Made by a program: the position numbers and the translations under genes
From: Eremomyces bilateralis CBS 781.70
Taxonomy: Eukaryota; Ascomycota; Dothideomycetes; Eremomycetales; Eremomycetaceae
Assembly (NCBI RefSeq): GCF_010015585.1
Contig: NW_022985088.1
Coordinates: 311,136-375,135 of the forward strand
Reading direction: 5' to 3'
DNA: 64,000 bases
Notes under the pieces: generated by a model
Database searches by the model: none
Seen by the model: only the letters and a program-made list of their open reading frames with translations
What the model was told of the DNA's origin: nothing
Part shown: positions 1-64,000 of the stretch, piece by piece
Position numbering within the stretch: position 1 is the first letter of the stretch
Layout of the letters: the number at the start of each line of letters is the position of its first letter

Positions 1-413
1 GAATATTCAGCCACAATTTTACGGGGAGGTACTGAGTCGAATAAAATCTATTGAACAAATCTGCAGGCATGGCACGATACCACGCGCCGAGCTAGAGGCA
101 AATGCAGTGGAAAGTATCGTAACCGTACGAAGAGTCCGAGTCGTTCTGTTCCCTGCTTCCTCGGCAAGGTATCTCAATTACCTTCCCATCACGGTGTACA
201 GCTCTCTCTGCGCCATGAGCTCGTCAATAGCGAATAATGGAAAATACAATAAACTCTTATGGCATGAGTCTAGCCTAGGGATAAGAAGCGCCACATAGTG
301 CACGGTACAGGACGCGGAAAGATATGTCTATATAGATCCTTTCGGCTGCCAGGGCGGATCGTCCTGGAGTAGCTCCAAACAATTGTGGTTTTTATTGAAA
401 CGTGTTGCTCAAC
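1..413. other. upstream region of tyrosinase gene
   Basis: No convincing coding sequence. A TATA-like TATATAG lies at about 329-335, some 80 bases before the tyrosinase ATG, and could be its core promoter. A 63-codon open frame at 107-298 has no recognisable features. Confidence 0.4.
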
Positions 414-1893
414 ATGATTATTACTTCTGCCCTTGTTTACTTCCTGGCATTCAGTCAGGGGCTGGCTACTCCTTTAGCTAACCCCCAGGAGGCTGACCTA
501 GCAGGTCGTCCATCAAAACCTAAATGCTCCAAACCAGCGAAGAGACTGCCATGGTAAGATCCTCTCTGTGGGGTAGGACATGACTTTCCATTATACAAGC
601 TAACATTTTTGCAGGCAAGCCCTGAGCAGGAAGGAGAAGAAAGCCTATATCGATGCGGAGCTCTGCTTGATGAGAAAGCCCTCCAAGCTCAATTTGCCTG
701 GAGCCATAACCCGGTTTGATGATCTGATCAAGCCGCATCAGATCATGGCCCGAGAGACGCATCAAACCGGCTACTTCTTGCCTTTCCATCGTTATTTGAT
801 GCACACTCACGAGACCGTGCTGCGAACTGAGTGTGGTTACAAAGGCCATCAACCCTACTGGGCAGAAGAACTAGACATCGACAACATTCAGAACTCTGAT
901 GTGTTGGATTCCGTAACAGGCTTCGGCGGCGGCGTATTAGATACACTGGCATGCGTCCCGAATGGCCCGTTCAAGAACTACAAGTTGCACACAGGCCCAG
1001 GACAAAAGAACACGGAAAACTGCATCGAGCGTCGTTTGTCCAACATTGCAACCTTGACTGCCCGCCAGGAATACATTGACTACTGCTACCAATTCAACAC
1101 ATTTGAAGATGCGTGGCCATGCTTAGAGGATGGTGGCCCTCATAACGCCTGGCATGCTGGTGTCGGCGGGGTCATGCTGGTATGTGTTGCTACTCATAGA
1201 AACCTCCGTCAATATGGATATAGACACTGACCTATATACACAGGACCCTATTTCCTCGCCTGGAGGTATTACTTCATTTGATACTATGGCCTATCTTATT
1301 GAGCTAACTTTTCCAAGACCCACTCTTCTATTTGCACCATACCTGGCTGGATAAAGTCTGGTGGGACTGGTTTGTACACTCAGGTCGCTCATTCAGATGT
1401 ACCACTAAATTATACCTAGGCAGAAACAAAAGCCAGAGCGCCTGCGCGACATTACAGGCCGTAAAGTCAGCATCAACCCATTTTTCGACCTTCGTAAGCA
1501 CTACTAATTTCTTTTGTATCGAAAGACGGGTCAGTCTCGCTAGTGGATTAAGTGTACTGACTGCTACTTAGTTTCAAACCTTCCCGGCAACTCGACCATC
1601 ACGGATTTCTTTATGGGCAATATCCCAGGCTTGCCATCCATTCCAGGTGGAGGACCGTTCAGTGAAAACAACAGGGGGCCGCCGACCTTCCAGCCCAGGA
1701 ATGAGACGATCGCGGACCCTGTCAAACTTACTGACACACTCACTGTTTTTGGCCTTATCCCCAATACCACAGTGTCCCAGGTTATGAATATCAAGGACGG
1801 GTAAGTGTTGTATATCACACTGAGTTATTAGAATTGACTAACAGCGTTAGAATTCTCTGCTATGAATATGTTGATTACGAGGATGCAATCTAG
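414..1893 (+). CDS. secreted tyrosinase (type 3 copper oxidase)
   Basis: Seven exons (414-553, 615-1179, 1244-1265, 1318-1369, 1420-1493, 1572-1800, 1845-1893) join to 376 codons. The product is a tyrosinase/polyphenol oxidase that hydroxylates monophenols and oxidises diphenols to quinones, as in melanin-type chemistry. Residues 1-19 or so form a hydrophobic signal peptide, so it is probably secreted. The CuA histidines fit the IKPH, ETHQ and PFHRY motifs. A conserved ECGY...QPYW stretch follows. The CuB histidines fit GGPHNAWH and LFYLHHTWLD. All six copper ligands appear present. It is shorter than intracellular tyrosinases and lacks the long C-terminal inhibitory extension, which fits the short secreted class. 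The exons of 22 and 52 bases are small, but frame and family motif are continuous across them. No partner gene adjoins it; a retrotransposon lies about 1 kb downstream. Confidence 0.85.
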
Positions 1894-2406
1894 GGTCCAG
1901 ATTATGGGCATCAGTGTTGCTTGCTTCATGATCTGAAAATGGCGCACCGGCTATTGTTATACAAGTGTTTGTCAAATAATCGCTGCTAAATTCGCAATTA
2001 TGAGTGTAGCTTTCAGAGGGGAAGTTGTTAACTTATGATTGATTGATCGAGTTGAGTTGACAGAGGCATCCACTGGACTACATATCTCATTTCGTCTTGC
2101 CGCCCAATATGGTGTGCCGCAGCAGTCCTGTACCTGAACGCCCAGCGGACTTGGCATTCATGTATTGGCGTGTCTCAGCAAGGAAAGGAAACAAGGCTTT
2201 ATTACCGAAACCCAACTACCTGTCGAGAATGCTACAAGGGAGGAACTAAATAAGAAAAATGCCAAATGTCAAAAACCGCAGTGAATACCTCTGTACTATC
2301 TCCCTATATTAGCGGTAAGCCAGGGAATATACGGTCATGTGCTCAGCCAATGGGAAAAAAATCAAAAGCATTCAGCAATGGGAGTTCCCCATAACTCTCC
2401 CACCGG
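1894..2406. other. intergenic, no feature seen
   Basis: About 500 bases downstream of the tyrosinase without a convincing frame on either strand. It ends at a TATAAAA box. Confidence 0.5.
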
Positions 2407-2413
2407 TATAAAA
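2407..2413 (+). promoter_or_regulatory. TATA box (TATAAAA)
   Basis: A perfect TATAAAA lies 69 bases before the ATG at 2482. It suggests that the short frame downstream is, or was, a transcribed gene. Confidence 0.4.
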
Positions 2414-2481
2414 GAGGTCGAAATCAGAGGGTCAATACCACCGAAACACTTGGGTCAGTCGAAAGTACACTCTCTGCATCC

Positions 2482-2753
2482 ATGGTAAAGCTTGTAAATA
2501 TGCCGTTTCTCCTTAGTTTCCAGTCTCGCTCTCAGTCAGCGTTTGGTTCGCAGTCTACAGTACTCTCCAGTTCCAGTCTCATCAATTCGGCGGTAGTCGA
2601 CGCTATCAGCACTCTAAGCAGCGAAAGTTCTCTACATCCATTCAAAAGAAACGCCTTGACAATGGCACCACGACGCTTTATTACGTGCGTGCGCATCAAT
2701 CCGGCTGGTCGAAGACAGGTCCATACCCATTTAGCCCCGATAAGGTACTTTGA
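2482..2753 (+). pseudogene. possible small secreted protein, frame disrupted
   Basis: Not recognised. The ATG at 2482 opens a frame with a hydrophobic start (MPFLLSF), but the more protein-like downstream reading is in another frame. That frame runs through LSVSVWFAVYST and ends in GWSKTGPYPFSPDKVL at the stop 2751-2753. A signal-peptide-like start joined to the second frame would need a one- or two-base frameshift or an unrecognised short intron near 2520-2550. The TATA box at 2407 supports a real or former gene. It may instead be chance. Confidence 0.25.
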
Positions 2754-2885
2754 GATATCCAGAAAACTGCTAGCCGAATTGTTTCGTTCCGAAGGAAGAT
2801 AAAGTGAAGGTGAAACCTTGTCTATAAGGCATTGTGCTGTAAATGCCGGTGATATCGGAGGCAGTCACTTCGCTGCAAATCAAAT

Positions 2886-2950
2886 TGAAGACAATGCTCA
2901 TGACAGAGAATAGCGGTTCCTTTGATCAGGTGATCTGGAGATGCGACTTC
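2886..2950 (-). repeat. fragment of a dispersed repeat shared with 23937-23986
   Basis: Reverse-complemented, the stretch next to the 3' LTR reads GAAGTCGCATCTCCAGATCA and on through CCTGATCAAAGGAAC. About 50 bases match 23937-23986 with one or two differences. At 23937 it follows LTR-like sequence, so it is probably the leader of another retroelement into which the gypsy element inserted. Confidence 0.55.
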
Positions 2951-3061
2951 TGTTGGATCGAAACGTGTCTTATTAAGAAACTTAACAAATGAGAGTATTA
3001 TATACAGAGTATCAATCACGTGCCTCATAACCTCCGATGTTCTCCCGGCTTTGGTCTAACA
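2951..3061 (-). repeat. 3' LTR of gypsy element (111 bp)
   Basis: In element orientation it begins TGTTAGACC directly after the purine tract and ends GATCCAACA, with short inverted TGTT/AACA ends. Its last 54 or so bases recur at 9734-9787. It contains GTATATAATAC, a TATA-like sequence. At 111 bp it is short for a fungal gypsy LTR. Confidence 0.75.
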
Positions 3062-3511
3062 TCCTCCCCTACCTAGGCCTGAAACACCGGTGAAGGCAAG
3101 ATATATCTAGATCTTCGTCTCACGATCTAGGTCTTCCTGTTCCCTTCTTCCTCAGCTCAATCCTTCGAAGTTCGGAGGGATGGGGTTCAAAGTGAGTCAA
3201 CCAAGGCGTATCGTCATATGCCAAGGTTCCGCTCACGTCGAGACCTCGCGTCTATATTGTCCAAAGCATCCTATCCAACGACGAGTGCGTGTCGCGCTGT
3301 GATCGAGCTGATGGTAGCAGTTAAGGGCATGAAACGAAGGTCGAGCTCGGCGAAGCGATCTTTTCCTGCGGCTCTGGCCGTGCTAGATCGATTCCTCGTA
3401 CGTCTTGGTGGTATTCTTGTTTATCTTGATCATTTCCCGAAGGTTTTTGTTCCTTTTTTCTCCATTTTCTGGTCTTTTGGTTTGTTTTCTCGCTTTTCTA
3501 AGGGTTTCTGA

Positions 3512-6500
3512 TCATTTTGGTTCATTTTCTGAGGGTTTTCTTTGCTTCTCTTTTCTTCTGATCCTCCTCAGTGCTGCCAGCCGTTGGACTTTGGCACCTC
3601 TCTGCCCAACTGTACGTCTCATAGAGTATCCGCCTACGATCATTGGTTCTTGTTCTTCGTCTCGAGATCTCTTCTGAGAGGGGTTCAGGCGATCGGTGTT
3701 GATCTTAGCAAGTTCTTCAGCTGCAGTATCTTCAACAATCTCTTCAAAGAGTTGTTCTCCTGTGGTCCTCGTCTGAGGCGTTTCGTTTTCTATTTCTCTT
3801 TGCTCATCTTGTTCTGTAGGCGGAGAGTCACTCTCGACTTCCATTGACTCCACCTCTTCTGCAACCGGTTCATCTTCGATGGCTGGTTCGGCAGGAGGCA
3901 TCGGTTCTACCTCTTCTGCAACCGGCTCATCTTCGATGGCTGGTTCGGCAGGAGGCATTAGCGGTTCCGCTTCTGCCATTTCTGTGTCCATATCTCGGTA
4001 TGAACTATCTTCCGGGGAGATGGACGGTCTCCTAAAGATTGATGCATCAAGTTCAACCGGTGTTGCGTCTGCACCCGGTACAGCGCTGTCACCCTGCTTT
4101 TGCTGCAGCAGTGACGTGCCATTCTGCTGTGGCATCCTCATCACTGGAGGAAGTTCTTCTAACTGTTCTGTAAGGAAGGGTTGGGGTACGCGACTCTTGC
4201 CGGCTTGCCGCTTCTCTGACTCTATGTATGCCCTTACGGCGGCTTCAATCTCACCAGGCTCGCGACCTTCCTCCCCCTCCAGGAATTGACGTGCTCCTGC
4301 ACGATTCGGAAGTCCTTGCAGCTCGCGCCAAGTTTTCTTCGTCATCTGCTTCAGCTTCTCAATTCTGATCTCAGATTGTCCTCGAACGGGGTCTTCTACA
4401 TCCTGGAATGTGATACTATCAGGGTTATCGACTTGGAAATCTCGTCCCTCTGCGGACTGGGCTTGAATCCATTTGCCAATATCGACTTCTCCCCTGACCA
4501 GTACCAGGCGGTTCCCATGCACTAAATGCCTCAAGATCTTCCCACTGGGCGTTTCTAATGCATACGTCCCAAGTGGGTGTGCCTTGGCAATATAGTAGGG
4601 TCCCACCCAATTCGCTTCAAATTTCTTCTTCTGTTCCCGACGAAGGAGTACTCGTTGCCCCTCCTTAAAGCCAGGTTCTCTTGTGAAGGTCAAACCGTTG
4701 TGAAGTCCCATTTGCTCCGCACGATCGAGCAATCTTTCATGCGCAATTTCTCGAGCGGTGCGCAGCCGCTTGACCCAGTCAATAACTTCATCTTCGGTTG
4801 CCGGTCTCTTTTCCTCTGAGGCGTTTTTCATAACATCCTCCGGCAAGTTTGGGTGTCTTCCGAAAACAAGATAGTATGCTGATCTTTTTGTAACAGTGTG
4901 CTGGCGGTATCTACAAGCAAGGAGAGCTGCATCGAGATATTCATCCCAAGAGCTAACCTTCTTGCCTATGCACATCTTTGTCAAAATCGAACCAAGTGTT
5001 CCATTGAGGCGCTCCACCTTGCCATTGGTTCGTGGATGGTAAGGCGTTGCAAGCTTATGACGCGTCTTCAAGATTCGGAGGAGATGTTCAACCACATTCG
5101 AGATGAATTGACTGCCATTGTCTGACGTAAGGGCTGAAGGGGCGCCAAACGTAAGCAGGATTTCCTTGTACAAAAACTCTGCGATCTCAGGAGCCGTTGC
5201 ATCAGGGACTGCTTTGGCGATTGGCCATCCAGTCGCATAGTCAATGGCAGTAATGATCCATCGGTTTCCGCGATTCGTCTCCGGAAGGATACCGATAAGA
5301 TCAATTCCCTATTCTTCAAATGGCTGTCTGGGTTGAACACGATGAAATCGGGTTTCATTTTCCTTACTTTGGCGCTTGGACTGCGCTAATTGACATTCAG
5401 GGCAATCTGAAGCCACGTTTTCAATGTCCTTCTGCATACTCGGCCACCACCCTTTTGTTTCGACCACGCCGTACAAGGCCGGCCAAGCAAAGTGGCCATA
5501 GTCGCGGTGGACCTTGCGCAATGAGTCTCGGCGAGTCGGTGGGGGCCAGTATGGCACCCAAGGGGCGTCCTTGTGGTCGTCAATTCGGCGCTCAAGGAGG
5601 TCATCCTTTGGCGCGATGCGGAATCTTGAAAGCTCTCTCAGCTTGAGTAGCTTGTTGCGCCGGACACGCTTGTCATCGGGAAGTGTTCCGGTAAGCAACC
5701 ATGTTCTGATGGCTTGAATACACTTCTCTTCAAAGCTCATTTCTTCAATAACGTTCAGCGCATACGGGTTACGGAAATTCTGCGCTTGATTGGCGGGAAC
5801 GTCTTCCATAAAGTCTGGGCGTCGAGAGAGTGCATCTGGCACAGTTGCTTCGGTACCTTTCCGATATTGTAGGTCGAGGTTATACTGCTGATATTCTCCA
5901 ATCCAGCGTGCCAACCTCTTCGTTGGGTGAGACATAGTCTGCAAGTACTTCAGGCTCTCATGATCCGTGAGGATCGTCGTCTTGTCTTTGTCAAGGATGT
6001 ACTTGTTCCATGTCTTCAAGGCGTGGGTAATCGCCAGCAGTTCTTTTTCATGGACAGGGTAGTTGAGTTCAGCGGCGCCCAACTTTCGTCCTTCAAAAGC
6101 AACTGGGTGAAATACGCCATTGTCATCATCTTGGTATAAGGCTCCACCAATGGCCCACTCTGAAGCGTCAGTTTCGATGGTGAAGGGCTTGTGGAAGTTT
6201 GGCTGAATAAGGACGGGGTTCGAAGTCAGGCAGTCCTTGAGTTCGTTAAACGCCGCTTGGCAGGACAATGTCCAGCGGATTTGTCGGAACTTGTCCTTCC
6301 TACGGGCCTGATCTTTTTCCTTCAGCAACTCATGTAGCGGGGCTGCAATCTTAGCGAATCCCTTCACGAAACGACGGTAATATGCGGCAAGACCAAGGAA
6401 TTGGCGCACATCGTGTACGGTTCTAGGCGTTGGCCACTCTCGAATGACGTCAACCTTCTTCTGCTGGGGGCGAACGATGCCTTTTTCGATAACATGGCCA

Positions 6501-8022
6501 CAAAAGTCGATGCTTTCGGCTGCGATTGAGCATTTCGAGGGCTGTGCATACAGCTCCTGGTCAGCCAAAGCTTTGAGTACGGCTTCTATGTGTTGTTCAT
6601 GTTCTTCCAGTGTCTTGGAGTAGATGATGATGTCGTCTAGGTAAACCAACGCGAAACGGTTCAAGAACGGTCGCAGTGTATCATTCATCAGATGCTGGAA
6701 CGTCGACGGGGCGTTGGTGAGGCCGAACGGCATCACAATGAACTCGTACTTGCCATGCAGAGTATTGAAAGCAGTCTTCGCTTGATCAGCAGGATCAATC
6801 AGGAGTTGCCAGAATCCTGAAGTCAGATCGATTTTCGTAAAGACGGTTGCTTCGTTCATGGCTTCCAGACACTCATCGATACGCGGCAGCGGATAAGTGT
6901 TGCGAGTAGTGAACGCATTTAGAGCCCGGTAGTCGACACACATTCGCCATTTCCCACCCGGTTTAGGCACGAACAATACGGGGCTTCCCCATTCGCTGAT
7001 AGATTCTCGGATCAGTCCACGCTCAATTAGGGCTCGAACTTGTTTCAGCTGTTCCTCGATGTGTACGGGAGGAAGGGAGTAGTGTGGCTTGTTGACAGGT
7101 TTGGCATCTCCTGTAGGAATCTTGTGGTCAAACTTCCTCTGTGGGGGAAGGTGATCAGGGAGACTGTCGCGAAAGACATGTCGATATCGCTCGAGTATCT
7201 CTTGGATGCGAGCATTCGTAGTCTTCGGTAGGAGGTCGGTATCGGTAGCGTCTCCTTTGATTTCCGCTTGAGTCTCGTTCTTTAAGATATACAAGCGACC
7301 TTGTTCGTCTGGGCACTCTCTTTCCCAACATTTTCGGAACGATCGATATGGCATCAGGTTGATTTTACAAGGAGTTTCATCGTCGCTAAGGTCGACGACT
7401 GATGAATCGCCTTATAGAACATGAGTCCAAGCCTTGGAATGAGTGCTGCTCACTCGTTGTTTAATGACCAACTTGGATAGGGGCCAATCGATTGCTGGAT
7501 TGTGTTGTCGAAGCCATTCGATTCCGAGGATTACGTCGTAGTCGTCCATATCAAGAACTCTGAAGGTACGTGTCTCTCGGAAAGAACCAATCTTATAGGG
7601 GACTCGAATGCCTTTCGTGCTTGTCATCTCTTGACCATTAGGTAGGCGTACTCGTCGAGAAGGTAGGTTAAAGACAAGATACTGAGGAGACTTCTTGTAA
7701 AATCTATGCCAGAGCTTCTGGGATATATAGCATCGACCAGCACCACAATCTAACATGAACTGAACTTTGGTAGAGTGGTTGGTTTCTGGTGCAAGTTTTC
7801 CTGTAAACTCTATCAGGTTTGAACCGATGGCGTTCAGTCGGTCGATCCCATCGTTCCAATGCCAAATTTCCTCAACCTCTAGATCTTCAGTGCTATCAGA
7901 CGAGAGATCATCGTCTTTAGCACACGACCACAGCGAGTCGGACGTATTGTCGGGGTCAGAGGAAGCATCAGGTTCACCTATGCTCGGAAGGGCTTCCTTC
8001 TCTACGAGCGAGTGGCTTTTGG
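3512..8022 (-). pseudogene. gypsy pol polyprotein, two in-frame stops
   Basis: One reading frame runs from the frameshift site near 8017-8023 to the stop at 3512 and is broken twice. Protease: DCGAG around 7738-7750. Reverse transcriptase: upstream from about 7150, with the catalytic YLDD at 6632-6643 in a typical VYLDDIIIYS block. RNase H: begins near 6190 with TIETDASEWAIGG. Integrase: a zinc-binding HHCC region (GHFAWPA ... CPEC) at about 5400-5520, then the catalytic core downstream of the second stop. A TAA at 7412-7414 separates protease from reverse transcriptase. A TAG at 5309-5311 replaces the tryptophan normally found before GIDLIG at the start of the integrase core. The C-terminal tail is acidic and proline-rich, with an 18-residue block (PPAEPAIEDEPVAEEVE) repeated twice at about 3850-3960. 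No chromodomain was seen. Confidence 0.9.
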
Positions 8023-9438
8023 GATCTCCTCTGAATTATCCTTGTCGTCTTCTGCTTCTTGCGAAGGGCAGTCTCGAGCAAAGTGGCCGTGTCCACCACA
8101 ATGGTAACACGTCCTGGCTGTTTTCCACTTCTTGTTTCCCGGATCGAGTCTGGGCGCGCGATTGGTTTCGCTTCCGCCACGTCCGCGTCCACGACTAAAC
8201 CTGCTTCTGTCTCCACGGCGGAAAGATCCGCGAGAAGAAGATCCACGAATCATATTCATATCGTCATAGTTCGTCGTCGTAGTGTCAGACTCATACTCAT
8301 CTAGGTCTTCAATATCATCGCCGTAATTTTCCATTGCGTTGAGGCGATTTCGAGAAGAGTATGGACGGCGATACACTTCGAGGGCTTCGATCTCGCGTAG
8401 CTTGAAGATGCGGGCAGACCATTCTGATTTGTCTTGACTTGGATCCGTGATACCGAGTTGCAGATAGTACCTCTGCGTGAGGTGCCTGCGGACGCCTGCC
8501 ATAAACCGTTCGCATTGCTCGCGTTCAGAAGGGCGGTCGGTTAGGGAGTAGGCATAATCAAGGAACCTGTCCGAGAAAGCTTCTACGGTCTCCCTCTCTT
8601 GCTGGCGAGCGTTATGGTATTGACGATTTACTTCGATTTGGTGTCCTGGGGGAATCTTCATATTGCGGAGCCAAGTGAAGTAATCTTCTGCCGTTACCAT
8701 CACGTTTGGTTTGATGGCCGGGGGGCCGACGCGGTCTCGGTCTATCATCGTCACTTCCCTGGAACGGTAGTATTCCATCGTCTTGGTATAGTCCTCCATC
8801 CATTGTCGTTGCAAGCGGCCTTTCGTAAATCCCATGAGACGGGTGATATTTTCCGGTTCAGGAAGTTCCTGACCGCCGTGCTCGGTAATAGCCAAGGCGT
8901 TAAAGTGGACCTTCATTCGGGTAATGAAGTCGTTCACTTCGCGCACCTTGTTTTCCGCGTCATTATTGAAAGGATCAGGCTCAGTTGGCTTGTTGTACCG
9001 AGGTCGGACCACACTGGGGGGCAAACCATTGCCATATCCCTGGTTATGAGCGGAATAGGGGCTATCGCCACGATTGTGGGGAATGTTGTAACCTTTAATG
9101 ATTTCTGGTGCCACAGTGGAGGCGTCCTCCATGGTCACTGAATGTGAGGCACCTGGAGGAGTAGTGTAGCGAGCTCCTCCGTTGACGATGTTGCGAGTCT
9201 GTTGCGTCCTCATATGCTCCTGTCGAACGTGGAGATTGTTGACATGTTCGGTAAGAGCATTGATTTGTTGCTGTGGAGAAAGGTTCACCCAAGCAACAGC
9301 ACTCAAGTGAGGGACTGGAGATGACTCGAGAGCTCCATGCATCTCGCTAGGAGGCGGTCCATTTGCCAGAGGTGCTTCAGGCGCAGTTTGAGAGTGTTCG
9401 GAAGCATCCTCAACGGTAGGTTGGTGCTGTTCAGACAT
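8002..9438 (-). CDS. gypsy Gag, nucleocapsid-type
   Basis: 478 codons, intact. Gag assembles the virus-like particle in the cytoplasm and packages element RNA. The N-terminal 90 residues are low-complexity (P, S, T, Q), followed by a retrotransposon Gag capsid-like region around residues 150-350 (MKVHFNALAI ... ERFMAGVRRHL). An arginine/glycine-rich stretch and a single zinc knuckle C-x2-C-x4-H-x4-C (CYHCGGHGHFARDC) lie near the C terminus. The stop at 8002-8004 lies 12 bases past a CCCAAAA slippery heptamer that gives access to pol. Gag being open while pol is stopped shows that the damage is patchy. Confidence 0.85.
   Translation of the reverse strand: MSEQHQPTVEDASEHSQTAPEAPLANGPPPSEMHGALESSPVPHLSAVAWVNLSPQQQINALTEHVNNLHVRQEHMRTQQTRNIVNGGARYTTPPGASHSVTMEDASTVAPEIIKGYNIPHNRGDSPYSAHNQGYGNGLPPSVVRPRYNKPTEPDPFNNDAENKVREVNDFITRMKVHFNALAITEHGGQELPEPENITRLMGFTKGRLQRQWMEDYTKTMEYYRSREVTMIDRDRVGPPAIKPNVMVTAEDYFTWLRNMKIPPGHQIEVNRQYHNARQQERETVEAFSDRFLDYAYSLTDRPSEREQCERFMAGVRRHLTQRYYLQLGITDPSQDKSEWSARIFKLREIEALEVYRRPYSSRNRLNAMENYGDDIEDLDEYESDTTTTNYDDMNMIRGSSSRGSFRRGDRSRFSRGRGRGGSETNRAPRLDPGNKKWKTARTCYHCGGHGHFARDCPSQEAEDDKDNSEEIPKATRS
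8017..8023 (-). promoter_or_regulatory. programmed -1 ribosomal frameshift site CCCAAAA
   Basis: On the minus strand the gag codons read ATC CCA AAA GCC, so C-CCA-AAA is in the X-XXY-YYZ register. A -1 slip leads into the pol frame, which is open from there through the protease. The gag stop follows 12 bases later. This matches the known gypsy gag-pol strategy. A downstream RNA structure was not evaluated. Confidence 0.7.
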
Positions 9439-9733
9439 CGTGGATATTGATAAGAGGTCGTTGTACAGAGAGAAGAGTCTTTTGCTTGCAAAGAAGATTC
9501 TGAGGTTTGTAAAAAAAGAAAGAGGAAACGATCAAAAGGAAGTATTCATCTTTCGGGACACAGATCCATATTTGCAAAAAAAAGGATCGGGACTCTTCCC
9601 ATCCACGCTCACGACGTCGCAGCTCTTTTACCAAGGTATAGAATCAGCGAGTCCTTCTTCTTTGACATTGTGGACTCGTCGATAGCTCGTCTTAAGGGCA
9701 AGGAAACCCTTAAGGACGTTCCTGAGCTACCAG
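9439..9733 (-). other. gypsy 5' leader with candidate primer-binding site
   Basis: This non-coding leader lies between Gag and the truncated 5' LTR. At its LTR-proximal edge (9718-9733, minus strand) is TGGTAGCTCAGG, starting with the TGG that pairs with a tRNA CCA end. Confidence 0.5.
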
Positions 9734-9787
9734 ATGTTGGATCGAAACGTGTCTTATTAAGAAACTTAACAAATGAGAGTATTATAC
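9734..9787 (-). repeat. truncated 5' LTR of gypsy element
   Basis: 54 bases matching the inner half of the 3' LTR (2951-3004) almost exactly, ending TGTTGGATC toward the leader. The remaining 57 or so bases of the LTR are absent, and unrelated sequence follows from 9788. Confidence 0.75.
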
Positions 9788-10129
9788 AGGAGGTGCGAAC
9801 CCGCAAGCGGGTTCGCTGAAAGAGAGCCTGGAGGAACGAAGCTAGAGTTTACAGCTTTCGAATGTCCTTTAAAAAAAGGGGTCGAATTATATTCACATAA
9901 GCATCACAAAAGGCTTGTTATTCTATTGGTGTTCTGGGGAAGCAGAGAACTAATTTTGATACGTATGCCAGAGCTCTAGGTCGATCAATTTAGTATCCAT
10001 AGGACTACCACTCGAATGCTAATGAAAGAGAAAAGGGTTTCATGCACTATATTCATTACCAAATCCTCCTAATTCTTGTCTTATGATTGCTTCTGTGTTG
10101 CGTACGCTCGATGTTTTTGGTCTAGTCAG
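9788..10129. other. repeat junction without genes
   Basis: Sequence between the gypsy element and the Helitron companion gene. It holds a perfect 10-bp stem with a 2-base loop at 9795-9816 (GCGAACCCGC AA and its complement). No coding sequence was seen. Confidence 0.5.
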
Positions 10130-11168
10130 CTACCTCAATTTTTTAGGAGGATAACGGTTACGATGTGGCCGAGATCCGCTGTTCAAGTTCGATGGTAGAA
10201 CCGGTATATTCGAGGAGCCTTCGGGGCGTGCCGTAGTAGAGGGAGAAGTAGGAGTAGATTGCGAGTCTGCGGTGCCGTCTGGGTGCGGTAGATAGAGGTC
10301 ATATAGGCTCGAGTCCGACGGCGTTAGTATTTCATCGACCGGCCCCGTAAGGCGCGATCTTTTCGAAGGGGTCGATGGAGTGGGCCGGCCCTCCCAACGA
10401 CCTGGTCGTTTCGACGGTGAGGGAGTGGTCGGGGTCGTCGTGAGTCCGGCGGACGCAAGTTTTGGTAAATAGGCCAGATCCAGGATTCGGAGGGCCAGAA
10501 GGTTCGTGTCAGTCGTACGACCCACCACCTTTGCGGTAAGGGCGATGAATGTTCCTACGTGAGGGATCTTCACCTTTGCCCAACGTTTAGAATCCTCTAA
10601 GAAGCAGGCCATAGAATATGGAACCGGTGCGGCGTTAGAGGCGTTATAGACGGAAGTGTCAATCACGAAGCGGCGAGCGTGGGCAGGGTCTAGGGAGTTG
10701 TCGTTATTACGAGACGACACGGAGCCAACGATGGTTACCATTGGACACCATTGGTCTGGCAAACGTTGGCGGTACTCGTCGAAGTTCGAAACGTCACCCG
10801 GATGTCTAGACCGGTTTAGTCGAGTCATAATACGAGAGTAGGTAGACGAGCCTCATCAGACTGAGTGCCTGGACGTTTATCTCCAAAGTATTATCTGCAG
10901 ATAAGGTAGTAGAAAAGCGACCGTCTGCGTAGAAGAAAGCGTCAGGGATAAACAGTTCCCGCTGCTCTTAGGTCAGATAGGCACGAATCCGCGCCCGAAT
11001 AGGCTCGACGACGATATCCGAACAGTAGAAGCCGTCTTCCTCGAAGATATTAAAGTCGGTTTAGATCTCGACGTAGTTAGATAAGCCTTATCGGGTCGGG
11101 TCATTCGCTACGGTATTAATAAAATCACGAATATGAATAATATTCGAGAGTGAGGGCAGTCGAGACAT
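10130..11168 (-). pseudogene. Helitron-associated companion ORF, RIP-damaged
   Basis: The intact 3' part is 232 codons (10130-10828). It continues upstream to an ATG at 11166-11168 once a frameshift near 10850 and three TAA stops (11088-11090, 11061-11063, 10968-10970) are allowed for; each is explained by CAA-to-TAA. The central region (CPMVTIVGSVSS ... VPYSMACFLED ... AKVKIPHVGTFIALTAKVVG) alternates short strands as an OB-fold single-strand-DNA-binding protein would. That is inference, not a recognised family. The C-terminal 100 residues are Pro/Ser/Thr-rich with basic patches. It is divergent from the Helitron replicase and shares its GC-rich composition, so it is probably cargo or an accessory gene of the element. 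Confidence 0.55.
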
Positions 11169-11888
11169 ATTGGGTAAATACAGTTAGGGGAGGGAGATCA
11201 GGGGAGATCCAGCTATCGTAATATCGAGGTAAGAGTTGATTAATATGGCGGTCGAGAGGAGCATAAGGTAGGGATAGAATTCCCACTTTATCTAATGTTA
11301 TGAGCGAAATAAAAGGCGAAGAGGGGTCGGCTGATCAATTAATAAAGAGGGAAGAGTAGGAAAGAGGGGAAAGGACGGGAGAAAGAATAAAAAGTTGACG
11401 TAATATTGGAATAGATTCTATAAGACAGGTTACACAATAGAGCGCGGAGCGCGGGTTGGTGATATGTCATGCACGTTGCCGTGTCACGGGGAGCGGATTT
11501 CGCGAAAGATAAGTCGTAGAAGATAGATAAGCATACGAGTCCGGGCTGGTATGATGGGGGAAAGTTGGAAGTCGTAGATTGATAGGCTGGTTGACCAAGT
11601 TTCGTTGCATTCAAGGTGAGGGGATCGTGTCTGCCGTTGAACGGTAGTAGAGTGGAAGAGGGATTGTCATCGTAAGTAGTCTGCAGAGCTAGGACGGGAT
11701 ACTAGATACTGTTCGGTCGACTGATTAGTTCGAGTTTTAAGAGGATAGCCTGTATATCGCGACAGGAGTTGCGAATCCAGATAAGCCGGTACTTCAATTG
11801 ATTCGAATCCGTTATAGAGGGCCACGGTCAAGGCGAGGAGAGTCCATCCGACCGGTTCCGTCGTTGGAGCGCATTATATCGAGAGCGC
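11169..11888. other. intergenic part of Helitron
   Basis: This is the space between the two divergent element genes. It probably carries both promoters. No coding sequence was recognised. Confidence 0.4.
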
Positions 11889-14800
11889 ATGGCGCAGGCG
11901 GGTATAGAGTTGCGGACACCTGCTAGTATCTTTAACACGATAGAGCAGGAGTTCGAACACGGTGGTCGACCAGGTCGAAATCCGAATCGGGATGGATCAG
12001 TGCTCGCAGGCCTAGGCCTTCGGACATCGACGGACATTGCTGAAGAATTCGAGAGAGAAGAGGAGCAGGCCAGAATAGAGGGGAGTTCCCGCGGTCAGCG
12101 GACTCAGACGCCGAGTGCGATGCCGGGGGCGATGCCGAGGGCGACGTCGTCCAGCGAAGTAACTGATAGTACTGAGCACGGTCCGAGCGAGACCAGTCCT
12201 TCTGTCGTGGCGAACCGATCCTATTTAGGACAGAGGAGGTCCGGGCCGGCCATTTCTCGTAAGACGCCCTCTAAACGCGTCCGAAGAGCGGACCGTTTAG
12301 ACTGGAATAAAGAGGAGCAAAGGCGAGAGCTCGACGGTATTATGCGTGGATTAGATGACGAATTCGTCGAGAAAGAGCGGCTCTCTTATGACCAGGCGTG
12401 GTGTGCGCCGATCCTAACCAGGACTAAGGTTAATACCGTCTAGGAGTTCTATAAAGCGTTCCATGATGTGAACACGTTACCGATACTCACTTGCATGTTT
12501 TGTTATGGCAAGTACGGCCGGATCGAGCTGCAGGAAGTGGCATAGGAACAGTGGACGGCCAGTCCTATTAAGAAGCGTCAAGATTCGCCTTTCTAATACG
12601 TTAAGTGTTTCCCTATCGGGAAGAGTATTTACGGGTGTAAATCCTGTGTGCTACAGCTAGGGAAAAATAGTCTATCTCTAGGCGCCCAGTTACACGACCG
12701 ACTCGGATACGAGCATATGTTCCCCGATGAATTAAAGGATCTAACGCCGATTAAGGAGAAGCGTATCGCACTGAATTCGTGCTACGGCTTCATCGCCCAG
12801 TATAGTATCCCTAATAGTCCGAGGCAAGGTGTGAGGTATAGGAGGCACATCAAGGGGCACATCACCGTCTTCCCCAACAACGTGCAGGAGCTGGTGGCCA
12901 ACGTCCTCCCGCATCCGCTCCTGAAGGTGATGGACGAGATTCATATGTCCTGGCAGGGGAAAGAGAAGCCCGTACCAAGCGATTTGTCAGTCCTTCTATC
13001 GGTTCGGCGTCGGGTAGTAGAGAAGGCACTGGTATGGCTGAAGCGGCATAATCCGCTGTATGGTCATATTAAGATCGATGTAGCCGAATTGGAGAGCTGG
13101 GATACGCCCTCGCACGGGGTACTATCTCGAGTATATGAGCGGTTAAGACGGGATGAGCCATCGGCGCAGGAGAAGGCACGAACTGGGCAGTTAGTTCCAC
13201 CCACAGAGCGCGGCCTAGATGAAGGAGAGGCGATAGATATTCGAGAAGTCCTGGCCACGTTAGGTGAGGGGTACGATATCGAGCCCGACCAGGACGTAAC
13301 AGGAGAACCCGAACAGGGCGATACTGCCGATAGGGATAGGGACAGGGTCTCTAACGGCGCTGCAGTTCCCGTTTATGAAACCAGTTCATCGGGCATGTTC
13401 GCACTAGATAGGGGGCCGGATATCGCGAACGGGGAGAAACTATAGTACGTTCGTGATACGCTAGGCCAACAGGATCCGCGCAATAAACGGCGGGGTAGGA
13501 CGGCAGAGGTTCGGCGTGGGAATGGTGCCGAGCCGTATATCGTGGTGAATCGGGGCGAGGACTTTGCCGATCCGTTCGATGTACGGTTCTTCGCAAAGAC
13601 GTTCCCAGCGCTATTCCCCCTCGGTCGTGGAGGCCCACTTCAGGCGGATGAGAGCATACAGGACGCCGCCGGGGAGAGAGACGTGGGCATTGAGGCGGGC
13701 CGGGCACGAGACCTCATTTCGTCGCGGAACATGGGACTGGTGACGTGGGCCAAACTGGTCCTCCAGCGTCACGGCGGTCGATTCGCGTCACACCCTATCT
13801 TTGCCTTTCTCGTTTTTAATGTGGGTATCCGGTCAAGGAACCGCCGCGTTAGTATGGCGAGTGTGAAGAGGAAGGAATTCCCCGAAGTTGAGCGTCTTAT
13901 ACGTTTGCTAAGCGTGGAACGGCTAGAGCGTGCTAAGGTCGAACTAGAGGTTTCACGGACGACGAGCGACGAGGGCGTGAATCAGTTATTAAGGAGCCTG
14001 TCGCTGTATGGATATCGCCAGCCGATGTCGAGGGAGAGTCGTTTAAACATGCGGCGTAAGATCCAGTCCCTTATCATTCGGGATGGCATCCCGGCCATCT
14101 GGTTCACGCTGAATCCGAACGACATTACTAATCCGATCAAGCTCCGGCTTGCCGCGTATCGGACCCGAGATCCGGAGGAGGCTGAAGCGTTCTTAACTAG
14201 CCTAGATCTAGCGTATAAGCGAGCACGGCTGGCGATCTCGGACCCGCTCAGTTCGGCCCTTTTCTTCCATAGGGAGATTTCCCTATTTTTCAAGCACTAT
14301 GTAAAGACAGGGGAGGACTCGGTGTTTGGGCGGATCAATCGGTATTTCGGAGCCGTAGAGACCAACGAGCGCGGGTCTCTCTATGTCCACGGGCTTCTCT
14401 GGCTCCAGGGAAATATGCAGCTGAGTTCTATTCTACAGGACAATAATGAAGAGGATCGGGAGGCATATCGGGAGCGGGTTACTCGATATGTAGATAGCGT
14501 GTTTACCGAGGTATGTTCGCCGTATTATGGCCATATAGAGGAAAGATTGTCAAATGTAACCAACTAAGCTAAATCCCCAAAAAGGGACGCCCCTACTAGG
14601 AGGCTAGTAGAAGGGCAGATATAGCTAAGGTAATTTTCCTGTGACAAAGATAGCCGAGTATAAGGCTGAACGGTATAGGATCTCGATTACGAGGCGTTCT
14701 CCGCCGTTCGGGCGGAACGGTCCGTAATGTCGGACATATCGGCGCTACTAGCGAACCGCGAGCAATTCGCCGCCGCGTTCGAGGAGGAGGCCAACTTCTG

Positions 14801-17206
14801 CGCCGGTGCTACCCAGATCCACACCCATAGCCCGACGTGTGTGAAATACTCCATCAAGGGGCAGACACGGAAGAATCAGGACCCGTGCCGGTTCAAGGCC
14901 CCGTAGAAATTGGTAGAGAGGACGGCGTTTACCGAGGGAGGAGTGTTACAGATTCGGCGGACGCATAGTATGGTGAATCGATGGAACGAGGCGATCGCGG
15001 TAGGGCTGCGTCATAACTATGACATTTCGTTCATCGCAACGCAGTGTAAGACTATGGCCCTCGTGTTTTACCTAACGAACTATGCAACGAAAGTCGAGGA
15101 CCCGGTGTAGAAGCGGGTGGCCGCAGCGGCAGAGCTAATCCCGGCTCATAACGATGCGATGGCGGAGCGGCAGGAAGACGCAACGGATGGCCCGACAACG
15201 GACAACGGTACCGAGAACCGGACACGGCAGTTTTTAATGAGAATCGCGAACCGGATCTTCACGGAGCGGCCGTTATCACTCGTAGAAGTCGTCTCTAATC
15301 TGCTAGGTTACCCCAGGGAATTTACCAGTAATAACGCCTGGTCGTTCGTTAACGTCAGTGCCCTATACTGGCATATTTTCCGCCGGTAGCCGCATCTGCA
15401 ACGCGAGAGTGGTATAGACTCTAGAGACGAGGCAGTTGAGGAGACGGTGTTCGTACAGGAAGCGGGAGTAAGAATTTCTCTTATTCAAGCATATCCGCAC
15501 CGTGGCCGACTCTTACAAGCGCTGTCCCTCTATGATTATATGTCGGTAGTCAAGTTGAAGCGAAAGGGGAAGGACATTGGTAAGTAGGGTGAGATAGAAT
15601 TAGACCATGCTTAGTCTCCGTCGCGGTCGTGGGTACAGGTACTACGAAAGTCCAGCGAGTATACGATAGTCTGCTTCGACGGCTACCTAAGTAGAGACCT
15701 GAGTGAGGAAAGTGAGGTCTACTATAAAAGGTATGTGTAGCGCCTCTCTTTACACGATCGAACTTATTACTATATTCTGGCGAGAGCGAGAATGATACTC
15801 GGGAGGGTTAACGATCTGGCATACGCAGGGCTGCTATTCAGCATCTTGCCATCTTTGTGCCGTGGGAGTCCTTTTTGGCCGAGACGACGGGCGATATTAA
15901 TACGATCTGGGAGAGTCGAAAGCCGGGTCTGCCTCGGCGGATGGCATCTATCGCCGAGAATATCTAACTGCTGCACCGATCGGCCGAAGACGCAAAGCGC
16001 GATACGAAGTAGTAGGCCGCGATGTCCGGAGAGACGGATCCGTTCGCCGATGCGGCCGATCTAGAAGATAGGGGCGATGATAGGAGTGAAGGGCCGAGGA
16101 CAACGTACCGGTCAGACCGCCTCGGCAATGCCACACGACTCATTGACGTCCTAAGGAACGCAATAGAGGCCTATCAGGTCACAGCCGGCTCGACAGAGAT
16201 ATCGAGGATGGTAGATCAAATGAGCCGATTTCAGCAAACCGCCCTAGATTCTATAGACGAACTAGGAGCTACGACCACCCTCGATCAAGGACCAGGAACT
16301 CTTAGCGGCCAAGGAGACGGGTTTCCCGGGCCAGCGGCGTCGGTCGTGCCGGCACAGGGGTTGCTTAAGTCGATCAAGGCGCAGCAAAAAAGCGTCTCTC
16401 GCGAGAGAGAGAGGATAATCCAAGGGATCCAGGGGTCGGTCGGGGAGAGTAATGCCGAGTTCAGGGCGCCCAACGGTTTCGGGGAGCAGGACGTCCATTT
16501 CACCGCTGCCGATGAGGAAGGCCGGGGCGGGGACCCCGGACCATCTATGAATATCCAGCTCGGTCCCTCCACGTCGTTTTCTGCGGCAGGGAAGCAGTTA
16601 GCAGAGGAGTCGTTTACCTTAAACCGAAAACAGAGCATCGCACTTCGACTCATCTGTCGCCAGCTAGACCGGATCCGCCGCGACGAGTCCGGAGTTCCCC
16701 AGCTCTGCCAATTTATCGGAGGCGAGGGCGGGACGGGAAAGTCACGGATCATCGGAGCGGTCGCGGCGCTGTTCGCGAGGAAGGGGATCCCGCAACGCCT
16801 GCTAATCACAGCGACCTCGGGAACAGCGGCTGCTAATATTAATGGGGTTACCATCCATTCCGCGTGCGGGTTCTGGAAAGATACAGCTCGGTCGGCGGGT
16901 CGGAGTGCGGATTTAGAGAGATTCGCGCCGAGGAGTTCAACCAATCTCCGCATCGATGGACGAAGCCGGACCGAGTGGCAGGAAAAACTCCTGCTTATTA
17001 TCGACGAGGTTAGCATGCTGGGTGCACGGACGCTGTATATAGTGAACGAACAGCTATACCGACTTCGAGGGTGTGTAGACGACTTTGGCGGCATCCCGAT
17101 TATTGTCTTCTGCGGGGATTTCCGTCAGTTCCGTCCGGTCCAAGAGCGGTCGATCCTTCTCCCTAGCCACGCTATTACGTGGACCGACGATAGTACGTTA
17201 AATTGA
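11889..17206 (+). pseudogene. Helitron Rep/helicase, multiple stops, truncated
   Basis: The frame resumes after each stop: 11889-12443, 12444-12647 (three stops), 12648-13445, 13446-14510, an apparent intron 14511-14678, then 14679 on, with a one-base frameshift near 15830. Rep domain: conserved IWFTLNPNDITNP near 14100. The HUH motif at 14382-14390 reads Tyr-Val-His instead of His-x-His. The paired tyrosines survive as YLTNYATK (Tyr codons 15069-15071 and 15081-15083). Helicase: Walker A GGEGGTGKSR near 16720-16750, Walker B LLIIDEVSMLG near 16990, and motif III GDFRQFRPV near 17120. Helicase motifs IV-VI are missing because the sequence ends at 17206. Stops are TAG or TAA where Gln or Trp is expected. 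The copy cannot be functional. Confidence 0.85.
14511..14678 (+). other. apparent 168-bp intron in Helitron Rep gene
   Basis: GTATGT at the left, CTGAAC branch-like sequence and TATAG at the right. Removing it joins VDSVFTE to DLDYEAFSAVRAE, a normal Rep continuation. The length is a multiple of three. It contains stops, including TGA, not explained by RIP. Confidence 0.55.
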
Positions 17207-17498
17207 TTCTTATTATTATTACATAAATTTGGGGGTTTCTTCGCAACAAATGTTTATTGCATGAAATTTACCCACCCTAGTGGCAATGCATTGTCGGGGG
17301 GCAAATCCCTGCAAAATCTGTTGATATCCCTGTCAGACCTTTGATTTACCGATGTCGAAATTAGCACTGTGACGGCGAAGGGGATAGCTTACCAAACAAA
17401 AAATGGAATGTGCTGCGAATTCTTTATAGATTTCTTGACAGGATTGTGACTTCGTTACACCACCGTCCTAACCCTGGCCATAGAATGCAAAAAGACAT
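17207..17498. other. AT-rich junction
   Basis: Sequence between the helicase break and the transporter stop codon. It starts with a TTATTATTATTAC run. No feature was seen. Confidence 0.4.
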
Positions 17499-18896
17499 CT
17501 ACAAATGCCGGTATGTTCGAGTGAGCATAAGGCCGCCGACAACCATGAGCAGGCCCGAGAACAAGACCGCCATGCTAAAGTCCCGGCCATCAGATACAAT
17601 CGCATACACAGCGCTTGGTCCCGCAAAGACGCCTAACCCCATGATACTATTCAGTAGGCCAACCTTGGAGGCAAGGTCCTCAAAGCCAAACATGTCCGAC
17701 ATAACAACTGGAATCAGGCTCACGAATCCAGAGCCCAGGAAGCCGACAAAAATTACGAAGACTGTCATCAACGCGACGGGCTTCTCATCTTCAGCCTCGA
17801 CCATAACAGCTGGAAGCCAGAAGACCAGGTGTCCAACGCCGCAGAGAACGAAGCTGGCGATCAGCGCCGTCAGCTTGCCGTAACGATCAGCAAAGCTGCC
17901 CACACCCAAACGACCAATGATCGAGAGGCCGTTCATGAGGCCGAGCAGCCAGGCAGCGTACTCTGTGTTGATACCCTGCGACACGGCGGAGGCTGGAACA
18001 AGGAAGTAACGCGGCAAAAAGCCTGTCATGGCCACAGTACCTGATACAAGGATGACCAGGAAACGGGGGTCTTTCAGCAGCCGAAGGTCCATAATCTTCT
18101 GAAACCGAGGGCCGGGCTGCCTTCCGGCTCGCATGAAGGAGACACAGGAGAAAGTAAGGACTCCGGCCGATATGTATGCCAGCATGCGAAAGGTGCCGGG
18201 AAGCCCAAGTCTTTGGATCATGATGCGAACCGAATATGGCCCGATACAGCCCCCTAGAGCCCCTCCCGAGACCACGAAGCCGTTGGCGAGACCATGACGC
18301 CGGAAGTATTGACCGGAGACACTGATAGCAGGGTAGTATACGAGAGCCGTGCCAAGACCGAAAGCAAGACCCTGGGAGAGCACGAGTTGGTAGAATTGGG
18401 TCGAGAATGATGCTGCAACTAGGCCGCCGACGATGAGTATGGAGCCAGATATAAGGGCGGCCTGGTATCCCAATATGTCGGCAAATCGTCCGGTAAACAC
18501 ACCAAGAACCATGTAAAGGCTGGACGAGAGTGAGCCAATGATGATTATCTCAGGCGACGGCATGTCGGGGAATAGTGTCGACTTATAATATTCCTGGAAG
18601 ACGCCGAAGGAGTTGGGCACGCCGACAGCGATGAAGGTGATCCCAAAGGCAGCAAGGAGAATCGCCCAGCGCGAAGCCCTATAATGCGAGACGGACTGTC
18701 GGGTGCCGTGGGCAATGCTTTGCGCCTCGTCGCTATGCCGCGACCCATCGCGAGGGCTGTCGACGGCTGTAAGACTTTGCAATTGAGTTGACGACATCTT
18801 GCTTGATTGGAGTAGATGCACGGAGATCAGTGAATTTGTTGGTACGTAGTGTGACGATTCGTCTATATCCCCTTCGCTGTCGTCGCTGAAGTGCAC
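17499..18896 (-). CDS. MFS transporter, monocarboxylate (MCT) type
   Basis: Single exon, 465 codons from the first ATG. A second in-frame ATG (MSSTQLQ, residue 34) is an equally possible start. About 50-80 polar N-terminal residues precede the first membrane segment (WAILLAAFGITFIAVGVPNSFGVFQEYY), which has the GVFQEYY motif of fungal MCT-like proteins. Roughly 12 membrane segments follow, with the GRFAD loop between segments 2 and 3 and a central loop (GRQPGPRFQK) between 6 and 7. The plasma membrane is the likely location. The substrate is unknown; family members move monocarboxylates, riboflavin or small metabolites. It is divergent from the adjacent Zn2Cys6 regulator, which may control it. 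Confidence 0.85.
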   Translation of the reverse strand: MHFSDDSEGDIDESSHYVPTNSLISVHLLQSSKMSSTQLQSLTAVDSPRDGSRHSDEAQSIAHGTRQSVSHYRASRWAILLAAFGITFIAVGVPNSFGVFQEYYKSTLFPDMPSPEIIIIGSLSSSLYMVLGVFTGRFADILGYQAALISGSILIVGGLVAASFSTQFYQLVLSQGLAFGLGTALVYYPAISVSGQYFRRHGLANGFVVSGGALGGCIGPYSVRIMIQRLGLPGTFRMLAYISAGVLTFSCVSFMRAGRQPGPRFQKIMDLRLLKDPRFLVILVSGTVAMTGFLPRYFLVPASAVSQGINTEYAAWLLGLMNGLSIIGRLGVGSFADRYGKLTALIASFVLCGVGHLVFWLPAVMVEAEDEKPVALMTVFVIFVGFLGSGFVSLIPVVMSDMFGFEDLASKVGLLNSIMGLGVFAGPSAVYAIVSDGRDFSMAVLFSGLLMVVGGLMLTRTYRHL

Positions 18897-19335
18897 AACC
18901 TAAACTCCGTTTGGTTAGAGTAGCGGAATTGTCGCATTACGCGGGGGTGATGATTAAGCAAGTTCGCTGCTTAAGCTCAGTTACTGTATAGACACAACGC
19001 ATGTTGATATTGACGATTCCTATTGTTCTCGAAGAGAGTGTTCTAGCTAGCCAAAACGTTGAAGATAGGCAAATACATAGGAGAAAAGTGAGCAGTCCTA
19101 AATAGGCTTAGCCTAGGGGTAATGGGCCAGAGATGGACAAGCCCTATACAATCATTTGAGACGGAGAATAGGATAGGAAGAGCGCGAGGGGGAAAGACTC
19201 CTGTGGCTGAGGCGGGAAGTTCAGCCACGTCGAAAAGGGTAAGCCTTCCTTTTTAGGAGGGTATTTGTCAGCGGCCAAACTATATACCTTTGACGATCTG
19301 ATCGTTCGAACATCCTCATCCCATCAAAATCTATT
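18897..19335. promoter_or_regulatory. divergent promoter region, MFS and Zn2Cys6 genes
   Basis: 439 bases between two divergent start codons. A TATATAC lies near 19281, about 55 bases before the regulator ATG. Inverted CGG-type motifs for zinc-cluster binding were not assigned. Confidence 0.4.
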
Positions 19336-20436
19336 ATGTCTCTGCGTCGTAAATCGTGCGATGCCTGCTTCAAAGGTAGACGGAAATGCGACCGCGGCCA
19401 CCCGGTGTGCAAAAGATGCCACAAGAACCAGAGAGCATGTCATTACGGACCTCTTCCTACGGACACCTCTAGAGTGACCGCCAGCACTGGTGAATGGTCT
19501 CCGGGTACAACACAAGCCTTGGTTCAGATGACCCAATTCTCTGAATTATTGGACAACCACGACCATGACGGCCACTTGAATTCCGCGCTCGATTTCGATA
19601 TACAGCAAAGCTACCTCATCGATACCTTCAGTTTAAGCATACCAAACTTTCTTGGGAACTTGGGAGAGATACAACCTGTGTCAGGCAACACCAAAAGCTG
19701 GCAGTGGGTCATTGACCAGCTCAAAAGCTATCCGCAAACGTTTGCTCAGAACGCGGAAACGCCTTTCATACACAAAGAATTATACCTCAATCAATCTCCA
19801 GCACCAATACGAGCAGCATTCGGTATTTGCGCTGCCCATATCTTCGTGAATGATGGCAACAAGTCGATGCTGAATCGAACTCTCAACGCAGAGGTAACTG
19901 AATTGCTGAGGCCTGCTCTGGACGAGACTATTCTACAGGCACTGGCTAGAATGCAGGCACTGGTGTTGTACCAGATTATCAGGATGTTATATGGCGACCT
20001 CGAACAACGCATCTCAGCTGAACAGCAAGAAAACTCAATAGCAGCTTCCGGATTGCAGCTTCTCCGCCGTGCAGACTGGGAGCTTCAGGGCGAGCAACCA
20101 ACGTGGAAGAATTGGATCCTAGCAGAGAGCATCCGTCGTACCGTTATGGTAGCGTTCATGTCGTACGCGGTATATTCGCTTTTCAAACATGGCATATGTC
20201 CCGAATTCCCAACGTTATCTATGTTGCCCGTTTCCACGAAAGCAAATTTGTGGGGCTCGCCTGGAGTTGGCGTACAGCATCACATTCTGGATAAAACTAT
20301 GAAGTATCACGAATATACCGACAATTGGTGTGCCTTTCCCCAACTGGATCCGGCCCCTTTCGAGAAGATGCTACTCGTAGCCTGCAAGGGCTTAGATCAA
20401 ATCGAAGCACTTACATTCGCCGGGACCATTGGTTGA
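19336..20436 (+). CDS. Zn(II)2Cys6 transcription factor
   Basis: Single exon, 366 codons. A zinc cluster at residues 9-36 (CDACFKGRRKCDRGHPVCKRCH ... C) has the spacing C-x2-C-x6-C-x5-C-x2-C-x6-C. The following YGPLPTDTSR linker is typical of small regulators found in secondary-metabolite clusters. The rest is a mostly helical region with no clear motif. It is shorter than regulators with a complete fungal_trans domain. Nuclear DNA-binding role. Its placement between a transporter and a reductase suggests local control, which is inference. Confidence 0.8.
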   Translation: MSLRRKSCDACFKGRRKCDRGHPVCKRCHKNQRACHYGPLPTDTSRVTASTGEWSPGTTQALVQMTQFSELLDNHDHDGHLNSALDFDIQQSYLIDTFSLSIPNFLGNLGEIQPVSGNTKSWQWVIDQLKSYPQTFAQNAETPFIHKELYLNQSPAPIRAAFGICAAHIFVNDGNKSMLNRTLNAEVTELLRPALDETILQALARMQALVLYQIIRMLYGDLEQRISAEQQENSIAASGLQLLRRADWELQGEQPTWKNWILAESIRRTVMVAFMSYAVYSLFKHGICPEFPTLSMLPVSTKANLWGSPGVGVQHHILDKTMKYHEYTDNWCAFPQLDPAPFEKMLLVACKGLDQIEALTFAGTIG

Positions 20437-20587
20437 AGACCGTCCTGCCTGAGATTCAGATCTTGATTGATATAATCACTATTCAGGGTCATTGGCATTA
20501 TTAGTACAAGTCCTTTCAAAAGAGTAGAGCGGTTATATATTTCCAGTGTACACACAGCATTGCCGAGCACCAACCTAGAGCGCGAGA

Positions 20588-21643
20588 CTACAAAAGTTGA
20601 GTGAGCAATTTGCCACTATTTCGGCCATCGAAAAGTCCCATCCAAGTTTTCGGAACATCCTCGAACGAACTTTGCCGAATCGTCAACCCTTCATCAGTGG
20701 CCTTGATCTTTCTATCCTGGAACCCCTGAACCAGTGCCTCCACAATCGCAGTCCACCTCCCCGTCGGAATTGCATCAAGAACCACAAATCCCCGAATCTG
20801 GAGCCTCATCGCAATGACGTGGTACCATTTCTTGATCCCACTTCGCTCTCCTCCATTATATTCAGCAATGGCCCCGCAAGCCGCAATCCTCCCGTCCTTC
20901 TTTACCCTTGTGAGCATCAGGTCCAGAATCTCACCTCCCACGTTATCGAAGAAGACCTCGACAAACCCGTCTGTAGCCTCCTTCAATGCCACCTCGAAAT
21001 CCTTGCTCGTATAGTTCAGACAAATGTCCGCTCCCAAACTTTCAACCCATCGACATTTCGCATCAGTCCCAGCAATTCCGATCACCCTTTTACAACCCAA
21101 CACATTCTTCGCAATCTGCACAGCGATAGAACCAACAGCACCTGCAGCACCACTAATCACCACCGCATCATTTGCAGTGGTCCTCGCAATGTCGACAAGC
21201 CCGTAGTAGGCCGTCACACCCGCTACACCAAAAAGACTGACATAATGCACAGGTTTCAAACCCTTGATCGGGTTGATGGGTATGCAATTCTCCGCCGGCA
21301 AGACAGCGTACTCGCTCCACCCAACATCAGCAAGGATCAACGCTCCGATTGTCAGATCCGTAGCTTTAGACTCGATGATCTCGCAGATACACGTGTAGGA
21401 GGCCATGGTATCGCCTACTTCGACGGGTTCAATATAGAGGCGGTCGGGGGCGATGCTTGGGTCGATCCAGAGGCGTTGGGCTGGGTCGTTGGAGAGGTAG
21501 AGGACTTTGATCATGACTTGACCATCCTCTACTGGTGGGAGTGGTTTGGTGGCGAGGCTGAAGGTTGAATCTGGTCCGGAGAGGATTGGAAGGTCGGTGG
21601 GCTTCTTGGAAAGGATCCAGTGGCGTGTTATTGACGGTGTCAT
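20588..21643 (-). CDS. NADP-dependent medium-chain reductase (LTB4 dehydrogenase/curA-like)
   Basis: Single exon, 351 codons, full length for the zinc-independent medium-chain dehydrogenase/reductase family, which reduces activated double bonds of enones using NADPH. Residues 1-120 form the GroES-like domain (LSNDPAQRLWI is the family signature near residue 55). A Rossmann nucleotide-binding segment follows with VISGAAGAVGSIAVQIAK near residue 150. FFDNVGGE near residue 215 is characteristic of prostaglandin reductase/leukotriene B4 dehydrogenase relatives. No zinc-binding cysteines are seen. It converges with the neighbouring Zn2Cys6 gene, 152 bases apart. The substrate is unknown. Confidence 0.85.
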   Translation of the reverse strand: MTPSITRHWILSKKPTDLPILSGPDSTFSLATKPLPPVEDGQVMIKVLYLSNDPAQRLWIDPSIAPDRLYIEPVEVGDTMASYTCICEIIESKATDLTIGALILADVGWSEYAVLPAENCIPINPIKGLKPVHYVSLFGVAGVTAYYGLVDIARTTANDAVVISGAAGAVGSIAVQIAKNVLGCKRVIGIAGTDAKCRWVESLGADICLNYTSKDFEVALKEATDGFVEVFFDNVGGEILDLMLTRVKKDGRIAACGAIAEYNGGERSGIKKWYHVIAMRLQIRGFVVLDAIPTGRWTAIVEALVQGFQDRKIKATDEGLTIRQSSFEDVPKTWMGLFDGRNSGKLLTQLL

Positions 21644-22174
21644 TGTGAAGAATGAGCAATTTTGCTATATGGCAGATTTGGCGAGCTAAATTAAGTTCTG
21701 AGTAGGCTGTTACCTAAAGTCGATAAGAGTACGCTGTTGAATGATGAGAATCGGAGAACTATATGTACTCTTTTCTAAACCCCGGACTTCCTTCAAAATC
21801 CTCTCGAAGGAATGAAGACCATCACGCGCTCAAGCGGTCTCCGGCCCAGTCCCACATGTCACGGCTGTCACATACTACAATGCTGATGAGAAACCGCCTT
21901 CCCCCAAGCCTGCTCATTACAAACACCGCACAGTACGCTTGTAGAAAACCTATTAGCTGCTCAAAATAACTCCATGAGCGCAGTTCGGCCACACTGGTTC
22001 AATCTGTTTATCTCTGTACAAAGCTAGTTTATTCCAGATTCCCAATTTAATCGTATTACGCAGACGTGCGGTCTTGCGGTCTTGACGAGATAGAGCACCA
22101 GGCTGCAGATCAGTATGACCAATCCCGCTGGGCTGTGTGCGGGGCTCCACAATTGACCGCACGATCCACGATAT
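21644..22174. other. intergenic, no feature seen
   Basis: Upstream region of the reductase. Short open frames on both strands lack recognisable features. Confidence 0.4.
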
Positions 22175-22462
22175 ATGACCGCATCCTTCGTTTCCCCCTT
22201 ACACATATCGCCTCATGAACTATTTCTCACTCCCCTTCTATCCGAAACAATGAAGAACGAACCCTATGAAGCAGCGTCTTGCGACATACCCTCTTCCGCG
22301 ACCTTGTATAAGGACTCAATTTCCTATTTACTACCAGATGATAGCAACGAGATCCCAATGATCATGGTCGCCAATTCGAACGATTGGTTTCCAAGTCAGG
22401 CCCCGTTGACTTCACAAATCAATTGTGTACCAAATTATGATCACGATTGGAACAGTGTATAG
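22175..22462 (+). CDS. hypothetical short ORF
   Basis: 95 codons, or 70 from a second ATG at 22250 (MKNEPYEAAS). Not recognised. The sequence is polar and acidic without membrane segments. It could be a remnant of a larger gene or chance. Confidence 0.2.
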   Translation: MTASFVSPLHISPHELFLTPLLSETMKNEPYEAASCDIPSSATLYKDSISYLLPDDSNEIPMIMVANSNDWFPSQAPLTSQINCVPNYDHDWNSV

Positions 22463-23595
22463 ATATCGAGTAGCTTTGTCTCCTGGCATCATCTGTATTA
22501 CTCACCGCCATTACTACCCTTTCTACCGACGATGAATGATGGAGACCTAATCTAAAAAGCGATATCAGATAGAGTTGCCAGGATCGAAGCCCGCACCAAG
22601 GATGGATTAAGTCAAATTCAAGAGATGGTCGAGAGCTATTAACGAAAGTGAGATATCTTTTTCTAGGGAATGGTAAAAGCTGACGAGTCCACAGGTTAGA
22701 AGAGCAGACATAAAGATTGAAGCAGGAAATCGACTCGAATATCTCCCTACTACAATCTTGGTCAGCTTCTATCAAGCGATTTACTGATGAGCGGGGCAAC
22801 TAAAATTAACTTCTTTTAGGGCGTTCTATTCTGATAGCGTATATAAAGTCCTCGGTATTCAGCACTATAATCAAATGAGATGGTTGATAAGATAACAACA
22901 ATGTGTTAATATTCCAGAGTCGAGCGGCATCGGAGTATCTTTCTAGACAGCTTGCTATGTTAGAACCAGTTATCTGTAGAATCACGGCACAATAAAAGAC
23001 TACAAGGTTCTATTCTAAATGCTCTCTGGGCATATAATATGGCGCTTTCTTTCGTTGTCCCGTGGAGCTGGGCTTACCAGCGCTACTAAGAATCATGAAG
23101 GGTCATGTGAAAGGAGGAAACAACGCGAGAACTAGCTGTATTGAAAGGAATTGTTTTCGTTGCTATCACTCTCCTTGAGTGAGAATGTGATTTCATCATG
23201 ACTAGCAATCTGTCCCATCACACACTAAGCTAGCTCCGACGTTCGCTCCCTCGTCTCGAGCTCTGCGCGGAAGACGGGGTGTAGCGGAGTATTCTGACCT
23301 CTCTTATCATTCTACCAGCCTTTAGATGCTCTCCCCATTGTTGATCGTAGATCCGGTGATATTGGACTCACTATGGATTCTGTAACCGGCGAAACTAATC
23401 CATCGTGGTCGGGGTCTGTCTCTGAAATGGTCTGATCGGGATCCTAGACGAATGCTTCCGATGGATTGCGAATGATCCTAATTTGTTCGCGATCAATGGC
23501 CTTGCTAGGAGCCTATGCCTTCCGCTGGCCAGCCCTCACCGGGGAGAAGCTGGTAAGGAGCGTTAACTGCAGCCTCTTGTTGAAGAGTAACTGAA
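22463..23595. other. gene-poor AT-rich region
   Basis: No convincing coding sequence on either strand. The composition is AT-rich with many stops, as expected of old repeat DNA. Confidence 0.45.
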
Positions 23596-23990
23596 GTGTC
23601 AGAGATCAGGCTTTCAGGATATCTCTGTTTTTCGGGACCCGCCGGTCTCCAGACCGCGCCCCCATTTCTTAGTCGTATTTAGGTGGTCTAGCCCCCATGG
23701 TTTCCCCATGGTTGCCCCGTGGTTCCCCCGTGGTTCCCACGTGGAGGATCCCACATCCCACGATATCACCAATGCTTCTTTCTTTGCTTCTTCGCTCGTT
23801 TTGAGGAAACAAAGGTCCCCACGACCATGAATTGTATACAGAACATATAAGATGAGCGTATTCCTGTAGATTGTACGCTCATTAAGGATCAAGATCAATC
23901 AACACTTTCAATTCTTGGTAATCAAGTGCTCTCCTGCTGAAGTCGCATCTCCAGATCACCTGATCAAAGGAACAGCTATTCTCTGTCAGT
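23596..23990 (+). repeat. probable LTR and leader fragment of a retroelement
   Basis: Starts TGTCAGAGATCAGG and contains a TATAAGATG TATA-like sequence near 23848. A TTGGTAATCAAGTGCTC resembling a primer-binding site lies at about 23914-23930. Next comes the leader-like block 23937-23986, which recurs in reverse at 2886-2950. The element is cut off after about 23990. The left boundary is uncertain. Confidence 0.4.
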
Positions 23991-24160
23991 AGATGCAGCA
24001 TCACCCTTATTTAGATTTGGTGGTGGAATGCCGGGCTATCCGCCTGGATTTCTGGATATAGACCAGATATATAGATACAAAAAGCCCCAAGTTCACTTTA
24101 TTTTAAATTACAATCAATTCAGTTACGTTGTTATTGAGACATCGAAGATTATATACAATT

Positions 24161-24440
24161 TGTTAGGTGTGGTGGTGCCAAGTACAATTTCGTGGCTCGC
24201 TTTTTTTGTCAACCGCGTGTCTGGGTGTACAGCCCATGTGACAGTCTTGGGCTTTGCCCAGTCTGTGTGTTGTGGCCTTGCGGCCTAAGGCAGAAGGGAT
24301 GGGTAGACCGTTTGCCCACAGATGTAAATAGCAGATCGCAGTGAGAGAGATCTTCTCCTTCTCTCTTTAGCAATTCAACAGCGTTACCAGCTTACCAAAT
24401 CCTTCGTGGTTTGGGCCCATGACAGCCCAAGGCACTTACA
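24161..24440 (+). repeat. candidate solo LTR
   Basis: Begins TGTTAGGTGTGGTGG and ends GGCACTTACA, the TGTTRG...TTACA form seen in copia-type LTRs, about 280 bp. The five-base flanks (CAATT and TTTTT) do not form a clean target duplication, so the call is tentative. Confidence 0.35.
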
Positions 24441-24526
24441 TTTTTTAGAGGAAACTTGTTCAGTTAGTAAAAACCAACGGTACGAACCGTCTATATGAAT
24501 TCTATAGCAATCAACCGGCGGTGGGG

Positions 24527-24575
24527 GTAGACTTCTTTAGGCCAAACTTGTTAAGAAGTCTATAAAGAAGTCTAC
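24527..24575. repeat. perfect 13-bp inverted repeat
   Basis: GTAGACTTCTTTA at 24527-24539 and its exact complement at 24563-24575, separated by 23 bases. It could be a small non-autonomous element remnant or a hairpin. Confidence 0.5.
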
Positions 24576-24736
24576 CAGCAAAGTTTCATAGTCGGGAATT
24601 CCTCACCACTCCAAATCCGGAGAAATCTACCAACGGTTCCAGTGACCATAGTACAGTAGTAGTAGTAGAGAGTAGAGATCTTTATATTCTTGCCACTCTA
24701 AGTGTGCGGTCGTTTCCTCTTCCTGACTGTCCAACT

Positions 24737-25695
24737 CTATGCGAGCTTCTCAACCACGAACTTTTTTAAATCTTCCTCCGTCAACTCCTTGACTCCAAGA
24801 AGCTCATTGTCCGTCTCATCATAAGCACTGCCGTATGTTTCGCCGGCCAATCCCGTACCATTGATGACCTTAAAAATGGCCGAAGAGCTGAAGTCGCCAG
24901 CGCTCAGTTCATCCAGACCCTCTTTCAAGACCGCACTTGCAGCAACCTTGCTGATCTCCCAATTGTCCCCTGGCCGCAGTCTTTCTGCAATTTTCAACAG
25001 CTGATTCTGCGTCAAGATCACCTCCGAAACTTTCACGACCCTGTTTTTGGTGGCCTCTAAGTTCTTCAAAATTCCGGCGATGGCCTTCCCGGCAGTCGCG
25101 AGTGAAGTAGAGCTCAGTCTGTTATCACCCTCGTCGAGCAAGGTAGCTTTGCGATCTGTAAAATCTAACAGACTCGCCTCGCCCGGCGCAAACAGGAATT
25201 CCAGGAAGGCCCCACATGCGAGCACCGTCCAGGTCAGCTGTCCTGCATTTGCCTTTTCTTGGAGGTGATGCTTGATCTTGAACACGTTTTCGTAGAGTGG
25301 AAACGCTTCTAGTTTGGGGTTGGTGGTGACACTGCCGTACTCGGAAGGAATGAAACGCTTCACTCCAGCAACGGCAGCGGCGTCAATTAACACGGTCTGA
25401 GTCTTGATGGCCGTACCGGCCACAGTGGACACGACTGCGTCAATGCCTTTGAGTGCAGCAGTCAAAGACTCCACGGATGTGAAGTCCACTTCAACTACAT
25501 TAACGCCCGCATCGAATTCTCCAGGCTTCTTAGACCTAGCGAGGACCTTGACTTGGAATTGTGCGTCGATAAGTGCTTTAAGGACATGAGGCCCAAGCGT
25601 GCCAGAGGCCTGGTTAAGTTGTCAGTCATTCTTCTTGGACTTTTCCTTGTTGGAGCTCATACACCGGCGATTGCAACTGATTTAATCTCTGACAT
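24737..25695 (-). CDS. NmrA-like / isoflavone-reductase-like oxidoreductase
   Basis: Two exons, 25663-25695 and 24737-25609, around a 53-base intron (GTATGAG ... CTGAC ... CCAG), give 301 residues. The short first exon supplies MSEIKSVAIAG. Splicing creates VAIAGASGTLG, the G-x2-G-x2-G nucleotide-binding loop of the atypical short-chain dehydrogenase NmrA/PCBER family. RFIPSEYGS at about residue 100 is a family hallmark. The family reduces phenylpropanoid-type substrates with NADPH or senses NADP redox state. Full length for the family; substrate unknown. An ATG inside the intron leads only to a TGA. It is divergent from a Zn2Cys6 regulator over 431 bases. Confidence 0.85.
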
Positions 25696-25928
25696 AATGA
25701 AGATCGCGACAGGGGTATTGCAGTTCTTCTACCCAAATTGATGTTGGCCTTAATGGTTTTGCTAACAAGAAATGCTGATGAACTATCATTGTTGGAGCGA
25801 GTAGAGGTCCTTTATACTCCTTTCCGAGTCGTATTAAGATTGATCTGTTAATTCTACCGCTCCGGCCTGATCAACCAAGACGTTTAAAGGTCCGCACGCC
25901 GTCCCGATCCGTGTCCGCATATCCCGCA

Positions 25929-26040
25929 CCTGCAGACCCTTGTTTTGCGGGAGTCCACCTGCCCTTATAAAGCATTTCCCGAAACCTGCAGACCCCTGTT
26001 TTGCGGGGATCCACCCGCCCTTATAAAGCATTTCCCGACT
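25929..26040. repeat. tandem 56-bp promoter duplication with two TATA boxes
   Basis: Two adjacent 56-base units (25929-25984 and 25985-26040) start CCTGCAGACCC and end in CATTTCCCGA plus two variable bases. They differ at only a few positions. Each carries TTATAAA (25965-25971 and 26021-26027). They lie in the divergent promoter between the NmrA-like gene and the Zn2Cys6 gene that starts at 26127. Confidence 0.85.
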
Positions 26041-26126
26041 CGAATTCGCAACGGCACCGCACACTCCTTCCACTATCAACTCTAAGAGACACTTTCTATA
26101 AGATTCTTCCTCACCCGATCACTAAC

Positions 26127-27838
26127 ATGAGCATCGAGGGCCGTGCGATGATCGCTAAGAAAGCTTGTACTCGATGTAGTAAATCGAAAAAGCGATGCGA
26201 CCGCGCAATCCCAGGTTGTAGACTCTGTACAAGGTATTCGGACGAATATTGCGTTGAACTCGTTGTGTACAATGTTGCTGATCGAGCCGGCTTGCAGATT
26301 CGGTCGAAGATGCGAGTATGAGGACTCTATGGCATCGTCCTTAGGCCCAACCCCTTCGCAATCCCCAGGATTAGAGACATTTCTTGCCTCGGAGCCAATT
26401 ACACTAAGCCACCTTAAGAACGCGGTCATCCATAAACTCGGGCCCTTTACACCAGAAAGTGCCGTTTCAGCGTATCACCAGGCAATTGAGCCGTGGTTTC
26501 CGATTACATCCGAACTACGGGGCCGACTCCGACCGACATGGGACGAGACTTCTCTGGACGTTACATTACTCTGCCTATCCATTTTACTTCTTACTACCAG
26601 CCCCTCTTCGACTGCAGAAAGTGACGGTAACACCTCCGAACTCGAAACCCTTTATCTTCAAACCAAGAGTAGCCTCGCCTTAGCTGAAGGACTTGGATTT
26701 AATTCTTTTCCGATCGTTCAATCCAGGATTTTGACAACTCTTTTCGAAGTCAGCCATGGCTTCTATCCAGCTGCTTATATCTCTATTGGAGCCACGTTGA
26801 GAGCTGCAGATGCACTTGAAGTTCATCCTAGGGGAGACGCTTTGCAACCTCACTATTCAGATGGAGCAGTCAGTCATGAGGAGACAATTTTGATTTGGTG
26901 TGGGATTCTGGTCCTGGATAGGTGAGCTGTTCCTTCACAGAGTTTCCAGAAATGAAGCCTTCGTGGAGGTTTCGTCTCATTCTTGCTTCTAGATACATCA
27001 CCATTGAATCTGGCCCGCGTTCTTCTCTAACTCGCTCTCGAATCGGATGGCTACATAACCTTCTGAAGCCCGCCCTTTGCCCAACACATGAGCCCAATCA
27101 GGATAAAAATAGCCCTGTTTCCCGCTTCGCTCGCCTGATGGAAGCCTCCGCTATGATAGATAAGATTCACACCACCATAAACAGCCCCACGTCAGACCAG
27201 ATATTCAATATAGAAGAGATGATGTTGACTGTTAAAACGTCAATCGCCCTCCAGACGATTCTGACCGAGGAGATCCTGGCCGAGGACCGCCTCTACTCCG
27301 GTGGGTTGGGTCTATGTCAAATGTAAGCTACCAGCCCTCGCAGATTGGGCTTTTTGTGTGGGCGCGTCGATGCTGATGTTTGGACAGCGCCCTCCTCCTG
27401 GCATACGAGAACGGCACCAAAGTATCCTCCTCAGCCAATGCAACTGAGAATTGGAATTCACTTGCCACAACGTCTCTCATCCGCATCCTCTCTACCATAA
27501 CCAGTACAATCGAACTCTTCACGATGGAAACACGGTCCATCGATTTTAACTACTTTCCGCCGCTCGTCACCTTCTTGGTGTATAAAGCGGCAATGATTAT
27601 AACGGAAAGGCTGTCGATAGAACTCGATGTAAAAGACGGATTAGCAAGGTTGAGGACTCTAAGGAAGTTCTTGAGGATCGTGGCAAAGAGGTGGTTAAGC
27701 TGTGGTAAGTTAAACAGGACGTCCCGAAAGCTGTTTAAGCTGACCGAAGTTTGTAAAGAGCGTTACCTTAAGCTTCTTAACGAGGACACGACTCCAAGGA
27801 TGCTGAAGGCTATCGAGCAAGGGCAAGGGTCTTTTTAG
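26127..27838 (+). CDS. Zn(II)2Cys6 transcription factor
   Basis: Five exons (26127-26233, 26298-26921, 26993-27322, 27388-27704, 27759-27838) give 485 residues. The zinc cluster (CTRCSKSKKRCDRAIPGCRLCTRFGRRC in two pieces) is completed only when the first intron is removed, which supports that junction. Residues 90-300 resemble the fungal_trans middle homology region (AEGLGFNSFPIVQSRILTTL, YISIGATLRAADALEVH). The C terminus ends ERYLKLLNEDTTPRMLKAIEQ. The last intron (54 bases) is optional because reading through keeps the frame. Likely a nuclear regulator; the divergent NmrA-like gene is a candidate target by position. Confidence 0.8.
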
Positions 27839-28649
27839 TCTGACCCATTGGCTTGTCTTTCGCACAGCGATGCTAGTGGGTGTTACGGCACGGTAGCTGG
27901 ATGTACACAACATACGCGTAGCCAAAGATATTCTAGATTGAGATGAAGAGTACAAGGTGACTATGACAGAAGAATCTTGATGAGGTTCCATCTCTACGCT
28001 AGGCTTAATCAGGTTTAGGCTCTTAGCCTACGCTAACTATGGGCCCTGCCCATAACATTACCCCCCTCCTTACTCGGTATATAATACGGGAGAGGGGGCG
28101 GTGGCGGGACGATAGAATAAACGAAAGTCATGCAACGCTCCTGCCAACTCGTGATAGCCTCTATAGCGTTCACTGCCGCTACGCGGCTCCTTCGGGGTCC
28201 CGTCCGGGCTCTAATGTCCTCGCTAATACCGTCGCCTTTACCGTACTTAGCCTTAAACCGATCTAGGTCTTATACCTCTGTAAATTTAGACCGTGGCTAC
28301 CAGTCGGGATCCGTATAGCCTTTCTATTTTATTAACAACTGTCGCACCTAGCCCCGGCCGACTCGCTTCTTCTCCGCGCTGTCACGGTCGTACTTTTCGT
28401 GCTTTGAGGCGTTAATATATTGTTGCCTTATGGCCTGATACGGATGCCTCACGATACGATCGGATTGATGTGATGTGATGTCTCCGATGTGTTAGGGCTA
28501 TCACGTGGTGATTCACAATCCCGCTTTGTGTATATTATATCTCTCTCTGTTCTGGTTTCCCGTTCTCCTTCTTCATCTTTCGTTTCGTCAAATACAAGCT
28601 GTTTTACGATAGTGATCCATATCCATGGTCCAAAATAGCACCGTGACAA
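27839..28649. other. intergenic, probable repeat remnants
   Basis: GC-rich patches with no credible gene (28020-28330 includes TACTCGGTATATAATACGGG and G-runs). Likely decayed transposon DNA leading into the mariner fragment. Confidence 0.35.
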
Positions 28650-29123
28650 TGGGGCTCAATCTCGCGTGAAGGGAGGTCAGATCTGGTGATCATGGACCGC
28701 GACGAAACCTCCGCAAGACATGGCTATTCCGCGAAATCCTACATCGCTGCATTAGAGGAGGGAATCCCCCCTACGTACGAACCCGGGGATGTTGATATCC
28801 AGGATAACGCAAGGATCCATACGGCCAAAATCACCCAAGAATGGCTGGAGACGCACGGCATCTGGGTCATCGATTGGCCGGCCAATTCCCCAGACGTCAA
28901 CCCCATCGAGCACATATGGCATCTGTTGAAAACCAAGGTCCTAGAGCTCCACCCTGAATTGAGGACGATGGGCGCCTCGGAGGAGGCACGGGAGGCCATG
29001 AATGCGGCGTTAAAGGAGGCGTAGTGGGCGATCCCTCAGGAGACGATCAGAGAGCTGATCGACTTAATTCCGCGATGTCTACAGGCGGTAATCAAGGCAA
29101 AAGGGTGGCATATGAAATATTAG
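28650..29123 (+). pseudogene. mariner transposase C-terminal fragment
   Basis: Contains the second catalytic Asp in QDNARIHTAKI and the third acidic residue in SPDVNPIEHIW, the DDE signature. A TAG stop at 29022-29024 precedes the final 30 or so residues (WAIPQETIRELID ... AKGWHMKY), which remain recognisable. The N-terminal helix-turn-helix part is absent, so it is non-functional. Confidence 0.8.
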
Positions 29124-29263
29124 ATATTTCCCAATTAATAAATCAAAAAAGTAGGCCGAATTTGCATTTGTATGTGTTTTCCAGCGTATCTCAAGATACG
29201 GTGTATGGCGATCAGATTTGGTGATTTTGGGGGTTGTGCACAGACACATGTCTACTTAGTGTA
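28650..29263 (+). mobile_element. 5'-truncated Tc1/mariner fragment
   Basis: Carries the C-terminal part of a DDE transposase and one end. Homology to the copy at 59104-60401 starts at TGGGGCTCAATCTCGCG (28650). The right end runs through CAGACACATGTCTACTTAGTG to a TA at 29262-29263. The left half of the element is missing. Confidence 0.7.
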
Positions 29264-29477
29264 TTAACACACCTTGCTCAAATAGCCGAATTTTCTCTTA
29301 GTAAGAATCCTTGGTGTTTCTAGCGAGTACGACAGAGGCAGCCTTATGTGAGCTTGTCAAGGTTGTCCCGTCGCATACGAACTTGAGTTATCCTGGACCT
29401 TCTTCTTGTCCTTGACCATCCGTTCCTCAGTTATTAATCATTTTCGCTGAACCTTCACCGCATCCATACACCCAGAC

Positions 29478-31325
29478 ATGCCGTTCTCGAAGTCATCGAA
29501 GCGAAAGGGTGGACTCGCCCATTCAAACCCGCAATTTGCGTTTGTGCACTGCAATTCTGATCCGAGTAATCGATCGAAGGACGATGGGATACTTCAGAGC
29601 ACTATACGATCGTATGCGATGCAATATGCTCGAAGACAGAAGCGATGGTCAACAAGCAGGAGGATAACTCCAGAGATGGTAGCACCAACGACAGATGATG
29701 CCTCGAGCCAGAGGAAGGGGACGACTTTAGCCCTAACAGTTCCGTTTCGAAACCCATCGATGGACAAATCTCCACCCGAAGCGGATAATGTTATGAAGTT
29801 GGAATTCTATGAGAAAGAGCACGAGACGGGTGTTTGTATAGGCTGTTCACGGCCTTTGAAACCAAGGGTTTTCTGCCGATGTAGTGTTGGGAGTCTTCTG
29901 GCCAGCAATTCTGTGAACGGATCGTCCTACAATCCCCATCCTTGGGATCTTCCGGTTTTGCTATCCCGCAAGCTGATCTCCATCACCGGATCTGAGACGG
30001 AACTTCTATCCACCTGTAAGCTATTGTGAATCGAACGGTATAGCGCATTTGAATCTGACTTCAAAGTCTTCGCAACGATTGGACCACGTTTCCTTCCTTT
30101 AGATGCTCGCCATCAGAGTAGCCTCATGGAAGGTTGGTACTCCGCGTGCCTGAGCCACAGCGCATATATGCACAGTTTATGTTCGGTGGCAGCGATTCAC
30201 CTTTTCATATCCGGAAAAGGCCAGTTGCGGGATGTGATTTATCATAAGATGCGAGCGGAGACGTACCTCAAGATGAATCTCCTCGATCCTACTCGGATGC
30301 AGGATGAGTCCAATATTGGAGCCATCTTCAACCTTATCTCTGTTGGCGAGGCTCTCCTTCTCCCTGGCATAACCAATGGCGAGTATAGAAAAGAGGATTG
30401 CAACGAGCGAGTCATACATTTGAACGGTCTCCGACATCTGATCGGGCTTCGCGGTGGCCTGTCAGGATTGTCTTCCAAATGTCTGCGGACTTTTATACTC
30501 TGGTTCGTAATCCTCACATCCATACGACCCAACTGACTCCGATGAAGGCATAGTACTGCACACGCCCTGGCGTCCTTTGGTGATCCATACATGTCGTTCA
30601 TTCAACACCTGACGGGTCCGATGAACACCCTATCACCCGTAGATGAACTCTTAAGGGACCCACCTCTAAATCCGATGATTCGATTATGCTGTCGTCTCTA
30701 TATCAGCGAAAACCTAGTCCGAATCGTCGGGAATAGCACACAATTCGTCGAGGCACTCCATCTCTGGCATGCACGAAAACCCGACTGCCTGGATTTCCTC
30801 GATCTGATCAACTGGTCATGTGACATCATACAACGTCTACTATTTCACTTGAATTCGAACCCGACCCGTCGAATTGAAGAGTCACTAGCCATTGCACTCA
30901 TCATGTTCGTCACTCGTGCGTCGGAAATGGTCGCACGTACCATTGACCCGCTTCGATTTGCAGCTGTGGAACGACTGAGAGGCTCACTCCTGTCGGTGCC
31001 TCCCGAGGAATGGGCTCCGGCAGAGGACCTCCATCTTTGGGTTTGTACGGTCGGTGCATTATCCGCGCCTGATGATGACGAATCGAGCTGGTTCGTCTCG
31101 AATTGTTATAGCGTTTCCCAACGATATCTTGGAAGGGGAAAAGCGGAGTTTCTGGATCGTTTGCGTGGGTGTTTATGGATTGAACAGACGATGGGTCGGA
31201 AATTTCGAGATTTATGGGGTGTCATGGCCCTGAAACGAGAGGAATCTCTTATGTTGGCTGGAGATGCTCAATCTTGTTCCCAAGTGCCTATTCAAACGGG
31301 CATTGTAATTGGGTCGGCCATCTAA
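29478..31325 (+). CDS. fungal-specific transcription factor-like protein (Fungal_trans_2 type)
   Basis: Three exons (29478-30015, 30067-30502, 30554-31325) give 581 residues. The N terminus has FAFVHCNSDP ... IRSYAMQYARRQKR, the start of a large fungal family without a zinc cluster, sometimes labelled tachykinin family. A central part (ELLSTFFATIGPRFLPLDARH, MEGWYSACLSHSAYMHSLCSVAAIHL) and helical C-terminal half match the Fungal_trans_2 middle region. The second intron uses a weak GTTCGT donor but restores frame (AHALASFGDPYMSFIQHL). Regulatory role inferred from family; no targets evident. It lies just right of a mariner fragment. Confidence 0.65.
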
Positions 31326-31579
31326 ATGTCGTGTTTGGGAGCGGACTAGAAAGATCATCTGGAGCAATCGGCCGTCGTCAATGGGGACTGTTCTGTGGGA
31401 TTCCGATCCTCGTTTTGCAGCCCATGGAATTATATCTAATCTAGGAATATGGTGACAGAAGTCCTCCCATCACAATAGAAACGATACTTCATAGACAAGT
31501 TAGTTAGGATATGTAGTAACTAGTTAATACCTTAGAGTTTAATATCAAATGCTTTGCCAATAAAGTTGTAATTACTCTA

Positions 31580-34500
31580 TCAACCACGATCGAGTTGCTC
31601 GTTTCTATCTACATACTTTTTCGCCTTTCGCCTTCGGTTCGTTGGTTTGGACTTCTGATCTCCCGCTGGACTTTTTCGCTCCTCTTCCATCACTCGTCTA
31701 CTCTCTTGATCCCACCATTGTTGAAATTCCTGCTCCGCTTGGATATCTTGAAGGTTACGTTTCGTTGTGGACATTTCATGAATCACGTCCTTCTCCGCCT
31801 GCTGTTGAGACAAGATGTCAACCATGCTCAGTCCTTCTGTTGGAATCGAGGTCGTCGGCTGGATATGACGGACCGAATGAACTGCTGGTGTTGGCTTAGA
31901 TGCTCCTGAGCTATCTGGTCGAGGGCCCAAACGCATCGCGTTTTCCGATCGCTGACGAGTAGAGGGATCTATGGTAGGGGATGACCCAGGAGTTGACGTG
32001 GCCCATTGCGATGACGCTGTCCTTTTGGTTTCGGGAGTGCGAGGAACATCATTCGTATGCGGTGTGGTATTTGCGACCGTTTGCCTCATTGTCAGTGGCC
32101 TCATTGTTAGTGGAGTTGACGCATTTCTGATTGAAGTTGCCGGTCCACTGGAAGTCGATGGGAATGAGTTGGTCTTCGATGGTTGGATTTTCCATGGCGA
32201 GCTGGATGTTCCTTGCTTCGGTGTCGCAACTTTGGGCTGTTCGGTTTGAGCCTTTTTCCGTTGTTTCTGAGATGGTTTGCCTCCGAAGTTGGAAGTTTTC
32301 CGACCCCCGGAAATGGCCGATTCTAGGCCAAGAGATATGTTTGAGACGCGTGATGACGATGCTTGATCCATGATTTCCTTCATGGTCAACTTCGAGGAAT
32401 CCAGTGCAACATTCCATGGGCCTTTCCCTGCGGACTCTTCTACGATGGACGGCGTATTGGAAATATCCAAATTCCGATGAAAATCAGGTTTCGGTATTGG
32501 CCGTGGATGAGTGTCCATCCTTCGGATCGGTGAACGCCCCAACTCAGGCATATCAACGGGAAATCCATCATCTTCAAGATCAAATATCATATCCTGGGAA
32601 GGGTGCATTGCGGATTGTGATGGCCTCGGGGGGGACGGGGGCAATACATCATCAGAAATAGCAACTTTCCCCCTACCCATACGTAGCGATAATGGATGAT
32701 GGTCGAGAGGGTTCACGAATGATGTCGAAGGGAACTTGGATGCATCTCTCACAGACTTCTCTCCAAGCATGGCAGGGTCAATGCTAACCTCTCCCCATCG
32801 TATCCGTCTCTTTGAAAGCTCCGGCCAGCGAAGTAGAAGCTCTTCATCGTCTTCCTTTGCTCTAGCATGATATCGTTGTTCCTCGCGTACTCGTTGATTA
32901 ACTTCGATTAACAAATCGTTGTCCAATTCGTCCAGATACCTGCAAGGTTAGATATATAGACTAGATGATGGGAAAGGCTTACCCATTTTGTAGAAGCACC
33001 TCGAGGTTGAAGCAAATGTAATCCAGTGCAGCATGACGAAATGCTCCAGCAGGGCTGGGAGCAATCACATTGAGTAGTTCGCACACATTCCGAAGGTTCA
33101 CTACAGTTGTAAGCCTTGATCTTCCATAGAGTTCTCAATGCTTACCGTGCTTTCCGATAACCTTCTGGCAAACCAATGACAAGCGGTCAAGTAGAAGTTC
33201 GTTCGCGATGGCCATCACATCCAAGACACGATCAAGAAAGTCTTCAACCTTAGGGCACTGAATGTTGTCGAATAGCTCGATCCCAGCATCTGAGTAGATA
33301 TGCCGTAGAACGTAACCGAACGTCTCCGATGAAAAATGCTTCAGGTCAATACTGACTTTCCCTGATTCGGAAGTTCTTCCTTGTAGCCAGAGGCCTCCCG
33401 TACGACCTTTGAAAAGACCGTCGAAAAAAGGACAGCGCTGACAAAGGATCTCTGAATGAGCAGAAACTTGGCCGTCCTCGAGTTCGACCAGTACATCTGC
33501 GTCAGTGAATAATTCGGCATCGCTGTATGCGATTCTCATGTCGTCGTCCAGTCGCCTTCGACTATCGATCTGGCGGACCGCGAATTCAAGTCCGGTCAAT
33601 TCCAGTCGATGAGCAAGGCGGATCAAATCCGCTCGAACGTTACGTGCTCGGGCGTTCTTTGGGAATTGCCAACACTCAACGACTTCATCCGTGTACAACC
33701 AGTAAACGAAATTGAAGAGAGTCATGGGATCAAGACCTTCGAATTGAAGTCGAGTACAATTTTCAGTCTCTTCAACGTGAAGAAAATCCATATGAGCATG
33801 AGAGTTCAGGGATCTTCGAATAACATTGCTCCGTCCAACCAGCAGCCATCTATGAATTGGTATGCCCCAGTTACCAAGAGATGTATAAACGACGATAGGT
33901 TCGAGTGGAAAATCCTTAGTATCTTTCAATGCAAGACTTTCAATCCCTTTGGTAATGGAGAAAAGCTGCTGGACCTTCGGTTCGACGGCTGACAGTTTAA
34001 TCGGATGATCGCCTGTGGTAGCATACGTAACCAACTCTTCGAAAGGCATGAGCCTGGCGTATGCTTCCCACAAAGGACTGCCAGTGTCCAAGATGTCGGT
34101 TTTGGTGACATCATATTCTTGTCGTATAACAGCATACGCACCAAAGGCCGATGCCCGAACTTTGCAGACTCTTGTCAAGTTCGGTATCCTAGTGAACTTG
34201 TAATCTTTCGACTGGCTTCCAATTTCCGAAGCAGTGGTATGTTTGGCTTTCGACCGCTTGACCTGCCTCCAGACCGTCCCAGCTTCGGTGGCAAGAATGA
34301 TAGATCCATCTTGGTCAACGGCGACATTTCTGGCTGACATGTGGCCCTTTTTGATGGACCATACCCGTCTAGGCTGGGAGAAGGAACCTTTGATTTTACT
34401 TGGATTCGTGGTTGATGCATGCGAATCGCCCATCTCGGTTGGCAGGCTCACCACGCAAGTGAAGACTTCTCCCATGGAAGACATGGCGCAAATCGTGTTA

Positions 34501-36164
34501 CCTCCACCGGTAATATGACAGATTCGGTTCGGGATATCCTCCCAACTCGGAATGGTATGCACTTGATGCATAAAGAAATTCGAAAAGCCATCTAGTGGGA
34601 AAGTCAGGCGCCTATACCCGTAGTTGGCGAAGACCCAGACCTCGTGGTTCGCAAGCAAACATATCGTAGCACGATCAATCGCAGCGACGGTGGAGATCGT
34701 AGTGCTGAACAACGATGCAGCGACTTTTCGGGGACTGGCTTGACTGGATAGAGAACGAGCGTCCGAATCAACAATACCCAACTGGCCCTCATTCTTCCCG
34801 AAGGTGAACAATGAGAGCGGAGTAAAGACAACGGAGTGAATTCTCGATGCGGCAACACCGGCAACCCGTTCTCGTTTCAAAGTGCCGTAGATCTGTCGTG
34901 GAACAAGCTGTAAAGGCTCCTCGTTTGGTCGGATGTTCGAGAGTTGGTAACCCAATTGGCCGAATGTGTTCATTCCCCAGGAATATACGGATCCATCCGA
35001 CGTGACAGCCAAGGTATGATTGTGTCCTAATGCGACTTGTACCACTTCTTTGGTCCCAAGTCCACCGGAATCGACGCACGCGAACTGATACCGGGTTCTC
35101 TCATCTCCAAAACCAAGTCGTCCACCCTTTCCATGGCCACATATGTATAGATTCGACTCCTGGTCAGTAGTCAAGATCGCCGTATGGAACTTGGACATTT
35201 GTATGTCGCGGAATCGAATTGGGATGCTTTTCACACTGAAAGGAACTTCGGCGATATCCACGTACCCATTCCGCATCCTCATGTTTCCCTCGTTCGTGTC
35301 CGAACCATAAAAATGACTTCTTGACTCAAGATATCGCAGGAATTGCTTCTCGATCAGACCCACGGGCCGTCGAAGGGTAATTCGTTCTGGAAACTGTCGA
35401 TCGTCTTCGTCCCCGAACCCCAGTGTAACGTTCTTGTTGCTTCCAAAAGTAAAAACCTCGTCGCCAAGTTGCTCGGAGATACACGCTATTGACTCGGATT
35501 GGGTGGGATCCAAGGTTTCGTCGGTCGATGAGGTATCATCGCGAATGCCTTCTGTTCCTTCTCGGATCGACCGATGGATCGTTGACCTTCGAGAGTGAGC
35601 CGCCAGAGTCATGAACAAAAGATCATACGGGCCATTCCCCTCATGGTCTTTGATCTTAATCAATGGTTGGGGATGCTTCGGGGTGCCGTGAGCGTGGTTC
35701 AAAACATCCTGAGTTTCCCGCCACAGGATACTGCGAGCAATCGAAACATTTCCAAAATAGAATGCCCGGTGCAACGCAGTCCACCCGTTTTCGTAGTCTT
35801 GGAGATATATGTCGGTCAGCGGGAAGTCCAGTAGGGCGGTCGCGAAATCGATGGTCGAGTCGTGTCGTGAGGATGCAATCAAATGCAATAACGTTCGTCC
35901 AAGGTGGTCTCGTCGATTGATATCCTGGCGTGTGAGGCCATCTTGAGCGCTGTATCCATGCGCTTTCTTCTGCTTCGCAAGGACCGGCGATGTTCCTAGA
36001 CTGCCGGGACTTCCAAATGAAAGACTCCTACCCGTTGCCTCTATCGAACTGCTGGTTTTGACTCGATTGCTGGTGGTCTTCATTCCTCCCTGCCCAGCAG
36101 AGAGAAAGCTTCGAAACCCTTCCACATCATCTTGATAGAAGGAATTCCACAGATAGCCGCTCAT
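31580..36164 (-). CDS. ankyrin-RCC1-BTB protein, IBtk-like
   Basis: Three exons (33146-36164, 32983-33100, 31580-32939) give 1498 residues. Ankyrin repeats occupy about residues 75-200 (DHLGRTLLHLIASSRH, NGWTALHRAFYFGN). RCC1 repeats follow at about 230-560 (VFTFGSNKNVTLGFGDED, GHNHTLAVTSDGSVYSWGMN). A BTB domain lies near residues 880-990 (DADVLVELEDGQVSAHSEIL), possibly after a partial one around 770-850. The rest is long, basic and disordered, with a coiled-coil-like QAEKDVIHEMSTTKRNLQDIQ near the C terminus. The architecture matches inhibitor of Bruton tyrosine kinase, which in animals acts as a Cul3 substrate adaptor; a ubiquitin-ligase role here is inference. Confidence 0.85.
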
Positions 36165-37307
36165 ATGCTCGAAGGCCAGTCTCCCCAGTTCAACCCGGGG
36201 AGGGGAGTATTGAGCCTCTCGGTCGAGCTTCTTGACCTAGGCGCCTCGCGATGACCCTCGATATCGGAGCCAAAGCCGGTTTAAAGGCGCACTTCGGCAA
36301 GAAGCTGCAGGATTCAAGAAGACAAGGAACTGGTCGTCGCCAGCAGCAGCTGGGTTGAATCGTTTGATCGCGATGGCGCGTGCAGTACAGTCGAGTGCCG
36401 GCGCGAGTCGTAGGAATGGTGGGGTACGAGTCAAACCAAGCGTGATGATCTGACGAAGCTGCGGAGAATTGATCGCGATGCGGTATCTGTGGTAAGATCG
36501 GCACGAAGTTCTGATTGATTGACGACTTCCTGCAGGTACAATAGGCGGGAGGGGTTTATGACAATCCGATTTTCCTGCAGCGATGAGACTCAGATGGGAA
36601 GAATGATGGGGGAAGGATAAGTGCCTCGTAATTAATTCGATGACTAGATGTAGCTGAGGCCTGAGATACCGTGGAATTCTCCGGAAGGCGATTTTCGAGC
36701 TGCCGAATAGATTCCGTGCCCTATATCTATTCTAGAAATACTGTGATCCTGTTTGCCACAGCATATTATACCCCTCCCTTCGATGGCAGAAAATAAACCC
36801 GGAGTCCCTATACCCATACACCACCATCGGACATGCAATAAGGAACGTGGGGGCGCGATTGGCTCTGCAAAACGTTATTGTCGCTAGGGTACACGGGTAG
36901 TGATGATGGATCTAGATGCGATCGAACAGCCCGCAATACAATAGACCATCCACATAGACCGATCTAAAGCACAAGTCATCGATGACACGTGGGCATATAG
37001 GACGAAAGGGCCAGGTACTTCATCTTTACTCGGTGTTGGCATGGCAGGGTCATTCGACGTGGTAGGAATAATTCTATTGATATCTACATCTCAACACCCG
37101 AAGGGAAACAAGGCCTTCAATAAGGACTCCACAATATCGCTCAAGAAAGTAGATATAAATCTCTTCACTCATGCTCCATACGCCTTCGCCATGCTTTGCG
37201 CATCTGGATCCGAAGCGATTCGTATCGCTTGGTGAGGATCCAAGAGGTGGAGCCATTGACGCTCAATGAAGGCAGTAAAAATGTCATAAAATCCCTTCTC
37301 AGGCTCG
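36165..37307. other. intergenic between IBtk-like and copper-fist genes
   Basis: Upstream of the IBtk-like start and downstream of the copper-fist stop. No credible coding sequence; only short overlapping frames. Confidence 0.4.
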
Positions 37308-38982
37308 TTAAATTGTATTCAACCATGTCGTGTTCAACGAAAGACCGCCATGTTGCTCAAGTTCGGTCCGTAAGTCGGAATACCAAGCCATATCATCGGG
37401 AGTTTCCTCGATGCTGGCAGGAATCGCCAAGGAGCGGGAATCATCTTCGAACGGCATCGATGTCTGATTGAATGACCCGGTCATATTCGACAGATTATGC
37501 AGAGACGGTGGGCGACGACTTTTGGCATACTCGCTCCAAAAATTCATAGGCAGTTCGTGTGACTGTGGGACGGTCGAATGGGAATGACGAGATGCGAACG
37601 TTGAAGGACCTTGACTCAACATACTCAGATCAAGCGACAGCCGATTGTCCTGAACCGGAGCCGAAGAAGGAACCCCGAATTGGTTCTGCATGACGGATGT
37701 GTCGATACCATAGGGAATCTCCCTCATAGGGACGGCTCCTGAACCTTTGGGTGGCGGCTGCTTCATGCTCTCCAAATCGGTCGGAAATGTCGAGTCTCCA
37801 ACTTCCGACTGTGTCCCAGAAGATGATGCGGTCAAGCCAGGAGCGCTGAATCGAGCAGAGTCTCCGCTATGAGAGATCGGACGAACGAAAACATCGCCAA
37901 CCCCGGTTTCTGTCAAAGGGAGGTCCGTCGCACCGAATAATTCGTTCTCGTCGAGACTGGGCTGCGACATGGCAACCCAATCCAACTCAGCGGCGGTCAC
38001 ATCGTCCACTGGAGAGAACTGAAATTCGCCCAGTTGCATCGAAGGTTGCGAGAACAGTCCTTCGGACCACACATTGATCTTGGATACGTCGCTTGCGCTT
38101 TGTTCTTGGGTGCTGGATTGACCGAGATTCGCATTCTGCATCAATGGCGGCGGAGGTTCTCTGAAATCGAGGTCCGCGCTCCCAAACCCAAAGATGTCGG
38201 AACCAATGTTCACGTTGGGTCGCGAGAGAGGCAGACTATCCACGGAACGTTGGGCCCCGTTGCTCATCCCATATAATGCCGTGGCTTGCCCATCAGCGAT
38301 GGTCAGGTCATCCACCGACCGCTGCATCAACCCTTCTGTGTCGACACGACGAGTTTTATCGGGTAGCGTCGAGTGCGATGAGCTGATGGAATGGCTCGGA
38401 GCATGACGAGGGATTCGGTATGGGACACCCGACGTATGGGCCAAGTTGTTCGAACGATGACAGGGTTTGTGATGGCCATTTGCGAACACCATCAAGGTAC
38501 TCTCGGAATGTGCGGTCGACATACCGGGTCGTGCCTTGCTGCGAGGCTTCGGTGGCAGATCCGGATCCACCGACTCCGATTTCAAGCCGCAGACGCATTG
38601 GGAACCCTGGAAACAGGCGCAATGATGGCTATGCTCCTCAACTAAACAGCGTTAAGTCTCTGAGCACAACGACCAAGCACAGGTCGAATTGCGTACGCTT
38701 GACATCCAACCCCGAATTTTCTTTTCTCTCGCCACAATCGCATTTTGCATGATGCGACTTCGATTTCCTTGCGCCACGGCAATGTTCACACTGTTTGACG
38801 GGTCGACCCTTGGGCGCGATACGGATGAGGTCACGGTCTTGAGGATGTTAGATTGAGACATGTCGGTCGATACGAGGAATATGCTGTTAGCATCGTGTGG
38901 ACATACCTCGATGATTGCAACCGCTCACGCGATGTCCTTTGACGCACGACTCGCATGCCCACTTCTCACCGTCGATGAGCAT
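37308..38982 (-). CDS. copper-fist transcription factor
   Basis: Three exons (38907-38982, 38697-38837, 37308-38641) give 516 residues. The copper-fist domain spans residues 1-40: MLIDGEKWACESCVKGHR, the C-x2-C...C-x-H zinc ligands and KGRPVKQCEHCRGARKSKSHH with the KGRP minor-groove motif. CDCGE follows, then a later HHCACFQGSQCVC cluster. The family (Ace1, Mac1, Cuf1, GRISEA) senses copper through Cys-rich motifs and controls copper detoxification or uptake genes. The region after residue 100 is long and disordered. Whether it is activated by copper or by its lack cannot be told. The second intron's donor (GTACGC) is the least certain border. Confidence 0.85.
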
Positions 38983-41900
38983 TCTGAGGGTGGCGGCGAA
39001 AGTGTCCACTGGTCGCAGAGTCGACCTTGCGCAGATGGAGTCGAGCGGCTAATGACAGTAAAATGCGATGATGACTGCAACGTCGTGCCACCACCGCTCT
39101 CCAGCGTCGAGCGCGTTCGCTTCGGGACGACGGAGAAGGATCGAGAGGAGAATGGGAAGGGAAGAGAGGAGACCCAAGCCGTGCACCAAAAGGCGCGTGG
39201 CTGGTAAGAGAAGGGGACGCCTAAAAGGCGGTTGTAAGAACAACCCGTAGCTAAAGAAACGGACAATAAATCCAGATGGGTTATGATGATGGAAGAAGAA
39301 GAAGAGAGGAGAGGAGAAAGCGAGAGGGGAGTGGGGGGATGAAATGAAACGGCAGGGTGGTGAACGGGGCTGTGGGAGACTAACGTCGAACATGCATGAA
39401 GGCCGAAGGGGATGGTCGATGTTACTTGCTTCTAATCGATTGAAGGGTTGAAACGAAAGGAATTAGGGGATAATGAGAGGAACCCTAGGAGATTTGATTG
39501 GCTTGGTTTGCACATTAGATTGATTCGGTATCCATCAGAATAGTTAGTTTTGAGGGAATTCATTGTTCACCTCACACTCCACATACACTCAGTTCTCCCC
39601 CACAGTCTACCCAAGAGAAACTTCGCCTCCACCAAACGCTGCAACTCGGCAACTCCCTGTCAACTGACCATCCAACGGACCATCTATGATCTATTCGGTA
39701 ACTGACCATCGATGTCCGACTTCGAAGAAAATCCTGCTACATCCCATGGTGCATCCATCCCAATTCCCATCCACTCGGGCAGGGTTTCCATTTTTCATCG
39801 TTTCATGCAATCTATCCCGTCGTTGACCAATCCAGACTCCAGAAAGCAATTGCTAGGTCCCTTGTACCGCTTGTAACTCGAATTCCCTTATTCGGTCCTC
39901 GTTGCATTTCCCAAGAAATTCCCATTGTTCACGACTGGAACACAAGAGCCGACCACCCATTGTTCGAACAAACGGAACTCACGTCCAGTTCAGATCGATA
40001 TGCCGATGAGATAGCCGTTTTGGTGCTCCCGTACATCACGCCCACTACATCTGCAAGATCCCTCCAGGTGCCGTGAGCAACGTGCATCATCGTACCTCGT
40101 GCCCGTTTCGGCGTGTCACACGGCCAGAGTGGCTTTGAGCTTCTTCGAGGACATGCCCTCACCAGCTTTGGCGCAGAAATCCGGCCCGTGAAAGCAACCC
40201 GTGAGGATCCTCGGATGAGCGGTAAGGACACTATGAGAACTGGAGAAGTCAATTGGTCTGGTCGAACTTCCCCACACTCCGGGACTCTCATCTATTAGAC
40301 TGCTTTTTTATTTCACGAAAATCCCAATTGGATTGCTGCATATCCGATGTGACGCTTCGGCAATTCTAATGCTAGTGACCGCTAACGCGGTGGTGTCGTC
40401 CAGTCCAGGCACAAGTATACGTCTTTCGCAGAAGCACGATATCAATTCGGGCCATTCATACGTCTCAAATTATTTGTTGAACTCATTTCTCTTCATATTA
40501 TGGTACGAGTTTTCGCGCGTGTTACTACTACTTTGCGGATTGCACCCGCACGCATGGATCCAGTACTCGACACCGGGGGTGGTGCTTCACGAAAGCTCCT
40601 ATCGCAGGATTCGGTCGAACGGGTCAACATTTTTGACTTTCACCGAATTCGCTGTCCTTCAGCCACCTGGAGCGAAAGTTTCCGAACCATCGGAATTAGG
40701 ATTACAATCCTACTTCATGCTCTATGTCCAGTCAATCTGGACGAAGAGAATTTGAAATACAGGTACTAGGCCGATATTCCGTGTCATCCATTGCACAGAC
40801 GAACCATTGCTCGCTTCCTATGCCCATAGCATTACATCTGATCACTCGATTCGAGGATGTCACGTCGGCCGTTATTCCCATCGACTATGCTTAATACGAT
40901 TCAATCTCGACAAGCTTTCATGGAACCATGAGACCAAATCGACCCGCAAACGGATCTCCCAAAATGGTCGACCGCAAATTAGGTCACCACATTCTCGATC
41001 GGTTGCGGATGTCTTGCTCGAACTTGCCTGGACAAGCAGGCAAGCGCTTCCCTTAATGATTTCTGGGATGCGGGACCAGGTATATCGTCACAACCTGCAA
41101 GTTGGTTGCATCCGCACAGAGCATGTACTCAAAGGCACCAGCCATTGTTCAGCCGTGACATGGACCTACTCAGGTCATTCAAATCTTAAATTCATTCTCT
41201 TATCCAGCTTGTATTCAGTTTCCAAATCATTGTCAGCCCAGGGATATGGTCGGTCCAGCCATGCACTGTGGCTCGAGTAGGATCCACTAAGCCACAGCCG
41301 TTTCTTTTGACAATCCTTCTACTATTCTTTCATTCCACCTCCCTCTGTGTGATCATCTGCCTGTCTGGAAGCTGTATCAACTAGATTTCCACCTCCTTAT
41401 TTTCAACAGTTCAGTCAATATAGTCGCCCCCGCAGTCTTTGTAGTGGAAAGGCGTAATTCTGAGGCCAGACGAGTACCATTTCAACTTGTGGACCAGCCT
41501 CACTCGTCGATCAAACCGGATGCCACAGATGTAGAGCAAAGGAAGCACCTTGATGCTCTTGAAACCTCTCGATGGGAACGGAAAGATCGATATGGCCGGC
41601 AAGTTCCGCCCATCCCAGTGCCCGAAACCTTTTTGGTTTTATCTGCCTCGGGTGCAAGAGTTTGATTTGCCCACTGATCCGACAGAAGGCCTCTTGGTCC
41701 ACCGCAAGGTCTAAAGATCAGCATTTGATGCATCTTGGCAATTTCAATTATGCCTCTGGAATGGCCACTCACGTGATATCGCGCATCCTTCGCGTTCCAT
41801 GAGGCGGGGTTGTTAGATCTATACCAATCACCTCACTTTATGTCGCGCGCAGATACGAGACTTGAGTGGATATACCTAGACGATGTGAGTCATTCTGCGC

Positions 41901-42129
41901 GTAGATCATTGCAGTTGGCTTTCTTCGACCCGCAACCAATTAGTCGTAGAATTCCCTCGTATTGCAATCAAGTGAGGGGTGATTAAGGCTGGAAATGGTA
42001 CGAGGTTGCTTCGAGTATTTAAGGCAAGGGAGCGCATCTGTGAATCGCGACTCCCTGAAACCCCAGTGTCTATCGAGTTGTGTTTTTGGATTCCTGCAGT
42101 CAGTCCACTCCATTGTCCTGTCATCCAAT
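38983..42129. other. 3.1-kb intergenic region, no gene recognised
   Basis: The part nearest 38983 is the likely 5' leader of the copper-fist gene. The longest open frames (40333-40755 plus, 40807-41280 plus, 39929-40291 minus) show no family motif or splice structure. A multi-exon gene could be hidden here. Confidence 0.35.
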
Positions 42130-42738
42130 ATGTCTTCCCAAGAAGATTCCTCCCCCAAAGAACCTAAGTCCGGCTCTGAATGGGAGATCCCTCCCATTGG
42201 CACACCGTATTGTTCAACTATCTATCGGAATCCCGAGCTAACTCCAAATTAGATGCTGGATAGAGATCCCTGCCCGGGACGTGACGAAGTGCAAGGTTTG
42301 GTAGCCACCTACTGAACCTCCAGGATGCATAGCTAAACCATCGTCAGGAGTTCTATGCCACCTTGTTCCCTGAGTGGGAATGGCGCTCCACGGACACTAC
42401 AACTAAGACCGAGCAGACCACAGCCTCATTCAGCTTCAAGAAGCAGTCCCTCACTGGAGGCATCGTGAAAGTTCAAGAGATTTGGAACACCTCCGGTGCG
42501 CAACCTGGGGGAATGGGATATGTTGTTTATCATATCGTAGACTCAATTGATATTGTGGGAATCCATCCTGGAAGTCCATGCTGGGGAATGACTGACCAGA
42601 CGGTAGGCTGTGGAGAAAATCCAGTCGATTGGCGGAAAGCAGATCTTGGAGAAGAAACCGGAAAGCGATTTTGGTTTTTATGCGAAGTGTAAGGATGTTG
42701 AGGGTAATATCTTTGGAATTTATGAAGTGAAAAGGTAG
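42130..42738 (+). CDS. VOC-superfamily (glyoxalase-like) small protein
   Basis: Four exons (42130-42206, 42253-42295, 42348-42554, 42607-42738) separated by introns of 46-52 bases give 152 residues. Spliced, it reads GTPCWIEIPARDVTKCKEFYATLFPEWEW, here split across three exons, which is the opening of the vicinal-oxygen-chelate fold. A second half ends SDFGFYAKCKDVEGNIFGIYEVK, the typical VOC ending. The family includes glyoxalase I and bleomycin-resistance proteins. The first metal histidine position is not a His, so a metalloenzyme role is uncertain. Cytosolic by lack of signals. The third intron's acceptor was chosen by frame. Confidence 0.7.
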
Positions 42739-43002
42739 ATCGATGTGGTAACGAAGCACCAACAAAGATCCATTCTCGCTCATCTCAATACGAAGCCTTG
42801 ATTTAATAGACGAAAGCTTGCGTAAACGCTGCAGATTAAATATCATTGAAATCCCCCAGTATCCACTGTCCTATGAACTCCAACGAAACCTGAAAACGAA
42901 AACCGTCGACAATGCGCCATTCCATTCCAAGGCGGTGTATATCTAAGCTAAGGATTTGTGTCTCGTATCCATTGTGGGAGGTATCTCGGTAGTACGGAAT
43001 AT

Positions 43003-44008
43003 TCAATCCCGATACCGGTAGTTGGTAGATTCGTCGGATGAATTCTTGTGCTCTTCCAACATGATGTCAGGTTGATTCTCACCGATCGCCCGATGACCGA
43101 AACCTTGATAATTGAAGCTTCGCCCGGGATGCCAAAAGTTGAACACAAGCACGGCCAAGGCACACATTCTGATAAACAAGTTAGATCTGAATCCCGATGT
43201 TCGAGATGGAAACTTACGTCGAATCCAGACCAATAAAGAGCCCTTCCTTCTGCATGATCGGATTTCCCCAGCCGCCAGCCATTTCAATGATTCGATAGAC
43301 ACATCGGATCATGATGGCCACGTAGCTGAGAGTCAATGACGCACAGAACAGCTTAAAGTTCAGACTATTCCTCAAGGTAGTAGTCGCCGGGTTCAAACGA
43401 CCTCCACCATTCTTCTTCACATCTTGAAGAACCCGGTTGAAGTAGTCGCCCGCCATCAAGGCGAAAACCGCAAGGGTAAACACCTGGAACGACAATCCGG
43501 CAAGCATGAGGTTGTTTCCAGCATCCAACATGGCCTTGTCGCCATCGTCCGCCGTCGCCGCAACTCCACCGCCCGCGCCCTGGAGCGCCAAACTCACAAA
43601 GTCGCAACTAATGAAAATCCATGTATAAAACTTGGGTCTGATCCTCGATAGATCTTCCCCGAAGGTGATCACCAGATGCTTCAAGCAAAGGTAAATGCCC
43701 GCCGCAAGAAAGGCCGGGGCGATGGTTAACAGGATAATCTGGATGTAGAAGCCACTATCGTTAAAGGCGTCGGAGTGTAAAATGATGCGCCCGCCATGTC
43801 CAATGGCTTCAGAGGCAGATCCGAGACACATCGCAATAAGGAACGACCATGTCTTGTGAAGGCTTCCTTGTACCGCGTGAGCAACTGCAAGTACCGCAAA
43901 TAATATAGTAAAGAAGACATTCTCGCCCAGGCCTGGGGCGTAACCGTAGATCGATTCGGAAACCGGACAGGTATCGATGGTACATTGAATTGGTTGTTCA
44001 CCACTCAT
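43003..44008 (-). CDS. RTA1-like membrane protein
   Basis: Two exons (43218-44008 and 43003-43168) around a 49-base intron give 318 residues. About seven membrane segments are visible (VFFTILFAVLAVAHAVQG, FYIQIILLTIAPAFLAAGIYLCL, FKLFCASLTLSYVAIMIRCVYRI, MCALAVLVFNFWHP). The family motifs LAAGIYLCL, FISCDFVSLALQGAGGG and VYRIIE are present. RTA1-family proteins are fungal plasma-membrane proteins linked to lipid translocation and 7-aminocholesterol or drug resistance. The start MSGEQPIQ at 44008 is preferred over an upstream ATG (44056) because the short extracellular N terminus matches the family. The C-terminal 40 residues are polar and cytosolic. Confidence 0.85.
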
Positions 44009-45517
44009 CTTGACGGAATGAAGGTGGGAATTAGGTCGAAATATGAAGCCAAACAAAGGTTGATGAAGATAGAAAAATGACTAGTCGACGATAGACTGTA
44101 AGAGGAATAGAACGAAAATTCTCAACGCGATAAACTAAAGGAAACAATAGACAAAGGGAAGGGAAATTCGATGAAGATATTTGTACCAGACTCGAATATA
44201 ATGGATAGCCCGATTCGTCCGTAAGCCAGAGAACCGGGTCGCAAACCGCCCGTCCCCAGTCCGCATTGCCAGCCAGCGACCTGTTCATTCTCCATGCCCT
44301 TCTCTTTATGGATGGTAAGTACGCGATACAGCCCATCCGCCCCTAGTTCCCCCATGCATGACGATCTTTGGGGGCGGAATACAAAAACAGTTTTCTATAC
44401 TTCAAACGTGTCAAATAGCACTGCGCCTCGATAGCGAGCCATTAGTGAGAGGACGACACTTTTCGCCAGCATCAAGGTGGGTACATAGTAGTAGGTACAT
44501 ACATCTCGTAAACATTTCCTGATCCGGACCATCATTGCAGCAATGGAACGACCGTGTCTATGTCAGATTTGTCAAGGCTCCGGCCCATGCACTGTGCCGG
44601 AACCCCACTTATGGGTTAGCAGCCCTATCCACTATCCAGTCCTGTGGGCTCAGAGGTTATTAATATTTTACCTACTCCATAATGCGAGAACATGAGATGA
44701 ATTGCTGCGCCCTGAGAATGGAAGATTTGGGAATGGGCAATCTTGGGAACTCTCGCGAATGAAGATTGAGCCTGTCCCCTTATTCCACGCGTCTAGTCAG
44801 TCGGAGTCGGAACAATTAATTCTTCGAACCGCGAAAGCCGCTCTGATTGGCTTCTCGTTGGCCTACGCGTCCGTCTTCGTCACCCCCGTCCTCGTCAGAG
44901 AGAGTCGTCGCACGAGATTAGGGGATGTGATTCAGCCCCAGCGACGGTTTCACGCTTCGACCGTTCTGTAAAGAATCAGGATTCAGGAATTCGGGATGGT
45001 AACTGCTGTTGCTCTAGTAGGAATCCTGGTCTCTCAATCAACACCGCATTTGGACTAGGCTCGCTGCCACGCTGTCGCATCATCGCACGTTCTCATCAAT
45101 GATCAATGGGCTATGCGGACTACCCGTAGGTACGCCCCAAATCCCTAATTATAGGACCAGGAACTGGTAGTTACTCATAATTAGTAGTAAGGTATCCGAA
45201 GTGCCAGTCCTACACAGGCATCAACCTGGATACGGTAGTCAAGCAGCAAGCTTCTTTGGCTTCAATGATTTCGGAGCTTCTCCCTAGCGGCCTAGCCATC
45301 ATTTCGGCCCGTGTTGCGTATCACAGATCGGGAGTCGGGAGTCGGACGTCCGTGCTAAGGAAAAATAAGGCCGAAGCCGAGGTATTGCCAACGATGTGAA
45401 CTTCGAGGCTGTGGTGACAATCGATGATAGAAGGAATCTACACGGTTTAAAATTAGATCACTGGGAACAATTCTCTGCCGTGGAGACCATTGCAACTCGA
45501 ATCTCTGATCCGCAACA
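44009..45517. other. intergenic, no gene recognised
   Basis: The divergent gap between the RTA1-like gene and the thioesterase gene. A short frame at 44702-44971 has no recognisable feature. Confidence 0.4.
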
Positions 45518-46381
45518 ATGGCAGATCAAAGCAAGAAGGATGAAGTTCGAGCGCGATCAATCGCTGGTGTGCAGGCGATTTTCGACCGGTACAGTTCAAT
45601 AAGCTATTCTAAGCTAAGGAAAGTCTGACCGAAGATAGATATCATCTATTAGAAAAGGAAAGACCTGGTGGTCATCGAGTAAAGAATTCATTTGTTCTCG
45701 CTTCGATACACGCTGACATAATGTAGGATTTCGATTTCGATATCATGAATACGGCCAAGATCCTCGATGCTGGCCCAGAAGGATGGGTTCTTTTTGAACT
45801 GAAGATCATGGACAATTGGTCGAACTTAAACAGTAGGAGGGTTCGGAATTGTTGGAGGGTTCCACTAACGCCTACAGATGTGATGCATGGGGGAGCCTAT
45901 GGCGTAATCTTCGGTCTGCTGCAACCCAGTTTGCTTTTGACCAACCCTTCCTAACTTTTTACAGATATGTGCACTACAACTGCTTTAGGGCCTCTCGCCC
46001 GCCCCGGATATTGGGAGTAAGTGCGCCCGTATCCATATTCTCGCAAGCCAATCCTTATTATCCCTCAGCTTCCTCGGTGGTGTAACCCGGTCTCTCAACA
46101 TATCGTACCTCAGAGGCGTCCCATTGAAGTCGACGGTGAGGATACGGTCATGGGTTGTGCAGTACGGGAGAACGATGGCAATGATACGTTCGGAGATGAC
46201 GTCGGAGGATGGCAAGACCGTCTACGCCACCTGTGAGCATCATAAGGTGAACGTGGCGACGCCACCAGACCACATGGCCGTCCGGATCCCGTGGGATGAT
46301 GAGATCGAGCGCATCCACCAGGCGGAGCAGGAAGCAAAGAAAACAAGGAATGGAAAAGCCGGGGAGAAGGGGAAGTTATAG
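45518..46381 (+). CDS. HotDog-fold acyl-CoA thioesterase (PaaI/THEM2-like)
   Basis: Five exons (45518-45622, 45727-45832, 45878-45913, 45965-46016, 46069-46381) give 203 residues; the frame is kept at every junction. The spliced middle reads VMHGGAYGVIFD, giving the catalytic HGG and the Asp seven residues on. It continues through TTTALGPLARPGYW and LGGVTRSLNISYLRGVPL, characteristic of fungal 4HBT-family thioesterases that hydrolyse acyl-CoA. The last 40 residues are Lys/Glu-rich and outside the fold. The 104-base first intron has a weak GTCTGA donor. It converges with the GAR synthetase gene, with only 68 bases between stop codons. Confidence 0.8.
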
Positions 46382-46449
46382 TACCGCCAGGGTGCAAATC
46401 GATGGAGACGCTATTGCTAAGATGATGAAGTTTGTGAGCCGATGGGCCG

Positions 46450-47825
46450 TCATTTGAGGGCTCGAGCGGCGATATCTCGGCGGTATTGCATTCCATCAAA
46501 GTGAATGCAGTTTACACCATGATATGCAGCCTTTACAGCGTCTTGAAGTGTGCTGGCTGAGGCAGAGGATGCGATGACTCGTCCGCCCGCGGTCTTCAAC
46601 TTGTCCATGGTGGATGTACCAGCATGAAACAGAACAATTCCTATAAAAAGTCAAAAGTAGAACAAGATACAAAGGGGTTCAAATTACCATCTGGTGTTGC
46701 ATCGAGCTGCATGTCGATTCCTTTTTTATATGGTCCTGGATACCCTCCAGCAGCGACGACAACCGTGGCGGCAAAATTTGACGAGAAGGTAGCATTGACG
46801 GACTCCAGCGAACCGTTTGCGCATGCCACAATGATTTCCGCAAGGTCGGAATCAAGCAACATCAGTACGCTCTGCGTCTCGGGATCGCCAAATCGCACAT
46901 TATACTCGAGAACTTTCGGGCCATTCTTTGTAAGCATAAGACCGGTGAAGAGGCACCCGATCATCGGATGACCTAGAGAAGGGTCAGTTTCTCATCGCCT
47001 TATGTGATCCAACCAATACTCACCCGATTCCTTCATGGCCCTGATGGTTGGGTCCAGCACTTCTTTCTCGATTTGCTTCATCATTTCCCCGGTACATACC
47101 GGTGCTGGAGCGTACGTTCCCATTCCACCGGTATTTGGGCCAATATCCCCGTCGCCAATCCGCTTGTGATCTTGAGCGGGTGGGCAATTGACCATCCTCG
47201 ACCCATCACATAAGCTCAGGATGGAAATCTCGTCGCCTTCCAAAAATTCTTCGATGACCACTTCATCTCCTGCCGACCCAAACTCTTTGTCAACCATGAT
47301 CTCTCTGAGTGCCGCTTGCGCCTCCTCTTTGCTAGTCGGGATGATCACACCCTTTCCAGCTGCGAGTCCACTGGCTTTGATGACGACCGGATGAGAGACA
47401 GAATCCAGGTACTTCCTCGCAGCATCATAGTCCTTGAAATTCTCATAGGCCGCGGTAGGGATGGCGTTATGCTTCATAAAGTCCTTGGAAAACGCCTTCG
47501 AACCTTCCAACTGTGCCGCCGCTTTCGATGGACCAAAGCAAAGCACCAATGGCGCATGCACCTTGAAATAGTCGGTAACTCCAGCGACCAATGGAGCCTC
47601 CGGTCCAGGAACGACGAGATTGACGTCCCGAGTATGTGCTGCAGAGAGAAGCGAAGGGAAATCTTCACCGGAGATGGGGAGATTCTCGCATTTGGGGACG
47701 GACGCAGTCCCACCATTGCCCGGAGCGCAGTAGATATTCGATACCAACGGGGACTGGGCAAGTTTCCACGCCAAAGCGTGCTCACGGCCTCCATTGCCAA
47801 TGAGGAGAACACGGTACTCGGCCAT
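46450..47825 (-). CDS. phosphoribosylamine-glycine ligase (GAR synthetase), single-domain
   Basis: Three exons (47024-47825, 46688-46972, 46450-46640) give 425 residues. It makes glycinamide ribonucleotide in step 2 of de novo purine synthesis, using ATP. The start RVLLIGNGGREHALAWKL, the ATP-grasp loop VVIKASGLAAGKGV, HKRIGDGDIGPNTGGMG and NVRFGDPETQ are all canonical. Fungal GAR synthetase is normally the N-terminal half of a bifunctional protein with AIR synthetase (Ade5,7). Here the frame stops at ALK right after the GARS domain, and the thioesterase gene occupies the following DNA. It is either a single-domain paralogue or a truncated copy. Confidence 0.85.
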
Positions 47826-48438
47826 ATTGAGGATGTGAGTTGGAGAAGGACGATTCCAATATCAATTCGAATAACCCGAGTTGACTCGATTTAATTGCAA
47901 GAGGCTTGGATAAGACAAGGAAACTTTTTGATACTGTGACGAATCTCGATCAATGCGAAAGCGGCGGTAAAATTGCAGGGATCAATCGTATCAACCAATC
48001 AGCAGCGTTTTTGTCCCACCTCCAGACATCCACTCTGTCCATTTGATTTTGATATTATTTCACGAAACTGGAGTAGTTGCCCATGGATTGATGGGCTCAG
48101 TTGGACGGAGTGATCATTGGACAATACGCATACATGATATATTATAGGTGTTGGCATTGCTGGTGGATTGGAGAACCGAGAAACGTGACGTCAACTGACG
48201 AGGACAGGGGTCGAAAGCATATTTTTAGTCGTCAATCAACGAAGAGAACGTTGTATCAGGCCCAGGGGACCTTTGTATCAGGTCTGATCCATTCTAACAA
48301 GATGCGACTGTGGCCTGGTGCCCTTCATCAATTTCAAATGTAGCCCATTTGATGTAGCTATCATTATCCCCTTCATACAACGATAGTCCCTACGTACTTA
48401 GTCCCTGTACCGCTTTCTACCTCCATCCTGCGTACGAC
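47826..48438. other. divergent promoter region, no gene
   Basis: Between the GAR synthetase and MFS start codons. A TGACGTCA-like GTGACGTCAACTGACG at 48185-48200 resembles a CRE/ATF-type bZIP site. Confidence 0.4.
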
Positions 48439-49894
48439 ATGGCGGAGCTTTCGTCGCGCCAACAGCTCCGTCGACGGGTGCTTCGAGTCCTCTTCATCTC
48501 TCTTCTCCTTGACCTCGTATGTATAGTTCCGTCGTAACCGATCATCGCTTAACAAGTTTCCAGATATCTTTCACCTTTATTCTCCCCCTCTTCCCCAAAC
48601 TCATCGAATTCTACCGCGACCTCGACTCCCGCGCCTCCAACGGTTCTCCCACTCTTCTCCAGAACATTCTCTCCGTCCTTCATCGGTACAAAAACTCTTT
48701 CGCCAAACCGATCAACTCCCGCTATGACATCGTCATCCTTGGTGGGGCTCTCGGCTCCCTCTTCTCCCTTTGCCAAGCCATCGCCTCCCCAATCATCGGT
48801 GCCCTCTCCGATAAATACGGTCGACGCACGGCTCTTCTCTGGGCGATGTGCGGAAACATTCTCTCCGTTGCGCTCTGGGTGGTAGCGGTGGATTTCCGGA
48901 CATTCCTGGCAAGTAGGGTCATCGGAGGGTTGAGCGAGGGCAATGTACAACTGGCGACGGCGATTGCAACGGACATTTCGAATGACGAGGAACGTGGCTC
49001 AACGATGGCTCTAGTGGGTGCATGTTTCAGCATTGCGTTCACGGTAGGGCCGTCGTTGGGTGCAGCGTTGAGTAATTTGGTATTTGTCAAGGCGAACCCG
49101 TTCGCAACGGCAGCAGGATTCAGTTTGGTATTGATCGTCACCGAGACCATTTATTTGTACTTCTGTCTTCCGGAGACCCACGACATCAAGAAATCCAAGG
49201 ATCAGGCGAGTGGGAATGGGAAGATCCAAGCCTCGAAGGCCTCGAATCCGAACGTCCGAACCAACTCGCATGTCTTGCTGAACTTGACTCATTTCACCTT
49301 CATCTTGTTCTTCTCGGGCATGGAGTTCTCGTTACCGTTTATGACTTATGATCTCTTTGGGTACTCTTCGGCGCGGAACGGAGGATTGTTGGGATTCATC
49401 GGTATCATTTCTAGCGTTCTACAGGGCGGCGTAACGCGCCGTATGCACCCTCTGCTCGTGGTTCGGATCGGAGTGGTCTGTTGCGCCCTAGCGTTCGTTT
49501 GGTTGGGAAAACTCAAGACGCAGGGAGAATTGTACGGTGCAGGAGCTCTGCTTGCTACTACAAGTGCAACGGTGGTGACGGGATTAAACAGCTTGAGCAG
49601 TTTTGAGGCTTCGGCTGGGGAGAGAGGTGGGAAATTGGGAAACCATCGGAGTTCTGGTACGTTCTTCCTTCGCATCGCGTCTCCAATTCATCTAATTGTT
49701 GTGTAGGCCAAATAGGACGCACGCTTGGTCCTTTGATTTTCTGTTCCTTATATTGGTGGGCAGGTCGAGAGGTTGCGTATACAGTTGGAGGTCTCGGGAT
49801 GGTTGGGGTGGCTTCGATGGTCTTTGGAGGTTTAAAGGCTCCTCCAGGAAGCATCCAACCCAAATCGATCAAGACCACGTCAAGCAAGAGATAA
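48439..49894 (+). CDS. MFS transporter, MFSD10/TetA-like
   Basis: Three exons (48439-48516, 48564-49656, 49707-49894) give 452 residues. The first exon provides a basic N terminus and the start of membrane segment 1 (RVLFISLLLDL, joined to ISFTFILPLFPKLIEFY). The segment 2-3 loop is GALSDKYGRRTALLWAM, matching the MFS motif G-x3-D-x2-GRR, and SRVIGGLSEGNVQLATAIATDIS follows as in segment 4. About 12 membrane segments occur, with a charged central loop (THDIKKSKDQASGNGK). The closest description is the fungal relatives of MFSD10/tetracycline-efflux proteins. The substrate is unknown, and vacuolar or plasma membrane location cannot be decided. Confidence 0.8.
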
Positions 49895-50201
49895 CAGGTT
49901 ACCCATAAAAGACGGAGATTAGCAACTCATGGATGACGTAGGGTGTATGTTCCGGTGGAAAAGGATGTATTCGGATGACATGGTACTGTACAAATATATC
50001 GAAACATGGATTCCCTTGATATATACCATCGAAGCACCAAGAGCTTCCCACAAATCCATGAACGCCTCGCAATGCATAAATCATCCAAATCCAGCCGACA
50101 CATTCGCTTATGCAGGCCCCTCGGGGGTGATCTTGGGCCTACGCTTCGTGAATCTCTTCGACTCTACTCCTCGTTAGTCCTGTCATATCGCCTTTCATCA
50201 A

Positions 50202-50579
50202 TCAGGACATACCAGCTGCAGTTCTCTTCTTCTTCGGTGCTCCTTTGCCTCTCGCTTTCAACCGTTCTATGTGTTCCAGTCTGTCCTGCTCCTCCTCGTC
50301 CTCAATCACGGCGCGAGGGAAGTCCTTCCGCAACTGTTGGATGGTACCGACTCGTGGAGGGTAATATGAAGCGAGTGCCGCTCCGCGGAGGCGCTGACGG
50401 AGAATTTTGGTACCAATGCGCAGGCGATTGGGATTGAACGTGGTGTTGAAGATGCGGCATTGGACCTGGATGAGTTAGCCCGTTCAATGATGCTGGGATG
50501 GATTGTTGCTCGAAGGTGCAGGCTTTGGATTCATACATACCCGCATTAGGTCCACGACCCGAGACCGAGCGATTGACAT
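50202..50579 (-). CDS. RSM27: mitochondrial small ribosomal subunit protein mS33
   Basis: Two exons (50541-50579, 50202-50465) around a 75-base intron give 100 residues. Exon 1 encodes MSIARSRVVDLMR. Exon 2 continues VQCRIFNTTFNPNRLRIGTK, then ILRQRLRGAALASYYPPR, the conserved core of mS33 (yeast Rsm27). The C terminus ends in a Lys-rich GKGAPKKKRTAAG tail. It is a structural protein of the mitoribosome small subunit. The gene is divergent from deoxyhypusine synthase. Confidence 0.85.
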
Positions 50580-51074
50580 GATCGATGTACAGTTCACCGT
50601 TGACGATTCAAAGCGTAGATTCGCTACTGTGTATGATGGCGAGGTCGAAGTTCGATCAGATCTGAGGGTTGCAGATGATGGGAAGTTTTGCTACAGGGAC
50701 ACCCCTGCCCCACATCTTCGACATGCGATATTTCATGGCCAATATCCCCGTGATGCAATTGTCGCCCTCCTCCACACAATCTACAGGCGATCTTGTGTTG
50801 GTGCAATGGGTCAAGGTAAGTTGATTTGCTTGAGATGAAAGTCCCGGTTTCTCTCTGTTCCGCTCCGTGTAGATGTCAGAGGCTAATCTATCCAGTATCT
50901 CGTGGAAATATTTCAAGACACTCGTGGAGACCGTGGAGACGCCGATTTGTTGGCATAGATAGCCGCTGAAGCTGCCGAAACCATTGACTGCATATCAGGC
51001 TACTGTGTGATATGGTTTATTCCAAAGGAGAGCCGTTCGCCGTACCACCAGGATACTTCGACCAGCACGCGAAA
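50580..51074. other. divergent promoter, mS33 and deoxyhypusine synthase
   Basis: About 500 bases with no coding sequence assigned. A 112-codon open frame on the plus strand (50503-50838) overlaps exon 1 of mS33 and looks spurious. Confidence 0.4.
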
Positions 51075-52261
51075 ATGGGCAGTCAAGATCAAGCAGTAGT
51101 ATCTGCCTCCCCCGAGATACCTACTACCGCGGCCGCTGCCGTGTTGAAGCCTTCCGAACCGATGGCTGCCGGAAGCAAAGTGGTTCGAGGAATCGATTTC
51201 GACAACTTCAAAGGCAGAGATGTTACCGTGGTTGATATTCTGGAGCATATGGATGTCATGGGATTCCAGGCCATGAACCTGGCAAAGTCGATCAAGATTA
51301 TAGATGAGATGGTATGTCGTCTGGTTGTTTGCAACATTGGACCCAGACCTTTCCACGATGATACTGACACATGTCATAGAGAGCCTGGCGCGATCCAGAG
51401 ACCGGCTCTCGAGCCACTATCTTCTTGGGCTACACTTCCAATATGATCAGCTCCGGTTTGCGCGAAACGTTCCGCTACCTTGTGCAGCACGGGCACGTTG
51501 ACGCCATCGTCACCTCTGCAGGGGGGATAGAAGAGGATTTCATCAAATGCCTTGGCGACACATACACTGGCAGCTTCGACGCGGACGGGACGAAATTACG
51601 TGCGGCAGGCATGAATCGTATCGGCAACTTGATCGTACCGAACGATAATTACTGCGCATTCGAGGACTGGGTCATCCCGGTGCTCGACCAAATGTACAAG
51701 GAACAGGAAGACACAAAAGGGACGGAGAACGAGATTAACTGGACGCCTAGCAAGATCATCGCCAGGCTAGGGAAAGAGATCAACGATGAGCGGAGCGTTT
51801 ATTACTGGGCTCAGAAGAACGGCATTCCTGTGTTCTGCCCTGCACTCACGGACGGGAGTCTTGGGGACATGCTATATTTCCACACCTTCCGAACGTCGCC
51901 CGGCCAATTGCGATGTGATATTGTCGAGGACATCCGCGCGGTTAACAGCATTGCTGTGCGTGCGAAGAAGGCCGGGATGATCATCCTGGGAGGTGGAGTT
52001 ATCAAGCACCATATTGCAAATGCGTGCTTGATGCGGAATGGGGCTGAGTGGGCGGTTTACGTCAATACCGCACAAGAGTTCGATGGGAGTGATGCAGGAG
52101 CACGACCGGAGGAGGCGATCAGCTGGGGGAAGATCAAGGCAGATGGAATGTCGGTAAAAGTGCATGCAGACGCAACGATAGTATTTCCGTTGATCGTGGC
52201 GGCAACTTTTGCGAAGAATGAAAAACCGAAGGAAGAGGCGAAGGAAGGCAGTGGAGTGTAA
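51075..52261 (+). CDS. DYS1: deoxyhypusine synthase
   Basis: Two exons (51075-51311, 51380-52261) give 372 residues. It transfers the butylamine group of spermidine to one lysine of eIF5A using NAD, the first step of hypusine formation, in the cytosol. Family blocks are present: [63 protein letters not shown] and [19 protein letters not shown]. The start MGSQDQ is preferred over an upstream in-frame ATG at 51012 because fungal orthologues begin similarly; the longer form adds 21 residues. The intron uses GTATGTCG and CATAG. An essential single-copy gene in most fungi. Confidence 0.9.
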
Positions 52262-52511
52262 AAATTCGATCTCTTGCATACTTGGAGTTCAGGGAAGCAT
52301 ACTGGATATGGCGTCCATTCATCTGGTCTCGTGCTGTACCAGCGAGGCATGGACAAAATGGGGTGATATTAGGAGCTAAAGTACAATGCTGGCTAACATG
52401 TATAAGCAAGTAGAGTTGTGGCCAGGTAGAATCGGGGTAGAATCCGGGTAGAATCTAGGGCAAAACTCCAGTACCGATTGTTCAACGCACTGTATGCATA
52501 GCATTGACCAT

Positions 52512-53264
52512 TTACTCCTCCTTTGCACCACCACGTCCAGACTTCTCCGCCTGCTCAATGCTCTTCTTATCGGTCTTGATCTCTCCGCCAGCCGGCATTC
52601 CCATGAAGCCAGCGGCAGCCTTCCATGGGCGCTTCAAATCTCCACTCGCTGGGCGTCCGAGAACGTGGACCTTGACCAGGTTGCCTTCGAACAGGGCCTT
52701 CAAAGGGATGATGCTCTGGATGAGCAGCGGGTTGGTATATTTGAAGTAGATGTGCATCACGCCCATCATGCCGACACCCATGAGCTGGGACTTGAAGAGT
52801 TGGCGGAGTTGGCTATAGTCGTATGCTTGGATGGTCGTGGTGACAGCCTTCGGCTCCTCGGTGGAACCCATTGGTGCGGGCTCGACGTATTTGAGGACGG
52901 TGAGATCTAGACAAGGTCAGAGATTGTCCAGGAAGCGAGCGGGTAGCCGCTGAGGTCTTAACATACCCTTCTTCTTGTCTATCTGCAACTTCACGTAAAA
53001 GTATGCGCTGGCGATTATGACGTTCGAGAGGACATAGAGGCCGCGGATGAGGTTCAGGACATTAGGATCTTCGAAGGGAACCCTCTTGGACACCTGCATC
53101 ATAAATCTAGGGTCGCATCAGTATCTTCCCTCACACAGTTCGCGTCCTTCGCATTCTTCGGACATACAGTATGATGAGGACATTGGTACTGCGCAAGAGT
53201 TAGCTTAGTTCATGTGCGAAGGCATTCGGGTATCGTCAACAACTCACATTGCGGGATTGACCAT
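52512..53264 (-). CDS. PHO88: Pho88/Snd3-family ER membrane protein
   Basis: Four exons (53248-53264, 53168-53188, 52967-53106, 52512-52906), the first two only 17 and 21 bases, give 190 residues. Spliced, the start reads MVNPAITNVLIILFMMQVSK, as in fungal Pho88. It continues with DPNVLNLIRGLYVLSNVIIASAYFYVKLQI, a DLTVLKYVEP block and QLMGVGMMGVMHIYFKYTNPLLIQSI. Two membrane segments. In yeast Pho88/Snd3 is in the ER membrane and works in SRP-independent targeting; it was first found through phosphate uptake. The C terminus is Lys/Gly-rich. It converges with deoxyhypusine synthase, 250 bases apart. Confidence 0.9.
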
Positions 53265-53798
53265 GGTGACGGTGTTTGGCTGGGCCGGATTTGAAGACTA
53301 AGTGTTGAAGGCTGGGAGATGGCAGAAGTTGATGTAGTAATAATCAAACTTAGATGAAGTACCACAGTACTGATGGAAATCAGGGCTTGGATGATGATAT
53401 GATTCAGAATGCTGGTTGCAGCGTGCAAGCGGGAAAAAAGATGGTCTCAAAAAGTTGATGGCGAAGCGGGAAAAAGAACACATCTCCGCCTCCAGTCCGC
53501 TGTCGCGATTCTCGGATCCCGTGGTTAGAGGAAGTGGAGCGGATGGGCGGACGGGGTGATCGGACTCCATTCATCGTTCTAGATGCTTCCTTTCTTCCTA
53601 CACACGTATTTACTACTTACCTTCATCTACGATATATAATTACTAATATACTAGATCCAAAGAATCCGGCCTCAAAGCAAAGAACAGTCGGGTATCAATC
53701 ATCCATGGACGTGCTTTCATGTTGACCAGAATGCCTGGAGATACCACTGCTTTTCCGCAATCCATCAAGGACAGCCATGCCTTCGAATCACCAGATAG
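53265..53798. other. intergenic, no feature seen
   Basis: Upstream region of the Pho88 gene. Only short overlapping frames occur. Confidence 0.4.
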
Positions 53799-54272
53799 CT
53801 AAAAGACATGTTCGATGAAGGATAATTCCACACTGCCGACCATTCCTTCCAGGAGTTCCGCACATCTTAGCACATGTTCCGTATCTTCAATTGCTCGACC
53901 GAAAGGCTCTGTCCAACCGAAGCGGAACTGTGTCAAGAGATAAAGAACCGGGTTGATCGTCTTCGCCAGTACCATCTACGTCGATACTAGCTATAAGTCT
54001 CGATCCAAATATCTCATACACCAATGTCGACGGGGTCGGGGACAGGATGGACCAGTATCGAACTGGCTTTGAGGATGACGGGTCCCGCATCAGTGCCAAC
54101 TCCAGTCCCAACCGATGGAAAGGAGCGTATGTGATACTTCTGCTCCTTTGCCCGCAGCCGCGATACTGGTACGAGTAGCAAATTCGACCCGATTTGTCTT
54201 TCGATATACCTGATATGCCCTCTCCTGCGAAGACGTAAGAGATGCGGGGAAACCGAAGTCATCGTGGCTCAT
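53799..54272 (-). CDS. hypothetical protein, three-exon model
   Basis: Not recognised. Exons 54210-54272, 54022-54165 and 53799-53975 with GT-AG introns of 44 and 46 bases give 127 residues in one frame. It starts MSHDDFGFPASLTSSQERAY. The middle is basic, the C-terminal part begins with a hydrophobic NPVLYLLTQFRFGW, and the end is acidic (IEDTEHVLRCAELLEGMVG). No signal peptide. An alternative reading keeps the second intron as coding (VYEIFGSRLIASIDVDG) and needs another correction. Weak branch sites make the model uncertain. Confidence 0.3.
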
Positions 54273-55271
54273 AGCTGACATCAAATATATTATATAAACT
54301 GATGAATCCTTCATCAACACATTCAAGAGGCAAATACGGAGTAGATAATCCGTATTGGAAGTCATCGTGACCAACATTGGGATGGTTCGGCTGAAATCTG
54401 CCCTTTCGCCATTATTTCAGCGCTGGGAATATCTCTTACCTAAATCATCAAAACGGTCGCACACGCACGTCAACAACTCAACCATGTTCAAGAACAATTG
54501 GATATTGATGCTTCGTATCGTGGATTCAATCTAGAATGTCACGACAGCCTAATGGATGCTTTACCTTGCACTGGACCTTCGGAATACGAGCTTCCCATAC
54601 AAGGGCAAAACCACATTCCCGAATCAGCTTGATGGGCGACTATCGGTGCCTCGGACGAGGTGGTCCAGAGTCATGCTATTTTTGCACAACTGTACTGCTT
54701 CCAAACGACAAACATCCCGGGTCCCAGATCGCAAAGATGTCAAGTCTAAACGAGCTGTCAGTTTGTCCAACACGAAGACATGCAGTCAAGATCGCCTTGG
54801 GGCGGAGGACCGGTCCATGTGTGGTGCTAAGTCTGACCTAATATGGGATTGTCAATTTTGCTTGTGCTACTGTCGACTTTGATTCCCATGTCCCTGGCAA
54901 CTAGTGCCTAAGAAACCGAACTAATAGTAACTATTATAATTTCGTCTATGGGGTAACAAGGGGAACCCTCCGTGGCCAGGTTTTGTTATCACGTTCCTAT
55001 TTCAATTCCGATCCTAACTTGTCGGACATCATGTCGTATTTCTCTTCGTTGCTTAGAATTCGGTGTCGACTGTCATCTAACTGCTGTCTGATTGTTCTAA
55101 TAACTGTGCAGTATTAGAATGAAGTTTATCCTTTCCAACCGCGCTACTCCCCACAGGTCCTCTTCATTCGGCATGATACAGACGCTTGGAACTTGCCCTT
55201 CGTATTGAGCGCATCTTGTCGTTCGTATTGAGCGGAAGGCTTGCATACCCGCCACCAGAACACGGAACGAG
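54273..55271. other. intergenic, no gene recognised
   Basis: About 1 kb. The plus-strand frames at 54536-54882 show no family motif. Confidence 0.4.
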
Positions 55272-56247
55272 ATGGCGGGAGATCCACAGCAAACATCCCC
55301 GCCACATGTGGATGAACATGACAAGTTTATTGTGCCTCAAAGTTTTGGCTTCAGCAAAGATCGCAAGTCGCGGTCAGGCTTTGCGCCAGAATCGACGCCG
55401 CAAGATAACCTTCCAATCGTAGTCCCGGACGAGGCAGAAAAGCAGGTCGACCATGGACATTGGGGGAGATCACCATTGGAGGTGGAGTCGGAACAACCAA
55501 AATTTACCATTGATCACACCAGAGGCGACACCACTGGCATCGAGGTCGCTCCGGAGAGACCAGAGGAAAAGAAGGGGCAACTTATCTTCGGGTTCAAGAA
55601 GAGAACCTTCTGGTTACTACTCGCTCTGCTTACAGTAATCATAGTTGGCGGAGCAGTTGGTGGTGGTGTAGGTGGAGGAATAGCAGTCAAGAACAAGAAC
55701 GAAGCGGCAGCATCTGCTGCTGCTGCTGCTAGTCAGGCGGCGGACTCATCATCGAGTGCATCGTAAGTAGTTCTAAAAGCGGCATGTCTATCGATAACGC
55801 AACTTACGACTCCCTAGGCCGGCATCACCCCCGTCCTCCACATCGGCATCAAACATCCTTCCAACAGAATCGTCCAAGCACCCTGGGTTCAGCCTCCGCG
55901 TCTTTTCCAACGCCTCATTCAGTGGCCAAGTCCAGACATTCACCGAACCAGGGTTCTATCAGCTCGCCTACGTTGGAGAATCGTATATTTGGCTTCCTAA
56001 GAATACATATTGTTCGGTCAGCTTCTGCGAAGGCGACATAGACTTGGGCTGGCGTGGATACAATTCTACGTACCGTGACCAATTTGGCGATTCTATTGGA
56101 CAGATGTCGCATATTAATCTTGCATGTACGGGGATCTATGAAAGTCCTGGCTGTCCTGATTCACCACTTCCGAGTGCAAGAACGGTAGAAGTCGAAACCG
56201 CTACGGAGTTGATCGAGCCGACTGGGATTCCATCTTCAAGTGGTTGA
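55272..56247 (+). CDS. single-pass membrane protein with extracellular C-terminal domain
   Basis: Two exons (55272-55762, 55818-56247) give 306 residues. The N-terminal 115 residues are hydrophilic and disordered. A membrane segment follows (FWLLLALLTVIIVGGAVGGGVGGGIAV) with basic residues before it, placing the N terminus in the cytosol. An Ala/Ser-rich spacer comes next (AAASAAAAASQAADSSSSASPASPPSS split across the intron). The C-terminal 100 residues hold several cysteines (NTYCSVSFCEGD, INLACTGIYESPGC), as in a disulfide-bonded extracellular domain. This plan is common in fungal cell-wall or sensor-like proteins, but no named family is recognised. Confidence 0.65.
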
Positions 56248-57209
56248 GTGAGAAAGGGGCACAATAATGTGGACGACCTTTATATGCGCAGAGTCCGCGA
56301 AGAGAAGGAATAGAGGGTTTACATGGGGATATGTTGCATCATGTTGCCATTCTTGATCCTCAATCTGCGAACACCTCGTCAGATACGGAATCTCGAGATT
56401 GAAACATGTCGAGGCTCTGTAGCTTCCGGAACTCCTGAAGATGTCCTGGTGCGCAATATGAATTTAAAGAATGAAATACAAAAGTCGTACCGCTACGTAC
56501 GAACAGACGATTGACAGAGAAGGGCGAACCATCGATGAGAGCACGATCAGTGCGAATACGACTTACAAATATCCAGTCTAGAAGACGACCTTTACACGAA
56601 GATGATGCTGGTTTTGGCTTAGCCATGTCATTCAAGTTTGGTCTCGGAACATCCTATGCTCGCAGGTACTCCCAGCGATGTGTCCTATCTACTCATTATG
56701 GAGTGGTATTCTCCGCAGCTGCTATCATCCTATATCTCCGACCGATCTTTATTACTGAGTACACCCGCGCAGCCATAACACCATCAAATTACATATTTAA
56801 ACAACAACACAGTTGTCAGGTTTTTGGTAAGGGGTCGGTGATCGCTGCAAGCAGAAGAAAAGTCCTCAACCGTTCAATCGTCCGTGGTCATACTGTTCCA
56901 GACCACTAAGCATATTTTCCAAGGGCATTTGTCGTGCTGGCCTCGTTTTGGAGATTTATTTCAAAAGTTCTTGATTGCATGAGTTCGTTCCATCAACGCA
57001 AAATACCGTATATTTGATATGAATATATAAGTCGGCGTGCAAATATTCCTTTGAAGTGTGAACCCAATTCGAAATTTCCATGCCATGAGCAGCACCCATT
57101 GAACAACACTAAATGGGACCCAGGGGCATGGGATGTCAAAAAAAAAGCATTAAACCACTGAATCGCTACTCGTCAAATCGGTCGGCCATCCCGACAATGG
57201 TAGACTCCA
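56248..57209. other. intergenic, no gene recognised
   Basis: Between the membrane protein and L-lactate dehydrogenase stops. The 132-codon frame at 56511-56909 lacks features. Confidence 0.4.
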
Positions 57210-58221
57210 TCAAACATCATACTTTGAGATGATGTCCTTGATGCTTGCTCCAGATTGTGCAAGAGCTGATGTTTCTTCCTGATCCAGTGGTATCGGAAGA
57301 GTAGATACGATACCACTCCGTCCTAGCACGGCAGGAAGACTGAGACAACAGCCAAAATCATTCTGCCAGTGGCTCAAGGGGAAAACTCGACGTTGGTCGA
57401 AGACGATACACTCGCAAATGGTTGACGCCACGGCAGCGATGCCGTAGGAAGTGAACCCTTTCGCTTTGATAATCTCGTACGCCTTTCTCTTCGTGATAGC
57501 TGCGACCTTGGCACGTTCCTCCTCGTCGATTGGAAACAATGACAGATACGGTGTACCATGGACGTTCGCTGTAGACCATGCAACCTATATCACTCTTAGC
57601 GGACGCCTTTGAAGATGAGGATGAAGCATACGCATTGCGAATCTCCATGTTCGCCGATAACATAGGCGCTAACTGATGTATCCGCAACCTGCAATATGTT
57701 AGCCTCGATGCGCTGATATTGGTTATGGAGTAAACCTTGAGCTTGGATGCGAGGATGGCCCGAAGTCTGATCGAGTCGAGCAATGTCCCGGACCCAAAAA
57801 CCTGGCTCTGCGGCAACCCCGAAAGCTTCTGAGCAAAGTAAGTCAGAACATCCACTGGATTTGCGACAAGGACGAGGATTGCGTCCTCCCTGATCGGCTT
57901 CATGGAGCTCAGGATATTCTCAAGGATCGCATAGTTCCGATCAATCAGACTCATTCTTGTGTCGTTTTCCCGTTGTTTGGCCCCAGCAGTAACAACGATG
58001 ATGTTTGACTGGCCGGCTTCGGCACTGGTTCCCTGTCTTATACGGACATTGGAGAGGTATGCGGCGTCGGCAAGATCCTGCACTTGCGCGTTGCATAGCT
58101 CGGTGTCAATATCAACAAGAATGAGGTCGGCAACAATTTTGCGCAACAGCAAAGACTGGGCTATGGCGGAGCCTACGGATCCGGCTCCAATTATGGCTAT
58201 CGTATCGCTTGTAGGAAGCAT
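57210..58221 (-). CDS. L-lactate dehydrogenase
   Basis: Three exons (57736-58221, 57632-57688, 57210-57584) with two 47-base introns give 305 residues. It interconverts pyruvate and L-lactate with NADH in the cytosol. The nucleotide loop IAIIGAGSVGSAIAQSL with Asp at the end of strand 2 (LVDID) points to NAD. VTAGAKQ and the substrate/catalytic LDSIRLRAIL follow. The active-site histidine lies in GEHGDSQ, completed in exon 2. Both introns are needed: without them the GEHGDS motif is lost. The first donor (GTTTAC) is weak. Family assignment as lactate rather than malate dehydrogenase rests on GEHGDS plus AWSTANVHG, and is likely but not certain. Confidence 0.8.
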
Positions 58222-59103
58222 GGTGAATATGATATATCGTGATCGGCGATCAAGGGATCAAGCGCACTGGGGGCTTTTATAGTAGTGAGGAGAATATGAA
58301 CACCACCATTCTTGTTACAGTGCCACGTCAGTACGGTAGTCACGTTATAGCCATTTAGATCAACAAATCGTTAAGTCAGGAGACGGTGGTGAGTGTAAGG
58401 CTCGGAAAGTCATCTGCCACTTCATTTCTTAGCAAACGAGGCTGAGTATGTACCAGTATGCGCCCATATCCAATGCAGCCGCGGAGGTTTGCCTTGAACG
58501 GCTTCTGATATGGACTTATTTCACTTCGATTTCTGTAAGACATACAGAGGCCAGAGCCTAAGAGAAATGGGTGTGCTGACAGCTCCGACTTCCGAGGCTT
58601 TCATGCATAATGAAACTCATGAAACAAAACAGTCTGTGTGCGTCGGTGGCGTACCCTTGAATCCGTACTGGTCTGTGCCTCACCAGATCTTGTATTATTC
58701 CAAAGCTCTTCCATTGATAGGTTTAAAAGCTTCAAGTTCTGGTACATAGGGCCACATCAACCTGAACAAAACGAGGACGACGGAGCAAGTCCATCCATAT
58801 CGTGAAGGCAAGACCCTGCGAAAATTGCTTTTGCCCCTGCAAAACTGGCTGCTTCTGCTCCAGGCGATAGGCATGAGAAGGAGTGTAAGTGGGTAATCGG
58901 GGTGAACAGATAATTAGACGGTACATGTGTAGACATCGGGCTCCCGGCGCCCCAAAACTAGCTCGTAATACAGCCCCTAAACATCGGGATGGAGAGGCCA
59001 TACGTACCTGCCTATGGCCCACCCATTAATATCGACGGCCTTATTTTTGCCCGCCTCTCTGTGCCTACCACAGTTTTGTCTTCTTTCCCAGACTATTAGC
59101 CAA
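58222..59103. other. intergenic, no gene recognised
   Basis: Upstream of lactate dehydrogenase, up to the mariner element. Short frames only. Confidence 0.4.
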
Positions 59104-60401
59104 TACACTGACAGGACATAAGTCTGGTCAGGGTCGTCAAATCACGCGAAAATCCCCCATCACCACCACACATTGAGATACGCTCAAAAACGTAGAGAGA
59201 GCGATCAGTATACTATTTTTTGATTACCTAATTGAGACGCGTCTAGTATTTCGTATGCCAGCCCTTTGCTTTGACCACCGCTCGTAAACGCTTCGAAATT
59301 GAGTCAATCAGTGCCCAGATGGTCTCCTGAGGGATCACCCACGCCTGATTTAACGCCGTGTTCATGGCCTCCCGTGCGTCCTCTGAGGCATCTATCATCT
59401 TCAATTCAGGGTGGAGCTCTAGGGCCTTTGTTTTTAATAGGTGCCACATGTGTTCGATGGGGTTAAGGTCTGGGGAATGGGTTGGCCAATCGATAACCCA
59501 AATACCATGCGTCTCCAGCCATTCTTGGGTGATTTTGGCCGTATGGATCCTTGCATTACCCTGGATAACAGTATCCCCAGGTTCATACATAGGGAGGAGT
59601 CCCTCCTCTAACGTAGCGATGTAGGATTTCGCGGAATAGCCCTGTCTTAGAGAGTCTTCGTCGCGGTCTATGATCACCAGCTCCGACCTCCCTTCACGCG
59701 AGATTGAGCCCCAAATCATCTGCGAAATCCCCTTTCCAGGGGTCTTAGGCTCGATCATCTTTGGCTCGTATGCTTCGTGATATAGGCGCCATATCCAAAC
59801 CTGTTTTCCGCCGGCACCTTTCTCATAAGAGTACTCGTCTGTAGAGTGGGTCCTTGAGAAGTCGAAATCTACGAACTCACAGGCGAATTGGAGCCGGTCT
59901 TTGACGTGTTAAGGCCTGAGATGGGGCCTCTCCTTCGCTCGCCACTTCGTAAGGTGATATTTCTTAAGCGTTCGGTAGACAGTCTTCTTTGAGATCCGGA
60001 GGTATTCGACGCCTGCGAGGAGCTCTGAGTACTCCATCTTTGGGAATCTGCGTGCAATTTTGACGATATGCCGTTCGTCTGACCGTGATAATATAGGGGG
60101 GGGGCCCTTACGAGGTCTAGATTTAAGGAGGTGGTCTTGATCCCATCTTTTCTGCGTCCTGTACACCGTAAGTTGCGTAACGTTGAACTCCTCCGCCACT
60201 TCGCTCTTCGTTTTCCCACAAGATAGGTTCCCAAGATCACAGCTCTTTGAACATCGGTTAATTCGTCGTTTCTGCGTCGATTGGCACTAATTTCATTACC
60301 GAAAGACCTCATTTTAATGGTGATGTTGATGGTTAAAAACTGGTGGTATTCAGCTGAGATAAGAGTCTTGATGTGTGACTGACCAGACTTGTGGCTTAGT
60401 A
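59104..60401 (-). mobile_element. Tc1/mariner element with inverted ends, inactivated
   Basis: Bounded by TA at 59104-59105 and at 60400-60401. The ends are inverted: AAGTCTGGTCAG at 59120-59131 and CTGACCAGACTT at 60379-60390 are exact complements, with less conserved outer bases. The interior codes for one transposase on the minus strand. A truncated relative lies at 28650-29263. About 1.3 kb, the usual size. Confidence 0.8.
59243..60312 (-). pseudogene. Tc1/mariner transposase with frameshift, stop and lost catalytic Asp
   Basis: Starts MRSFGNEISANRRRNDELTD. A one-base frameshift near 60225 shifts to GKTKSEVAEEFNVTQLTVYRTQKRW, the helix-turn-helix DNA-binding region. A TAA at 59909-59911, fitting CAA-to-TAA, follows ERPHLRP. 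The frame then resumes (HVKDRLQFACEFVDFDFS ... EYSYEKG) into the catalytic domain to the stop at 59243. The second catalytic position reads QGNARIHTA, where the relative at 28.7 kb has QDNARIHTA, so the key Asp is Gly here. The third acidic residue (NPIEHMW) is kept. Non-functional on three counts. Confidence 0.85.
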
Positions 60402-61009
60402 CTTTACCATATGATAAGTCGATTATGTCGCAACGAGGACTCCTCGCGTAAACAGTGTTCTTACCCTCTTATATCCAATGAACTTTATTAGCGTCTTATA
60501 GGGATAGCATCAGAGCTGTTCGAAATTTGCAGGACATCTTTTCAGAATGCAATGAATTCCAGACATAACCATTACTGGACACTACATCATCAACTGTGTG
60601 CATTTTCACACACAAAGGGAAGGTTAGATTTGAATATAAAAGTTTTTCCAGGAGGTCTGGAATAATGTGTACACACGAACTGAATCGATTGAAGCACTGC
60701 TAGATATCCCAAAGGTGGAAAGTACCCAGTTGATGTCAGAGAACGTGGCCGGTTTTCCTTTTCCTAGTGCCGTATGTTAACGAAATCTCTGAATACGACG
60801 TCTTGAGCGGCATCTATGAGCATATTTTCACGCTCTTTAGCAACAAAGATCAATCTCACTCTTTGGTCGACTGTTGGTGGTGAGCGAACAGACCACATGA
60901 TCTTCATGCCCTGTGGTCACGAGTACATACTACTACAAGGAAATAACTGAGTGGGGGGATCTAACGCCTGAGTAGAAATGTTTACATGGGTGTACCATAC
61001 TCGGTCCTC
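60402..61009. other. intergenic, no feature seen
   Basis: AT-rich sequence between the mariner element and the hydrolase stop. No coding sequence. Confidence 0.4.
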
Positions 61010-62026
61010 CTATGTCTTCACGTTGTGTCTTTCAAGCTCCTCTTCCGGCACAAGGTCGTTCAATGCTTGGGAGAAGTATTTCGCCATGGTATAGTGAGTA
61101 GTGTTCTCCAACTCCGTAAGGTTACTATGAGGCAGGCGTTTGGCCATATACCGAATTGCCTCGATCGGGGCGTTCGCGTCTTTTAATCCATGCCAGATCC
61201 TGACAGGATTATAGTCTACTTTTTCTAACTGGAATCCCCAGTCCGCATCAGATAGTAACCTGGCCTCATGCACAAACGTCGTTGAGCCTTGCTTAAAGCC
61301 CTCTAAAAGTAGCCGCACCATCCGCTCTCGTGTCTCCGCTATCGAAAGCTGCACATCCTCTCCAAGTCCAAACTCTTCTTCTTCTTTTCCTTCCTTACTA
61401 CGGCGCTTCTCTAGCGATGCGTCAATCCATCGCATGATTGGCCGCTTCTTCACCAACCACCTCAACAGACCGATGCACGTGCTTGTTGCTGCAGCAAAGG
61501 TGCCCGGCGTGTACACTGCCGCCCACGCAATGACCCGGCGGTACCACGACATGTAATGCGGGCCTGCAGCCCAAGGCGGCGCTCCCGCAAAGACTCCCAC
61601 GGCCGACACCATCGGGCGCGTCAAGTAGCGCGCACATGCCAGCGCATACGGTCCCCCGCCCGAGCAGCCGAGGACCGCGAAACGTGAAATGTGCAGAGAA
61701 TCAGCGAGAGCGGCGACATCTGCGGGCCAGTCCGTTATGCGCCGGTCCGGCTGCGCTGTCGAGAGACCGAAGCCAGGGCGGTCGGGGGCGATGATGCGGA
61801 TACCGCGACGAAGAGCCAGGCGATCCAGTGGGTAGGTTTCGAGACGCGAAGAGGGGAAGCCGTGCAAGAAGAAGAGGGGATAGCCAGTGGAGAGACCGTA
61901 TTCGGCATACCCGAGGGTACGGCCGTCGGCGAGGGTGATGGTGAGGTTCTCTTTGCCGTTAAAGTCAATGACTCGGGAGGTTGAGAGGAGTCGAGAAGTT
62001 GATGGGGCAGAGAGTGGTAGCTTCAT
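61010..62026 (-). CDS. alpha/beta-hydrolase fold protein
   Basis: Single exon, 338 codons. The fold-1 signature is complete: oxyanion-hole FFLHGFPSSR near residue 52, IIAPDRPGFGLS near 79, nucleophile elbow LGCSGGGPYALACARYL with Ser in G-C-S-G-G near 121, and the catalytic His probably in ENTTHYTMAKY near 318. An Asp in HGLKDANAP near 285 completes the triad. A Lys/Glu-rich insert (EKRRSKEGKEEEEFG) sits in the lid region. The substrate is unknown; relatives are esterases, epoxide hydrolases and lactonases. An N-terminal hydrophobic or targeting signal is not clear. Confidence 0.85.
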   Translation of the reverse strand: MKLPLSAPSTSRLLSTSRVIDFNGKENLTITLADGRTLGYAEYGLSTGYPLFFLHGFPSSRLETYPLDRLALRRGIRIIAPDRPGFGLSTAQPDRRITDWPADVAALADSLHISRFAVLGCSGGGPYALACARYLTRPMVSAVGVFAGAPPWAAGPHYMSWYRRVIAWAAVYTPGTFAAATSTCIGLLRWLVKKRPIMRWIDASLEKRRSKEGKEEEEFGLGEDVQLSIAETRERMVRLLLEGFKQGSTTFVHEARLLSDADWGFQLEKVDYNPVRIWHGLKDANAPIEAIRYMAKRLPHSNLTELENTTHYTMAKYFSQALNDLVPEEELERHNVKT

Positions 62027-62312
62027 TTGCGATAGAAGGTTAATTCGGTTCTGGAGCTGTCCGCGAAGCCAGATCTCAAATATGGTTCTTTGATTCCAAC
62101 ACTCTCTAATGATTCTTTTGCCGTTAGGAGTTCTAGTAGCTTCGTGATAATTATAACGAGTTCTTACTCGTTCGCTGAGGAGAGGAAGAAGAAGAGGGAG
62201 AAGGCATCTTTGTCATAGAATATCTGTGTTTCTTGGCGTTTCCGCACGGCTTCATTCCGTCATCCTTTCTGTACCCCTATTCTTTCCCTTTTTAGGGAAT
62301 AGATCACCATTG

Positions 62313-63458
62313 TAAGGCCTTGTCTACTTCGAAGCTGGCAGGTTTAAGAAGCAGGGGCCAGGTGGGCGTTTTGGCTTTTCTATTATTAGAAACCTGCCAG
62401 AACGGCTAATGTCTACCTACTGGCAGGTTCGGAAGCTGCAGGTTCTTACTGTGTAGTCATGTTGCCAAGTCACGATGTGTGACTTGCGTAATAGCTTCAA
62501 ATTCCAATCTGACCTCTCTTAGCCATCCACCCTGCAGCTACATCCCAGCCACGTGACCTAGGAATAATGTGCTCTGATTAGTCTATATACTTCGAAAATC
62601 ACTACAGCGCGGGCACCCTCACCACCTATTCCGGGCACCCCCACCACCTATTCCGGGCACCCCTACAACATATTCTGGGCATCCCCCATCACCTGTTTTG
62701 GGCACCTCCACTACCTATTCTAGGCCCTACTATCACCCATTTTGGATACCGTTTATCACTCCCGGCTCCCGTTTTGGGCACAGACGCTAGAACTGGTGGT
62801 TGGAAGTGCCCGAAAACGGATGATAGAGGGTGCCTAAAATGGGTGATGATGGGGGTCTAAAGTCGGTGGGGGGAGTGCCTAAAATAGGTGGTGGAGGTGC
62901 CCAACAAGGGTGGTAGGGGTACCCAAAACGGGTGGTAAGGGTGCCTAGAATGGGTGGTACAGATGCCCGCGCTATAGGAACTTTCGATATAGATCAATTA
63001 GAGCACAGTATTCCTAGGCCACGTGGCTGGGATGTAGTTGCAACTTGCAAGGCAGGTTGGGATGTAGATGCAGTATCTCCCTTGCCGTATACGGCGGTAG
63101 CGTAGATCCGATCAGCGATGGTGGTTTGGACGATATAGAGGGGCCATTGTGATAACAATAAGGAGCAGAGAACCTGCCAGCGAGCGTTATTATCGGGTCC
63201 ATCGATGGAGCAGAAAAAAACCTGCCGCAGGTTTGCCTAATTGGGCGAAATACGAGGTGGCGGTGCGCTAAAAAAGCCACATTTCGGGATGTGGACCTGC
63301 CGACAGGTTTTCACCACGAAAAAGTAGACATACACCCATTCTGACGTTAATATCGAACCTGCCACGAATCTGCAACGAATCTGCCACTATTTAAGTAGAC
63401 AAAGCCACCTGCCAGCGCTATTATCGGACTTGCCGGCCTTCAGGTAGACAAGGCCTTA
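62313..63458. mobile_element. non-coding TA-flanked element with inverted ends (MITE-like)
   Basis: TA then AGGCCTTGTCTAC at 62313-62327 and its exact complement GTAGACAAGGCCT then TA at 63444-63458. No transposase gene inside. CCTGCC or its complement GGCAGG, usually next to AA or TT, recurs at least eight times (for example 62338, 62391, 62422, 63051, 63172, 63219, 63409). Such subterminal motifs are typical of transposase binding sites. The middle is a long imperfect palindrome (about 62530-63065) carrying the inverted 22-bp arrays. 1146 bp including the TAs. Confidence 0.7.
62611..62968. repeat. two inverted arrays of about seven 22-bp repeats
   Basis: From 62611 the plus strand repeats a unit close to GGGCACCCCCACCACCTATT plus two bases, 22-23 bases each, for about seven units to about 62780. 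From about 62795 to 62968 the same unit is repeated about seven times as the reverse complement. Units diverge with position. Flanking unique sequence (ACATCCCAGCCACGTG... and its complement near 63020-63040) is also inverted. Confidence 0.8.
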
Positions 63459-63699
63459 AGTAGCTGTGTTAAGGAACTGTGTTAGGATAGCAGAGAGAAG
63501 TCTCTGGCGGTTGCAAAATGTGAGAGAACGCTTGGCGTTTTTTTGAGTGTGTGTGTGTCCCGCCCGCAACTCCACCAGAAAACGCGATATCACCCATTTT
63601 ATGACCAAAACGCGCTGAATTCGTGCCTGCAAGTTGTGAAATTAAAGGGAAATTATTAGATTGAGTTTTATATCAAGTTTTTTATTTTTTATTTAGGAA
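63459..63699. other. upstream region of partial gene
   Basis: Starts with a short tandem (CTGTGTTAAGGAA and ACTGTGTTAGGATA) and contains a GT run near 63547-63560. A pyrimidine tract with ATTTAG just before the ATG at 63700 could also be an intron acceptor. Confidence 0.4.
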
Positions 63700-64000
63700 A
63701 TGGCACCCCAACTGCGTGGAATTGGTACGCGCAGTACGCGAACGCGCGTCCGGTTTGAAGACGAGATTGAGCGCACTGCTCAACTTGCGAGAGAACAAAC
63801 AGCTACGAAGAAAAAGAACACAAAGAAGGCGGCCCTAAAGACGGCGGGTCGAAAGAAGAAAGCCCAGGTAGCTCCAAAGAAGGTATCGGCGAAGGCATCG
63901 TCGTCTAGCATACCCAAGACTGCTAGCAAGACAACACCTCTGGAGCTAGATCCGCAAAGGGACCTTGCAGACGATGAGGAAGAGCTAGGAGAGGAAGAGC
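63700..64000 (+). CDS. lysine-rich protein, 5' part (runs off window)
   Basis: Open from the ATG at 63700 to the window end, 100 codons so far. Begins MAPQLRGIGTRSTRTRVRFE, then a basic low-complexity stretch (KKKNTKKAALKTAGRKKKAQ, PKKVSAKASS), then turns acidic (DDEEELGEEE). This looks nuclear or nucleic-acid binding and disordered. No family recognised. Placement next to repeats makes a transposon-encoded protein possible. Confidence 0.45.
   Translation, partial: MAPQLRGIGTRSTRTRVRFEDEIERTAQLAREQTATKKKNTKKAALKTAGRKKKAQVAPKKVSAKASSSSIPKTASKTTPLELDPQRDLADDEEELGEEE

Follow-up and report, generated by a model that had tools for sequence, protein, structure and literature searches.

A probable nest of two non-autonomous DNA transposons in Eremomyces bilateralis, with a Mutator-like foldback MITE inside an element with short inverted ends

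The element at positions 62313 to 63458 of the window (the whole stretch of 64,000 nucleotides that was analysed, C22:311136-375135) probably consists of two non-autonomous DNA transposons, one nested in the other, in which a Mutator-like foldback MITE lies within an outer transposon that has short terminal inverted repeats (TIRs). The genome that was searched is a 26.6-Mb assembly of 62 contigs, and copies and relatives are named here by contig. The preliminary description had held that the layout fits no standard named family. This no longer holds once the element is split, with the inner part (the core) assignable to the Mutator/foldback type and the outer part to the non-autonomous TIR transposons.

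Exact inverted ends of 15 nt with the TA included, or 13 nt without it, bound the element, in agreement with the ends described earlier. The left end (62313-62327) reads TAAGGCCTTGTCTAC, and its exact reverse complement is found at 63444-63458. The features of the element are as follows.

62313 to 62327, plus strand: left end of the outer element, with TA(A) flank and TIR GGCCTTGTCTAC; exact inverse of 63444 to 63458
62328 to 62521, plus strand: left body of the outer element, containing CCTGCC/GGCAGG motifs; common to copies C15, C34a and C31
62522 to 63081, no strand assigned: inner element, putative Mutator-like foldback MITE; palindrome, with likeness to standalone relatives
62550 to 62555, plus strand: CACGTG of the left arm, found here in 13 of 16 aligned arm ends, counted by eye
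62610 to 62783, plus strand: array of forward ~22-bp repeats, approximately GGGCACCCCYACCACCTATTTT
62805 to 62970, minus strand: inverted array of ~22-bp repeats
63020 to 63025, minus strand: CACGTG of the right arm
63055 to 63081, minus strand: inner element, right terminus, the minus strand reading GGGAGATACTGCATCTACATCCCAACC; pattern search, TACAY at offset 15
63082 to 63443, plus strand: right body of the outer element, containing CCTGCC and GTAGACA motifs; common to copies C15, C34a, C34b and C21
63444 to 63458, minus strand: outer element, right end GTAGACAAGGCC with TTA/TA flank; compare the empty site of another copy

Within the left body, the match of C34a starts at query base 68 and that of C31 covers query bases 3-74. 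The abundance of CCTGCC motifs noticed earlier was confirmed: the two strands of the element have 9 sites, whereas 500 shuffles had 1.1 on average and never more than 5. Consistent with its description as non-coding, the longest open reading frame (ORF) overlapping the element has 88 aa (ORF floor, 40 aa). No match in the window was obtained from Rfam at gathering scores. An ORF for an alpha/beta-hydrolase (61010-62026, minus strand) starts 286 bp from the element, which lies upstream of it.

When the whole element was compared to its own reverse complement, the score was 294, and the maximum in 100 dinucleotide shuffles was 38. The same score was obtained for 62522-63081 alone (shuffle maximum, 34), and 380 of the 490 aligned positions were identical. 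The palindrome of about 500 bp previously proposed is therefore real, but it is confined to about 62522-63081, where it has an outer boundary of its own, and does not form part of the TIRs of the entire element. The core is a 560-bp imperfect palindrome that holds about seven 22-bp repeats per orientation, as had been counted before: seven forward cores were found in 62610-62783 and seven reverse cores in 62805-62970, a count that omits one extra forward match within the reverse array. The spacing is mostly 22 bp, with values of 32 and 44-45 where a unit is skipped or degenerate.

The right terminus of the core (...GCAGTATCTCCC) is present in the window copy and the left terminus is missing; a complete left end, GGGAGATGCTGCATCTACATCCC, survives in copy C34b. 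C22, C15, C34a, and C21 all lack the left tip, and two of them, C34a and C21, lack the right tip as well. A 9-bp duplication of the core is not visible because tips are missing and, in C34b, in which the left end is intact, the flanks differ. C34a and C21 have lost different portions of the right arm of the palindrome. In C21 and C22 (62521/62522) the core is broken on its left side at about the same position (GCCATCCACCC), and the sequence beyond it is unrelated (in C21, L013 upstream of 4074).

Relatives of the core were found at other places in the genome. A genome-wide search with a pattern of two adjacent units located arrays at C2, C5, C6, C12, and C24 beyond the composite copies. Clusters of the pattern occur in family members only, and the three isolated matches with 3 mismatches (C1, C6:1227558, and C17) are comparable to the 4 matches of a reversed-pattern control. 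Genome BLAST with the C12 copy added C38, C14, C9, and second places on both C24 and C2. This C12 query did not recover the window copy, nor did the window copy recover C12; the first look of BLAST scores few candidates, and the link between the core and its relatives rests on direct alignment. In direct local alignments, the core scored well above the best of 100 shuffles with 10 of 11 relatives (C6, 112 versus 29; C9, 67 versus 27; the lowest, C5, 50 versus 32), and the alignment with C14 was marginal (37 versus 30). Identity to the core was 65 to 83% over the best pieces of the ten well-scoring relatives, which indicates that the family is old.

The relatives that have both ends (C5, C6, C9, and C12) are all flanked by exact 9-bp target site duplications: TTAATCTAT in C5, TTTACTTTG in C6, ATAATATTA in C9, and ATACCCAAA in C12. 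C2, C2b, C24a, C24b, C38, C14, and C26, in which one or both ends were missing by eye, were left out of this scoring. C12 and C6, which lie in opposite orientation, form a young pair: they are identical at 606 of 609 positions, and this branch has therefore moved recently. C12 is 611 bp long and consists of 276-nt arms that are 92% complementary and a 59-nt centre. C9, C12, C6, and C2 have arrays in both orientations. C5 has short arrays, in which three units were found in forward orientation and none in reverse orientation, so not all members need a full array.

The order of motifs within the arms recurs. Among the 16 aligned arm ends, CACGTG follows the tip repeats in 13 and ATTGG (CCAAT-type) is present in 10, both counted by eye; at the place where ATTGG is found in most of the relatives, the two window arms read ATTAG and ATTGA. 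The tip is GGGAA in C12, C6, C5, C2, and the left end of C9, AGGAA at one C9 end, and GGGAG in the core. Of 10 core-type ends listed, 9 have TACAY at offset 15, and the tenth (PK_R) had been cut 3 nt too far out. Elsewhere in the window, a 56-bp tandem repeat at 25917-26038 contains GGGAAATGCTTTATAA on the minus strand, which is like the tip of the core family, and this repeat is possibly a degenerate relative.

A target site duplication of 9 bp (8-11) is characteristic of the Mutator (MULE) superfamily. Duplications of this type flank four of the four two-ended standalone relatives, and the window copy is without its left tip. The inner family also has the long TIRs, GG tip, and subterminal repeats of Mutator elements and, as in foldback elements, long TIRs made of tandem repeats form most of the element (the arms of C12; 380 of 490 positions in the core).

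The genome encodes MULE transposase domains: there are 19 matches to PF10551, some of which are probably pieces of one gene. An inverted-repeat search around 8 of the 19 (L046-L051 with 1.5-kb flanks; L064 and L065; widened C1, C6, and C22) found TIRs at C1 and C13 only, and a stricter scan of L046-L051, L011, L012, and L018 yielded only a nested pair in C13. The C1 MULE is 3245 bp long, has TIRs of 186 bp (96.8%), and is flanked by the 9-bp target site duplication ATTAAATCC. Its TACAY motifs are at offsets 15, 31, 37, 60, and 83, and those of the core left end in C34b are at 15, 31, 37, and 60. This C34b end was identical to the end of the C1 MULE at 30 of 70 ungapped positions, and 0 of 2000 shuffles were as good. 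When six ends were compared to the C1 MULE over 70 nt, one beat all shuffles, one was at 63 of 2000, and four were unremarkable, and over the first 24 nt, five of the six were at or below 62 of 2000; all shuffle figures for ends versus MULEs are uncorrected across 24 comparisons. These comparisons suggest that C1-type MULEs are related to the core family, for which the shared register is support rather than proof.

The C13 MULE (L046, C13:351639 region) is about 2.7 kb long. Its 89-bp TIRs are identical, so it has perhaps been recently active, and it has no clear 9-bp duplication, only AATCT. Over 70 nt, one of the six ends was at 59 of 2000 shuffles compared to this MULE, and five, that of C34b included, were unremarkable; TACAY is not found at its offset 15. 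The nest explanation is slightly less firm because of this lack of the tip register in the C13 MULE and because BLAST with C12 missed the window copy. An autonomous partner with the same ends as the core was not found around the 8 of 19 MULE matches, nor did a pattern search against all 19 PF10551 matches place a MULE transposase between core-type ends. One long pair of core-type ends was located at C6:1137456-1142819 (L057 257-5620, 5.4 kb), with flanks alike at 7 of 9 bases. It encloses ORFs for a polysaccharide deacetylase, HNH_2, and DUF7881, with no transposase seen, and is possibly a fungal Pack-MULE or possibly two separate end fragments. L016 1943-2412 (C26) and L057 5188-5620 share about 430 bp beside the tip at 80% identity, and this stretch appears to be a core-type end without arrays.

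The inner element would thus consist of two long inverted terminal repeats placed almost back to back. In the relatives, each arm reads from the tip inward as a GGGA tip, TACAY repeats, a module of CACGTG and a CCAAT-box-like motif, and the ~22-bp array. Its mobility would most probably come from a MULE transposase acting in trans, for which the tip and the spaced repeats would be the recognition sites, and insertion would produce a 9-bp target duplication. Transposase-binding sites and promoters lie in the long TIRs of Mutator elements (PMC3310237). The array would then be a series of sites for protein binding, spaced by about two helical turns; with units of ~22 bp, consecutive sites would lie on almost one side of the helix, an arrangement suited to co-operative binding of transposase or a host factor.

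The strongest alternative concerns this last step, the only one with which it conflicts: the arrays may be minisatellites that grew by slippage in an ordinary TIR element and bind nothing. The varying spacing (mostly 20-24 bp), the differing number of units between copies, and the three forward units of C5 with none found in reverse make this possible, although we consider it doubtful, because diverged and young members have a like unit in like order and because clusters of unit pairs are restricted to family members, isolated matches being about as frequent as in the control.

The search of the genome for the ends and the 22-mer, which had been put forward as a check on the preliminary description, established that the element is multi-copy, with the element at five loci and arrays elsewhere too. 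Genome BLAST with the element returned C22, C15, two places on C34, and C21, as well as a 72-bp left end on C31. C31:226236-230259 and C34:1-4024 overlap over 4024 bp with 2 mismatches, inside a Helitron with a 1291-aa ORF that has Helitron_like_N and PIF1 domains and with a DUF6570 ORF. Insertion of this Helitron splits the outer copy at C31/C34, and the two contigs probably belong together in the assembly. C31 and C34a are one locus, and therefore there are five outer loci (C22, C15, C34a/C31, C34b, and C21). In C15, half of the element is duplicated next to ten consecutive N, a probable artefact of scaffolding, and C34b has 1160 bp in place of about 120 bp. The flanks of the outer copies showed no copy-to-copy match; beyond C31/C34a, the only flank matches were short repeats (C21 left, C21 right, and C22 right).

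For one of these insertions an empty site was found. The C1 MULE is matched by the left flank of C31 (97.9% over 340 bp) and by the right flank of C34a (95.5% over 600 bp), and both flanks also match the C13 MULE weakly. In the C1 MULE the two flanks join without a gap, whereas the filled site has an extra TTA: the empty site reads ...CTTATTA/GTCTTG... and the filled site ...CTTATTA-GGGCTTGTC...GACAAGGCC-TTA-GTCTTG. The C1 MULE is a paralogous empty site of the C31/C34a outer insertion. The gapless junction indicates that the outer insertion duplicated TTA, or TA, since the site fits both. Flanking triplets are TAA/TTA in C22, TTG/TTA in C15, and CAA on the one side, the right, of C21; TA is present at both C22 ends and absent from C15 left and C21 right.

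The outer part, with its GGSCTTGTCTAC ends and CCTGCC motifs, is best read as a second non-autonomous TIR transposon that carries the core. A 3-bp TWA target site duplication is typical of PIF/Harbinger elements (Tourist MITEs), and TA duplications are typical of Tc1/mariner. Tourist-like MITEs of PIF-Harbinger have a TTA duplication and a GGGCYTG-like tip, and the outer element resembles Tourist-like MITEs in its tip and, if the duplication at C31/C34a is read as TTA, in its duplication. It is unlike PIF-Harbinger in that its duplication is inexact at other copies and in that the genome gave 0 matches to the Harbinger transposase domain DDE_Tnp_4 (PF13359), which introns or divergence could hide. 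The outer end pattern with up to 2 mismatches had 37 matches in the genome, fewer than the 75 of a reversed-pattern control, so that most are due to chance, and no new inverted pair of ends within 10 kb was present among the 37. The four 1-mismatch matches outside the known copies (C4, two on C7, and C30) had no subterminal sequence in common by eye. Neither the end-pattern pairs within 10 kb nor the PF13359 search of the genome provided a transposase, and hence an autonomous partner, for the outer part.

If terminal repeats, CCTGCC motifs, and central arrays all belonged to one transposon family, the core would be expected wherever the outer part is found, and it is present at all five outer loci; the outer part without the core was never found by BLAST of the left and right bodies against the genome. 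A single family is nevertheless improbable, because relatives of the core exist outside the outer part, with ends and 9-bp duplications that belong to them, and because the right terminus of the core sits 377 bp inward of the outer end. In the nest of two transposons that we prefer, the outer element with its short TIRs and its TTA or TA duplication would have spread the core as cargo to at least five loci, the composite being moved by an outer-type transposase.

The capacity of the core to form a large hairpin, suggested in the preliminary description, finds support in the palindrome score and in the predicted RNA fold of the core (-337.5 kcal/mol, z -19); that of the C12 relative is -561.4 kcal/mol (z -42). 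The core would form a strong hairpin, as any long palindrome would. There is a slim chance that the inner family is a portable regulatory hairpin in one of two ways, either with the E-box/CCAAT-box-like modules of both arms driving transcription in two directions across the inverted arrays, to give dsRNA that silences those MULEs whose ends are copied in it, or with the arrays acting as a decoy that titrates MULE transposase. Comparable silencing by a hairpin is known from Mu killer in maize, and if the silencer reading is true, carriage by a second transposon would spread the silencer. Slimmer still is the chance that the core is a source of hairpin RNA or small RNA kept by the host, its transposon features being mere history: the predicted folds are very stable, but any palindrome folds in this way, and the deletions in the palindrome differ in two copies.

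It is very improbable that the feature is a subtelomeric or replication-related repeat, for although all copies are ~4-22 kb from contig ends, exact TTAGGG x3 is absent from the whole assembly, no telomere repeat was present at the 19 contig ends viewed (one reads N), and contig ends look like assembly breaks in repeats, since those of C31 and C34 sit in one Helitron and others share sequence among C1, C2, and C5 and between C4 and C21. The absence of exact TTAGGG x3 means that telomeres are missing from the assembly or built of another repeat.

Among known systems, the closest precedent is the Tm1 family of root-knot nematodes, which its authors called Mutator/Foldback (PMC3169594). Tm1 is described with composite TIRs of tandem repeats, a foldback form, MITE-like members, and target duplications of 8-10 bp in 45 of 53 cases, mostly 9 bp, and one Tm1 copy holds a nested second element, as is the case here (PMC3169594). 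Tm1 differs in its repeats of 13-15 bp, compared to ~22 bp here, in its tip motifs, and in that transposase-bearing Tm1 is known, whereas none with the ends of the core was found in this genome (PMC3169594). The fungal MULEs Hop1 and VdMULE1-3 have the MULE domain, GGNAA tips, which those of the core family equal or differ from by one base, and subterminal direct repeats in their TIRs, and one element of the group has an 8-bp target site duplication (PMC3441728). They differ in encoding transposase and in their short repeats of 5-17 bp, and long inverted arrays are not described for them in the text consulted (PMC3441728). Tetris of Drosophila virilis is likewise a non-autonomous foldback element with tandem repeats inside its TIRs, but its repeat unit is ~220 bp and its host is another (PMC4079207). 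No fungal Mutator foldback family with ~22-bp arrays was among the literature matches listed (titles and abstract openings), which says little.

This kind of element is thus already known; its own repeat unit and its nested history are distinctive, and no new mechanism emerges. The element and its copies would record a nest in which a MULE received a short-TIR element bearing a MULE-type foldback MITE, itself invaded by a Helitron, and it would add a fungal case of Mutator-type ends made of ~22-bp arrays. The natural repeat array could be used in binding tests with MULE transposase, and if the arrays are functional, the number of units should affect mobility.

Of 43 singleton changes of the C-to-T type among the five copies, 21 are in CpA context, a weak hint that RIP may have acted on the copies. 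Other mobile elements are present in the window. Positions 12648-17206 contain a Helitron-like element with plus-strand ORFs for DUF6570, Helitron_like_N, and a PIF1 helicase. On the minus strand, 3512-9438 contains ORFs of an LTR retrotransposon, of Gypsy type by their order: a zinc-knuckle gag-like ORF, one with RVT_1/RNase H/Integrase_H2C2, and an integrase piece with rve below the cut-off. A protein with a fungal Zn(2)-Cys(6) domain is also encoded in the window.
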